From contig JABDKN010000117.1 of NCBI GenBank assembly GCA_013002205.1, positions 1 through 52,468 on the forward strand: a stretch of 52,468 nucleotides of DNA, read 5' to 3'. A program made the position numbers and the translations under genes. Shown one piece after another: positions 1 through 52,468 of the stretch (positions are counted from its first letter, which is position 1; each line of letters opens with the position of its first letter). Origin of the DNA: Granulosicoccus sp. (GTDB taxonomy: Bacteria; Pseudomonadota; Gammaproteobacteria; Granulosicoccales; Granulosicoccaceae). Under the pieces are notes generated by a model, which saw nothing but the letters and a program-made list of their open reading frames with translations, did no database searches and had not been told where the DNA came from.

Positions 1-1
1 T

Positions 2-106
2 GACCGCCTGACGGCATCACAGGGTGGACGCTCGCGGCGCGTTCAGCTGCGTAAGTGCCTGCAGGCCAATGGGCTGTTCAGCCAGTTTTCCCTGGCCGAC
101 GGATGA
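2..106 (+). CDS. C-terminal end of an unidentified protein (partial)
   Basis: An open frame enters from the left edge and runs 34 codons to a TGA at 104-106, directly followed by a second TGA at 107-109 in the same frame. The peptide is basic and polar and ends in FSLADG. It carries no motif I recognise, so no function is offered. It may be the end of a gene whose body lies outside the window; chance openness over 34 codons cannot be excluded. Confidence 0.35.
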   Translation, partial: DRLTASQGGRSRRVQLRKCLQANGLFSQFSLADG

Positions 107-290
107 TGAGCGAGTGGCAGCAATGACAGATCGACGTGATTTACGCCTGCAACGGATAAAGCGGTAGACAGCTGACAGGGACCATTCCGAGTGCGCTTCG
201 AAAGGAAGCTAAGGGTTCGCTGCAGTTCCAGGTCAGACGCTGTTCCGGACTTGTACTACGCCCGCAGCGCAGGCTCTACTGGCAGGAAAC
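107..290. other. Non-coding gap, nothing recognised
   Basis: Between the partial left-edge frame and the terminator of the BON lipoprotein gene I see no coding frame, repeat or promoter that I can support. Frames crossing it on the plus strand run antisense into the lipoprotein gene and look like shadows. Confidence 0.4.
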
Positions 291-323
291 GGAAAACGGT
301 GCCAGTGTCGATGACACTGGCAC
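291..323 (-). terminator. Intrinsic terminator of the BON lipoprotein gene
   Basis: A perfect 11-bp inverted repeat (299-309 with 313-323) has a 3-nt loop. Read on the minus strand the stem is followed by CGTTTTCC, a short U-tract. It lies 26 bp past the stop codon of the minus-strand lipoprotein gene, as expected for a rho-independent terminator. Confidence 0.8.
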
Positions 324-349
324 GTCTTCTCCCCGGCCAGGCCCTGTCA

Positions 350-673
350 TCAGCTGGCTGGTTTGACCACCAGGTTGTTCTCCACTTCACGTACGCCATC
401 CACAGTGCTCGCCACCTCGCCAGCCTGCATCTTCTGCTCTTCGGTATCGACGAAACCGCTCAGTTGCACTACATCGCGGAAGGTTTCCACTTCCACATCC
501 AGCAAGGTCGTCAGATCGTCCTGGGCCAGGGCGGTCTTCACACCGGCGGTCACGATTGAACTGTCGATGAACTGGCCTGTGCTCTCCTGTGTGGCAGTGC
601 TGGCACAACCTGCGCTCAGTGCCAGAACAACGGACAGGGTGGTAACACTCAAGACTTTGCTTACTGTTTTCAT
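350..673 (-). CDS. BON-domain lipoprotein (OsmY/DolP-like)
   Basis: 107 residues. An N-terminal signal sequence ends in a lipobox LSAGC, with the acylated cysteine at residue 23, so the mature protein should be a membrane-anchored lipoprotein. Residues about 35-105 form one BON domain (secondary pattern alpha-beta-beta-alpha-beta, with the typical VQLSGFVDT and VREVENNLVV strands). BON proteins bind phospholipid surfaces and help keep envelope integrity under osmotic stress. OsmY and DolP carry two BON domains; this has one, as many small stress lipoproteins do. The start is supported by AGGAAA five bases upstream. It is monocistronic, with its own strong terminator. The family is clear; the specific role is inferred. 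Confidence 0.85.
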   Translation of the reverse strand: MKTVSKVLSVTTLSVVLALSAGCASTATQESTGQFIDSSIVTAGVKTALAQDDLTTLLDVEVETFRDVVQLSGFVDTEEQKMQAGEVASTVDGVREVENNLVVKPAS

Positions 674-969
674 GACGATTTCCTGTTCAGATTGAATGTG
701 TAATGACTCTGTGGCCGTAACGGGTGACTTGGGTCGACTCCGTCTTGCCGTCCTCCACAGATGACGACTTAATCGTACAAGTGACTGAAGCGGAAACCAG
801 CCCAGGTAAAAATTTACACGATCCGCACACCCGCAATGTTGTCGATGAAGCCCGTATGTGAAAAGTCATTTCCATTTGCACTGCCAGGCAGTACTGTATC
901 GATCCTGGTCCGACTCATTATCTGGTTCATGGTGGCAGTTCAGTCAAGCTCTATGATGCACACAGGCAG
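674..969. other. Divergent intergenic region
   Basis: About 300 bp separate the divergent lipoprotein and phospholipase D genes and should hold both promoters. It is more AT-rich than its surroundings around 820-880, but I could not match a -35/-10 pair with acceptable spacing, nor any operator or RNA structure. Confidence 0.4.
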
Positions 970-2436
970 TTGCACGTGATTATCCTGTGGCTGCTGCTGG
1001 CGGTATTCCTCCTGCTTCTGGCCCTGCGTCTGTGGGGAAACTACAAGTTTCCCTCGCCGGAGAACGGCACATCCACCGAGACTCGATCCCCATTCGTGGA
1101 GTCCACCTTCCAGACACTGGGCTCGCCTCGACAGGCACTGGCTGAACGGATTGGCATCATTTGCAATGCAACGCGCTGCATCGACTTACAGTATTACGCA
1201 CACGCCGACGACCGGTCCGGTCGCTTGATTCTTGCGCACCTGCTGCAAGCTGCCGGTCGTGGTGTGCGTGTACGCATTCTGCTCGATGACATCGATCTGG
1301 GAACACGTTCAGCCCTGTTCGCTCGACTGGTTCTCGAATACGACAAGCTTGAGATTCGCATCTTCAACCCACTGGCCCTCAGGCGCTGGCAATGGTGTGA
1401 ATTTCTGGCACGCTTTCCTCGCGCGAATCGAAGAATGCACAACAAATCGCTATCCGTAGACCGGTCGATCAGCATCCTGGGCGGTCGCAACATCGGTGAT
1501 GAGTATTTTTCCCGCGGCGACGAGGTGTGGTTCCTCGACCATGATGTGCTGGTGCGCGGAGACATTGCAGATCAGGTCGCCGTACAGTTCGACCACTTCT
1601 GGAAGAGCGCCCTGTCCGTTGAGATACACAGAGTGGACAAACCGGCACGCCAGGGCACCTTCGCACGCTGGCATGACAGCCTGTGGGCGACTCTGCGCGA
1701 CACGGAGGTCGATTCACCACCCGCTGATCCGGCTCCGGCTCTCGCTCCGGCCCAGGGCCGGATCATCCACGATGCACCGGAAAAAGTCGTCAAGCCACTT
1801 TTCGAGTTCATCGATAACGGTGTGGCCACGCAACTGTCTACGATACTCGAAGGTGCCCGTAACGATGTGTTGTTTACCTCGCCGTACCTGGTGCCAGGCG
1901 AACAGGGCATGCACATCATCGAGTCCCTGCGCAAGCGAGGTATCCAGGTTACGGTACTGACCAACTCGTTCGCCTCCAATGATGTGTGGCTGGTCAACAG
2001 TGGTTACCGTGACTACCGTGAACGCATGCTGGCTATCGGAGTCAGTATCTTTGAACTGAAACCCTCGTCACCATCCGGCGAACTGGTGCCGGATCAGTCC
2101 CACCCGATCAGCCTTCACGCCAAGGCCTTCGTGATCGATCACCAACAGGTCTTCCTGGGTTCCCTGAATTTCGACTCGCGCTCCGCGTTGCACAACACGG
2201 AAATGGGTGTAATTTTCAATGATCCCGATGGTGGCGAGCGGGTGACCACGTGGATCAGGGACCACGCACGACTGGCCGCCTACGAATTGTCACTGGGGGA
2301 CGACAAAACCCTGCGCTGGCGCGAACAACGCCTGCGCCAACCGGATATCTATCATGACATCGATCCGGGCGTCAGCCGTCTCTCGCGAATGGGCAGCTAT
2401 GTCTGTTCGTGGCTACCACTGGAATGGATGCTGTAG
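970..2436 (+). CDS. Phospholipase D-family protein, cardiolipin synthase-like (ClsC type)
   Basis: 488 residues, close to the length of E. coli ClsC. A hydrophobic N-terminal helix (residues 2-20, rich in Leu and Val) anchors it in the inner membrane. Two HKD active-site motifs are present: HNKSLSVD near residue 157, followed by GGRNIGDEYF, and HAKAFVID near 383, followed by GSLNFDSRS. This is the two-halves arrangement that condenses phosphatidyl groups through a phosphohistidine intermediate, so cardiolipin synthesis or phospholipid exchange is the likely activity. The start used is TTG at 970; GTG at 976 is an in-frame alternative and no ATG is available. Substrate specificity (phosphatidylglycerol or phosphatidylethanolamine as donor) cannot be read from the sequence. 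Confidence 0.85.
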   Translation: MHVIILWLLLAVFLLLLALRLWGNYKFPSPENGTSTETRSPFVESTFQTLGSPRQALAERIGIICNATRCIDLQYYAHADDRSGRLILAHLLQAAGRGVRVRILLDDIDLGTRSALFARLVLEYDKLEIRIFNPLALRRWQWCEFLARFPRANRRMHNKSLSVDRSISILGGRNIGDEYFSRGDEVWFLDHDVLVRGDIADQVAVQFDHFWKSALSVEIHRVDKPARQGTFARWHDSLWATLRDTEVDSPPADPAPALAPAQGRIIHDAPEKVVKPLFEFIDNGVATQLSTILEGARNDVLFTSPYLVPGEQGMHIIESLRKRGIQVTVLTNSFASNDVWLVNSGYRDYRERMLAIGVSIFELKPSSPSGELVPDQSHPISLHAKAFVIDHQQVFLGSLNFDSRSALHNTEMGVIFNDPDGGERVTTWIRDHARLAAYELSLGDDKTLRWREQRLRQPDIYHDIDPGVSRLSRMGSYVCSWLPLEWML

Positions 2437-2485
2437 TAGCGGTCCGGCGGCAACGATCACGGTCGCGGTCGCGCTCCAGGACGAC

Positions 2486-2530
2486 AGCGAGAACGCTCCT
2501 GGAAATGGGATCGCTCTCGCTGAGGATTTT
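2486..2530 (+). terminator. Hairpin terminator after the phospholipase D gene
   Basis: Arms at 2486-2499 and 2508-2521 pair at 12 of 14 positions across an 8-nt loop and are followed by a TTTT run at 2527-2530. It sits 50 bp after the stop, between two convergent genes. Confidence 0.6.
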
Positions 2531-2555
2531 CTGCCGCGCAGACGCCTAGCCCGGA

Positions 2556-2837
2556 CTAGTCGATACGGGTGATCGAATGAATAGTCTTGACACCGTCATC
2601 TTCATTGGACTCGTAACGAATCTCCACCTTGTCGCCAGCCTGCAGACCCTCTGGCAGCGCATCGGTGAGCAGTTCAAGTGGCCACACGGTCTTGTCGGTC
2701 AGTACCAGCACATTGGCTACTCGATCATGCGCCAGAACGGTGGAGTCTACGACGTCAGTGGCCTGGGCCTGACCGATTGACAGGACCAGCAAGATGGTGC
2801 TGGCGATCAGGTAAGGAGTGAGGCGATTCATATTCAT
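2556..2837 (-). CDS. Small exported protein of unknown function
   Basis: About 93 residues from the ATG at 2837; ATG codons at 2843 and 2831 are equally possible and none has a clear ribosome binding site. A signal peptide (LIASTILLVLS) ends in AQA, giving a predicted signal-peptidase I cleavage before TDVV. The mature part of about 70 residues is acidic and beta-rich, with VLVLTDKTVWPLELL and a GDKVEIRYESNED stretch that reads like a small OB-like or DUF1344-type periplasmic domain. I do not recognise the family with certainty. It lies between convergent phospholipase D and upstream xerC, probably as its own unit. Confidence 0.7.
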   Translation of the reverse strand: MNMNRLTPYLIASTILLVLSIGQAQATDVVDSTVLAHDRVANVLVLTDKTVWPLELLTDALPEGLQAGDKVEIRYESNEDDGVKTIHSITRID

Positions 2838-3008
2838 GAGCATTGACCAGTTGGAAGTGCCACACCGAGGCACGCGCGAACTATATACCGTTAAGTCGGT
2901 TCGTCAAGTGCCCGATACAGCGTCGTATAATTCAACCTGCCTATCAGGCAACCTCGGGCAAGGCCTGAACTGCTACAGGGCTGATGATCGCCATCGATCT
3001 CGCCTGCC

Positions 3009-3986
3009 CTACTCCTCCACTATTTTGTCTCGCCGCGCTCGAGGATGAGATTTGTCGTATACCTGGGCCAGATGCTGAAAATCCAGGTGGGTATAGATCT
3101 GTGTCGTACTGATGTCGGCGTGACCGAGCAATTCCTGCACGGCGCGCAGATCGCCGCTGCTTTCCAGCAGGTGACTGGCAAATGAATGACGCAGCATGTG
3201 GGGATAGCAGTCGCGTTCGAGACCCTGTGATTCAGCCAGTTTCTTCAAGCGCATCTGCACGGTCCGGGGTGCAATGCGCTTGCCACGCGAACTGAGAAAC
3301 ACGGCACTGTCATCGGCACCCGGCAGACTTCGCCTGTAACCAAGCCATTTGTTGATGGCCTTGATCGCATGCTCACCAACTGGCAGGTCTCGTACCTTGC
3401 CACCCTTACCCGTGACTCGAACCTGACCGACGCACAGATCCAGGTCTGCCAGGTCGATGCTCACCAGCTCCGCCAGGCGCAGGCCGGAGGAATACATCAG
3501 CTCGAACATGGCCAGGTCACGACAGATCATCGGATCGTTGAGATTGTGTGCCAGCAGCCTGCTGACCTCATCCGGATCCAGTGTCGCAGGCAGGGCCTTC
3601 TTGTCCTTTGGTGCCAGAATATCCTGGGCCGGGTTGACCTCGCAATGACCCTGGCCCAGCAGAAAGTTGAACAGCCCACGTAGCGCAGACAAGCGCCGGG
3701 CAAGACTTCGCCCGGATATCCCGTCGCGATGCTGCTCGGCAATGATCGAGCGTACGTCGCTGGCCGTCAATGCCTGCCAATCGTCAACACCTCTGGAGCG
3801 CGCCGACTGTGCTATGGAGCGCAGGTCGCGGGCATAGTTACTCACCGTGTGCGGGGAACTTCTCCGGGCAACACGCAATTCTTCCATGTATTGATCGATG
3901 CCGGCATCGAACGCACGACAACCGCCGTTGCCATCGACGGACACCCTCCCTGCATCGTTTTCCATGATGTCAGCGGATACGTCCAT
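3009..3986 (-). CDS. xerC: Tyrosine recombinase XerC
   Basis: 325 residues. XerC acts with XerD at dif to resolve chromosome dimers at the septum. The N-terminal SAM-like DNA-binding domain spans roughly residues 25-110 (QYMEELRVARRSSPHTV). The catalytic domain has Arg in SSGLRLAELVS near 168, Lys in TGKGGKVRDLP, His-x-x-Arg in HMLRHSFASHLL near 260, His in LLGHADISTTQ and the nucleophile Tyr in IYTHLDF near 297. It follows the DUF484 gene with only two bases between stop and start, so it is co-translated in the conserved dapF-DUF484-xerC order. The first 25 residues are longer than in most XerC proteins; the internal Met at residue 8 is an alternative start. Confidence 0.95.
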   Translation of the reverse strand: MDVSADIMENDAGRVSVDGNGGCRAFDAGIDQYMEELRVARRSSPHTVSNYARDLRSIAQSARSRGVDDWQALTASDVRSIIAEQHRDGISGRSLARRLSALRGLFNFLLGQGHCEVNPAQDILAPKDKKALPATLDPDEVSRLLAHNLNDPMICRDLAMFELMYSSGLRLAELVSIDLADLDLCVGQVRVTGKGGKVRDLPVGEHAIKAINKWLGYRRSLPGADDSAVFLSSRGKRIAPRTVQMRLKKLAESQGLERDCYPHMLRHSFASHLLESSGDLRAVQELLGHADISTTQIYTHLDFQHLAQVYDKSHPRARRDKIVEE

Positions 3987-3988
3987 CG

Positions 3989-4804
3989 TTACTTTGCCGC
4001 AGCAGGGGCAATGGCGCCGAAGGTGTGCAGACGACGACTCAGCAACTGACCCAGTTGATTCAGGAACATGACGCCCTTGCCCGATGCAAATCGCGACTCG
4101 TCACGACTGGTCAGCATGACAATACCCAGAGAACGCTCATGCTGGAGTGGAATGAGGGCCGCCGATGCGATATTCGCATAGTCCTTACCGACCAGACAGG
4201 ACAGATGATCTTCGCTGGGTAATCCGCAGACCGTCTCACCGCACTCGAACAGTTCCGAAAACAGATTCAGGGACTTGTGATTATGGGCAATGATACGCAT
4301 GCCTTCGACCGGTTTGGATGTGCGGGCCCGTCTGGTCCGGGTGGCCGCACTGGCCGCGCTGGTCTTGCTGCTCTTGCTGGCCTCGCTGGCCTTGCTGCTT
4401 TTGCGGGTGGATGCTCGCTTGGGTTTGCTGGCGACCAGCAGGAGATGCACATCATCGGCATTAAAATTTTCCCGCAGACTGCTACGGGTCAGGCTGACGA
4501 TTTGCTCCAGTGTAGTGGCCGAGATAACTTCCTGTATCAGGACATGCAGACGTTGATGCAGCGATTCGTTCTCACGAGCAACGGCAATCAGGTCCCGCAG
4601 GCTGTTCTCCAGCGTACTGCATTTGCCGCGTAGCACACTGACCTGCTTTTCGATCAGGGAAACGGCGTTGCCCGCATCATGCGGAATTTTCAAACGAGGA
4701 AGGATATCCTGATTGTTGACGAAGAACTCAGGGTTTCTGGTGAGGAAGCTGAGTACAGCATCATCACACAGTACGTTGCCCAGATCGGATTGTTCGGGTT
4801 GCAT
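3989..4804 (-). CDS. DUF484 family protein (YigA-like), GAF-like fold
   Basis: 271 residues. The N-terminus (DLGNVLCDDAVLSFLTRNP) followed by NNQDILPRLKIPH is the signature of DUF484 proteins, which lie between dapF and xerC in many gammaproteobacteria. After a helical, probably coiled-coil segment (residues about 45-95) comes a GAF-like domain (about 95-265). Residues 127-166 are an insertion made almost only of Ala, Ser, Lys, Thr and Arg, which should be disordered and positively charged. No catalytic residues are known for the family and its role is not established. It is 6 bp downstream of dapF and 2 bp upstream of xerC. Confidence 0.88.
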   Translation of the reverse strand: MQPEQSDLGNVLCDDAVLSFLTRNPEFFVNNQDILPRLKIPHDAGNAVSLIEKQVSVLRGKCSTLENSLRDLIAVARENESLHQRLHVLIQEVISATTLEQIVSLTRSSLRENFNADDVHLLLVASKPKRASTRKSSKASEASKSSKTSAASAATRTRRARTSKPVEGMRIIAHNHKSLNLFSELFECGETVCGLPSEDHLSCLVGKDYANIASAALIPLQHERSLGIVMLTSRDESRFASGKGVMFLNQLGQLLSRRLHTFGAIAPAAAK

Positions 4805-4810
4805 GTTTTT

Positions 4811-5644
4811 CTACATTCTCGTGTGTCCTTCAAAGACTGTAGAACATGGACCCGTCATTTCAATCGGGGATTTTCCATTTGGCCAATGTATTTGCAGTTC
4901 ACCACCGGGTAAGCTCACCACGGCGGAATTGTCAAGCAGACCCTGACGATGCGCGATGGCAACCGCTGCGCAGGCACCACTGCCACAGGCTTGTGTCTCA
5001 CCCACGGAACGTTCAAAGACACGCAGGCGAATGCTCTGCCGATCCAGAATCTGCATGAATCCGACATTGACCCGTCGGGGAAATCGCTGGTGTCGTTCTA
5101 TCAGGGGACCGAGTCGGGCCACCTCGGCAGCGTCGACATCCTTCACCTGCAACAGCACGTGTGGATTACCGATACTGGCAGCTCCCACCCTGAACGTTTC
5201 TCCAGCCACGTTCAGTTCATAGAATGGCGCCTGCCGCTCAGCCAGGAACGGAATACCCGCAGGATCGAATATCGGTACACCCATGCGTACCATGACCTCA
5301 CCATTGTCCTGCAAAACAAGGGTGATGATGCCATTGCATGTGTTTACACGGATGCTGCGGTTGCCGGTCAACTGTCGATCGCTGACAAACCGGGCAAAGC
5401 AGCGGGCACCGTTACCACAGTGTTCGACCTCTTCACCACTGGCGTTGAATATCCGGTAGTTAAATTCAGCACCCTCCACTGTCGCCGGTTCTACCACCAG
5501 TAACTGGTCAAAGCCGACGCCGGTGTGACGATTCGCCAGAGCAACGATCTGCTCGGTGTCCAGTTGCACGCCCTGCGTGAGGTTGTCTATGACCATGAAA
5601 TCGTTCCCCAGACCATGCATCTTGGTGAATTCGATGCGCTTCAT
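4811..5644 (-). CDS. dapF: Diaminopimelate epimerase DapF
   Basis: 277 residues, the normal length. It interconverts LL- and meso-diaminopimelate in the cytoplasm, supplying meso-DAP for peptidoglycan and for lysine. The two catalytic cysteines are visible: Cys76 in HCGNGARC and Cys220 in ACGSGACA. The N-terminus KMHGLGNDF is family-typical. The start codon overlaps the lysA stop by four bases (ATGA type), so the two are translationally coupled. DapF produces the substrate of LysA. Confidence 0.97.
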   Translation of the reverse strand: MKRIEFTKMHGLGNDFMVIDNLTQGVQLDTEQIVALANRHTGVGFDQLLVVEPATVEGAEFNYRIFNASGEEVEHCGNGARCFARFVSDRQLTGNRSIRVNTCNGIITLVLQDNGEVMVRMGVPIFDPAGIPFLAERQAPFYELNVAGETFRVGAASIGNPHVLLQVKDVDAAEVARLGPLIERHQRFPRRVNVGFMQILDRQSIRLRVFERSVGETQACGSGACAAVAIAHRQGLLDNSAVVSLPGGELQIHWPNGKSPIEMTGPCSTVFEGHTRM

Positions 5645-6912
5645 GGCAGCAGAAATTCATTGGCAAACAACGAGTCGATGTCCTCACGGGCACGCACCAG
5701 AAACGACTCCCCGCCATCCACCATGACCTCAGCTGCACGCGCGCGGGTGTTGTAATTCGAACTCATTGCAAAGGCGTAGGCACCGGATGAGCGAATACAC
5801 AGGAGGTCCTTTTCTGCGATGGAGAGATTTCGCTGCTTGCCCAGAAAGTCCGCCGACTCGCACACCGGGCCCACCACATCGTACATGCGTGCCTCGCGTG
5901 GCAGCGTCTCCACCGGCTCGATGGCCTGCCAGGCGCTGTACAGTGCAGGACGAAGCAGATCGTTCATTGCGGCATCGACGACGGCAAAGTGCCGATCCGC
6001 ATTACTCTTCAGGTATTCCACACGCGTCAGCAGAACACCGGCCTGGCCGACGACATAGCGTCCCGGCTCCACGATGATTTCAAGCTTCCTGTCGCCGATC
6101 GCGGCCATGATGCATCGCGCCCATCCGGCGATATCCAGACTTTCATCGCTCTGCTGATAGGAAATCCCCTGGCCACCGCCAACATCGATATGTGACAGTG
6201 CAATGCCCTCGGCGGAGAGCCTGTCCACCATGTCGATCAACAGCCGCACGGCATCGGCATAGGGTTCGAGCTGCGTCAGCTGCGAACCGATATGACAATC
6301 GATTCCCCTGATGTCCAGTGAGGCCAGTTCCGCTCCTCTTCGATAACTTGCCATGGCATCATCCATGCCGATGCCGAACTTGTTCTCCTTGAGCCCGGTG
6401 GAGATGTAAGGGTGGGTTCTGGCGTCCACATCCGGGTTGATTCGCAGCGACACCGGCGCAATGACACCATGCGCAGCGGCCACCTCCGCCAGGCGTGATA
6501 ATTCCGAATCGGATTCCACGTTGAAACAGCGAATACCGGCCTCCAGCGCGGCAGCCATCTCGCCCTCGCCCTTGCCTACGCCGGAGAACACGATTTTCCC
6601 GGGCTGTCCGCCAGCGGCCAGCACTCTCTTCAACTCGCCCCCTGACACGATATCGAAGCCGGACCCCAGGCGTACCAGTGTATCCAGGATGGCCAGGTTA
6701 CTATTGGCCTTTACCGCATAACAGATCAGGTGGGGTCGGCTCTGCAGAGCGTCGGCGAATTCCTTCCAGGCCTGTTCGATGGCGGACCGGCTGTAGACGT
6801 ACAAAGGTGTGCCATGAGCCTCGGCCAGAGAACTCAGGGCCACCTGTTCGCTCATCAGCGAGCCGGCTTGTCGGTGAAACGCGGTCATCTGGGTGTCTGG
6901 TAAGGGTTCCAA
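5641..6912 (-). CDS. lysA: Diaminopimelate decarboxylase LysA
   Basis: 423 residues, fold type III PLP enzyme that decarboxylates meso-DAP to L-lysine. The PLP lysine is Lys68 in YAVKANSN. Further family features are HIGSQLT in the barrel, the glycine-rich phosphate loop VGGGQGISY, EPGRYVVG, and GPVCESADF, which supplies the cysteine of the partner active site in the dimer. The C-terminus has GAYAFAMSSNYN. It precedes dapF with a 4-bp overlap and follows lptM, as in many Pseudomonas-type chromosomes. Confidence 0.97.
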   Translation of the reverse strand: MEPLPDTQMTAFHRQAGSLMSEQVALSSLAEAHGTPLYVYSRSAIEQAWKEFADALQSRPHLICYAVKANSNLAILDTLVRLGSGFDIVSGGELKRVLAAGGQPGKIVFSGVGKGEGEMAAALEAGIRCFNVESDSELSRLAEVAAAHGVIAPVSLRINPDVDARTHPYISTGLKENKFGIGMDDAMASYRRGAELASLDIRGIDCHIGSQLTQLEPYADAVRLLIDMVDRLSAEGIALSHIDVGGGQGISYQQSDESLDIAGWARCIMAAIGDRKLEIIVEPGRYVVGQAGVLLTRVEYLKSNADRHFAVVDAAMNDLLRPALYSAWQAIEPVETLPREARMYDVVGPVCESADFLGKQRNLSIAEKDLLCIRSSGAYAFAMSSNYNTRARAAEVMVDGGESFLVRAREDIDSLFANEFLLP

Positions 6913-6965
6913 TCAGTGGGTTGAGGTCGGTCACTATCGACGGTCATGACACAGCTCGTTACAAA

Positions 6966-7037
6966 CGGAACCGGACACGGAACCGGACACGGCGACTTTA
7001 ACCGGACAGGCAACGCGCGAACCTTACCTGACCGGTT
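6966..7037. repeat. Short direct repeats and a long-loop hairpin in the lptM-lysA gap
   Basis: A 12-bp unit CGGAACCGGACA occurs twice in tandem (6966-6977 and 6978-6989), and its core ACCGGACA recurs at 7001-7008. That third copy is also the left arm (7000-7010) of an inverted repeat with 7027-7037, matching at 10 of 11 positions, whose loop contains the lptM stop codon. It could be a weak attenuator or a slippage product. Confidence 0.5.
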
Positions 7038-7260
7038 TCCTGTTCTTATCGAACACGCTCTGGTCATCGACATCGACTGGCTCTGTTGCCGGTATCGACT
7101 CCGCGCCCAGGACCCGTTCAAGCTGCTCCAGATCCTGTTCGCTGAAGTCATCAGGAATGAGATACAGATCACCTTTGTTACCACAGCTGACCAGGCCGAC
7201 TGCCAGACTGACAGTCAGCAGTGTCAGCGGAACAATGTGATGCAGCGTTAGAGAGCTCAT
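7024..7260 (-). CDS. lptM: LPS-assembly lipoprotein LptM (YifL family)
   Basis: 78 residues from the ATG at 7258-7260; the frame stays open upstream, but the signal peptide defines this start. The lipobox LVSC is followed by GNKGDLYLIPDD, a match to the CGxKGPLYLP motif of LptM/YifL. LptM stabilises the LptD-LptE outer-membrane LPS translocon and helps LptD disulfide maturation. The remaining acidic tail is typical and probably flexible. It heads the lysA-dapF cluster, the same neighbourhood as yifL-dapF in enterics. Confidence 0.85.
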   Translation of the reverse strand: MSSLTLHHIVPLTLLTVSLAVGLVSCGNKGDLYLIPDDFSEQDLEQLERVLGAESIPATEPVDVDDQSVFDKNRKPVR

Positions 7261-7290
7261 GGCAGCGCGTTCGTAAACTGGGCTATGGAG

Positions 7291-7296
7291 TATACT
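7291..7296 (+). promoter_or_regulatory. Probable -10 element of the esterase gene
   Basis: TATACT lies 38 bp upstream of the chosen ATG at 7335, inside the gap between the divergent lptM and esterase genes. No convincing -35 was found at 16-18 bp. Transcription from here would start near 7303 and exclude the longer in-frame start at 7221. Confidence 0.45.
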
Positions 7297-7334
7297 CGCC
7301 CCGCACCCCAACCATGCCAGAGCTGCGTGACTCC

Positions 7335-8012
7335 ATGTCCCAAAAACCGCTAGATTGCATCGAAATCAACACCGCCGAGCAATCTGAATACGCCGTGATC
7401 TGGCTGCATGGACTGGGTGCCAGCGGCCACGATTTCGAACCCATCGTCCCGGAACTGCAGCTGCTGCAGCGCCCCGGTGTGCGGTTTCTGTTTCCGCATG
7501 CGCCCGTTCGCCCGATCACTGTCAATGGCGGAGCAGCCATGCGCGCCTGGTATGACATCAATTCTCTGGATTTTGGCAGTCGTCAGCAGGACAGCGCTGG
7601 TATCCGGGAATCCGGGCAACTGATCAGCCAGCTGATCGACAGCCAGATCGAACTGGGAATACCCGCCCGCAATATCACACTGGCCGGGTTCTCACAGGGT
7701 GGTGCGATTGCGCTGTATGAAGGATTGACGGGCAAACACACACTGGGGGGCATTCTTGCGTTGTCGACCTACCTGCCCATTCAGGAGACCGCCCTGCCCC
7801 TGATCACGCAGGATCGATTGGCAGTCCCTGTCTTCATGGGCCATGGCCAGTTCGATGATGTCATCCAGATCAGGCACGCGGAGCAGTCGCGCGATGTGCT
7901 GCAGGACAGTCAGGTATCGTTGGAATGGCATGTGTACCCGATTGCGCACAGCGTCAGTGCCGATGAAGTCGCCGATATCTCACACTGGCTGAAACGTCAG
8001 TTCGGCATGTAG
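7335..8012 (+). CDS. Carboxylesterase / acyl-protein thioesterase family hydrolase
   Basis: 225 residues from the ATG at 7335; the frame is open further upstream, but MSQKPLDC gives the normal family length. It is an alpha/beta hydrolase of the phospholipase/carboxylesterase type (Pseudomonas EstB, acyl-protein thioesterase). The nucleophile Ser is in [10 protein letters not shown] near residue 119, Asp is in GHGQFDDVI near 174 and His is in IAHSVSADE near 205. The strand-1 motif [12 protein letters not shown] supplies the oxyanion hole. Short-chain esters or S-acyl groups are the likely substrates. The end overlaps the convergent argH by 16 bp. Cytoplasmic, as no signal is seen. Confidence 0.9.
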
Positions 8013-9466
8013 GCTGTTGCCAGGCGCGACCGGGCTCGAGTGATCGCTGCGGTCACAGCCTGCGGTGCAGTGCCACCCACATGCGCCCGGGCGCTGACAG
8101 ACCCTTCCAGCGTCAGTACCTGGAATACATCGGACTCGATTTGCGCACTGAATCCCTGGAGCACATCCAGTGGCATGTCCGCCAGATCCTGCGAATGCTG
8201 TACCCCGTACGCTACCGCTGAACCCACGACTTCGTGGGCATCACGAAACGCAACGCCTTTGCGAACCAGGTAATCGGCCAGATCGGTGGCGGTGGAGAAA
8301 CCATCTCGGGCAGCCATGCGCATCTCCGCCTTCCTCACCTGTATCGCAGGCAGCATGTCGGCGAAAGCCCGCAGGCAGTCGAGCAGGGTGTCTACCGAAT
8401 CGAACAGTGGCTCCTTATCCTCCTGATTGTCCTTGTTGTAGGCCAGTGGCTGGCTTTTCATCAGCGTCAGCAGGGTCATCAGGTTGCCATAGGCTCGACC
8501 CGTCTTGCCTCGCACCAGCTCCGGAACATCCGGGTTTTTCTTCTGCGGCATGATCGAGGAGCCGGTACAGAAGCGATCCGGCAGGTCGATGAAGCGAAAC
8601 TGGGCGGACATCCACAGCACCAGCTCTTCGGCAATTCTGGACAGGTGCATGAGGCAGATAGCCGTGTTGGAACAAAATTCGATGGCGAAGTCGCGATCGC
8701 TGACGGCATCCAGAGAGTTCTCGCACAATGAATCGAACTGCAGGAGTTCGCGGGTGATGTCGCGATCTATCGGGTAGGAGGTACCGGCCAGCGCGGCCGC
8801 ACCCAGCGGCATGCTGTTCAGTCGTCGACGGGTATCGCCCAATCGCTCCAGATCACGCAGCAGCATTTCGAACCAGGCCATCACATGGTGGCCGAAGGTG
8901 ACCGGTTGCGCAGTCTGCAGATGCGTAAATCCGGGCATGATGGTGTCTGTGTGTGATGCCGCCAGCGACAATAGTCCTTCGAGCAAACGGCTGCACACGA
9001 CCGCAGCTGCATCGCAGGCATCGCGCATGTACAGGCGGATGTCGGTCGCTACCTGATCATTCCTAGAGCGACCCGTGTGCAGACGTTTTCCCGCATCGCC
9101 GATCCGCGCGGTGAGCGCCGCTTCTATGTTCATATGGACATCTTCCAGCGCCACCGACCAGTCGAAACTGCCGACGGCAATGTCGGCTTCTATCTGGTCG
9201 AGTCCCCGGGTGATGGACGCCAGGTCCTCTTCACTGAGCACACCGATTTGCCTGAGCATGGATGCATGCGCCCTGGATCCGGCAATGTCCTGCCGGTACA
9301 TGCGCTGATCGAATGTCACCGAAGCGGTGAAACTCTGTACGAACGCGTCCGTGGATTCGCTGAAGCGACCACCCCATTGAGAATTGGTCACAGCCACCTG
9401 ATCAGGCACACTGGACGAGGTGTCGGCAAGACTGCCAGTCGAGGACGAGGATTCAGAGCGGCTCAT
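7997..9466 (-). CDS. argH: Argininosuccinate lyase
   Basis: 489 residues. It cleaves argininosuccinate to arginine and fumarate, the last step of arginine synthesis. The fumarase/aspartase superfamily signature [12 protein letters not shown] is at about residue 305, the HTGRSRNDQ substrate loop follows the N-terminal domain, and the catalytic His is in [10 protein letters not shown]. The canonical start of the fold (WGGRFSE) is only reached at residue 31. The preceding Ser/Thr-rich stretch is unusual and may be untranslated if an internal GTG at residue 24 or 26 is used. argH is divergent from hemD, a common gammaproteobacterial arrangement. Confidence 0.95.
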
Positions 9467-9547
9467 GTGGTGTCTATCAGGTGTTTAGCCATAACCAGTG
9501 TACTGATTAGCGACGGCCTCGGATAGCGGTAGTAGACTATTTCAGGC

Positions 9548-10306
9548 ATGAACGAACCAAGCCCGCATATTCTGATCACACGACCGCGCGGTCAGCACCT
9601 GGAATTTACCCGTAGCCTGCAGGCTCTCGGGTTCACGGTCAGTCACCTGCCCTGCCTGGAGATCGAGCCCCTGCACGAGAAGCTGTTGGCCGCAGACCTC
9701 GCCGACCGGTTCGACACTGTCCTGTTCACCAGCGTCAACGCCGTCAGTCAGGCCCACCGGCAGCGGCCACTGCCATGGTCGTCCATGCGTGTCCATGCCA
9801 TCGGCGCAGCCACAGCCGATGCACTTGGCCGACTCGGCCAGCCGCTGGCGATGATCCCGGAAGCGCCGTTCAGCAGTGAAGCCTGTGTTGCACAGCTGCG
9901 CCAGCTGCAACCGGCCCGGTTACTGATCATCAAGGGTCAGGGCGGTCGGGCACTCGTTGCCAGCGAACTTGAACCACTGGGATGGCAGGTCTCCACCGCA
10001 TGCGTGTACCGGCGAATACGACCTGGCCTCGATCCGCATTCCGTCGCACGGCTGCTCACCGATCCACCGCCGCTCATCGTCAGTGTCACCAGCAACGAAG
10101 TTCTGCACAACCTGGTGGTTCTGGCACGCGAACACCTTGGCTTATTGCGCCAGCTGCCCCTGGTGCTCAACAGCCACAGGGCTGCCGAACTGGCACGATC
10201 CCTGGGCTTCAGTCAGCAGCTGCTGGTGGCCAGTCCGGCAGGTGATGCAGGACAACTGGCGCAACTGCAAGAGTGGCTGGACAGTCGACGCGGCGTACAT
10301 AAATGA
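9548..10306 (+). CDS. hemD: Uroporphyrinogen-III synthase
   Basis: 252 residues, normal for the family, which is poorly conserved. HemD cyclises hydroxymethylbilane with inversion of ring D to give uroporphyrinogen III for haem, sirohaem and cobalamin. Visible family features are the N-terminal ILITRPRGQ, LFTSVNAV at about residue 60, AIGAATADAL, and LIIKGQGGRALVASEL leading into VYRR. It is divergent from argH as in Pseudomonas, but hemC does not precede it and no hemX/hemY follows. The next gene is an unrelated signalling protein after 177 bp. Confidence 0.88.
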   Translation: MNEPSPHILITRPRGQHLEFTRSLQALGFTVSHLPCLEIEPLHEKLLAADLADRFDTVLFTSVNAVSQAHRQRPLPWSSMRVHAIGAATADALGRLGQPLAMIPEAPFSSEACVAQLRQLQPARLLIIKGQGGRALVASELEPLGWQVSTACVYRRIRPGLDPHSVARLLTDPPPLIVSVTSNEVLHNLVVLAREHLGLLRQLPLVLNSHRAAELARSLGFSQQLLVASPAGDAGQLAQLQEWLDSRRGVHK

Positions 10307-10483
10307 TAGCTGCAACTGCCGCGTGATCCGCCCACAATGGCGCAGGTGAACTACACTAGTCTCATTGAGGCCGGTAGCAACGCTTCAAACCCATCCCTGT
10401 TCGTGATTCAGGATGTGCCGCAAGGGAAGGCAGCAGGGTAACCAACTCCGCCGGCGAGGCAGACTCCAGGACGACAGATTCGT

Positions 10484-13204
10484 GTGAGCGAAACCGGAAC
10501 CGAAAGGCGCGCTGATCACGAGGTGCGGCAGGCCGTAGACAATATCCAGAGCCGATTCCTCGAGCGAGTTGGTGACCGGGTCGCGCGCGGGCTTTCCGCA
10601 CGTGAGCTGGGCGAAGAGCTGATCATAGAGGCACTGCAACTGACCGATGCCAGTTACGGCTGTGTACTGCGACTGCAGACTGAGGCGCCGGATTCTGCAG
10701 CAACGATCACGCTGGATGCCGTGGTATCCCTGGAACCCGGTGGGGTGCTTTCCAGGCAGCACGATACGCTGCTGAATCGCCAGCCCGACGAGTTGCTGCT
10801 GAATGTAATCACCTCTCGCAAGGCCATGTTCTCCAACGATGCCGTCACCATGTTGACGGTCAATCTTCCCAGTTGTCATCCACGCATTCGCTCTTTTGCG
10901 CTACTGCCGGTGCGCGAGAATGATGACGTGAGAGCCCTGCTGTTCATCGCCAACGCGGAACTGCGTTTCGACCTGGTCCTGATCAACCGCCTGCAGACGA
11001 TGCTCGATGCCTACATGCGTGTCCACCTGAACAGCATCGTCAATCGCGGTATCAGTACCATCATTGCAGACATCGGGCAGACCACACGCCAGCTGGTCAC
11101 ACTGCTGGATGCCACATTCGACGGCATACTGACCATCGATGATCACACCAAGGTCACGGCCTTCAATCCCGCCTGTGAAAGGATGTTCGGGGTCGAGACC
11201 CGGCGCGCCCTGGGCTCCTCGGTCAGTCTGTTTCTGCCGACACAGGTACTGGACCAGATCCGCGAACGGGCTGCCATCTATCACACCGTGCTGCGCACCG
11301 AGGATTCGCGACCCTTCCACTTCGACAATGTCATGGCCACGAAGGCCAACGGGCAATCCTTTGCTGTCGATCTTGCCGTGTTCCACACACGCATGCGGGA
11401 CAAGGTATATACGACGCTGGTGCTGAACGATATCAGCGACCGAATCCAGTCGGCGCATGAACTGCAGAATGCGGCGGTGCAGTACAGGACACTGACCAAG
11501 CTGGCACCGGTGGGCATCATCAAGCTCAATCAGGAATGGACCTGTGACTATGCCAATGACATGTGGTGTCAGTTGAGCGGACGATCACTGGAGCAGAACC
11601 TGGACAGTGGGTGGATAGACGCGTTGCACAACGAGGAGCGTGCCCAGACACTGATGGACCTGCGCAACACGCTGATAGAGGGCAAGACGTTCCGCAAGAT
11701 TGTCAGACTGGATCCAGCTGATAGCAGAGTGCTGTGGGTCAGCATGAATGCAACCGGGCTTATCGATTCGCTGAAGACATTCTCCGGCAGCCTCATCGTG
11801 ATCATGGATATCACGGATCAGTACCTGTCAGAAAAGCGCCTGACCCAGATTGCCCATCATGACGCGTTGACGGGTCTGCCCAATCGCACCAGTTTTCTCG
11901 AACAACTGCATCAATCACTCAAGCAACGCAAACCGCATGGCATCATCGCCTTGCTGTTCATCGACCTGGATGGATTCAAGGCTGTCAATGATACTCTGGG
12001 TCACGATGCGGGGGATGAACTGCTGCAACAGGTGGCCCGACGCATCAGGCACACGGTGCGTGAAGAGGACGTCGTCGCACGCCTGGGTGGTGATGAGTTC
12101 ACGGTGACCCTGCGTACCCTGGACAATTCCCAGGATGCCAGTATCGTTGCCGATGCGATCGTGCATGCACTCAAACAACCGTTTCTCCTGCGGCTGGAGG
12201 AAGTTTACGTGTCGGCCAGCGTCGGTATCGCCCTGGCCACCGGCACCCAGAACAACCGCAGTGGTGATGGGAACAGTCTGATCAAGCAGGCGGACGTTGC
12301 CCTGTACCGGGCCAAGCTGTCGGGTAGATCACGACACGTCTTCTTTACCCCGGAACTGGATCAGGCACAGCGTGACCGTTCAGTGCTGATCACCAGCCTG
12401 CGCCGTGCCGTGGATCGACAGGACTTCGAATTGTTCTATCAGCCGCAGTTGCTGATCAGGGAACAGCGTCTGCTTGGCTTCGAAGCTCTGCTGCGCTGGC
12501 CACAGGATTCCGGAGAGCATGTCAGTCCCGGCGCGTTCATCGATGTCCTGGAGGAAACCGGCTTGATTGGTGAACTGGGCGAATGGGCCATCAGTCAGGC
12601 ATGTGGGCAATATCGGATCTGGTTACGCAAGGGACTGATCGGACCCGCCATCACGATGTCCGTGAATGTCTCGGCGCGGCAACTGGGCATGCCACACTTC
12701 GCCCAACGCGTTGCCGCCATTCTGCGCAAACACAGTATGCGACCAGATAGCCTCATCCTGGAGATCACCGAGTCAGCACTGGTTCAAACCATTGAAACCA
12801 ATATCATCAATGACATCAAACAACTGGGTGTACAGATATCGCTGGATGATTTCGGTACCGGGTATTCATCGCTGGCCTATCTGAGTCAACTCCCTCTGGA
12901 TCATCTGAAAATCGACCGCTCCTTCGTCGCGGACATTTCCCGATTTCCACACGCTGTGACCGTCATCAAGAGCATCATCGCTCTGGCCAGAACGCTGGGC
13001 ATTCGCGTGATCGCTGAAGGCGTGGAAGATGGGGAAATTCTGCCGCTGCTGGCCATCGAAGGTTGTGAAGGCTACCAGGGTTATCACTTCTCCAAGCCAT
13101 TACCAGCCCGGGAAATGGCCGCCCGGCTACGGGATATGGACACGGTCCGCTTGAGCCACTATGCCAATTTCATCAACCTCGACGGATCTGCGGCGGCCGT
13201 GTGA
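10484..13204 (+). CDS. Diguanylate cyclase/phosphodiesterase with GAF and two PAS domains
   Basis: 906 residues, GTG start. Order: a GAF-like N-terminus (about 15-190), PAS1 (about 205-320, DATFDGILTIDDHTKV), PAS2 (about 330-450, KLAPVGIIKL), GGDEF (about 460-620) and EAL (about 640-890). The cyclase motif GGDEF near residue 534 is intact and an RxxD inhibitory site (REED) lies exactly five residues before it. The phosphodiesterase domain keeps EALLRW, NVSARQL, EITESAL, DDFGTGYSS, KIDRSF and EGVED, so both activities are predicted to make or degrade c-di-GMP. No membrane segment is seen, so sensing is probably cytoplasmic. Its 3' end overlaps the convergent gene by 78 bp. Confidence 0.95.
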   Translation: MSETGTERRADHEVRQAVDNIQSRFLERVGDRVARGLSARELGEELIIEALQLTDASYGCVLRLQTEAPDSAATITLDAVVSLEPGGVLSRQHDTLLNRQPDELLLNVITSRKAMFSNDAVTMLTVNLPSCHPRIRSFALLPVRENDDVRALLFIANAELRFDLVLINRLQTMLDAYMRVHLNSIVNRGISTIIADIGQTTRQLVTLLDATFDGILTIDDHTKVTAFNPACERMFGVETRRALGSSVSLFLPTQVLDQIRERAAIYHTVLRTEDSRPFHFDNVMATKANGQSFAVDLAVFHTRMRDKVYTTLVLNDISDRIQSAHELQNAAVQYRTLTKLAPVGIIKLNQEWTCDYANDMWCQLSGRSLEQNLDSGWIDALHNEERAQTLMDLRNTLIEGKTFRKIVRLDPADSRVLWVSMNATGLIDSLKTFSGSLIVIMDITDQYLSEKRLTQIAHHDALTGLPNRTSFLEQLHQSLKQRKPHGIIALLFIDLDGFKAVNDTLGHDAGDELLQQVARRIRHTVREEDVVARLGGDEFTVTLRTLDNSQDASIVADAIVHALKQPFLLRLEEVYVSASVGIALATGTQNNRSGDGNSLIKQADVALYRAKLSGRSRHVFFTPELDQAQRDRSVLITSLRRAVDRQDFELFYQPQLLIREQRLLGFEALLRWPQDSGEHVSPGAFIDVLEETGLIGELGEWAISQACGQYRIWLRKGLIGPAITMSVNVSARQLGMPHFAQRVAAILRKHSMRPDSLILEITESALVQTIETNIINDIKQLGVQISLDDFGTGYSSLAYLSQLPLDHLKIDRSFVADISRFPHAVTVIKSIIALARTLGIRVIAEGVEDGEILPLLAIEGCEGYQGYHFSKPLPAREMAARLRDMDTVRLSHYANFINLDGSAAAV

Positions 13205-13765
13205 ACCGTCGCCAGGCCTCTTCACCTGCCCTGCCCTCGTGGATGGTCGATTGACGGCCCGGTAACGAGCAAGCCAGGCAGTGTGATGCTCGACATGAAA
13301 CTGCAACAGTTCGGACAGACAATCCACGGGTAGTTCGATTTCGCCCGATGGATAGCGCAGCGCATCGCCTGGCTGCAGGTTCGGCCATCGGTATTCACAC
13401 CAGGAAAACACCTTGACGCCATCGTGAATCACCTCGAATTCAGCCGATACCGCCCCAGGCACCTGTTGCAGGACGCTGTGCATGGCCACGCTGCTGCCGT
13501 GACGGATGACCTGTGTGCGTGCATCCGGGGAGATCCAGCCACACTCGTACCCGGTCTGTGCGGGCGAGTCCGTGCGTACGTCCACCAGGCCCAGCTCGAA
13601 CATCGCGATGAGCTCGGCAACCATCGATGTCAGTTCATCGAATCCGATACTCGTGTACGGCGGATGAACCCTGCTTGCCCTGCCTTCCATCCAGTTTTCT
13701 CGTTTCTCGTAAGTAAGAATTGACGCTACCGGGAATGCGTGTTGCAGCCCTGCGAATGCCTGCAC
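13127..13765 (-). CDS. Hypothetical protein, no recognised family
   Basis: 212 residues from a GTG. I recognise no domain. The central part (residues about 10-165) looks like a folded protein: it has ordered hydrophobic spacing, a helix FDELTSMVAELIAMFELGL and aromatic-rich strands (YECGWISP, FSWCEYRWPNL). The last 35 residues are basic and polar and lie antisense to the end of the GGDEF-EAL gene, so the true C-terminus is unusual. Upstream of the GTG the frame continues 15 codons with coding-like sequence (AYHPRSSDELAV) to a TGA, but offers only CTG or ATC as alternative starts. The start is therefore uncertain. Confidence 0.6.
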   Translation of the reverse strand: MQAFAGLQHAFPVASILTYEKRENWMEGRASRVHPPYTSIGFDELTSMVAELIAMFELGLVDVRTDSPAQTGYECGWISPDARTQVIRHGSSVAMHSVLQQVPGAVSAEFEVIHDGVKVFSWCEYRWPNLQPGDALRYPSGEIELPVDCLSELLQFHVEHHTAWLARYRAVNRPSTRAGQVKRPGDGSHGRRRSVEVDEIGIVAQADRVHIP

Positions 13766-13803
13766 AGCCAGTTCGTCGCTGCTACGCGGATGGTACGCGA
13801 GCC

Positions 13804-13824
13804 GGATCCGTCACGGACGGATCC
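13804..13824. repeat. Perfect 9-bp inverted repeat, 3-nt loop
   Basis: GGATCCGTC and its complement flank ACG. It lies between ubiD and the hypothetical gene. No U-tract follows on either strand, so it is a hairpin or operator candidate rather than a standard terminator. Confidence 0.5.
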
Positions 13825-13870
13825 TCAGTGTGCGATTAACCTGTCTGTGACATCAGCGATGCACGATATC

Positions 13871-13893
13871 GCCGAAAATCTGCTGGCAGATCA
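13871..13893 (-). terminator. Possible short terminator at the ubiD stop
   Basis: A 6-bp inverted repeat (13878-13883 with 13886-13891) touches the ubiD stop codon and on the minus strand is followed by TTTTCGG. The stem is short, so this is tentative. Confidence 0.35.
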
Positions 13894-15348
13894 CAGTCCC
13901 AGGCGACCCCAGAGTTCGTCCACACGTGCCTTGACATCCGCCGACATCCGTATGGGCTCTCCCCATTCCCGATCTGTTTCACCGGGAAACTTGTTGGTTG
14001 CATCCAGGCCCATCTTGGAGCCGAGTCCGGATACCGGTGAGGCGAAATCCAGGTAGTCTATCGGTGTGTTGTCAATCAGCGTCGTATCGCGACGGGGATC
14101 CATACGCGTGGTGATGGCCCAGATCACGTCCTCCCACGAACGCGCATTCACATCATCGTCGACGACGACCACAAACTTGGTGTACATGAACTGGCGTAAA
14201 AAGGACCAGATACCCAGCATCACGCGTTTTGCATGACCCGGGTACTGTTTCTTCATACTCACGATGGCCATGCGGTAGGAGCACCCTTCCGGTGGCAGGT
14301 AGAAATCCACGATTTCGGGAAACTGCTTCTGCAGAATGGGTACGAAAACCTCGTTCAGTGCAACGCCCAGAATGGCGGGTTCGTCGGGTGGACGACCCGT
14401 ATAGGTGGAGTGATAGACAGGATTGCTCCGGTGGGTCACCTTCTCGACCGTGAACACGGGAAATTCATCGACCTCGTTGTAATACCCTGTGTGATCTCCA
14501 AACGGTCCCTCGGCGGCCAGCTCACCGGGATACAGAAAGCCCTCCAGCACGAATTCCGCGGATGCAGGTACCTGCAGGTCGGACAGGCTGGCGGTCGTGA
14601 GCAAGGTTCGTTCTCCGCGCAGCAAGCCGGCAAAGGCATGTTCCGAGAGCGAATCAGGCACCGGTGTGACCGCCGCCAGGATCGTTGCCGGATCTGCGCC
14701 CAGTACCACGGCCACCGGAAACGCATCCTGCGGGTACGCCTGTTGCCATTCACGAAAATCCAGTGCCCCACCACGGTGGCTCAGCCAGCGCATGATGGTC
14801 TTGTTCGGGGCAATGAGCTGCTGCCGATAGATCCCCATGTTCTGCCGCTTCTTGTGCGGTCCCCGGGTAATCACCAGTCCCCAGGTAATCAGTGGGCCGG
14901 CATCACCTGGCCAGCAAGTCTGCACCGGCAAGCGGGACAGATCCACCCCATCCCAGGTGTGTTCCTGACAAGCGGCCGAACGCGTCATTCTGGGTGCCAT
15001 GTCCAGAACCTTCTTGTATATGGGCAGGCTCTTCCAGGCATCCTTGAAGCCACTGGGCGGGTCTGGCTCTTTCAGAAAAGCCAGCAGCTTCCCGACCTCC
15101 CGCAACGCCTCGACGGAATCCTCGCCCATACCCAGTGCCACGCGCTCCGGAGTGCCGAAGAGATTGGCCAGCAGGGGAACCTCCGAGCCAACGGGATGTT
15201 CGAACAGTAAGGCCGGACCACCGGCACGCAGGGTCCGGTCGCAGATCTCGGTAATCTCCAGATACGGATCCACCGGTTCCGCTATCCGCTTCAGTTCGCC
15301 ACGGGATTCCAGGGCGTCCATGAACTCACGCAGATCCTTGTAGTTCAT
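13891..15348 (-). CDS. ubiD: 3-octaprenyl-4-hydroxybenzoate carboxy-lyase UbiD
   Basis: 485 residues, close to E. coli UbiD (497). It decarboxylates the polyprenyl-hydroxybenzoate intermediate of ubiquinone synthesis using prenylated FMN made by UbiX. The conserved N-terminus [18 protein letters not shown], the [13 protein letters not shown] segment, the [16 protein letters not shown] loop carrying the Glu and Asp of the active site, and the C-terminal [17 protein letters not shown] all match the family. It follows prlC with 24 bp between them, at the end of the dnaA-to-ubiD minus-strand run. Confidence 0.95.
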
Positions 15349-15372
15349 GCCGACAGTACTCCAGCCGCTGCG

Positions 15373-17400
15373 TCAGGCTGCCAGTCCCGAATGCCGAAGC
15401 AGCGCATCGACAGTCGGTTCCCTGCCCCTGAACGCCGTGAACGAACTCATGGCGTCTCGTGAACCACCCACCTCGAGTATGTTTTCCAGAAAGGCACGTC
15501 CCACCGCCTCGTTGAAGATGCCCTCTTCCTCGAAACGTGAAAAGGCATCGGCGGAGAGCACCTCGGCCCATTTGTAGCTGAAATACCCGGCACCGTATCC
15601 ACCGGCGAAAATATGCGAAAAACCATGCTGGAATCGGTTGAATACCGGTACCGGTACCACCGCCACCCGCTCGCGAATGGTGTCGAGTGTGGCCTGCACA
15701 TCCGCCGCATCGCCTGGTCTGGAATTCAGGTGCAGCTGCATGTCGAACAGTGAAAACTCGAGCTGGCGAACCAGCTGCATGGCACTCTGGAAATTGCGCG
15801 CTCCGCGCATTTTCTCCAGCAAGGCGTCCGGCAACGGTTCACCGCTCTGGTAATGCCCGCTGATCATGTCGATGGCTTCGCGTTCCCAGCACCAGTTTTC
15901 CAGAAACTGACTGGGCAGTTCCACAGCATCCCATTCCACACCATTGATGCCGGACACGCCAGCGCTTTCCACCCGCGTCAGCATGTGATGCAACCCGTGT
16001 CCGAATTCGTGGAACAGCGTGGTCACCTCAGCATGCGTCAGCAAGGCAGGGTCATTACCAACCGGTGGTGTCAGATTGCACGTCAGGTAGGCAATGGGCT
16101 CCTGTATGGTGTTGCCGATGCGCTGGCGCGTGGCACAGACATCCATCCATGCCCCACCCCGCTTGTTCTCGCGGGCAAAGTTATCCATGTAGAACTCGCC
16201 GCGTGACCTGCCCTGGCTGTCGGTAATGGCATAGAGCTGAACATCAGGGTGGTAGACAGAGGCCCCCGCAACCGGCTTTATTGTCAGACCGAACAGTTTG
16301 CCGACCACTGCAAACATGCCTGGAATGACTCGGTTTGCCGGAAAATAGGGTTTGAGTTCATCATCTGACAGGTCGTGTTGCTGCTTCTTCAGGCGATCGC
16401 TGGCATAGGCCACATCCCAGGCTTCCAGTTCCGGCAAATTCAGCGAATCTCGTGCGAACTGCGACAACTCGGCAAATTCAGCCTGCGCTGCCGGTATCGA
16501 TCGCTCGGCGAGATCGTCCAGAAAATCCAGGACCTGCTGCGGTGTCTCTACCATCTTGGGCACCATCGACAGATGCGCATACGACTCATAGCCCAGTAAC
16601 GCTGCCTTCTCCGCGCGCAGGGAGAGAATCGAGGCCATGTGTGCCGAGTTGTCAAACTGTCCTGCCTGCGGCCCCTGATCGGATGCGCGGGTGCAATAGG
16701 CGGTGTACATCTCCCTGCGCAATTCACGGTCATTGGCAAACATCATGACCGCCAGGTAACAGGGAAATTCGAGGTTCAGCAAGTAACCATCGAGCGCCTT
16801 GCCACTGGCCCGTTGCCGGGCTGCGGCCACTGCAGATGCGGGCAGGCCATCCAGGGACTCAGCCGTGCCCAGCAGCTTCTCCCAGGCATTGGTAGCATCG
16901 AGGAGGTGATCGGAAAATTCGGTACTGAGTCGTGAAAGATCCAGAGCAATTTCGCCATAACGCCGTTTGGCAACATCCTCCAGGGAGACACCGCCTAATT
17001 CGAAATCGCGCAGTTCATGATGAATCTGCTGTTGTCTTTCTGCCGGCATACCGGCGAACTCATCGCTGCTACTGAGTGCCAAAGTTGCATTATACAGATC
17101 CCTGTTCTGACCCAGCTCCGTGTAATAGGCACTTAGTTTGGGCAGACAGCGGTTATACACTTCCCGCAGCCGGTCGTTGTTCATGACCGAATTCAGGTGG
17201 CTGATGGGTGACCAGAAAAGATTCAGTCGGTTGTGCACCTCACTGAGTGGCTGCACCAGACTATCCCAGTCCGGGTTGCGCAATGCGGCCACTTGCGTGG
17301 CAACCCTGCGACAATCTTCCAGGCGTTCGTCCAGTTGTACTTCGATGGCATTGATATCGATTGCCGCGAAGTCGGGCCGTTGAACCAGGTTATCAGGCAT
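15373..17400 (-). CDS. prlC: Oligopeptidase A, M3 metallopeptidase
   Basis: 675 residues, as in E. coli PrlC (680). It is a cytoplasmic zinc peptidase that degrades short peptides, including cleaved signal peptides. The zinc motif HEFGHGLHH is at about residue 463, with the third ligand in ENWCWE about 27 residues on. The N-terminal helical lid (ECxRVATQVAAL to WSPISHLNSVMN region) and the C-terminal FSHIFAGGYGAGYFSYKWAEV segment are typical. It lies 53 bp downstream of gyrB and just before ubiD, possibly in the same transcript. Confidence 0.95.
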   Translation of the reverse strand: MPDNLVQRPDFAAIDINAIEVQLDERLEDCRRVATQVAALRNPDWDSLVQPLSEVHNRLNLFWSPISHLNSVMNNDRLREVYNRCLPKLSAYYTELGQNRDLYNATLALSSSDEFAGMPAERQQQIHHELRDFELGGVSLEDVAKRRYGEIALDLSRLSTEFSDHLLDATNAWEKLLGTAESLDGLPASAVAAARQRASGKALDGYLLNLEFPCYLAVMMFANDRELRREMYTAYCTRASDQGPQAGQFDNSAHMASILSLRAEKAALLGYESYAHLSMVPKMVETPQQVLDFLDDLAERSIPAAQAEFAELSQFARDSLNLPELEAWDVAYASDRLKKQQHDLSDDELKPYFPANRVIPGMFAVVGKLFGLTIKPVAGASVYHPDVQLYAITDSQGRSRGEFYMDNFARENKRGGAWMDVCATRQRIGNTIQEPIAYLTCNLTPPVGNDPALLTHAEVTTLFHEFGHGLHHMLTRVESAGVSGINGVEWDAVELPSQFLENWCWEREAIDMISGHYQSGEPLPDALLEKMRGARNFQSAMQLVRQLEFSLFDMQLHLNSRPGDAADVQATLDTIRERVAVVPVPVFNRFQHGFSHIFAGGYGAGYFSYKWAEVLSADAFSRFEEEGIFNEAVGRAFLENILEVGGSRDAMSSFTAFRGREPTVDALLRHSGLAA

Positions 17401-17453
17401 GATCGGTTGACAGTCAGACGAAGAAAAATACGGCAGGAAAGCTTGAAATTGCC

Positions 17454-19874
<2,421 letters not shown>

Positions 19875-19895
19875 CTACGTAGCGTAACCCACCAA

Positions 19896-20972
19896 TTATA
19901 CTACGTTTTTCACCTGACCGTGTTCCATGTGGAACTCTTTGTGATCATGCAGTTTAAGCTCAACCAGGTCGACCCCGGATACGAATACCTGACTCTGCAA
20001 CTGCAGAAGCTGGCGGATGATTTCCTGCCCGTGTGCCCTGTCGAGTTCGGACGTTAAATCGTCGCACAGGACCACGCCCTGTCGAGATCCGTTTTCCCGA
20101 AGCAAATCGAGTTGCGCCAGATGAAGCAGATAGACGAGGACCTTTTGCTGGCCCCGGGAGAGAATTTGTTTACACGGCACACCATCACACTGCAGGGTCA
20201 TCTCTGCTCTGTGCGGACCGTCTGTGGTCGTTTTCATTCGCCGGTGATAATCCAGATGGCGTACCAGTAACTCGCTGAGCGGTTGTTCATCGTTCCAGCC
20301 TGCACGATAACCAAGTTTCACGTGGAACCTGCCCTCGACATCTGCCAGCCTGCGTTGCAGTGCCAGCGCCAGCCGTGCGACGTATTTTCGTCGCATGTCA
20401 TCAATCGATTCACTGGCCTCTGCAAACAGCACGTCCCAGGAACGTATCTCATCAATGCCCGCCGCATCCCGCAATAACTGATTTCGCTGGGACAAGGACC
20501 GACGAAACTGCTTCCACTCGTCAAAGAACTGGGGTTCCATGTGGAACATCCCCCAATCCAGAAACCGACGGCGTTCGTCTGGACCTTCCTGGATCAACTT
20601 GTGACTGTCAGGGGTCAGGGCTTTCACGGGCAACATACGGGTGACTCCAGCCATGGAGCCCATCTCGTGAAAATCCAGTCTCAGTTCGACACTGCCGTCT
20701 CGTTGCCTGGAATGACCGGTTCTATGCTCACGGGCTGTGTCCGGATCTGTGAACCTCGCATTCAGCGTAAAGCAAGGCTCATGATTCTTGATGAGCTCCC
20801 GTGCCTTTCTAGTGCGGAAGGAGTGACCTGTGGACAGACACTGAATCGCTTCCAGCACGGTACTCTTTCCAGACCCATTGTCGCCTGTGATCAGGTTGAG
20901 TCGAGGATGAGGCTCCAGCGACAAGCGCTCGATATTCCTGAAACAGGCGATATCGAGTCCGGTCAGAATCAC
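19896..20972 (-). CDS. recF: DNA replication and repair protein RecF
   Basis: 358 residues, SMC-like ATPase that helps load RecA at gaps with RecO and RecR. Walker A GDNGSGKST is at about residue 30, the signature LSRGQQKVLVYLLHLAQ near 270 and Walker B VVLCDDLTSELD near 300. It starts with GTG, overlapping the dnaN stop by four bases (GTGA), so it is coupled to dnaN. Three parS-like palindromes are embedded in its coding sequence. They impose the peptides FHMEP, FHVKL and FHMEH; the last two are near the middle and the extreme C-terminus. Confidence 0.97.
   Translation of the reverse strand: MILTGLDIACFRNIERLSLEPHPRLNLITGDNGSGKSTVLEAIQCLSTGHSFRTRKARELIKNHEPCFTLNARFTDPDTAREHRTGHSRQRDGSVELRLDFHEMGSMAGVTRMLPVKALTPDSHKLIQEGPDERRRFLDWGMFHMEPQFFDEWKQFRRSLSQRNQLLRDAAGIDEIRSWDVLFAEASESIDDMRRKYVARLALALQRRLADVEGRFHVKLGYRAGWNDEQPLSELLVRHLDYHRRMKTTTDGPHRAEMTLQCDGVPCKQILSRGQQKVLVYLLHLAQLDLLRENGSRQGVVLCDDLTSELDRAHGQEIIRQLLQLQSQVFVSGVDLVELKLHDHKEFHMEHGQVKNVV
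19922..19935. promoter_or_regulatory. parS-like ParB binding site 1 (in recF 3' end)
   Basis: The 14-mer GTTCCATGTGGAAC differs by one base from the perfect palindrome GTTCCACGTGGAAC, a known form of the chromosomal parS site. It lies near the 3' end of recF. Confidence 0.75.
20315..20328. promoter_or_regulatory. parS-like ParB binding site 2 (mid recF)
   Basis: GTTTCACGTGGAAC has the exact CACGTG core and matches the consensus TGTTTCACGTGAAACA with only the natural T/C variation at one arm. This is the strongest of the three sites. Confidence 0.82.
20534..20547. promoter_or_regulatory. parS-like ParB binding site 3 (in recF 5' half)
   Basis: A second exact copy of GTTCCATGTGGAAC, 612 bp from site 1 and 219 bp from site 2. 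Repeated use of the same 14-mer in one gene is not expected from codon usage alone. Confidence 0.75.
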
Positions 20973-22075
20973 AAACGCATCGGCATGACAACGTACTTGC
21001 TGTCGTTATTGGTTTCCGCTGTGATCAAGGCACTGCTGTTACCGTCCTTGATGAGAATCCTGGCATTATCTGATTCCAGTGCGTTCAGCACATCGAGTAA
21101 ATAGGTGACATTGAAACCGATCTCCGCAGAGTCACCAGCGTAATCCACTTCAAGGACATCAATGGCTTCCTCCTGATCCGGATTGTTACTTGAAATGGTC
21201 AATGTGCCAGTCTTGAGCGCAATTCTGACACCTCTGTATTTTTCGTTTGATAAAACGGAGGCTCTCGTCAGCGACTGCTTGAGTGTCTGGCAATCGATCA
21301 GTAACTCTTTATTGCCATCGATCGGGATGACACGGTTGTAATCCGGAAAACGACCATCGATTAACTTGGTCGTCAGACGAACACCGCCTACGTCTACCTG
21401 GAGATGCTGTGCAGTGACCAGTAACTTGACCGCTTCAGAGGACTCGACACTGCCCAGCAATCTCAGTAATTCGCCGACGCTTTTCCTCGGGATGATGGCC
21501 CTCACGGGTGTTTCCGGTTCTGCTTCCGTCTCGCACTGGGCATAGGCCAGTCGATGCCCATCGGTCGCCACGCAGGATACCCTGTCAGCACCGATTTCCA
21601 GCAACATGCCATTCAGGTAGAAACGTACGTCCTGTTGAGCCATGGAAAACGCTGTGTTCCTGATGCACTGGTGCAGCACATCGCAGGTCAAGATGACCTG
21701 TTGGGGAGTATCCAGTTCAGCCACCTGGGGAAACTCGACGGCCGGCAGGGTTGCCAGCGTGAATTTGCTGCGTGCGGATTTGAAGATGACCTTGTCACCC
21801 GACAAATCGAAGTCCACCCGTGCAGACTCCGGAAGATGCCGGCAGATTTCCAGAAACTTGCGGGCTGGCACCGTGATCGCTCCGGGCTGGTCGATCGGCA
21901 TCTCCACGCGTGCCTGCAATTCGATTTCTGAGTCAGTCGCAGTGAGAGTCAGGTAACCATCGTCAGCCTCGAGCAGCACGTTGCCCAGAATAGGGGAGGT
22001 CTGCCGTCGTTCGACTGCACCTACCACATGCTGTAAGGGATGCAGCAGCGATTCGCGTTGTGCACTGAATTTCAT
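20969..22075 (-). CDS. dnaN: DNA polymerase III beta subunit (sliding clamp)
   Basis: 368 residues, three repeated clamp domains as in E. coli (366). The dimeric ring tethers the polymerase to DNA. The C-terminus VVMPMRL is the conserved end that lines the partner-binding groove. Other family segments are ATDSEIELQ, VATDGHRLA and RFPDYNRVIP. It lies directly downstream of the putative origin and overlaps recF by four bases. A -35/-10 pair in the origin region may drive it. Confidence 0.98.
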   Translation of the reverse strand: MKFSAQRESLLHPLQHVVGAVERRQTSPILGNVLLEADDGYLTLTATDSEIELQARVEMPIDQPGAITVPARKFLEICRHLPESARVDFDLSGDKVIFKSARSKFTLATLPAVEFPQVAELDTPQQVILTCDVLHQCIRNTAFSMAQQDVRFYLNGMLLEIGADRVSCVATDGHRLAYAQCETEAEPETPVRAIIPRKSVGELLRLLGSVESSEAVKLLVTAQHLQVDVGGVRLTTKLIDGRFPDYNRVIPIDGNKELLIDCQTLKQSLTRASVLSNEKYRGVRIALKTGTLTISSNNPDQEEAIDVLEVDYAGDSAEIGFNVTYLLDVLNALESDNARILIKDGNSSALITAETNNDSKYVVMPMRL

Positions 22076-22108
22076 GGCTTAAATTAACCGGATGATTTAT
22101 ATAGTGTT

Positions 22109-22138
22109 TATATTGTTACTACTACTACTGCAGGTCAA
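22109..22138 (-). promoter_or_regulatory. Possible dnaN promoter overlapping the DnaA-trio
   Basis: On the minus strand TTGACC (22133-22138) and AATATA (22109-22114) are separated by 18 bp, just upstream of dnaN. The spacer is the DnaA-trio itself, so initiator binding and transcription would compete. The -10 is weak and shifting by 1-2 bp gives alternatives. Confidence 0.4.
22116..22127 (-). promoter_or_regulatory. DnaA-trio element
   Basis: On the minus strand the sequence reads TAG TAG TAG TAA, a run of trinucleotides of the form that single-stranded DnaA contacts during unwinding. It is preceded by a short GC-rich stretch and a degenerate DnaA box, and followed by AT-rich DNA, the published order of basal origin elements. 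Confidence 0.7.
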
Positions 22139-22141
22139 CTC

Positions 22142-22150
22142 TGTGAGTAA
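22142..22150 (-). promoter_or_regulatory. Degenerate DnaA box next to the trio
   Basis: TTACTCACA on the minus strand matches TTATCCACA at 7 of 9 positions and lies 14 nt before the trio, in the correct orientation. Confidence 0.45.
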
Positions 22151-22165
22151 GTATATAATATACTT
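22149..22165. repeat. 17-bp perfect AT-rich palindrome in oriC
   Basis: Arms AAGTATAT and ATATACTT flank a single A. It sits inside the AT-rich part of the origin. It could be part of the unwinding region or a protein site. Confidence 0.55.
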
Positions 22166-22240
22166 TAAAAACAATAACTTAGAGATATTTTTCGACTTGT
22201 ATAACGACCTCTTGCAGTGGGATCTTTCCTGTGGGTGAAA

Positions 22241-22249
22241 TGTGGATAA
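22241..22249 (-). promoter_or_regulatory. Consensus DnaA box
   Basis: TTATCCACA read on the minus strand, a 9/9 match to the high-affinity box. Same orientation as dnaA and dnaN. Confidence 0.85.
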
Positions 22250-22287
22250 GTTGATTCCCGGCAATAGCCACACAGTTTGCTGAACGG

Positions 22288-22296
22288 TTATCCACA
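22288..22296 (+). promoter_or_regulatory. Consensus DnaA box, opposite orientation
   Basis: TTATCCACA on the plus strand, 9/9 match, 38 bp from the other consensus box and pointing the other way, toward dnaA. Confidence 0.85.
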
Positions 22297-22340
22297 GCTT
22301 GCCACTGTGACAGCAGTCTATCAGCTGCGAACAGGATAAC

Positions 22341-23732
22341 TCAGCTGGACAAGGTTCTGAGCAGGTTGCTGTAGTCCTCGCGGATGCCATCATCGGACTC
22401 TTTCAATTCAGCTACCTTGCGACAGGCATGCAGGACGGTCGTGTGGTCTCTGCCACCGAAGGTTCTGCCGATTTCGGGCAGACTCTTGCTGGTCAATTCC
22501 TTGGCCAGCGCCATGGCCAACTGGCGAGGCCTGGCAACTGAGCGTGATCGGCTTTTACCCGACAGATCAGCCAGCCGAATACTGTAGTATTCGGCCACTG
22601 TCTTCTGTATGTTCTCCACGGAGACGGTTTTTGCCTGAACGGCCAGCAGGTCGGCGAGCGCTTCGCGGGCAAATTCCAGCGTTATCGGTGTGCCAATCAA
22701 CTGGGAATTGGCGATGACGCGTTTCAGCGCGCCTTCCAGCTCCCGGACATTGCTGCGAATGCGTTTGGCAATGAAAAAGCTGACTTCGGAGGGCAGGGTG
22801 ACGCCACGCTGTTCCGCCTTGCTGTTCAGGATTGCCACCCGCATTTCCAGCTCCGGTGGCTCGATAGCCACCGACAGACCCCAACCGAAGCGAGTCTTCA
22901 GGCGTTCTTCGAGTCCATTGATCTCCTTGGGATAGCGATCGCAGGTCAGGACAATCTGTTGATTGCCTTCGAAGAGCGCATTGAAGTTGTGAAAGAACTC
23001 CTCCTGCGTCTGCTCCTTTCCCGCAAAAAACTGTATGTCGTCAATCAGCAGGGCATCCAGGCCGCGATAGAAGGCCTTGAACTCGTTCATCCTGCCATGC
23101 TGCAACGCATGCACCATTTCGTGCACATACGTCTCCGAGTTGATATACGACACCCGGGCATCCGGCTTGTTGGCGATGATCTCGTTGCCAATCGCTTGCA
23201 TGAGATGGGTTTTACCCAGACCAGACGCACCGTAGATCAGGTAGGGATTATAGGCGGCTCCCGGGCTGCCGCCTATCTGCAGGGCGGCGGCCCGCCCCAG
23301 TTGGTTGCTTTTGCCGGCGACCAGGGTATTGAAGCTGAACTCCGGCTTCAGGTGAGAATCATGCGGGGGGCTGCTCTTGGCAATCTGTGAATGAGCTGGA
23401 GCGGTTCGGGCAGCTGATCCTACCGTGACCGACTCCTGTTGTGCCGGTCCGGTGTGAGACGTCGACTGTGCCGCTGGTGATATGTAAAGACCGGAACCAA
23501 TGACCAGTTTGACCTCGACGGGTTCGGGGGCAGCCAGTGCACTGGCTATTTCCTGAATCCTGTTATGGAAACTGCTCTGCACCATATCCAGTACGAATCG
23601 ATTGGGCGCCATGATGCGCAACTGATCGGCCTCTTGCTGTGCCTGGAGAGGACGGATCCAGGTGTTGAGCTGCAGATCAGACAACTCTGCTTCAAGTTTC
23701 AGCAGGCACAGATCCCAAAGTGGTGCGCTCAA
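22341..23732 (-). CDS. dnaA: Chromosomal replication initiator DnaA
   Basis: 463 residues. Domain I (about 1-85, WDLCLLKLEAELSD) binds helicase and partners; domain II (about 86-130) is a short Ser/Gln/Thr linker; the AAA+ domain III has Walker A GASGLGKTH near residue 170 and Walker B LLIDDIQFFAG; domain IV holds the DnaA signature GGRDHTTVLHACRK that reads the DnaA box. The frame begins at a TTG, with GGAGA eight bases upstream and no nearby ATG or GTG, so a rare start codon is likely and would keep expression low. It is divergent from rpmH and upstream of oriC and dnaN. Confidence 0.97.
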   Translation of the reverse strand: MSAPLWDLCLLKLEAELSDLQLNTWIRPLQAQQEADQLRIMAPNRFVLDMVQSSFHNRIQEIASALAAPEPVEVKLVIGSGLYISPAAQSTSHTGPAQQESVTVGSAARTAPAHSQIAKSSPPHDSHLKPEFSFNTLVAGKSNQLGRAAALQIGGSPGAAYNPYLIYGASGLGKTHLMQAIGNEIIANKPDARVSYINSETYVHEMVHALQHGRMNEFKAFYRGLDALLIDDIQFFAGKEQTQEEFFHNFNALFEGNQQIVLTCDRYPKEINGLEERLKTRFGWGLSVAIEPPELEMRVAILNSKAEQRGVTLPSEVSFFIAKRIRSNVRELEGALKRVIANSQLIGTPITLEFAREALADLLAVQAKTVSVENIQKTVAEYYSIRLADLSGKSRSRSVARPRQLAMALAKELTSKSLPEIGRTFGGRDHTTVLHACRKVAELKESDDGIREDYSNLLRTLSS

Positions 23733-24060
23733 CAGCGTTTCTCCGAGGCAGACAGCAAGGGCGTCGATCTGCGATGGTCCGGGACCATGGCAATGACAGC
23801 GGGGGAAAGCACTCTACGCGATTAACACCGTCAGATTCAACGTCAAATGAAACTTATAATGAATCTGCACCCGCAGGTAAGAAGGGTAGACACCAGCCGG
23901 TTGCCCTGACGTGGGGCCCGTGGACACCCCGGTGCAAAGCCGTCTGCTCTTGCGGCAAATATCAGGCGTTGCTGGCTTGACCCGGGAGAGTAGGCAGATT
24001 ACCATTGTGGGTTCGTTAACGACACGCGCAGCCACCTGGTTGCTATCGAGTACAGCTGAC
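23733..24060. other. dnaA-rpmH divergent intergenic region
   Basis: 328 bp with promoters for rpmH (plus) and dnaA (minus). Besides the rpmH promoter below, a perfect TATAAT at 23855-23860 reads toward rpmH but lacks a well-placed -35. No consensus DnaA box was found here, so autoregulation of dnaA through boxes in this gap is not evident, and this gap is a poorer origin candidate than dnaA-dnaN. Confidence 0.6.
23977..24005 (+). promoter_or_regulatory. rpmH-rnpA promoter
   Basis: TTGACC (23977-23982) and TACCAT (24000-24005) are 17 bp apart. Transcription would begin near 24012, about 50 bases before rpmH. Confidence 0.6.
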
Positions 24061-24195
24061 ATGAAAAGAACGTATCAACCGAGCAAAATCAAGCGTGCTC
24101 GCACTCACGGATTTCGCGCTCGTGCCGCCACTCGGGGTGGCAGGGCTGTGCTGGCTGCACGTCGCCGCAAGGGCAGGGCTCGCCTTAGCGCTTGA
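24061..24195 (+). CDS. rpmH: 50S ribosomal protein L34
   Basis: 44 residues, the normal length, extremely basic. [20 protein letters not shown] and the tail [11 protein letters not shown] are the L34 signature. The open frame extends upstream to 23911, but the family always starts at this ATG. It is the first gene of rpmH-rnpA-yidD-yidC-mnmE. Confidence 0.98.
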
Positions 24196-24263
24196 GGTGC
24201 CATCTGGCTTCGCACCCGAATGATCGGTCCTCTGGCGGCAGTCGGGTGGCGGCAGATCGGGTA

Positions 24264-24695
24264 GTGACTGGCAAGCCTGATCTACGCAGTGTCGCCGATG
24301 TTGCCCAGGAAAAACTTGCGTTTCCCCGCACAGCCCGTTTATTGAGTACAGCGGACTACAGCCAGGTCTTCGCCAGGAGCAAGCGATATACCGATCGCTA
24401 CTGGACCATACTGGTGCGCGTTGACGATGCCAGTCCGGCGAGGTTGGGTCTGGCTATTGCCAAGAAACGAGCCAGGCGTGCTGTGGACCGGAACCGGCTC
24501 AAGCGCGTGGCCAGGGAAGCCTTCAGACACAACAGGTCAGCACTGACCGGGCTGGATATGGTGGTCATGAACAGAGACGCTGCTACATCTGCCGCCTCGT
24601 GTGAGTTACGCGAGGCCCTGGAAGCCCTGTTCCTGAAGATGCATACCGGATCGGCAGTGCGCGGTAACCAGTCGCGCACTCAGGTCAGCAGCTGA
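24264..24695 (+). CDS. rnpA: Ribonuclease P protein component
   Basis: 143 residues from the GTG used here. It binds the RNase P RNA and helps mature tRNA 5' ends. The core is seen in [17 protein letters not shown], the RNA-binding [20 protein letters not shown] motif and the ending helix. The conserved core begins only about 20 residues in. In-frame starts are TTG 24192 (overlapping the rpmH stop), GTG 24246 and GTG 24264; none has a clear ribosome binding site and there is no in-frame ATG. The longest form would add a 24-residue N-terminal extension. The stop shares one base with the yidD start. Confidence 0.9.
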
Positions 24696-24940
24696 TGTTA
24701 CGGTTGATCGCCTTCTATCGCCGGTGGGTCAGCCCATTGCTGCCGCCACGGTGTCGATTCCTCCCCACCTGTTCCGCCTACGCTGCGGAAGCCATAGAAA
24801 CGCACGGTGCCCTGAAAGGCGGCAGGCTGGCATTGTCCAGAGTCTGTCGATGTCATCCATTTCATCCGGGTGGTTATGACCCGGTGCCGCACGAGGTGAT
24901 CCACCCTGCGGACTTCGATGCGGAAGATCAGAAACCCTGA
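24695..24940 (+). CDS. yidD: Membrane protein insertion efficiency factor YidD
   Basis: 81 residues. YidD is a small peripheral inner-membrane protein that helps YidC-mediated insertion. The family core is complete: [20 protein letters not shown], then [12 protein letters not shown], and [14 protein letters not shown]. Cysteines are in the usual places. The start overlaps the rnpA stop (TGATG), so it is translationally coupled. Confidence 0.96.
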
Positions 24941-24986
24941 TGTCACGTACCGCTCCTTTCCCTCATTCGACCAAGTTCAAGAGTTA

Positions 24987-26681
24987 ATGGAAACCCAACG
25001 ACTGCTGTTGTACCTCGCATTCGGATTTCTATGTCTGATCATCTATCAGACCTGGATGCAGGACTACCATGCTCCGGTACCTGTGGTGCAGAGCACCGAT
25101 ACGCCGGGGCCGACAGCCACTGCGCCCGGTAACACGGACTCAACTTCGGCAAGCAATGCGGCAGACATGCCCGATGCCGTGGCTGGCACGGTGGATAGCG
25201 TGCCTGTAAGCACGGCTGCTGCGGATATTCCAGTGGTGTCGGTCAGCACTGATCTCATGGAGATCAAGATCAGCGCGCAGGGTGCGACAGTCACTGGTGT
25301 CGAACTGAAGAAATACCCGGTTTCCATTCATCAGCCCGATACCTCTTTTCTGCTGCTCAGCGATGACCCATTGCATTATCTCGTCGCGGAATCAGGTTTG
25401 CAGGGCAGAGCCAACGAAGCTGCACCGACGCACCGGGAACTGATGAAAGCCAGTGAGTCCAGTTATACCCTGGCCGATGGTCAGGAGTTTATCGAGGTGC
25501 CGTTTACCTGGGACTCCGGGACTGGCATTACCGTCACCAAGACGCTGACCTTCACCCGGGGAAGCTATGAGGTTGGTTTACGGTACGAGATCGACAACGG
25601 CTCCGCTACCGACTGGACGGTCAACCATTATCGACAATTGAAACGCAAGCCTGACACCAAGGACGAAAAGCAACAGTTCGTCCATACCTATATCGGTGCG
25701 GTCGTCAGCAATGAGGAAGATCGTTATTCCAAAGTGAGTTTCGGTGATATGGAAGACGAGAATCTGAACATGTCGGTCACGGACGGATGGGTCGCCATGA
25801 TCGAGCATTACTTTGCCGCCGCATGGATCCCCACGCCAGGCGAGCAGAACACCGCCTACAGTCGGTATCTACCCCAGGAGAATCGATACCTGATCGGCAT
25901 GGTCTCCGCCAGTCAGGTGATTCCGGCAGGCGGGCAGGGCAGCTTCAGTACCAAGGCCTTTTTCGGACCGAAGATTCAGGATCTGCTGTCCGCCGCCGCG
26001 CCCTACCTTGAATTGACTGTGGATTTCGGCTGGCTGACGATCATTGCCCAGCCACTTTTCTGGTTGCTCAAGACGATTCACGGATTCATCGGGAACTGGG
26101 GCTGGGCAATCATTTTCACGACCTTCATCATAAAGGCTGTGTTCTACAAATTGTCGGAAGCCAGCTACCGCTCCATGGCCAGGATGAAGCTGTTGCAGCC
26201 CAAGCTGGCATCCCTTAAGGATCGCTACGGCGACGACCGCGCCAAGATGGGTCAGGCGACCATGGAGCTGTATAAGAAGGAAAAGGTCAATCCTTTAGGT
26301 GGGTGTCTGCCCATGATCATACAGATACCGGTATTCATTGCACTGTACTGGACCCTGTTGGAGAGTGTGGAACTTCGCCAGGCACCTTTCATGTTATGGA
26401 TAAAGGATTTGTCCATCCGCGATCCACTGTTCATCCTGCCTGTCATCATGGCCGCGACGATGTATTTCCAGCAGAAACTGAATCCGGCGCCGGTGGATCC
26501 GATACAGGCCAAGGTGTTCCAGTTCCTGCCGCTGATTTTCGGGGTTTTCTTCGCCTTCTTTCCAGCTGGACTGGTACTTTACTGGGTGGTCAACAACACG
26601 CTGTCAATTGCTCAGCAGTACTACATCACGCGCCATGTGCTGGCGGATAAAGACAACAAAGGTGGCGGTGACAAGAAGTAG
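24987..26681 (+). CDS. yidC: Membrane protein insertase YidC
   Basis: 564 residues from METQRLLLY; the frame is open from 24918 but that would overlap yidD and disturb the known N-terminus. The first transmembrane helix (LLLYLAFGFLCLIIYQ) is followed by a Thr/Ala-rich linker and the large periplasmic domain (about 60-330). The conserved C-terminal 60KD_IMP region has five helices, including the hydrophilic-groove stretch YRSMARMKLLQPKLASLK and NPLGGCLPMIIQIPVF. YidC inserts and folds inner-membrane proteins, including the ATP synthase c subunit encoded downstream. Confidence 0.97.
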   Translation: METQRLLLYLAFGFLCLIIYQTWMQDYHAPVPVVQSTDTPGPTATAPGNTDSTSASNAADMPDAVAGTVDSVPVSTAAADIPVVSVSTDLMEIKISAQGATVTGVELKKYPVSIHQPDTSFLLLSDDPLHYLVAESGLQGRANEAAPTHRELMKASESSYTLADGQEFIEVPFTWDSGTGITVTKTLTFTRGSYEVGLRYEIDNGSATDWTVNHYRQLKRKPDTKDEKQQFVHTYIGAVVSNEEDRYSKVSFGDMEDENLNMSVTDGWVAMIEHYFAAAWIPTPGEQNTAYSRYLPQENRYLIGMVSASQVIPAGGQGSFSTKAFFGPKIQDLLSAAAPYLELTVDFGWLTIIAQPLFWLLKTIHGFIGNWGWAIIFTTFIIKAVFYKLSEASYRSMARMKLLQPKLASLKDRYGDDRAKMGQATMELYKKEKVNPLGGCLPMIIQIPVFIALYWTLLESVELRQAPFMLWIKDLSIRDPLFILPVIMAATMYFQQKLNPAPVDPIQAKVFQFLPLIFGVFFAFFPAGLVLYWVVNNTLSIAQQYYITRHVLADKDNKGGGDKK

Positions 26682-26711
26682 CGGGCAGCAACCCCGGCGT
26701 CGGACAGTTCG

Positions 26712-28052
26712 GTGAGCAGTAGCGGGGATACGATCACTGCCATCGCCAGCGGGGCAGGGCGAGCGGGAATCGGCATCGTCCGCGTCAGTGGGTCCATGGC
26801 ACCGCAGATAGCCCAGGCGATCTGTCACTGTAGACTGCCGCCACGCGAAGCCTGCTACCTGCCATTCCTGGCCGCGGATGGTAGCGTGCTGGATCGGGGC
26901 ATTGCCCTGCTGTTCGAAGCGCCGAATTCCTTTACCGGTGAACATGTGCTGGAACTCCAGGGGCACGGGGGCGCCGTGGTGCTGGACATGATCATGCAGC
27001 GTGTCCTGCAACTGGGTGCGCGAACTGCCAGGCCCGGTGAATTCTCCGAGCGCGCGTTCCTGAACGACAAATTGGATCTGGTGCAGGCTGAAGCCATCAG
27101 CGATCTGATCGATAGCAGTAGTGTGGCAGCAGCCAGAGCGGCAGTGAGATCGATGAGTGGGGATTTTTCGGCTCATGTGGAACGTATTCAGGAGGAGCTC
27201 ATTGCGCTGCGTGTGTGGCTGGAGGCGGCGCTGGATTTCAGTGAAGAGGATATCGACTTCCTCGCTGAGACTGCCCTGCAGGATCGCACGAAACTGCTCA
27301 TCCGGGAATTCGATAGCCTGCTGGCTCGTGCAGAGCAGGGACAACGACTTCGCGATGGCCTGACCATCGTGATAGCCGGGGTAACCAATGCCGGCAAGTC
27401 CAGCCTGTTGAATGCGCTGTCAGGCAGTGATGCGGCGATAGTGACCGATGTGGAAGGCACGACACGTGACGTCCTGCGCGAACAGATAACGATAGATGGC
27501 GTTCCACTGCATGTCGTGGATACTGCAGGGGTGCGTACGAGTGATGATCCTGTGGAGCTGGAAGGAATCCGGCGTGCACATGCGCAGATGGCCAGCGCCG
27601 ATCATGTCCTGATCATCGTCGATGCACAGCGCCCGGAACTACCCGTGCTTGATCTGCCGGACGCGGTGGCCCGCAGTGTCGTCATCAACAAGCAGGACAT
27701 GGTTGATGCGAAGACACTGGATGAACTGCGCTCCCGTTTCGATACGCAGCTGTGCATTTCCGCCAAGCTGTCCAGCGGCATCGACGAGCTCCAGGCCTAC
27801 CTGTTGTCATTGGCAGGACATGACAGTGCTCTGGAAGGTGTCTACAGTGCCAGACGCCGTCACCTGGAGGCCCTGCACGCGGCGCGGCGTGCCACGGATG
27901 CGGCACTGCGACGACTGGACGCATCGAGCATGCCGGAACTCGCTGCGGAAGAGCTGCGCCTGGCCCAGCAGTCGCTGGACAGCGTCACCGGGCTGTTCGA
28001 CAGTGAAGACCTGCTGGGGCGAATTTTTTCGAGCTTCTGTATCGGTAAATGA
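26712..28052 (+). CDS. mnmE: tRNA modification GTPase MnmE
   Basis: 446 residues, GTG start, 30 bp after yidC. With MnmG it makes the cmnm5 modification at U34 of tRNAs. The N-terminal dimerisation and folate domain is followed by helical segments and an inserted G domain: GVTNAGKSSLLNALSG near residue 222, EGTTRD, DTAGVR and NKQD. It ends in the essential FCIGK motif, whose cysteine is needed for catalysis. Its usual partner mnmG is about 6 kb away, separated by five minus-strand genes. Confidence 0.97.
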   Translation: MSSSGDTITAIASGAGRAGIGIVRVSGSMAPQIAQAICHCRLPPREACYLPFLAADGSVLDRGIALLFEAPNSFTGEHVLELQGHGGAVVLDMIMQRVLQLGARTARPGEFSERAFLNDKLDLVQAEAISDLIDSSSVAAARAAVRSMSGDFSAHVERIQEELIALRVWLEAALDFSEEDIDFLAETALQDRTKLLIREFDSLLARAEQGQRLRDGLTIVIAGVTNAGKSSLLNALSGSDAAIVTDVEGTTRDVLREQITIDGVPLHVVDTAGVRTSDDPVELEGIRRAHAQMASADHVLIIVDAQRPELPVLDLPDAVARSVVINKQDMVDAKTLDELRSRFDTQLCISAKLSSGIDELQAYLLSLAGHDSALEGVYSARRRHLEALHAARRATDAALRRLDASSMPELAAEELRLAQQSLDSVTGLFDSEDLLGRIFSSFCIGK

Positions 28053-28124
28053 AGCTTGCCCTTCCCAGCGGCCTGCCAGTTGAGTGAAGATGTGGCGTCA
28101 TCGAGCGAGACCTGGCAATGCGTG

Positions 28125-28517
28125 CTAGCGCTCGAATCGACCTGCATCGTCACGGTCTCGTTCGTAACGTCTCGTCAGTGGAAACGGCGGTAACCAGCAC
28201 TCGCGTCGAATGACCCAGCTTTCGTAGCTTGGCATTAGCTGGTCAGGTGCATCCAGGGAACCCAGGTTCACCTCGATTTCATCTGCGCTGCGGGCGAAGA
28301 CGGATGATCCGCAACGGGGGCAGAAATATCGCCCGGCGTAGTCACGCGTGTCGCCATCGATCGTCACTGCATCCTGGGGGAACACTGCAGAGGCGTGAAA
28401 CAGTGCACCGTGATGTTTACGGCAGTCAAGACAGTGGCAAAGGCCAACTCGATAGGGCTGTCCAGTCGCCACGATGAGAACATTACGACACAGGCAACTA
28501 CCTGTGAATCGGTCCAT
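28125..28517 (-). CDS. GFA (CENP-V/GFA) family zinc-binding protein
   Basis: 130 residues with the Mss4-like zinc-binding beta fold of the GFA family. Zinc ligands are visible as CLCRN (residues 8-10), HCLDCRKHHGA (about 28-31) and CPRCGS (about 68-71). Some members react with S-hydroxymethylglutathione, but most have no assigned substrate and the name should not be taken as proof. The start has a strong AGGAGG six bases upstream. It is the last of the minus-strand island between mnmE and mnmG. Confidence 0.88.
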   Translation of the reverse strand: MDRFTGSCLCRNVLIVATGQPYRVGLCHCLDCRKHHGALFHASAVFPQDAVTIDGDTRDYAGRYFCPRCGSSVFARSADEIEVNLGSLDAPDQLMPSYESWVIRRECWLPPFPLTRRYERDRDDAGRFER

Positions 28518-28591
28518 GCTGCGCCTCCTGTGTTATCAAGCAGGAACAAAACACATAACTTACCCAGAGGAGTCTGCGCTGATCCCCCAGC

Positions 28592-29725
28592 TCACGGCGG
28601 GCCGCTGAATTCCTCCAGTAGCGCAGCGGTGTGTTCTCCAACCAACGGACTTCTGGATGGTTCCGCAATGTCGGCGACATGCCGTAACACCGGGTGCGCG
28701 GGAAATTCAAGCAATTCACCGGCTGCCGTTGTGTAACCGGACATCCTCGTGGCAGGGTGATGTTTCAGGTCACCTGCCTCGTTGACTGCGCCATAGGCGA
28801 TGCGCGACGTCCTCAAGCGATCCTGAAATTCGGGCGAAGTCAGCGTGCAGGTAACACTGGTGATGTCCTCTTCCAGTGCTTCCCGATGGCGCACCCGTTC
28901 GTTGTTCGATGAGTAGTCCGGGTTCTCCAGCAGTGCTTCAGAACACAGGACATCGGTGCACAGGCGTTCCCACTCACGTTCGTTCTGGATGGCGATGAGT
29001 ACCAGTCGATGATCTGCACAGGCAAAGGCACCATAGGGTGCAATCGACGGGTGATGCAGGCCTGCGGGCAGAGGTGCACCGGTGCCATACTCGGCGTGCA
29101 CGTAGGGTACCGCCATCCACTCGGCTGCCACATCGAACAGGGAGACGGACAGCTCTTCACCCTGGCCGGTTCGGGCTCTCTTCAGCAAGGCCTCCAGTAC
29201 AGCGCCGTAGGCGGTAATGCCTGCACCGATATCGCAGACAGACACGCCGATACGTCCCGGTGCTTGCGGACTGCCGGACACCGATATCAAACCGCTTTCC
29301 GCCTGCACCAGCAGGTCATAGGCGCGTTTATCAGCCACTTCTCCGGTCGATCCGTAGCCTGAGATATTACAGACGATCAGCCGCGGATTGGCTTCGTGCA
29401 TGCGCCGGGTGGAGAATCCTGCCCGGTCGAGGGATCCTGGTGAGAGATTCTGCACAAGTACATCCGCCTTTCCGAGCATCGCCCACAGTACGCTCGCTCC
29501 CTGCGTGTCCTTGAAATCCAGGCATATGGATTCCTTGCCCTGGTTCAGCCAGGTAAAGTAGGAACTTTCACCTCTGGCGGCCTTGTCGTAATCGCGCGCA
29601 AAGTCACCCTCCGGGCGTTCGATCTTGATGACTCGTGCACCGGCGGATACCAGCCGGGCCGTGCACAGAGGTGCCGCGACAGCCTGCTCGATGGAGATCA
29701 CCAGTAGTCCGTCAAGTGGCAGCAT
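28592..29725 (-). CDS. CaiB/BaiF (class III) CoA-transferase
   Basis: 377 residues. Family III CoA transferases move CoA between carboxylic acids through an aspartyl-anhydride. The likely catalytic Asp is in SVCDIGAGITAYGA near residue 165. The N-terminal P-L-DG-L-V-I-x-x-E-Q-A-V-A-A-P pattern, IKIERPEGDFARDYD and QNLSPG are typical. The start overlaps the stop of the acyl-CoA dehydrogenase gene by one base, so the two are coupled and probably act on the same acid, one activating it and one oxidising it. The acid is unknown. Confidence 0.9.
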   Translation of the reverse strand: MLPLDGLLVISIEQAVAAPLCTARLVSAGARVIKIERPEGDFARDYDKAARGESSYFTWLNQGKESICLDFKDTQGASVLWAMLGKADVLVQNLSPGSLDRAGFSTRRMHEANPRLIVCNISGYGSTGEVADKRAYDLLVQAESGLISVSGSPQAPGRIGVSVCDIGAGITAYGAVLEALLKRARTGQGEELSVSLFDVAAEWMAVPYVHAEYGTGAPLPAGLHHPSIAPYGAFACADHRLVLIAIQNEREWERLCTDVLCSEALLENPDYSSNNERVRHREALEEDITSVTCTLTSPEFQDRLRTSRIAYGAVNEAGDLKHHPATRMSGYTTAAGELLEFPAHPVLRHVADIAEPSRSPLVGEHTAALLEEFSGPP

Positions 29726-30882
29726 CAGAAGCTCCTCGGCATGCCCAGGACATGCTCACTCAGGTACGACAGAATCAGGTTGGTGGAAATAGGTGCTATC
29801 TGATACAGCCGTGTTTCTCGCAGCTTGCGCTCGATATGATACTCGCGACTCATCCCGAATCCACCGTGTGTCTGCAGACAGGTATCGCCTGCCTTCCAGG
29901 AGGCATCGGCTGCCAGCATCTTGGCCATGTTGGCCTCGGCGCCACACGGCCGGCCGGCATCGAACAGCCGCGCTGCCTGCTGCACCATCAATGCCGCCGC
30001 CTCGGTTTGCGCATAGGCGGATGCGATCGGAAAGCTGACGCCCTGGTTCTGGCCGATAGGGCGACCGAAAACCACACGCTGACTGGCGTAGGCCGTGGCC
30101 TTGTCGATGAAATACCGCGCATCACCGATACACTCGGAACCGATCAGGATCCGTTCCGCATTCATACCGTCCATGATCACGCGAAAGCCATTGTGCTCTT
30201 CGCCCAGAAGATTCTTTGCCGGAATGAGGAAATCATCGAAGAACAGCTCACAGGAATGATGATTGATCATGGCATCGATCGGCTTGATAGTCAGGCCGCG
30301 CTGTTCTGCCCCTCTCAAGTCGACGATGAAACAGGAGAGACCATCCGTCCTGGATACACGTTCCTCGACGGAACGTGTACGTGCCAGGAGTACCATGAGA
30401 TCGGAATGCTGAACGCGGCTGATCCAGACCTTCTGGCCGTTGACCACGTAGTCGTCGCCCATGCGCTTTGCCGTGGTTTTCAAAGCAGTGGTATCGGTAC
30501 CGGTCGTCGGTTCCGTCACGGCAAAAGACTGCAGGCGCAATTCCCCGGCGGCCACGGCGGGCAGGTACCGGTTCTTCTGCTCCACGGTACCGTGTCTGAG
30601 CACGGACCCCATGACATACATCTGTGCATGCGCAGCTCCGGGGTGTCCGCCGGAGCGGGATATTTCTTCCAGGATGGCACAGGCCTGCACCAGGCCCAGA
30701 CCAGAGCCACCATAGCTCTCGGGAATCAGGCAGCCCAGAAACCCGGAGTCAGTCATTTCACGGACGAATTCAGTCGGATAACCCCCGGTGGCATCCAGGT
30801 TTTTCCAGTAATCTTCCGGATAGGCGGCGCATAGGGTTTTGACGGAATCCCTGATGTCCTGCAACTCACTGTCGTTTTCCAT
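29725..30882 (-). CDS. Acyl-CoA dehydrogenase family protein
   Basis: 385 residues from the ATG at 30882; the frame continues to 31002, but MENDSELQD gives the family length. It is a FAD enzyme that removes two hydrogens from an acyl-CoA. Visible elements are VTEPTTGTDT with the flavin-binding loop, VNGQKVWISR, ESYGGSGLGL and the C-terminal THGGFGMSREYHIERKLRE stretch, with the arginines that hold FAD and dimer contacts. Its last base is shared with the start of the CoA transferase. It follows a lipoprotein gene after 37 bp. Catabolism of a short or branched acid is a reasonable guess. Confidence 0.93.
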   Translation of the reverse strand: MENDSELQDIRDSVKTLCAAYPEDYWKNLDATGGYPTEFVREMTDSGFLGCLIPESYGGSGLGLVQACAILEEISRSGGHPGAAHAQMYVMGSVLRHGTVEQKNRYLPAVAAGELRLQSFAVTEPTTGTDTTALKTTAKRMGDDYVVNGQKVWISRVQHSDLMVLLARTRSVEERVSRTDGLSCFIVDLRGAEQRGLTIKPIDAMINHHSCELFFDDFLIPAKNLLGEEHNGFRVIMDGMNAERILIGSECIGDARYFIDKATAYASQRVVFGRPIGQNQGVSFPIASAYAQTEAAALMVQQAARLFDAGRPCGAEANMAKMLAADASWKAGDTCLQTHGGFGMSREYHIERKLRETRLYQIAPISTNLILSYLSEHVLGMPRSF

Positions 30883-30919
30883 GATAGGACAGAATCCATG
30901 GCAAACCGTAAGCTTAACC

Positions 30920-31879
30920 TCAACCGCCTTTGTCCAGATCGAGCACGAGCGAATCCTGCCAGGTACTCCACGGCTCGCTGAAGTTGTCAGTGGCGCCATC
31001 AATGGTTATCGATACCGTGACTGACCGGCTCTCGCCATTGTCGGCATTCAGCTCTATCCGCGAGCCGTCTGCAGCCCGTATGCGCAGGTTGCCCGCCTGA
31101 AAAAGCCGATCACTACTGCCGGTATTCTCGAAAATCAGTGGCGTATCGATATCAAGTAGATTTCCGCTCGTCACGGGTGAAACAAGGGTGAAAGATCCGC
31201 CCAGAACGGCTCTGTTCTGCGCACAATCCGCCCCGTAACCGAAGTGGGTATTGACCGCGGACAATTCAGTGGTGACGACGTTTCCCCCTTCAGTATAATT
31301 CACCGATTCGACAGCCCATTCCTGGTAATCACCATAGCCGCAACCGGAGAACGACTCCCTGACGGTGCCTGTTACCGTGGTAACGAGCCCATCGGCATCG
31401 GTGACAGTCAGACCCTCATGCTGCCAGATCTCATTCCCCAGGCTGGAAACCGTATAGCGGCTGGATCCATCATAGCGTGCAGAATTCCAGTCACAGGCAT
31501 CGAAAACGAGATCGTATTCTCTGACTATGCCGGTATTTTCCGGAAAAACGATATCGACAACGGCCGAACCCCCGGGTAACTCGCAGGCATAAACGTACTG
31601 CCAATGAACTGGATTGGTGCTGACGAGTTCGGACGTGTCAGGATCGTTTTCAGCGTAGAACTGTCGGGTCTGTACTATCGCATTGCCGTAATTGGCACCG
31701 CTGTACCAGTCCAGTATATGTCGCACCACGACAATGTAATTCTCGTGATTGAGTACTGGTACTTGATCATCCAATGGATCAGCGTCATCGGATGAGCTGC
31801 ATCCGAGCAGCAGCAGGCAGGTAATGACCGGTAGCCATGCGGATGTTATCAGGCCAGACCGTGCTCGATGTTTTTTCAA
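30920..31879 (-). CDS. Putative lipoprotein of unknown function
   Basis: 319 residues. A basic N-terminus and hydrophobic core end in LLLLGCSS, a clear lipobox with Cys at residue 27. An acidic Ser/Asp linker follows, then a beta-rich domain with many Asn, Tyr and Thr (NIVVVRHILDWYSG; VREYDLVFDACDW). Four further cysteines (ACEL, DACDW, SGCGYGD, ADCAQN) could form disulfides. I recognise no family. It precedes the acyl-CoA dehydrogenase by 37 bp. Confidence 0.8.
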   Translation of the reverse strand: MKKHRARSGLITSAWLPVITCLLLLGCSSSDDADPLDDQVPVLNHENYIVVVRHILDWYSGANYGNAIVQTRQFYAENDPDTSELVSTNPVHWQYVYACELPGGSAVVDIVFPENTGIVREYDLVFDACDWNSARYDGSSRYTVSSLGNEIWQHEGLTVTDADGLVTTVTGTVRESFSGCGYGDYQEWAVESVNYTEGGNVVTTELSAVNTHFGYGADCAQNRAVLGGSFTLVSPVTSGNLLDIDTPLIFENTGSSDRLFQAGNLRIRAADGSRIELNADNGESRSVTVSITIDGATDNFSEPWSTWQDSLVLDLDKGG

Positions 31880-31980
31880 CGTATAGCCGAGTGTCGCTGG
31901 ATGCCTTCGATGACAGAGTATGCAAGCTCATGCGATGGTAACGGTTGACCAAAGTCAATGATGTCCGCCATGCGTGCAGG

Positions 31981-33837
31981 CTAGGGCACCGATACCCCGA
32001 ACTGCATGGCGGCCAGGCGAGCGTACAGGCCACCGGCTGCCAGCAGGTCCTGATGTGTACCGGATTCGATCACACGCCCTTCGTCGAGCACCAGAATTCT
32101 GTCCGCGTTCACGATGGTCGCCAGGCGGTGAGCAATGACCAGTGTCGTGCGGCCTGTCATGGCCCGGTCCAGTGCCAGCTGTACCTTGCGTTCGCTCTCG
32201 GCATCCAGCGCACTGGTCGCTTCATCGAGCAACAACAGCGGCGGGTTCTTCAACAATGCGCGTGCGATGGACAGTCGTTGACGCTGGCCGCCGGAAAGGC
32301 GCACACCTTTTTCACCCAGGTAGGTACTGAATCCGTCCGGTAGTCTGTTGATGAAGTCCAGCGCCTGTGCATCGGCTGCGGCCTGTGCTACCTGTTCGTC
32401 TGTGGCATCGAGTTGTCCGTAGCGCAGATTGGCAGTGACATCGTCCGAGAACACCACACTGTCCTGGGACACAAAGCCGATGGCTGCACGCAGATCGTTC
32501 AGTTTCAATGCATCGATGTTCATGCCGTCCAGCAAGATGGTGCCGGCTTGTGGGTCGTAGAACCGCAGCAGCAACTGCAGAACCGTCGATTTGCCGGCAC
32601 CGGAGGGTCCGACCAGTGCAACGGTCTGTCCCGGTTCCAGGGTGAAGCTCAGGTCGTTGAGGGCAGGCTCATCGGGTCGGCTGGGGTAACAGAATGTGAC
32701 TCCCTGCAGCTCGACTCTGGCCCCGACACCGGCAGTGGTGGCATCAGCCGTTGTTGGCAGGGACTGGCTACCGGAGCGAATCACCGGCCGCGTATCGAGC
32801 AGTTCCAGCAGCCGCTCCGTGGCACCGGCGGCTCGCTGAACATCCCCGAGCACCTCTGCCAGCGCACCGGTCGATCCCGCCACCAGTGCAGCATAGAGCA
32901 TGAACTGAGTCAGCAGGCCGGGGGTCATGCGGCCCTCGAGGACGGCCTGGGCACCCAACCACAGGACGAAGACGATACAGCCGAATACCAGCGCGATAGC
33001 CAGCGCGGTCAGGTAGGCACGATTGCGATTGCGCCGGATGGCACTGTGAAAGGCGGAATTGGTAGCGCGGGCGTAGCGTTCGGCTTCCATGTCTTCCCGG
33101 ACATAACTCTGCACGGTGGACATGGCATTGAGCGTCTCGTTGGCCAGTGCCCCGGTATCTGCCAGCTTGTCCTGACTGTCGCGGGACAGCTTCCTCACCC
33201 GGCGGCCGAACACCAGGATGGGAACCACCACCACGACCAGCAGGCCGACGATGATGCTTGCCAGGTGCGCACTGGACCAGAACATCATCAGCAATGCACC
33301 GGTGAACAGCAGGCTGTTACGCAGACCCATGGAGATGCTGGATCCGATCAGAGACTGTATCAGTGTCGTATCACTGGACAGGCGTGACTGGATCTCGCCG
33401 ATACGCAGGGTCTCGAAGAACACCGGGTCCTGTCGCAATACCTGTGTGTAGACGGCCTGTCGCAGATCTGCGGTAATCCTGTCACCAAGCCAGGAAACGC
33501 AGTAGAAACGAACCGCCGTGGCCATGGCCAGTACCACGGCTACACCGAAGAGCGTCAGAAACACGCTGTTGACATGCGCCGCATCGATGCCGGACCCACT
33601 CGCGTCGGGTGTGCTGAAGCCGCGATCGATCAGGAGTCGAAAGGCCATGGGAATGGCCAGGGTGGCCGCAGCCGCAATCAACAGGGCTGCAGCTGCCAGC
33701 ACCATACGGCCACGATAGGGTGACAGGAAGGGTGCGAGTCGGTACAGCGTTTTCCACGCGGGCTGCTCCGCCGGCATGGTCGTGGCGCTGTCGTTGCCGG
33801 CGGGCAGGTCGGGGACTGTTGCTGCAGATTCGGTCAT
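31981..33837 (-). CDS. ABC exporter, MsbA/lipid-export type (fused permease-ATPase)
   Basis: 618 residues. A six-helix transmembrane domain (about 50-350) is fused to one ATPase domain (about 380-610) that dimerises. Walker A GPSGAGKST is near residue 412, signature LSGGQRQRLS near 530, Walker B LLLLDEATSALD, and the switch His in TLVIAHRLAT. Layout and length match MsbA-like and BmrA-like exporters of lipids or hydrophobic compounds. No substrate can be assigned. The other msbA partner genes (lpxK) are absent here, so it is probably not the main lipid A flippase. Confidence 0.93.
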   Translation of the reverse strand: MTESAATVPDLPAGNDSATTMPAEQPAWKTLYRLAPFLSPYRGRMVLAAAALLIAAAATLAIPMAFRLLIDRGFSTPDASGSGIDAAHVNSVFLTLFGVAVVLAMATAVRFYCVSWLGDRITADLRQAVYTQVLRQDPVFFETLRIGEIQSRLSSDTTLIQSLIGSSISMGLRNSLLFTGALLMMFWSSAHLASIIVGLLVVVVVPILVFGRRVRKLSRDSQDKLADTGALANETLNAMSTVQSYVREDMEAERYARATNSAFHSAIRRNRNRAYLTALAIALVFGCIVFVLWLGAQAVLEGRMTPGLLTQFMLYAALVAGSTGALAEVLGDVQRAAGATERLLELLDTRPVIRSGSQSLPTTADATTAGVGARVELQGVTFCYPSRPDEPALNDLSFTLEPGQTVALVGPSGAGKSTVLQLLLRFYDPQAGTILLDGMNIDALKLNDLRAAIGFVSQDSVVFSDDVTANLRYGQLDATDEQVAQAAADAQALDFINRLPDGFSTYLGEKGVRLSGGQRQRLSIARALLKNPPLLLLDEATSALDAESERKVQLALDRAMTGRTTLVIAHRLATIVNADRILVLDEGRVIESGTHQDLLAAGGLYARLAAMQFGVSVP

Positions 33838-34006
33838 GTTGCCCTGGCTGGATGAACGCAGATGGTTGATGCGGAATCTCTGCTGCGCAGGTTAAGTCAA
33901 GGATCGACGCGTTCCGGGACCCGGGTGGTACAGCAGAGTATGTGGGCGATGCGCAACACGGCAAGCTTCGGTGACATCACCGTCTATCTTTCGGACCTTA
34001 TGGCCC

Positions 34007-34012
34007 TATAAT
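34007..34012 (+). promoter_or_regulatory. Probable -10 of the mnmG-rsmG-parAB operon
   Basis: A perfect TATAAT lies 28 bp before the chosen mnmG ATG. Transcription would start near 34019, which excludes the longer in-frame starts at 33971 and 34016 except as leaderless. No good -35 was found. Confidence 0.5.
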
Positions 34013-34039
34013 GACATGCTGAAGCGAGTGAGCATCAAC

Positions 34040-35950
34040 ATGCAGTACCCAACAGTCTTTGACGTGATCGTAGTCGGTGGCGGACACGCGGGCACCGAAG
34101 CCGCGCTGGCGGCCGCGCGCTCCGGTGCAAATACCCTGTTGCTGACTCATAATATAGACACGCTGGGTCAGATGAGCTGCAATCCGGCCATTGGTGGCAT
34201 TGGAAAGGGGCATCTGGTCAAGGAAATCGACGCACTGGGCGGGGCCATGGCGGTGGCTGCAGACCAGGCGGGTATTCATTTCAGAACCCTGAATTCCCGC
34301 AAGGGTCCAGCTGTTCGAGCCACGCGAGCGCAGGCTGATCGCCAACTGTACCGGGTCGCCATACGGCAAATCCTGGAAAACCAGCCCGGACTGACGCTGT
34401 TTCAGCAGGCAGTCGATGACCTGATACTCACGCCGCAATCGCTTGCGGGTTCCGCCTCAGCCAAAATCTCCGGCGTCATTACGCAGCTGGGCGTGCATTT
34501 TCACGCGCGCTGTGTCGTCATGACAGTGGGCACTTTCCTTGCCGGTAAGATTCATGTGGGCGAAGCCAGTCACGGCGCCGGACGAGCGGGTGATCCACCG
34601 GCCATGACCCTGGCCCACCGACTGCGCGAAATGGCGTTCGCAACGGGTCGACTCAAGACCGGCACACCGCCACGGATCGACGGCCGCACCATCGATTACA
34701 GCACCTTGCAGGCACAACCGGGTGACTCCCCGCGCCCCGTGTTTTCCTATCTGGGCAAACCTGGCGACCATCCCACGCAGGTGCACTGCCACATCACCGA
34801 AACCAATGCGCGCACTCACGAGATCATTCAGGGTGCGCTGCATCGCTCGCCCCTGTATTCCGGCACCATCGACGGGGTAGGGCCACGCTATTGTCCATCC
34901 ATCGAAGACAAGGTGGTGCGCTTTGCCGACCGGGACTCGCACCAGATATTCATCGAACCGGAAGGCCTGAATACGCATGAGGTCTATCCGAACGGTATCT
35001 CGACCAGCCTGCCTTTCGATGTCCAGATCGACTATGTGCAGTCTATTCGCGGCTTCGAGAAAGCGCACATCACGCGACCCGGTTATGCCATTGAATACGA
35101 TTTCTTCGATCCACGCGAGTTGCGTGCCTCGCTGGAAACCAAAGCGGTTGACGGCCTGTTTTTCGCCGGGCAGATCAACGGTACGACCGGCTACGAAGAA
35201 GCCGCCGCGCAGGGGTTGCTGGCAGGACTCAATGCGGCTCGCCAGGGCCGGGAGTTGGATCCCTGGACACCGCGCCGTGATGAAGCCTATATCGGCGTAC
35301 TCGTCGATGATCTGATCACCCGTGGAACCCGCGAGCCGTATCGAATGTTTACCAGCCGCGCAGAGTATCGCCTGATGCTGCGGGAGGACAACGCCGATAT
35401 CCGCCTGACCGGTATCGGTCGCAGCCTCAATCTGGTGGACGATGTGCGCTGGCAATCTTTCAGTGAAAAATACGCGGCCATCGAGACGCTCAAGCAAAAC
35501 CTGCAGTCACGGTGGATTCGACCCGGCACCGCGGAGGCTGGCCAGCTGGCTGAGCACAGCGGACTGCGGCTGACCAGGGAGCGGCGACTTGCAGAGATGT
35601 TGAAGATGCCGGAATTTGCACTTCAGGATCTGCTGAACGTCGCTGCACCGGAGCTGGCGGATTTACCCGCGCAAGTGGTCGAACAGGTAGAGATACAGGC
35701 GAAATACGCCGGCTATCTGGATCGGCAGCAGGCAGATATCGACAAGCTCAGAACCCAGCAGGACATCGTTCTGCCCGATGCACTGGATTACACAACCGTC
35801 GTCGGGCTGTCAAATGAGGTGCGGCAGAAATTTACCGAGCAGCGACCCGGTACCATTGGGCAGGCTTCGCGCATTTCCGGCATCACGCCGGCCGCTATTT
35901 CTCTGTTGCTGGTTCATTTGAAGAAAGAGTCCGTGAAAAAGAGTGCCTGA
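34040..35950 (+). CDS. mnmG: tRNA uridine 5-carboxymethylaminomethyl modification enzyme MnmG (GidA)
   Basis: 636 residues from [12 protein letters not shown]-binding partner of MnmE. The dinucleotide fold [19 protein letters not shown] is at residues 9-27, [13 protein letters not shown] and [17 protein letters not shown] mark the family, and the C-terminal helical domain ends [20 protein letters not shown]. The promoter places the true start at 34040. It starts the mnmG-rsmG-parA-parB run, and 23 bp separate it from rsmG. Confidence 0.97.
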
Positions 35951-35973
35951 CAGGCGGACGGAATCATCTGCCC

Positions 35974-36642
35974 GTGGCTGAAATTTGCGCGTTGCGACGG
36001 CATCTTGAACAGGGTCTGCAACAAGTGTCGGCATTCGTCCTGCCACCGGTAAACGAAGCTGCCTGTGATCGGCTTATCGCGCTGGTGACACTGCTCGTCA
36101 AGTGGAACAAGGTGTACAACCTGACCGCGGTGCGTGAACCGCAGCAGATGATTGACCGGCACCTGCTGGACAGCCTGGTCATGTGTCGCTGGCTGCCTGG
36201 GCGTTCGGTAGCCGGTGAGGCCGTGTTCGATGTAATGGATGTCGGCACCGGTGCCGGTTTTCCGGTGCTGCCCCTGGCGCTGGCCAGGCCCGACCTGCAA
36301 TTCCTGTCGGTGGAATCCAATGGCAAGAAGACGCGATTCCAGCGGCAGGCGATGCTCGAACTGGGTATCGGTAACGTCACGGTAATGCACACGCGCATTG
36401 CTGATGTGAAGGACAGGGCGCAACTGGTCATCTCCAGAGCATTTGCTGCACCGGGAGAATTCCTGCAGATTGCAGAGACCCTGTGCGAAACCGGAGGCGC
36501 GGTCGCCATCATGCTGGGCCGGGCGGATCGTTTGCCGGTCTCCGTGGCACCAGCCTACCAGTTGATGGAGGTGCTGGAAATCGATGTACCCGGTACGGAG
36601 TCGCCACGGCATGTGGCGCTGTGTCGGCGGCTTTGCGGATAA
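35974..36642 (+). CDS. rsmG: 16S rRNA (guanine527-N7)-methyltransferase RsmG (GidB)
   Basis: 222 residues, GTG start. It methylates G527 of 16S rRNA using S-adenosylmethionine. Loss gives low-level streptomycin resistance. The SAM motif DVGTGAGFPVLPLALARPD is near residue 90, preceded by the conserved NKVYNLTAVRE and followed by VESNGKKTRFQ. Its stop shares one base with the parA start (TAATG). Confidence 0.96.
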   Translation: MAEICALRRHLEQGLQQVSAFVLPPVNEAACDRLIALVTLLVKWNKVYNLTAVREPQQMIDRHLLDSLVMCRWLPGRSVAGEAVFDVMDVGTGAGFPVLPLALARPDLQFLSVESNGKKTRFQRQAMLELGIGNVTVMHTRIADVKDRAQLVISRAFAAPGEFLQIAETLCETGGAVAIMLGRADRLPVSVAPAYQLMEVLEIDVPGTESPRHVALCRRLCG

Positions 36643-37733
36643 TGGATTACACTTCCCCAATGAGCCGCATCATTGCCATAGCCAACCAGAAGGGTGGGGT
36701 CGGTAAGACCACGACCACCGTCAATCTGTCGGCTGCGCTTGCCAGCATGCACAAGCGAGTACTGCTGATCGATCTCGATCCCCAGGGCAATGCCACCATG
36801 GGATGCGGTATTGACAAGCACCAGGTGGAAGCCGGGATCTTCGAGGTTCTGGTTGATGCCATGGGGGTGCATGACGCCAGCCGGAAATCACCGGAAAACG
36901 GCTGTGACGTCCTGCCGGCCAATTCCGACCTGACGGCAGCGGAGGTCGAACTGATGAATATGGAGCAGCGCGAGCAGCGTCTGCACCAGGCATTGGAGCA
37001 GGTCAGGGAGGACTACGATTTCATTCTCATCGATTGCCCGCCATCGCTCAATATCCTGACCCTGAATGCGTTCGTCGCCGCCGACAGTGTCCTGGTGCCG
37101 GTGCAGTGTGAATACTACGCGCTGGAGGGACTGTCCGCACTTCTGGAAACTATCGACGGCGTGCGTGAGAGTGTCAACCCGCAACTGGCCATAGAAGGGC
37201 TGCTGCGTACCATGTATGACGGCAGGAACCGACTGGGCGTGGAAGTCTCCACCCAGCTGGTGCAGCATTTCGGGGAGCAGGTGTTCCGTACGGTCGTGCC
37301 GCGCAATGTACGTCTGGCAGAGGCCCCCAGTCACGGCATTTCCATCATGCAGTATGATCGTACGTCACGAGGTGCGCTGGCGTATCTGGCACTGGCGGGG
37401 GAAATTCTGCGCCAGCTCAGTCGCGCTGCCAGACCGGAAGACCCGGCCTCCGCGTCGGACAAGGCGTCGCCGCAGCAGGAAACTGCACAGGAAACAGCAC
37501 AGGAACCGATTCAGGAACCGGGTCAGGAACCGGTGTTGGAAACTGAGGGGGCTGCTGATCGGCAGCCAGTGCCCGGCTCAGGCACTGCAGATACGGCATT
37601 CAGTGACGCTGAGCATCTGGACGTCGGGGCACCGGATGAGGCTGCCCCCACGGTTGACACGCACAAGGGTCGAACCCCGTCGATCTCCGAGCAAGCCTCT
37701 GTGAGGCCTGATACCGAATCCGCCGATGGCTAA
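36642..37733 (+). CDS. parA: Chromosome partitioning ATPase ParA, with long disordered tail
   Basis: 363 residues from the ATG overlapping the rsmG stop; an ATG at 36660 (MSRIIAI) is the alternative. The deviant Walker A KGGVGKTTTTVNLS follows IIAIANQ, with DLDPQGNATMG and DCPPSLNILTLNAF. It forms dynamic ATP-bound assemblies on the nucleoid that move ParB-parS complexes. The fold ends near residue 265. A further 98 residues are rich in Glu, Pro, Gln, Ala and Asp and include repeats such as QETAQETAQEPIQEPGQEP; these are absent from usual chromosomal ParA proteins of about 260 residues. Its stop overlaps the parB start by 8 bp. Confidence 0.95.
   Translation: MDYTSPMSRIIAIANQKGGVGKTTTTVNLSAALASMHKRVLLIDLDPQGNATMGCGIDKHQVEAGIFEVLVDAMGVHDASRKSPENGCDVLPANSDLTAAEVELMNMEQREQRLHQALEQVREDYDFILIDCPPSLNILTLNAFVAADSVLVPVQCEYYALEGLSALLETIDGVRESVNPQLAIEGLLRTMYDGRNRLGVEVSTQLVQHFGEQVFRTVVPRNVRLAEAPSHGISIMQYDRTSRGALAYLALAGEILRQLSRAARPEDPASASDKASPQQETAQETAQEPIQEPGQEPVLETEGAADRQPVPGSGTADTAFSDAEHLDVGAPDEAAPTVDTHKGRTPSISEQASVRPDTESADG
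37476..37545 (+). repeat. Degenerate CAGGAA-unit repeats inside parA
   Basis: Units of CAGGAA plus ACTGCA, ACAGCA, CCGATT, CCGGGT or CCG repeat five to six times, encoding the Gln-Glu-Pro/Thr part of the ParA tail. It is a likely site of slippage and length variation. Confidence 0.7.
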
Positions 37734-38820
37734 ACCACGTATGGGCCGCAATCTGGATGCCTTGCTGGGCGGCTCCACCCGGGAACGAGCTGACAGGCCT
37801 GCCACTGCTGCGAAGTCCAGTACAGCTCGCCCGACAGCGCATTCCCGGCCAGTGAGCACAGAAAGCGACCGTGAGGCAGCGGACGACGCACCTGACTCAA
37901 TAGTATCCCCGACACCCCTAGCCGAGCGAGCTGCGGAAGGCGATACCGGGCCTGTGGTCAATGCTGAGCCGCATGAACAGGTGTCTGCTGGCGCCGCATC
38001 AGCTCTCTCGGCAGACACGATCGAGGAAGATCACAGCGGCCGTACAGACAGGCTGAGAATGATCGGAGTCGATCAGATCAGGCGCGGCAGCTATCAGCCC
38101 CGGCGTCTGTTCGACGCGGATCTGCTGCAGGAGTTGTCTGACTCGATCAAGGCAGAAGGCATGATTCAGCCGATCATCGTTCGCCCGTTTGCCGATGCGT
38201 TCGAACTGGTAGCCGGAGAGCGTCGCTGGCGTGCGGCACAGCTGGCTGGCCTGGCCGAAATCCCGGCCATCGTCCGCGAGATGCAGGATCAATCGGTGGC
38301 GGCTGTTTCGGTGATCGAGAACATCCAGCGTAAAGATCTCAACCCGCTCGAAGAAGCCGCCGCGTTCGAACGTCTATGCGATGAATTCGGTATGACGCAC
38401 AAAGCGGTTGCGGAGGCTGTCGGTCGTTCCAGAGCCTCCGTCACCAACCTGATGCGTCTTCTCGAACTGCACGACGGGGTCAAGGTCATGGTAGACAGGG
38501 GAGAGCTGGAAATGGGGCACGCACGAGCCATCCTGGGTGCACCGCAGGATCAACAGGTCACGCTGGCCAGGGATGTCATCAAGCGTGGGCTGACCGTCCG
38601 GGCCGTGGAAAAACTGGTACGCGATCTGATCAGTGGTAAAGGCCAGTCCGCTGCATCCGGGCCGGTCGCTGATCCCGACATCGACAGGCTGAGTCAGAAG
38701 CTCGGTGAAACGCTTGGCGCCAGCGTACGCATTCAACATAAACCCAGTGGACGCGGCAAGCTGGAAATCAGCTATGGCTCCGTGACGGAACTGCAGGGCA
38801 TACTTGCACATATCAAATAA
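37726..38820 (+). CDS. parB: Chromosome partitioning protein ParB, with long N-terminal linker
   Basis: 364 residues. ParB loads on parS and slides as a CTP-dependent clamp. The N-terminal ParA-contact motif MAKPRMGRNLDALLGG is intact. It is followed by about 92 residues of low-complexity Ala/Ser/Glu/Asp linker, where most ParB proteins have 20-40. The ParB/Srx domain then begins near LRMIGVDQI, with the CTP motif GERRWRA and ENIQRKDLNPLEEA. The helix-turn-helix lies in KAVAEAVGRSRASVTNLMR and the dimerisation end is normal. Its start overlaps parA. The three parS-like sites in recF are its likely targets. Confidence 0.96.
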   Translation: MAKPRMGRNLDALLGGSTRERADRPATAAKSSTARPTAHSRPVSTESDREAADDAPDSIVSPTPLAERAAEGDTGPVVNAEPHEQVSAGAASALSADTIEEDHSGRTDRLRMIGVDQIRRGSYQPRRLFDADLLQELSDSIKAEGMIQPIIVRPFADAFELVAGERRWRAAQLAGLAEIPAIVREMQDQSVAAVSVIENIQRKDLNPLEEAAAFERLCDEFGMTHKAVAEAVGRSRASVTNLMRLLELHDGVKVMVDRGELEMGHARAILGAPQDQQVTLARDVIKRGLTVRAVEKLVRDLISGKGQSAASGPVADPDIDRLSQKLGETLGASVRIQHKPSGRGKLEISYGSVTELQGILAHIK

Positions 38821-38928
38821 ATCGTCACTGATCACAGTCGAAATGACTATCGGCCATGTCGCGACTTGCAAGGATAAGCCCCTGTGATCTATATTTGGCC
38901 GGGTTTCGGTTTCCTGAACTATAAACGC

Positions 38929-38937
38929 TGTTATACT
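38929..38937 (+). promoter_or_regulatory. Extended -10 promoter of the atp operon
   Basis: TG (38929-38930), one base, then TATACT (38932-38937) forms an extended -10. A strong -35 is not needed and none is seen. Transcription would begin near 38944, about 67 bases before atpI. The parB-atpI gap of 190 bp otherwise holds nothing recognised. Confidence 0.6.
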
Positions 38938-39010
38938 GCCGCCGCCCTGTCGTATGACTACCGGTTCAGGCAATTGCTTGCGCTGGCAACGACGAACTCC
39001 GGGCAGCACC

Positions 39011-39415
39011 ATGCGACAGGCTGAACAGCGGTTGCGGGTGATCAGATTGCTGCTGGTGTGGCAGTTGATCGGAGCGTTGCTGGCAGGTCTGGTGGGGTTT
39101 TTCTGGGGAAGGGACGCCGCGGTGGGTGCCTTGCTGGGTGGAGTCATCGTCTGGCTCCCCAACTGTTATTTCGCTTTCCGTGCTTTCAGGTATCGGGGAG
39201 CAAGGGCTGCAAGGCAGATCGTGCGGTCCTTTTATGCCGGTGCAGCGGGCAAGATGCTGCTTACGGCCGGTATGTTTACGTTGGTGTTTGTCAATGTGAG
39301 GCCCTTGCACGCACCGGCGGTGTTTCTGGGTTTTGCGTTTGTCCAGACGCTCAACTGGATCATACCGCTGATCGTTGGCAGGCAGGATGGTAGCGGGCAA
39401 ATACCCGGGCAGTAG
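39011..39415 (+). CDS. atpI: ATP synthase subunit I
   Basis: 134 residues from the ATG at 39011; the open frame from 38954 would reach only just past the promoter and lacks family support. Four hydrophobic helices (LLLVWQLIGALLAGLVGFFW; ALLGGVIVWLPNCYFAFRAF; MLLTAGMFTLVFV; FVQTLNWIIPL) match the AtpI family, which helps assemble the c-ring. It heads the atp operon. Confidence 0.88.
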   Translation: MRQAEQRLRVIRLLLVWQLIGALLAGLVGFFWGRDAAVGALLGGVIVWLPNCYFAFRAFRYRGARAARQIVRSFYAGAAGKMLLTAGMFTLVFVNVRPLHAPAVFLGFAFVQTLNWIIPLIVGRQDGSGQIPGQ

Positions 39416-39452
39416 GCTGTCGGCGCGGGTGCCGCTGAGGGCGAAGTTGTAG

Positions 39453-40352
<900 letters not shown>

Positions 40353-40400
40353 TTAAGTTCCATTCGTACGTAGTTCCTACCTTCAAGTACTCACCAATAA

Positions 40401-40682
<282 letters not shown>

Positions 40683-40739
40683 TTTCATCCGGATAAACGA
40701 CTTGTATCCCATCAAGGGTCCAACGAGAGGAGAGCAAAC

Positions 40740-41210
40740 GTGAACCTGAATCTCACACTATTAGGTCAGGCCATCTCGTTCGCGATCTTCGTCATCTTTT
40801 GCATGAAGTACGTGTGGCCGCCCATCATGGGTGCGTTGCGCGAACGGCAAGCCAAGATAGCGGAGAGTCTCGCAGCCGCCGAACAGGGCGAGCAGCGACG
40901 CGAAGAGGCAGAGGCAGAAATTGCAACCATGCTGCAGGACGCCAAGGCGCAGGCAGCGGAAATCGTGGCAGCGGCACAGAAGCGGGCCAATGAACTGGTC
41001 GAAGAGTCGAAATCCACCGCACGGTCCGAAGGCGAACGCCTGAAGGCCGCGGCACATTCGGAGATCGAACAGGAAGTCATCAGCGCACGAGAAGCATTGC
41101 GCAAGCAGGTCGGTTCCATCGCCATCGACGGCGCTCGCAAGATACTGGGTACCGAGATCAACGCCGATTCGCACGCCCGGGTCATCGACGATCTGGTAGG
41201 CCAGATCTGA
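40740..41210 (+). CDS. atpF: ATP synthase Fo subunit b
   Basis: 156 residues, GTG start with GAGAGGAG ahead. One N-terminal membrane helix (LGQAISFAIFVIFCMKYVW) followed by a long charged helix of the peripheral stalk. The conserved PPIMGALRERQAKIAESLA follows. It overlaps none, and ends one base before atpH. Confidence 0.97.
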   Translation: MNLNLTLLGQAISFAIFVIFCMKYVWPPIMGALRERQAKIAESLAAAEQGEQRREEAEAEIATMLQDAKAQAAEIVAAAQKRANELVEESKSTARSEGERLKAAAHSEIEQEVISAREALRKQVGSIAIDGARKILGTEINADSHARVIDDLVGQI

Positions 41211-41211
41211 C

Positions 41212-41748
41212 ATGGCCGACTACACAACAGCGGCACGACCCTATGCCAAGGCGGTATTCGAACTGGCTCAGGAAACCAGCCAGTTTGATTCATGGTCCGG
41301 TCGCTTACAGTTCTGGGCAGCGCTGGTCAGCCATCCCGACATGTCGGAGCGTCTTGCAGCTCCGGGTCTGACTCATCAGGACAGAGCCACCATGATCGAA
41401 AAAGTGGTCGGTGATGAAATGGATGAACATTCCCGCAATTTCATCAGATTGCTGTCGGAAAACAATCGACTGCCCCTGCTGCCCGATATCGCTGCCATCT
41501 ACGAGGAGTTACGCGCCGAGGCGGAAGGCGAGATCGAAGCCACGGTAACGTCGGCATTCGAGCTCACCGACAGCCAGCGTGACAGTATCATCGGTGCCTT
41601 GTCCAGGCGTCTGGAGCGCAACGTCCGAATAGTCAATGTAGTCGACAAGGATCTGATCGGAGGCGCCATCATCCGCGCCGGTGATCTGGTTATCGACGGC
41701 TCGCTCAGGGGGCGGGTCGAGAACATGGAGCGCGCCGTCGTCAACTGA
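41212..41748 (+). CDS. atpH: ATP synthase F1 subunit delta
   Basis: 178 residues, standard. It joins the F1 head to the b-stalk. The N-terminus YTTAARPYAKAVFELA and the C-terminal DLIGGAIIRAGDLVIDGSLRGR are diagnostic. Confidence 0.97.
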   Translation: MADYTTAARPYAKAVFELAQETSQFDSWSGRLQFWAALVSHPDMSERLAAPGLTHQDRATMIEKVVGDEMDEHSRNFIRLLSENNRLPLLPDIAAIYEELRAEAEGEIEATVTSAFELTDSQRDSIIGALSRRLERNVRIVNVVDKDLIGGAIIRAGDLVIDGSLRGRVENMERAVVN

Positions 41749-41785
41749 TGATGCGCCCGGCGGAAAATGCCGCAAGAATTTGTCG

Positions 41786-41812
41786 TGCGCGAGGGGCTAG
41801 AGGCCCTGCGCA
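41786..41812 (+). other. Hairpin in the atpH-atpA gap
   Basis: TGCGC (41786-41790) pairs with GCGCA (41808-41812) and AGGG with CCCT inside, with one bulged G. It lies 33 bp before the atpA start. It has no U-tract, so an RNA-stability or translation element is more likely than a terminator. Confidence 0.5.
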
Positions 41813-41845
41813 GCGGGACTTTAAAGTTTCCAGAGGATTGATGTC

Positions 41846-43387
41846 ATGCAACTGAACCCATCCGAAATCAGCGAGCTGATCAAGCAACGGATTGGCAATT
41901 TCGAAGCGTCTGCCGATGCCCGTACTGAAGGCACCATAGTCAGCCTGAACGACGGTATCGTAAAAATTCACGGTCTCGCCGATGCCATGTCGGGTGAGAT
42001 GATTTCATTCTCCAATGATCTGTACGGACTGGCATTGAACCTCGAGCGAGACTCGGTTGGTGCCGTTGTCCTGGGTAACTACGAAGATCTGTCCGAAGGA
42101 GACAAGGTACAATGTACCGGCAGAATTCTCGAGGTGCCGGTGGGTCCGGAATTGCTTGGTCGTGTCGTCAACTCGCTGGGACAGCCGATTGATGGCAAAG
42201 GCCCGATCGAGACCCGAATGACAGCGCCCATCGAAAAAGTGGCGCCGGGCGTTATCGAGCGTCAGTCGGTCGATCAGCCTGTCCAGACCGGGTTGAAAGC
42301 GATCGATGCGATGGTACCGGTTGGGCGTGGCCAGCGAGAGCTGATCATTGGTGACCGGCAGACGGGAAAGACCGCCGTTGCCGTCGATGCGATCATCAAC
42401 CAGAAAGGCACCGGCATCAAATGCGTGTACGTGGCAATCGGCCAGAAGCAGTCGACCATCGCCAACGTGGTGGCCAAACTGGAGGAACATGGCGCTCTGG
42501 AGCACACCATCATCGTGGCAGCCGGTGCGTCTGACTCTGCCGCCATGCAGTACGTGGCACCGTACGCCGGTTGCTCCATGGGTGAATACTTTCGTGACCG
42601 CGGCGAAGATGCCCTGATCGTCTATGATGACCTGACCAAACAGGCCTGGGCCTACCGCCAGGTATCCCTGCTGCTGCGGCGTCCGCCAGGCCGTGAAGCT
42701 TATCCCGGCGATGTGTTCTATCTGCATTCACGTCTGCTGGAACGAGCTTCGCGAGTCAATGCCACGTACGTGGAAAATTTCACCAACGGTGAAGTGAAGG
42801 GTCAGACCGGATCGTTGACCGCATTACCGATCATCGAGACTCAGGCCGGTGACGTATCAGCCTTCGTGCCGACCAATGTCATCTCTATCACCGATGGTCA
42901 GATCTTCCTCGAAACCGATCTGTTCAATGCGGGTATTCGTCCGGCGATCAATGCCGGTCTTTCAGTCTCGCGTGTCGGTGGCGCCGCGCAAACCAAGATC
43001 ATCAAGAAACTGGGTGGCGGTGTGCGGCTGGCGCTGGCCCAGTATCGCGAACTGGCTGCATTTGCACAGTTTGCTTCCGATCTGGACGAAACCACGCGCA
43101 AGCAACTCGAACGTGGGCAGCGTGTAACCGAACTGATGAAGCAGAAGCAATACTCGCCACTGTCCATCTCGGAAATGGGCGTATCCCTGTTTGCCGCCAA
43201 CGAAGGCTATCTCGACGATGTCGACGTCAACAGGATCGTCAGTTTCGAGGAAAGCATGCATGCACATTTTCGTTCCAACCACCAGGACCTGCTGGACCAG
43301 GTCGAACAGACCGGTGACTGGAACGAGAACATTGAAGCCGCCTTCAGGAAGGGTCTTGATACCTTCAAGGCCAATGGCAGCTGGTAG
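41846..43387 (+). CDS. atpA: ATP synthase F1 subunit alpha
   Basis: 513 residues, normal. Non-catalytic nucleotide subunit. Walker [10 protein letters not shown] is near residue 169; the conserved arginine finger lies in the region of [23 protein letters not shown] lies upstream. It ends 63 bp before atpG. Confidence 0.98.
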
Positions 43388-43450
43388 GTGATACGACGTT
43401 GTCCATTGTTTGCAACGATCGTGGCGATAACCGGATGAAGAGACGCTGAT

Positions 43451-44314
43451 ATGGCTTCGGGTAAAGAAATCAGGACGAAGATCAAGAGTATCCAGAATAC
43501 TCAGAAGATCACCAAGGCCATGGAAATGGTGGCCGCGTCCAAGATGCGCAAGGCTCAGGAGCGCATGCGGGCCAATCGACCCTATGCACAGAAAATGCGT
43601 AGCGTGATTGGTCACGTGGCATCTGCCAACGTGGAATATCATCACCCCTACCTGATGGATCGATCCGAGGTTTCCCGGGTGGGTTATATCGTGGTGTCAA
43701 CCGACCGGGGCCTGTGTGGTGGCCTGAACACCAACGCGTTCAAGCAGGCTGTGATATCCATGCGTGCCTGGTCGGAAATGGGTGTGGAAATCGATGTCGT
43801 CACCATTGGTAAAAAAGCCGCACAGTTTTTCGCTCGCATGGGCAGCAATATCGTGGGCAAGGTGCAGAACCTGGGTGACAAACCCGAACTGGCAGAGCTG
43901 ATCGGCTCCGTGCGGGTCATGCTCGATGCGTACGACGAAGGCCGCATAGACCGGCTGTTCATCGTGGAAAACGAATTTGTCAACACCATGACTCAGTCGC
44001 CTTCGGTGACGCAACTTCTGCCGGCAAAACCTGACATCGACGAGAAACTTCAGCATCACTGGGACTACATCTATGAACCCGACGCGAAGGATGTCATCGA
44101 CCATCTGATGACTCGTTACATCGAATCTCTGGTCTACCAGGCAGTTGTGGAAAACGTGGCCTGCGAGATGTCGGCGCGCATGATAGCCATGAAGAGTGCA
44201 TCGGATAACGCCGGTGAATTGATCGATGAGCTGCAGCTTGTCTACAACAAGGCGCGTCAGGCTTCCATCACACAAGAGATCTCCGAGATCGTCGGCGGCG
44301 CAGCAGCTGTCTAG
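43451..44314 (+). CDS. atpG: ATP synthase F1 subunit gamma
   Basis: 287 residues, the central rotor shaft. Both coiled-coil ends are present: N-terminal [20 protein letters not shown] and C-terminal [17 protein letters not shown]. Also [11 protein letters not shown] in the Rossmann-like part. Confidence 0.98.
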
Positions 44315-45742
<1,428 letters not shown>

Positions 45743-45744
45743 TC

Positions 45745-46164
45745 ATGGCTGCTTCTCTGAAGGTAGAGATCGTCAGCGCGGAGAATGAAATATGGAGTGG
45801 TGACGCCACTCTGGTTTCAGCCAGTGCGCAGATGGGCGAAGTGGGCATTGCCCCCGGACACACACCCTTCATATCGAGAATCAAACCGGGTGAAGTTCGC
45901 ATCAAGCCTGCCGACGAAGGCGAGGAGGTGGACATCTATGTTTCCGGCGGCATCATCGAGGTGCAGCCCCACATCGTCACCATCATGGCCGATACTGCAG
46001 TGCGTGCAGAGGAACTGGATGAGGCCTCTGCCCAGAAGGCAAAAGAAGAAGCCGAGGCCGCGCTGGCGGGCAGCAAGCCGGGTGAAATCGACTACAAGGC
46101 AGTACAGGCACAATTGGCCGAAGCCTCAGCTCAGCTGCAGTTGATCAAGAAACTGCGTCGCTAG
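45745..46164 (+). CDS. atpC: ATP synthase F1 subunit epsilon
   Basis: 139 residues, regulates rotation and hydrolysis. The N-terminal beta sandwich has VSASAQMGEVGIAPGHTPF and the two C-terminal helices (EELDEASAQKAKEEAEAAL; AQLAEASAQLQLIKKLRR) complete the fold. It is the last gene of the operon. Confidence 0.97.
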   Translation: MAASLKVEIVSAENEIWSGDATLVSASAQMGEVGIAPGHTPFISRIKPGEVRIKPADEGEEVDIYVSGGIIEVQPHIVTIMADTAVRAEELDEASAQKAKEEAEAALAGSKPGEIDYKAVQAQLAEASAQLQLIKKLRR

Positions 46165-46185
46165 GCGGCTGGCCGCCTGTTTCTC
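46163..46185 (+). terminator. Hairpin terminator overlapping the atpC stop
   Basis: AGGCGG (46163-46168) pairs with CCGCCT (46173-46178) across a 4-nt loop and is followed by GTTTCTC. The stem starts at the atpC stop codon. The U-tract is weak. Confidence 0.55.
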
Positions 46186-46225
46186 CCGCGCTGGTGGTAA
46201 GCCGGTACTCTGCGGCCCGGAGTGC

Positions 46226-46302
46226 CCGGAAACCAGCACTGGTTTCCGGCGCTGGACTTTGCCGACTGAGTCGGGCAGGGCGGCTGCCAGGCAAACTGGC
46301 AG
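46226..46302. repeat. Two more hairpins between atpC and cueR
   Basis: A perfect 11-bp inverted repeat (46226-46236 with 46239-46249, 2-nt loop) and a perfect 7-bp one (46284-46290 with 46296-46302, 5-nt loop) lie between the convergent atpC and cueR. Neither is followed by a U-run. They may act in both directions or be protein sites. Confidence 0.6.
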
Positions 46303-46348
46303 GATGACCGTCAGGTGCACCGTCCGGGTGCTATTGAATAGTCCCTGA

Positions 46349-46738
46349 TCATCCTGCCTTGGCGAGGTCGTTCAGAATCGGGCAGTCGGGTCGATCGTCT
46401 CCACTGCAGGTTTCAATCAAATGGCTCAGGTTTTCACGCATGCTGGTCAGATCCGCAATCTTTGCGTCGATCACTGCCAGATGTTCACGGGCGATCTGCT
46501 TGACATCACCGCTGGCTCGTTCCTGATCTTCCCAGAGTTCCAGCAAGACGCGACAATTCTCTATCGTAAAGCCCAGGGCGCGGGCGCGACAGAGAAATAA
46601 CAGTTTGTGTACATCACGGTCACTGAAGTCCCGGTAACCGTTGGTATCACGCCGCGGCCTGATCAGATCGATATCCTCGTAATAGCGTATGGTCTTTGCG
46701 GGCAGTCCGGAGCGCTTCGCTGCTGTGCCGATGTTCAT
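46349..46738 (-). CDS. cueR: Cu(I)-responsive MerR-family regulator CueR
   Basis: 129 residues. The N-terminal winged helix (MNIGTAAKRSGLPAKTIRYY) and coiled coil are MerR-type. The metal loop has Cys111 and Cys119 in CSGDDRPDC, equal to Cys112/Cys120 of E. coli CueR. Ser76 stands at the place of the Ser that restricts CueR to +1 ions (Cu, Ag, Au). The start overlaps the copA stop by four bases, so regulator and pump are cotranslated. Two CueR-type promoters lie upstream of copA and of the oxidase gene. Confidence 0.94.
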   Translation of the reverse strand: MNIGTAAKRSGLPAKTIRYYEDIDLIRPRRDTNGYRDFSDRDVHKLLFLCRARALGFTIENCRVLLELWEDQERASGDVKQIAREHLAVIDAKIADLTSMRENLSHLIETCSGDDRPDCPILNDLAKAG

Positions 46739-49284
46739 GGACTCGTCTCCTGTGGGTGTGTGTCATTCAGCGTGATGCTGGCAGCCTGTTGGCTGCCAGG
46801 CAGCGGATCGACGGAATTCTCAACCGCTGCACGGTTCTCCAGCAGGGCCGGTTGTGCCCAGCGCAGGCGCAGCGCGTTCGACAGTACAAACACGCTGGAC
46901 AATGCCATGGCCCCTGCGGCCAGCATCGGCGAGAGCATGAGACCGTTGATCGGGTAGAACAGCCCCGCGGCCACCGGTATCAGCAGTATGTTGTAGCCAA
47001 AGGCCCAGAACAGGTTCTGGCGGATGTTTCTCATGGTTTGACGGCTCAGGTAAAACGCATTGACGACGCCCCTGAGATCGCCGGACATCAGGACCACGTC
47101 AGCGCTTTCTATGGCGATGTCGGTACCGGTACCGATGGCGATACCGACATCGGCAGCAGCCAGAGCAGGCGCATCGTTGATGCCATCGCCGACAAAGGCG
47201 ATCTTCCTCTGCCCCGACACCAGTGTCCTCAGGGCGGTGACTTTTCCGTCAGGAAGAACCTCCGCCACGACATGATCGATGCCAAGTTCATCAGCAATCA
47301 CATCAGCTGTTGCCCGGTTGTCACCGGTGATCATGGCTACCTTGAGTCCCAGTGCGTGCAGCGCCGAAACAGCCGCCGGTGTACCCGGCTTGATCGGGTC
47401 TGCAATTCCCAGCACCGCGGCCACCGTTCCATCGATAGCGACAAAAATCGGCGTACGGCCTGCGGACGCGTATCGTCGACCCACCGATGCGAGTTCGCCG
47501 AGGTCTATATGTTCACCGATCAGCAGTCGATCCGCACCCACCAGAACGCTCTGCCCATCCACCTGCGCCTGCACGCCCAGTCCGGTGATGGAGCTGAATG
47601 CATCAACAGCCGGTAGCGCCAGTCCGCGTTCTGCCGCTGCACGCACGATCGCCCTGGCAACGGGATGCTCGGATTGATCTTCGACAGCGGCTATCATGCC
47701 CAGCAGCCTCTCCTCATTCACACCGGCTGCCACGGCAATATCAATCAGCGCCGGACGCCCCTGGGTGAGTGTGCCTGTCTTGTCGATCGCGACTACCCTG
47801 GTCTCTTGAAGACCCTGTAATGCGCTGCCCTGGCGAAACAGCACACCCAGCTCGGCCGCCCGCCCGGTTCCCACCATGATGGACGTCGGTGTGGCCAGTC
47901 CCATGGCACAGGGGCAGGCGATGATGAGCACCGAGACACCGGCAACCAGTGCATGTGTCAGGGCTGGGACCGGTCCGAGCAGCAGCCAGGTGATGACGGT
48001 GAGGGTGGCCAGCAGCAGTACGACGGGTACGAACCATGCGGTGATCCGATTGACCAGATCCTGGATCGGTAGTCTGGCACTTTGTGCCTGCGCTACCAGG
48101 CGAACGATCTGTGCCAGCATGGTATCGTCTCCAACCTGGCTGGCACGGAAACTCAGGGCTCCCTGTCCGTTGATCGTACCGCCGACCACCGAGGCACCCG
48201 CCTCTTTCCTGATCGGCGTGGGTTCACCGGTTACCATGCTTTCATCGACATAGGAAGCACCGTGGACGACCATTCCGTCGGTAGCGATTTTCTCGCCAGG
48301 CCTGACGTGAACGATGTCACCAATCATTATCTGCTCGATGGGGAGTTCCGTGTGCACGCCGTTGCGCTCAACGCGTGCGGTCTTTGGTTGCAGGTCAAGC
48401 AAGCCTTTTATGGCGTCGCCCGTGCGGCCCTTTGCCCGCGCTTCCAGGTAACGACCCAGCAGAATCAGTGTCACGATGACGGCCGCAGCTTCAAAGTACA
48501 CGGCCAGGTTGTCGGCAGGCAGCAGTTGCGGTAAAAACGTGGCGACAACGGAGTAACCCCAGGCAGCCAGGCTGCCCAGCGCTACCAGGCTGTTCATGTC
48601 GGGTGTGCCCTTGAACAAGGCTGGAATACCCCTGGAGTAAAACGCCTGCCCGGGCCACGACATGACGATACTGGCCAGTACGAACTGGATAATCCAGCTC
48701 GTCTGCAGGCCAATGGTTGCTGCCAGCCAGTGATGAAACGCGGGGACCAGATGGCCTCCCATCTCCATGATGAACACAGGCAGAGTCAGCACGGCGGCCA
48801 GGGTCACCTGACCTCGCAGTCGCGACATTTCCTCCGCCTTGCGGCTGCCATGATCACGCTCTTCGAGCACGTTCGCAGTGGCCGGGTAGCCGAGCGCGCC
48901 GCTTGCGCGGGCAAGCTCTGTGGCGCTGACGGCCCCTGTGAGTACCGTCACCGTTGCAGTGTCGGTCGCCAGGTTGACAGCAACATCCAGGACACCGGGA
49001 ACCGCTCTCAGGGCCATCTCGACGCGTCTCACACACGAGGCGCAGCTCATGTCCCGCACCGACAGGGTCATCGTGTGTTTCCGGGCCGGGTAGCCGGCGA
49101 TCTCCAGCGCATCGACAATGGCCTGCTCATCGGCTGTGCCGGATACCGTCGCGCTCTCTCCGGCCAGGTTGACGACTGCCTCCTCGACGCCGTCAACAGC
49201 ACTGAGTGCCTTCTCGACACGTGCCACACACGAGGCGCAGCTCATGGCGTCGATTTCGATCGAAAGTGGCTTACTACCTGCCAT
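46735..49284 (-). CDS. copA: Cu(I)-exporting P1B-type ATPase CopA
   Basis: 849 residues. Two N-terminal metal-binding domains each have MSCASC (residues about 14-19 and 83-88). Eight membrane helices follow; the transport motif CPC is near residue 456 in IIACPCAMGLATP, the phosphorylated Asp is in DKTGTLT near 501, the HP dipeptide is in SEHPVARAIV, and GDGINDAPAL is the hinge. It pumps Cu(I) from the cytoplasm to the periplasm. A strong SD (GGAGG) lies 8 bases before the ATG. It is transcribed with cueR from a CueR-controlled promoter. Confidence 0.96.
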   Translation of the reverse strand: MAGSKPLSIEIDAMSCASCVARVEKALSAVDGVEEAVVNLAGESATVSGTADEQAIVDALEIAGYPARKHTMTLSVRDMSCASCVRRVEMALRAVPGVLDVAVNLATDTATVTVLTGAVSATELARASGALGYPATANVLEERDHGSRKAEEMSRLRGQVTLAAVLTLPVFIMEMGGHLVPAFHHWLAATIGLQTSWIIQFVLASIVMSWPGQAFYSRGIPALFKGTPDMNSLVALGSLAAWGYSVVATFLPQLLPADNLAVYFEAAAVIVTLILLGRYLEARAKGRTGDAIKGLLDLQPKTARVERNGVHTELPIEQIMIGDIVHVRPGEKIATDGMVVHGASYVDESMVTGEPTPIRKEAGASVVGGTINGQGALSFRASQVGDDTMLAQIVRLVAQAQSARLPIQDLVNRITAWFVPVVLLLATLTVITWLLLGPVPALTHALVAGVSVLIIACPCAMGLATPTSIMVGTGRAAELGVLFRQGSALQGLQETRVVAIDKTGTLTQGRPALIDIAVAAGVNEERLLGMIAAVEDQSEHPVARAIVRAAAERGLALPAVDAFSSITGLGVQAQVDGQSVLVGADRLLIGEHIDLGELASVGRRYASAGRTPIFVAIDGTVAAVLGIADPIKPGTPAAVSALHALGLKVAMITGDNRATADVIADELGIDHVVAEVLPDGKVTALRTLVSGQRKIAFVGDGINDAPALAAADVGIAIGTGTDIAIESADVVLMSGDLRGVVNAFYLSRQTMRNIRQNLFWAFGYNILLIPVAAGLFYPINGLMLSPMLAAGAMALSSVFVLSNALRLRWAQPALLENRAAVENSVDPLPGSQQAASITLNDTHPQETSP

Positions 49285-49314
49285 GACATCTGCCTCCGGC
49301 TACCATGTCCAGAT

Positions 49315-49345
49315 AGCATAGATGTTCCAGTGACTGGAAGGTCAA
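49315..49345 (-). promoter_or_regulatory. CueR-type promoter/operator for copA-cueR
   Basis: On the minus strand TTGACC (49340-49345) and TATGCT (49315-49320) are separated by 19 bp that hold the dyad TTCCAGTCACTGGAA. The long spacer and dyad are the hallmark of MerR/CueR promoters, where Cu(I)-bound CueR bends DNA to align -35 and -10. Confidence 0.9.
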
Positions 49346-49376
49346 GACTCGATGGTGTTGCAGTGACTATGCTCAT

Positions 49377-49407
49377 TTGAGCTTCCAGCAGGTGGAAGCC
49401 CTATAGT
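49377..49407 (+). promoter_or_regulatory. CueR-type promoter/operator for the multicopper oxidase operon
   Basis: TTGAGC (49377-49382), a 19-bp spacer with dyad TTCCAGCAGGTGGAA, then TATAGT (49402-49407). It faces away from the copA promoter, about 30 bp apart, and gives a start near 49414, 45 bases before the oxidase ATG. Confidence 0.88.
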
Positions 49408-49458
49408 CCAGTGTCGTTCGTTGATAACCGTGTATCAGGTTGATCAGGATTGGGAATC

Positions 49459-50907
49459 ATGAATCGTCGCAAGTTTCTGCTATCCACCTTGTCAGGCGGC
49501 GTTGGCACACTTCTGCAGCAGGGTCGTGCCGTCGGTGCAACGCAATCACAGGGTGCGCTCGACACCGCCGCCGGTACCGGCGCGGCGCAACATTTCACGC
49601 TGAGATGTGCACCCGCCAGGGCATCGATCGTAGGCCCTGATCTTCCGGCAACCGATGTCTGGGCATTCAACGCTCAGGTGCCCGGCATGCCGATTCGGAT
49701 TCGACACGGGCAATCTCTGGAGGCAATCGTCACCAATTCGCTGGACGTACCTACCTCTGTCCACTGGCATGGGATTCGTCTACCCAACGCCATGGACGGA
49801 GTGGCCGGTCTGACGCAGAGTGCGATCGAGCCAGGTGAGTCGTATACCTATACGTTCACGCCCCCCGATGCAGGCACCTACTGGTACCACTCACACCTCA
49901 ATGCGTTCGAGCAGGTAGGTCGTGGCCTGTACGGGCCACTTGTCATCGAGGAACGAAGTCCTCCCAGGGTCGATCGTGACCTGGTCTGGATGATCGATGA
50001 CTGGCGATTGATGAACGATGCCTCCATCAGAGAGGATTTCGGCAACGGGCATGACAGGTCCCACGCAGGACGCATCGGCAATGTGCCTACCGTCAACGGA
50101 AGATTTCGCGATATCCTCAGGGTTCGATCCGGTGAACGCCTGCGCTTGCGGCTGATCAACGCCGCCAACGCCAGAAACTTTGCACTGGATTTTGGTGAAC
50201 TCGCTCCCTCGGTCATCGCGATCGATGGCCAGGCGGTCACACCCTACGTCGCAGCAGGCCCGATCATCATCGGCGCTGCAGGCCGGGTCGATCTGGTACT
50301 GGATGTGCTGGCCTCACCTGGCAGCAGTATCTCCGTGACGGACAGCTTCTATCGACAGTCATTCGAGCTGACGCGCCTGGTCGTCACCGACGAGACGCCA
50401 CTTCGTGGTGAGGCGCTTGATGAACCGATCGCGCTGGGCCAGCCCCTGATCGCCGAGCCGGACCTGGCGGACTTCGAGGAAAAGTCCATTGTCATCGCCG
50501 GCGGGGCCATGGGCGGGCTCAGGCAGGCACGGCTGGATGGTCAATGGATGGCGCTGGGAGAAATCGCCCGACAGGGCTATGTGTGGGCGATCAACGACAC
50601 GGTCGGACACTCGCTGACACTACCGCCTCTGATCGATGTCGCCGCCGGTACCTCGGTGAAGATCCGCCTCGACAACCAGACGGCATTTCCGCATCCGATG
50701 CATCTGCATGGTCACCACATGAAATTGCTGAGTGTGGATGACGACGCACTTGATGAACCCCGCTGGGTCGATAGTCCGCTGTTGATGCCCGGTCAGCGCA
50801 TGGAACTTGCCTTCGTTGCGGACAATCCCGGCGACTGGCTTTTTCACTGCCATGCGCTGGAGCATCATGCCGCCGGGCTGGGCGCGCTGGTTCGTGTCAG
50901 CGGATGA
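49459..50907 (+). CDS. Multicopper oxidase, Tat-exported (CueO/CopA-periplasmic type)
   Basis: 482 residues from the ATG at 49459. The N-terminus NRRKFLLST matches a twin-arginine signal, so it is exported folded with copper. The copper sites are complete: HWHG near residue 103, WYHSH near 140, HPMHLHGHH near 413 and HCHALEHHAAGL near 459, whose last residue puts Leu at the type 1 axial position (high potential). Periplasmic Cu(I) oxidation to less toxic Cu(II) is the likely role, given the CueR promoter and the pump next door. No Met-rich insert is seen, unlike E. coli CueO, so laccase-type variants are possible. Its stop overlaps the next ORF by four bases. Confidence 0.93.
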   Translation: MNRRKFLLSTLSGGVGTLLQQGRAVGATQSQGALDTAAGTGAAQHFTLRCAPARASIVGPDLPATDVWAFNAQVPGMPIRIRHGQSLEAIVTNSLDVPTSVHWHGIRLPNAMDGVAGLTQSAIEPGESYTYTFTPPDAGTYWYHSHLNAFEQVGRGLYGPLVIEERSPPRVDRDLVWMIDDWRLMNDASIREDFGNGHDRSHAGRIGNVPTVNGRFRDILRVRSGERLRLRLINAANARNFALDFGELAPSVIAIDGQAVTPYVAAGPIIIGAAGRVDLVLDVLASPGSSISVTDSFYRQSFELTRLVVTDETPLRGEALDEPIALGQPLIAEPDLADFEEKSIVIAGGAMGGLRQARLDGQWMALGEIARQGYVWAINDTVGHSLTLPPLIDVAAGTSVKIRLDNQTAFPHPMHLHGHHMKLLSVDDDALDEPRWVDSPLLMPGQRMELAFVADNPGDWLFHCHALEHHAAGLGALVRVSG

Positions 50908-51026
50908 CACCGGCAGTCAGACTCAGACAGGTGGATGTGATCGAAAACAGTCTTCGTCAGGAGCGCCTGGAGGATCAAACGGCGCTGGCACGCTGGCAAG
51001 GCTCACACGACGATCTGCAGGAGTAA
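50904..51026 (+). CDS. Small coupled ORF, 40 codons
   Basis: ATG at 50904 overlaps the oxidase stop as ATGA, and its TAA (51024-51026) lies just before the cytochrome c start. The 40-residue product (MTPAVRLRQVDVIENSLRQE at its start) is hydrophilic and helix-prone, with no signal peptide, cysteine or His motif. It may be a real small protein or a translational bridge that carries ribosomes across to the cytochrome. The coupled fit at both ends is the main evidence. Confidence 0.5.
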   Translation: MTPAVRLRQVDVIENSLRQERLEDQTALARWQGSHDDLQE

Positions 51027-51033
51027 TGTGATC

Positions 51034-51582
51034 ATGAATCTGAACCCGACCGGCCAGGTGCTTGCCCTTTCCAGGCGCTTTGCTCCGATTATGCTGGTGT
51101 CGATAGTGATACCGCTCTCGGGCATGGCCTCAACCGGCACCGATGGAGTGGAGACGAGGCTGCTGGCAGATGATCTGTCGGTAGTCGCCGCTGGAGAGGT
51201 TGTCTACCGGTCTCACTGTGCAGCGTGCCACGGTGTGCAGCTGGAAGGTCAGCCGGACTGGCGGCAACGCGACAGTGAGGGCTTGCTACCCGCCCCGCCG
51301 CACGATGCCAGCGGGCACACCTGGCATCATGCCGATGACCTGCTGTTCGAGATAACCAAGTACGGGCCGGCGGTAGTGATCGGTGATGAGACCTATCGCT
51401 CCAGAATGCCGGCATATGCCACCGTATTGGATGACCAGCAGATCATAGCGGTGCTCTCGTACATCAAGAATTCCTGGCCGGAGGAGCAACGCAGCTGGCA
51501 GGATGAGGTCAATGGCACAACCAGGAATGTATTCGAACCGACTGGTCGGAAACCATCGCTGCTGGACAAGTTGCTCAAATAG
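51034..51582 (+). CDS. Exported class I cytochrome c
   Basis: 182 residues from the ATG at 51034; a GTG at 51028 is the alternative, and AGGAG at 51019-51023 serves either. The signal peptide (IMLVSIVIPLSG) is followed by one heme site CAACH near residue 61 and a likely axial Met in RSRMPAYATVL near 126. The C-terminal helix DDQQIIAVLSYIKNSW is typical. As it is cotranscribed with the copper oxidase it could be its electron donor or acceptor partner; this is inferred. Confidence 0.9.
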   Translation: MNLNPTGQVLALSRRFAPIMLVSIVIPLSGMASTGTDGVETRLLADDLSVVAAGEVVYRSHCAACHGVQLEGQPDWRQRDSEGLLPAPPHDASGHTWHHADDLLFEITKYGPAVVIGDETYRSRMPAYATVLDDQQIIAVLSYIKNSWPEEQRSWQDEVNGTTRNVFEPTGRKPSLLDKLLK

Positions 51583-51660
51583 CTTCGCCCAGTGGGCAAC
51601 ACGATTAAACCTTTAATGGTTTGTGTTGAAGTGGTGTGACGGGTCACGAATATCGACATG
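51583..51660 (+). other. Post-cytochrome hairpins
   Basis: Several inverted repeats follow the cytochrome stop: GCCC/GGGC at 51587-51597; AAACC/GGTTT (51607-51611 with 51618-51622) extended by AACAC/GTGTT; and GTGAC/GTCAC at 51636-51647. One probably terminates the copper operon, though no clear U-tract is present. Confidence 0.4.
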
Positions 51661-51700
51661 AATCAATCCCTGTGTTCCGAGTTGATCTGTTGATTGCTTT

Positions 51701-51761
51701 ATCTGGTGAATCGGGCGGCCGCCATCAAACTCAGTAGCGACGGGGCTACTGCCAGCCAGAT
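51701..51761 (+). other. Possible structured RNA leader of the FN3 protein gene
   Basis: ATCTGG (51701-51706) pairs with CCAGAT (51756-51761), enclosing the palindrome GGCGGCCGCC (51714-51723) and a perfect 7-bp hairpin, CAGTAGC (51732-51738) with GCTACTG (51745-51751). The closing helix ends 12 nt before the ATG at 51774, where a ribosome would bind, and no free SD is seen. It could be a translational control element. It does not match a riboswitch I know. Confidence 0.4.
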
Positions 51762-51773
51762 GTGGTCGATTCG

Positions 51774-52468
51774 ATGAGGAATTTTGCAGCAAACCAGAGA
51801 CTGGGAGCAGTGTGTGTTCTGGCTGGGACGGTATCATTCAGTCCCGGTGCGGCTGCCAATGAAGCGCCGACAGCACCCGGAAACTTCACTGCAATAGCTG
51901 TCTCGTCAACTGAAATCAGATTAAGCTGGGACCCGTCAGTGGATGATAAACGAGTTCGATTCTATGAACTCGTGCGCGATGAGGCGGTGATCTCCAGAAC
52001 CGGCAAACTGACTTACACGGACAATAATCTGAGTGCGGGAGTCACCTATCTGTACACGGTGGTTGCCAGCGACGGCCAACTGGTGTCGCCCGTTGCCTCC
52101 TACAGTATTTCCACACCGTTGGCCGATCCGGATGAGACGGATAATTCACCGGGCAAGTCGGGTAAGAACGGGAAAGGCGGCAAGAATGATCCTGCACCCG
52201 AAGAGCCGCCCACTGAGGATCCGCCAGCCGAAGAACCTCCCGTTGAAGAACCACCTGCCGAGGAGCCACCGACCGAAGATCCACCCGTAGAAGAACCACC
52301 TGCGGAGGAGCCACCGACCGAGGAGCCACCCGCTGGCGGGGCACCCCAGGGCTGGCAAGTCACATTCAATGACGATTTTTCCGGCAGTGGCGATCTGGAT
52401 ATCAGCAGTGCAGGGCGCAACTGGCGATTTGAAACCATGAGCGATGGACTGCACAGGGCAGGCAACAC
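51774..52468 (+). CDS. Secreted modular protein with FN3 domain and Pro/Glu repeat (partial)
   Basis: An open frame of 231 codons runs off the right edge. A signal peptide ends near AAA-NEAP. Residues about 32-118 form a fibronectin type III domain (APGNFTAIAVSSTEIRLSWD, then YELVRDEAVISRTGKL and TYLYTVVASDG). A Lys/Gly linker is followed by tandem EEPPA, EEPPT, EDPPV units (about 142-186) and then GWQVTFNDDFSG, the start of a further domain that reads like a concanavalin-fold or glycoside-hydrolase module. The enzyme type cannot be decided from the visible part. Probably extracellular or surface-bound. Confidence 0.75.
   Translation, partial: MRNFAANQRLGAVCVLAGTVSFSPGAAANEAPTAPGNFTAIAVSSTEIRLSWDPSVDDKRVRFYELVRDEAVISRTGKLTYTDNNLSAGVTYLYTVVASDGQLVSPVASYSISTPLADPDETDNSPGKSGKNGKGGKNDPAPEEPPTEDPPAEEPPVEEPPAEEPPTEDPPVEEPPAEEPPTEEPPAGGAPQGWQVTFNDDFSGSGDLDISSAGRNWRFETMSDGLHRAGN
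52197..52330 (+). repeat. Tandem 15-bp repeats encoding (E/D)(E/D)PP units
   Basis: About nine degenerate 15-bp units encode PPTED, PPAEE, PPVEE and so on, forming a stiff acidic proline-rich spacer between the FN3 domain and the next module. Confidence 0.8.

Follow-up and report, generated by a model that had tools for sequence, protein, structure and literature searches.

The window analysed here, a stretch of 52,468 nucleotides from Granulosicoccus sp. (contig JABDKN010000117.1), contains two gene groups that diverge from a 174-bp intergenic region between copA and a multicopper oxidase gene, and both of the divergent promoters are held within that region. The features of the locus, with the evidence for each, are as follows:

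46349..46738, minus strand: cueR, 129 aa, metal loop CSGDDRPDC (TIGR02044, alignment with E. coli CueR)
46735..49284, minus strand: copA, Cu-exporting P1B-type ATPase, 849 aa (TIGR01511, Pfam, motifs)
49345..49315, minus strand: CueR-type promoter of copA-cueR, TTGACC, 19 bp, TATGCT (sequence); -35 TTGACC at 49345..49340, dyad TTCCAGTCACTGGAA at 49339..49325, -10 TATGCT at 49320..49315
49346..49376: stretch of 31 bp between the two -35 hexamers (sequence)
49377..49407, plus strand: CueR-type promoter of the oxidase-cytochrome operon, TTGAGC, 19 bp, TATAGT (sequence); dyad TTCCAGCAGGTGGAA at 49383-49397, -10 TATAGT at 49402-49407
49459..50907, plus strand: three-domain multicopper oxidase, 482 aa (Pfam Cu-oxidase_3 and Cu-oxidase_2)
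50904-51026: 40-aa open reading frame that lies between the genes of the oxidase and the cytochrome and overlaps the stop of the former
51028..51582, plus strand: monohaem cytochrome c, 184 aa, one CAACH (Pfam Cytochrom_C)

Both promoters are of the CueR type as read from the sequence, each with a TTCC-N7-GGAA dyad inside a 19-bp spacer, and together they form a back-to-back divergon in which one of the two drives copA. The oxidase-side -35, TTGAGC, differs from TTGACC at one position, and the distances from the -10 to the ATG, 30 bp for copA and 51 bp for the oxidase, are both normal for promoter and start. The two dyad centres are 58 bp apart, which corresponds to 5.5 helical turns. An earlier note on this DNA had described two promoters with 19-bp spacers and dyads lying about 30 bp apart and pointing away from each other, one for copA-cueR and the other for the oxidase-cytochrome operon, and this description was borne out: 31 bp separate the -35 hexamers, each arm has its own CueR-type promoter, and the interval 49315-49407 coincides precisely with the outer edges of both -10s, so that coordinates, spacing and orientation are all exact. 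The twin CueR-type promoters are confirmed as real.

In order to judge the sites against chance, the genome (4,462,742 bases, or 4.46 Mb, in 316 contigs) was searched with a strict CueR-promoter pattern, which gave two matches, both of them belonging to this pair, versus none in the reversed control. When up to three mismatches were tolerated there were 11 matches in the genome and 7 in the control, with the window sites at 0 and 1 mismatch and the remaining nine matches all at 3. A pattern for the divergent pair matched the window once and found nothing in 100 shuffles. Based on the strict pattern, the mismatch counts and the shuffles of the divergent pair, chance dyads were ruled out. A weight matrix built on 145 unique sites from 86 other loci scored the window sites at 34.4 and 34.3 (approximately the 23rd percentile among the matrix sites), the same two dyads at 12.1 and 4.2 on the opposite strand, and the best unrelated site of the window at -0.1, although this matrix cannot count as independent evidence, since its 145 sites were chosen by the same TTGA/TTCC/GGAA letters. 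A -10 of the window type (TAnnnT) occurs in 11 of 172 sites of other CueR pairs, in which CATCTT is favoured at the same 19-bp distance.

The copA product was assigned to the CopA family on its TIGR01511 score (592.1 bits, cut-off 397), and it has the expected motifs, comprising two MSCASC heavy-metal domains (CxxC) at the N-terminus, CPC, DKTGT and GDGIND; its score for the equivalog of E. coli-type CopA, NF007952, is under the cut-off (731.5 versus 1316). A second ATPase frame, of 956 aa, is present elsewhere in the window's genome (G000, contig C67, 11221-13128; loci L076 and L077). This frame passes the copper ATPase model solely when its pieces are summed (415.7 versus 397), and no CueR-type promoter was found at it with the strict pattern applied genome-wide.

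The placement of cueR downstream of copA and the identity of the regulator, both of which had been claimed earlier, were upheld. The cueR frame overlaps the copA stop by ATGA, and with 157.9 bits against the curated equivalog cut-off of 147.4 for TIGR02044 its product is a CueR, the sole protein of the genome above that cut-off. It aligns over nearly its full length with the E. coli CueR structures (1q05); both metal-loop cysteines of the C-x7-C loop are matched, and a Ser aligns with the Ser of E. coli CueR, residues that presumably have the roles of the metal-loop cysteines and dimer-helix Ser of CueR. Given the ATGA overlap, the natural reading is that cueR would be autoregulated through the copA promoter.

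On the opposite arm, the oxidase belongs to the laccase-like three-domain class, with the copper motifs HWHG, YHSH, HPMHLHGH and HCHALEHHAAGL, the fourth of which was recognized by eye, as was a twin-arginine-like start (NRRKFLLS). Its closest solved chain is the laccase 4f7k. An identity as E. coli-type CueO was ruled out on the score for the CueO equivalog NF008205 (113.7, cut-off 525), and the score for the copper-resistance-oxidase model was likewise under its cut-off (206.2 versus 478.95). A Met-rich insert is a feature of CueO; the oxidase of the window is not Met-rich, with 11 Met in 482 aa. We also observed that its HCHALEHHAAGL motif has Leu, not Met, at the usual axial position of the type-1 copper, a substitution that is found in some high-potential laccases. 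The cytochrome c is probably exported, as judged from a signal recognized by eye. That Cu(I) is the substrate of the oxidase, and that oxidation would therefore be periplasmic, is suggested by the enzyme family and the gene company. The 40-aa frame between the two genes was considered as a third gene of the operon and is unsupported, with no tblastn match in 30 family stretches and no Pfam match. Near the end of the window, a reading frame that is cut off by the contig end contains, at 52200-52335, a repeat rich in proline and glutamate, judged by eye to be of the EEPP type.

Relatives of the oxidase were sought in 48 genomes of the Granulosicoccaceae, and a search at the level of the order gave the identical 48. 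Besides the window's own oxidase there were 22 near-full-length orthologues (66-72% identity), with fragments in genomes G001 and G032. Up to ~10 kb of sequence was read for each orthologue, and as G013 has no upstream DNA, 21 were left for a scan that tolerated one mismatch in the eight dyad letters and two in the six -35 letters. In none of these 21 is the oxidase faced by a CueR-type promoter, so the double dyad, whose retention in related copper islands had been proposed as a check, is not retained in the related oxidase loci, and conservation gives the oxidase-side box no backing. A cytochrome c gene lies on the same strand within 1.5 kb downstream of the oxidase in 10 of the 22 orthologous loci, and copA is near the oxidase in two of them, divergent in G007 and convergent in G009. 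The gene order of G007 is the same divergent one as in the window, and in it the copA-facing CueR-type site occurs alone. A strict single-promoter search of the 48 genomes identified eight sites in six genomes, five of which precede copA (in the window's genome, G007, G012, G020 and G034) and one the window's oxidase; of the other two, one precedes an HMA-type gene in G020 (by eye) and one separates, in G032, a cueR homologue from the gene of a small membrane protein. As such, an orthologue of this oxidase under a predicted CueR-type site is known from the window's genome alone. Most of the family orthologues would evidently be expressed without CueR control, and since they apparently are, the role of the enzyme is not necessarily copper detoxification.

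A related picture emerges from more distant oxidase paralogues in the family. In G003 a CueR-type site, mismatched at one dyad position, faces the gene of a small membrane protein, behind which lies an oxidase of 37% identity, and a CueR homologue adjoins. In G043 (L066, 4674-5165) a CueR-like site is found ~740 bp upstream of an oxidase paralogue of 47% identity. It would appear that oxidases of this enzyme family acquired CueR-like control on more than one occasion. Adjoining the CueR-like promoter of G043 is a truncated CueR-like frame (CRGDSGPECSIL), possibly a decayed cueR. We also noted that in both G032 (L202, 1087-2013) and G003 (L071, 4482-5475) a CueR homologue is divergent from a small membrane-protein gene, with a CueR-type promoter facing the latter. 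The two membrane proteins, of ~150 aa, are alike by eye and share an end of the type GGARLT-WVVPIMLLAGFLAPLPYNYWRLK, and they are a possible unnamed member of the copper regulon.

Divergent CueR pairs with gaps of 15-45 bp were sought in one genome per species, which gave at least 119 stretches, 80 of which were analysed; this set is mostly from Alphaproteobacteria, with 12 of the 80 from outside that class as judged by eye from the titles. By tblastn, the two arms of these 80 loci (of at least 119) were CopA and CopZ-like in 44, CopA and a DUF305 type in 11, CopA and CueR in 6, and other combinations in 19, and 14 of the 160 arms were left without a class. In these counts "CopZ-like" denotes any HMA-type match of no more than 600 bp and may include pieces of ATPases (for example in L138), and DUF305 and HMA were each confirmed by Pfam on a single representative. 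CopA was present on one arm in 61 of these 80 loci, and copA was followed by cueR on the same strand less than 400 bp away in at least 31, which is a lower bound because loci of up to 8 kb clip the arms. Among the classified arms of the 80 loci (of at least 119), none has an oxidase as its first gene. In six of the 80 an oxidase is located deeper in an arm: away from copA in L078, L083 and L146, where the arm is led by a chaperone or DUF305 gene, and in L138, behind cueR; and behind copA in L084 and L152. In evenly drawn samples, each of which counts the window's own genome, CueR pairs were rare, being found in 2 of 369 genomes of the class and 5 of 398 of the phylum. A sample of another class had pairs with gaps of 15-45 bp in 4 of 385 genomes (gaps of 20, 24, 26 and 27 bp, of which the pairs with gaps of 26 and 27 are already in the phylum sample).

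The gaps between the -35 hexamers of the 80 loci (of at least 119) fall largely into three ranges, with 8 loci at 15-18 bp, 34 at 24-27 bp and 18 at 35-38 bp; 20 are outside these ranges, and 7 of those 20 are at 29-32 bp, like the window. Phase was tested on 86 loci (L078-L157, L198, L205-L207, L211 and L212), from which similar pairs were removed beforehand so that 24, 41, 49 or 57 of the 86 were kept, depending on the threshold. A periodicity of 10.5 bp persisted after thinning (for the 41 of 86 retained, R was 0.49, a value that no more than 1 in 20,000 draws of a smoothed null attained), and at the strictest thinning, with 24 of 86 kept, R was 0.44 and the null probability ~0.01; the thinned loci are still partly related and not fully independent, and shared ancestry may explain part of the periodicity. 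The preferred distances from dyad to dyad are approximately 4, 5 and 6 turns, corresponding to gaps near 15, 26 and 36 bp. The window, with its gap of 31 bp and dyad distance of 58 bp, is nearly opposite in phase and does not follow the whole-turn tendency, which is a tendency derived from this analysis and not an accepted criterion.

In view of the fact that the two sites are the sole strict matches of the genome and that a CueR is encoded behind copA, copper co-induction of export and oxidation is likely. The reading that we favour, with a probability of roughly 0.78, is that two independent CueR promoters under one autoregulated sensor give copper-dependent export and periplasmic oxidation together, with CueR binding and Cu(I) induction predicted for both arms. 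A rise of cytoplasmic Cu(I) would cause CueR in each 19-bp spacer to remodel the DNA so that RNA polymerase could use the over-long promoter. The copA-side site would drive copA-cueR, providing export and autoregulation, and the oxidase-side site, which is complete, would drive the periplasmic multicopper oxidase and the cytochrome c; oxidation of the exported Cu(I) would fall to these two, with the cytochrome as the putative electron partner of the oxidase. Since the divergon layout is a known one, no oxidase-first arm was seen among the classified arms of the 80 loci and none of the 21 orthologues has the promoter, the oxidase-cytochrome arm seems to have been rewired locally, the pair probably having been brought under CueR at a place where divergons most often carry a copper chaperone. 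If so, the locus is an example of how the second arm of a standard copper divergon can be exchanged, from pump plus chaperone elsewhere to pump plus oxidase-cytochrome here, and through this exchange export from the cytoplasm and oxidation in the periplasm would both depend on one sensor in one place.

The earlier note had further described the pair as a single compact switch, and this held up in part: each arm does have a CueR-type promoter, but these are two complete promoters with their own dyads, whose register differs by roughly half a helical turn, and as such the sequence demands no coupling. In a truly single switch, changes in supercoiling or bending caused by CueR and polymerase on one side would make the other side fire as well. 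The compact spacing speaks for such physical coupling, as does the preference of pairs elsewhere for whole helical turns, and in the 385-genome sample, where longer gaps of 46-76 bp were also sought for phasing, 4 genomes had pairs at 15-45 bp versus 0 of 385 at the longer gaps. A difference of 4 versus 0 is, however, too small to establish compactness, the window pair at 5.5 turns is off the trend, which argues against one mechanically coupled switch, and there is a full promoter on each side, so that we regard coupling at this locus as unlikely. The possibility was raised that CueR pairs other than that of the window are coupled. It would extend to CueR pairs as a phased element, with dyads 4, 5 or 6 turns apart across bacteria and two CueR-polymerase complexes on the same face that influence each other; the window would then be a natural half-turn exception that arose when the oxidase-cytochrome operon gained its own site, and would act as two uncoupled promoters. 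We put this forward tentatively, as a speculation more doubtful than not. If the phasing is real, spacing rules for adjoining promoters with over-long spacers become testable, with the window as a natural half-turn variant.

The two remaining explanations concern the oxidase side. It is improbable, somewhat more so than coupling, that only the copA side works as a CueR promoter and that the oxidase operon uses another promoter, its own dyad being weak or fortuitous. This explanation would account for the absence of a CueR box at all 21 oxidase orthologues and for G007, where the same divergent layout has the copA-facing site alone, but at the oxidase-side site the dyad is full, the spacing is exactly 19 bp and the -10 is good, and the strict pattern matches just this site and the copA-side one genome-wide. 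Control of the oxidase side by another MerR-family regulator is far less probable again. The genome does encode a second MerR-type protein (contig C139, 51 bits to the CueR model), but it did not reach the cut-off of any NCBIfam model that it matched, and both sites bear the same CueR/HmrR-type dyad. As the second protein falls short of all these cut-offs, control of both boxes is most plausibly ascribed to CueR.

Among the titles and abstract openings of the best-ranked literature matches, none described a copA-cueR and oxidase-cytochrome pair and none the helical phasing of CueR pairs. Individual parts of the arrangement have precedents. On a plasmid of Tritonibacter mobilis (L216), as in the window, a CueR-type site and cueR occur with an oxidase (48% identical) and a cytochrome c; unlike in the window, there is one dyad, the annotated genes are all on one strand and no copA is annotated in the stretch. 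The single CueR dyad of L216, at 169-203, is before cueR, with a weak match also on the opposite strand. The golTS/golB locus of Salmonella is probably a further precedent. According to the excerpts available for Acinetobacter baumannii, copZ and a cueR-copA1 operon (region B) diverge from an interval that contains a putative CueR site (PMC7015863, PMC6387184), and thus, as in the window, copA and cueR are in one operon with a divergent partner and an intergenic putative CueR site. The partner there is, however, a cytoplasmic chaperone and not an oxidase-cytochrome pair, and one putative site is mentioned in those excerpts. The CueR regulon of Escherichia coli, as outlined in PMC1526738 and PMC10141476, includes copA and cueO with 19-bp-spacer promoters, and it corresponds to the window in the type of regulator, in having a pump and a multicopper oxidase as targets and in the spacers; it differs in that copA and cueO are separate loci, and the window's oxidase is far under the CueO cut-off. 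A comparative-genomics study of CueR/HmrR likewise covers promoters of the 19-bp kind, includes cueO in the regulon and lists cytochromes with CueR sites as candidates (PMC1526738). In Vibrio, c-type cytochromes have candidate CueR/HmrR sites, as does the cytochrome operon of the window, but the excerpts available do not place them in one divergon with copA or with an oxidase (PMC1526738). The CueR/HmrR divergons (80 of at least 119 loci) have the same two back-to-back sites, and most of them have CopA on one arm, whereas their other arm is usually CopZ-like or DUF305-led and their gaps are mostly in phase. Back-to-back CueR promoters beside copA are therefore a known layout in many lineages, and the oxidase-cytochrome arm is the unusual part of the locus described here.
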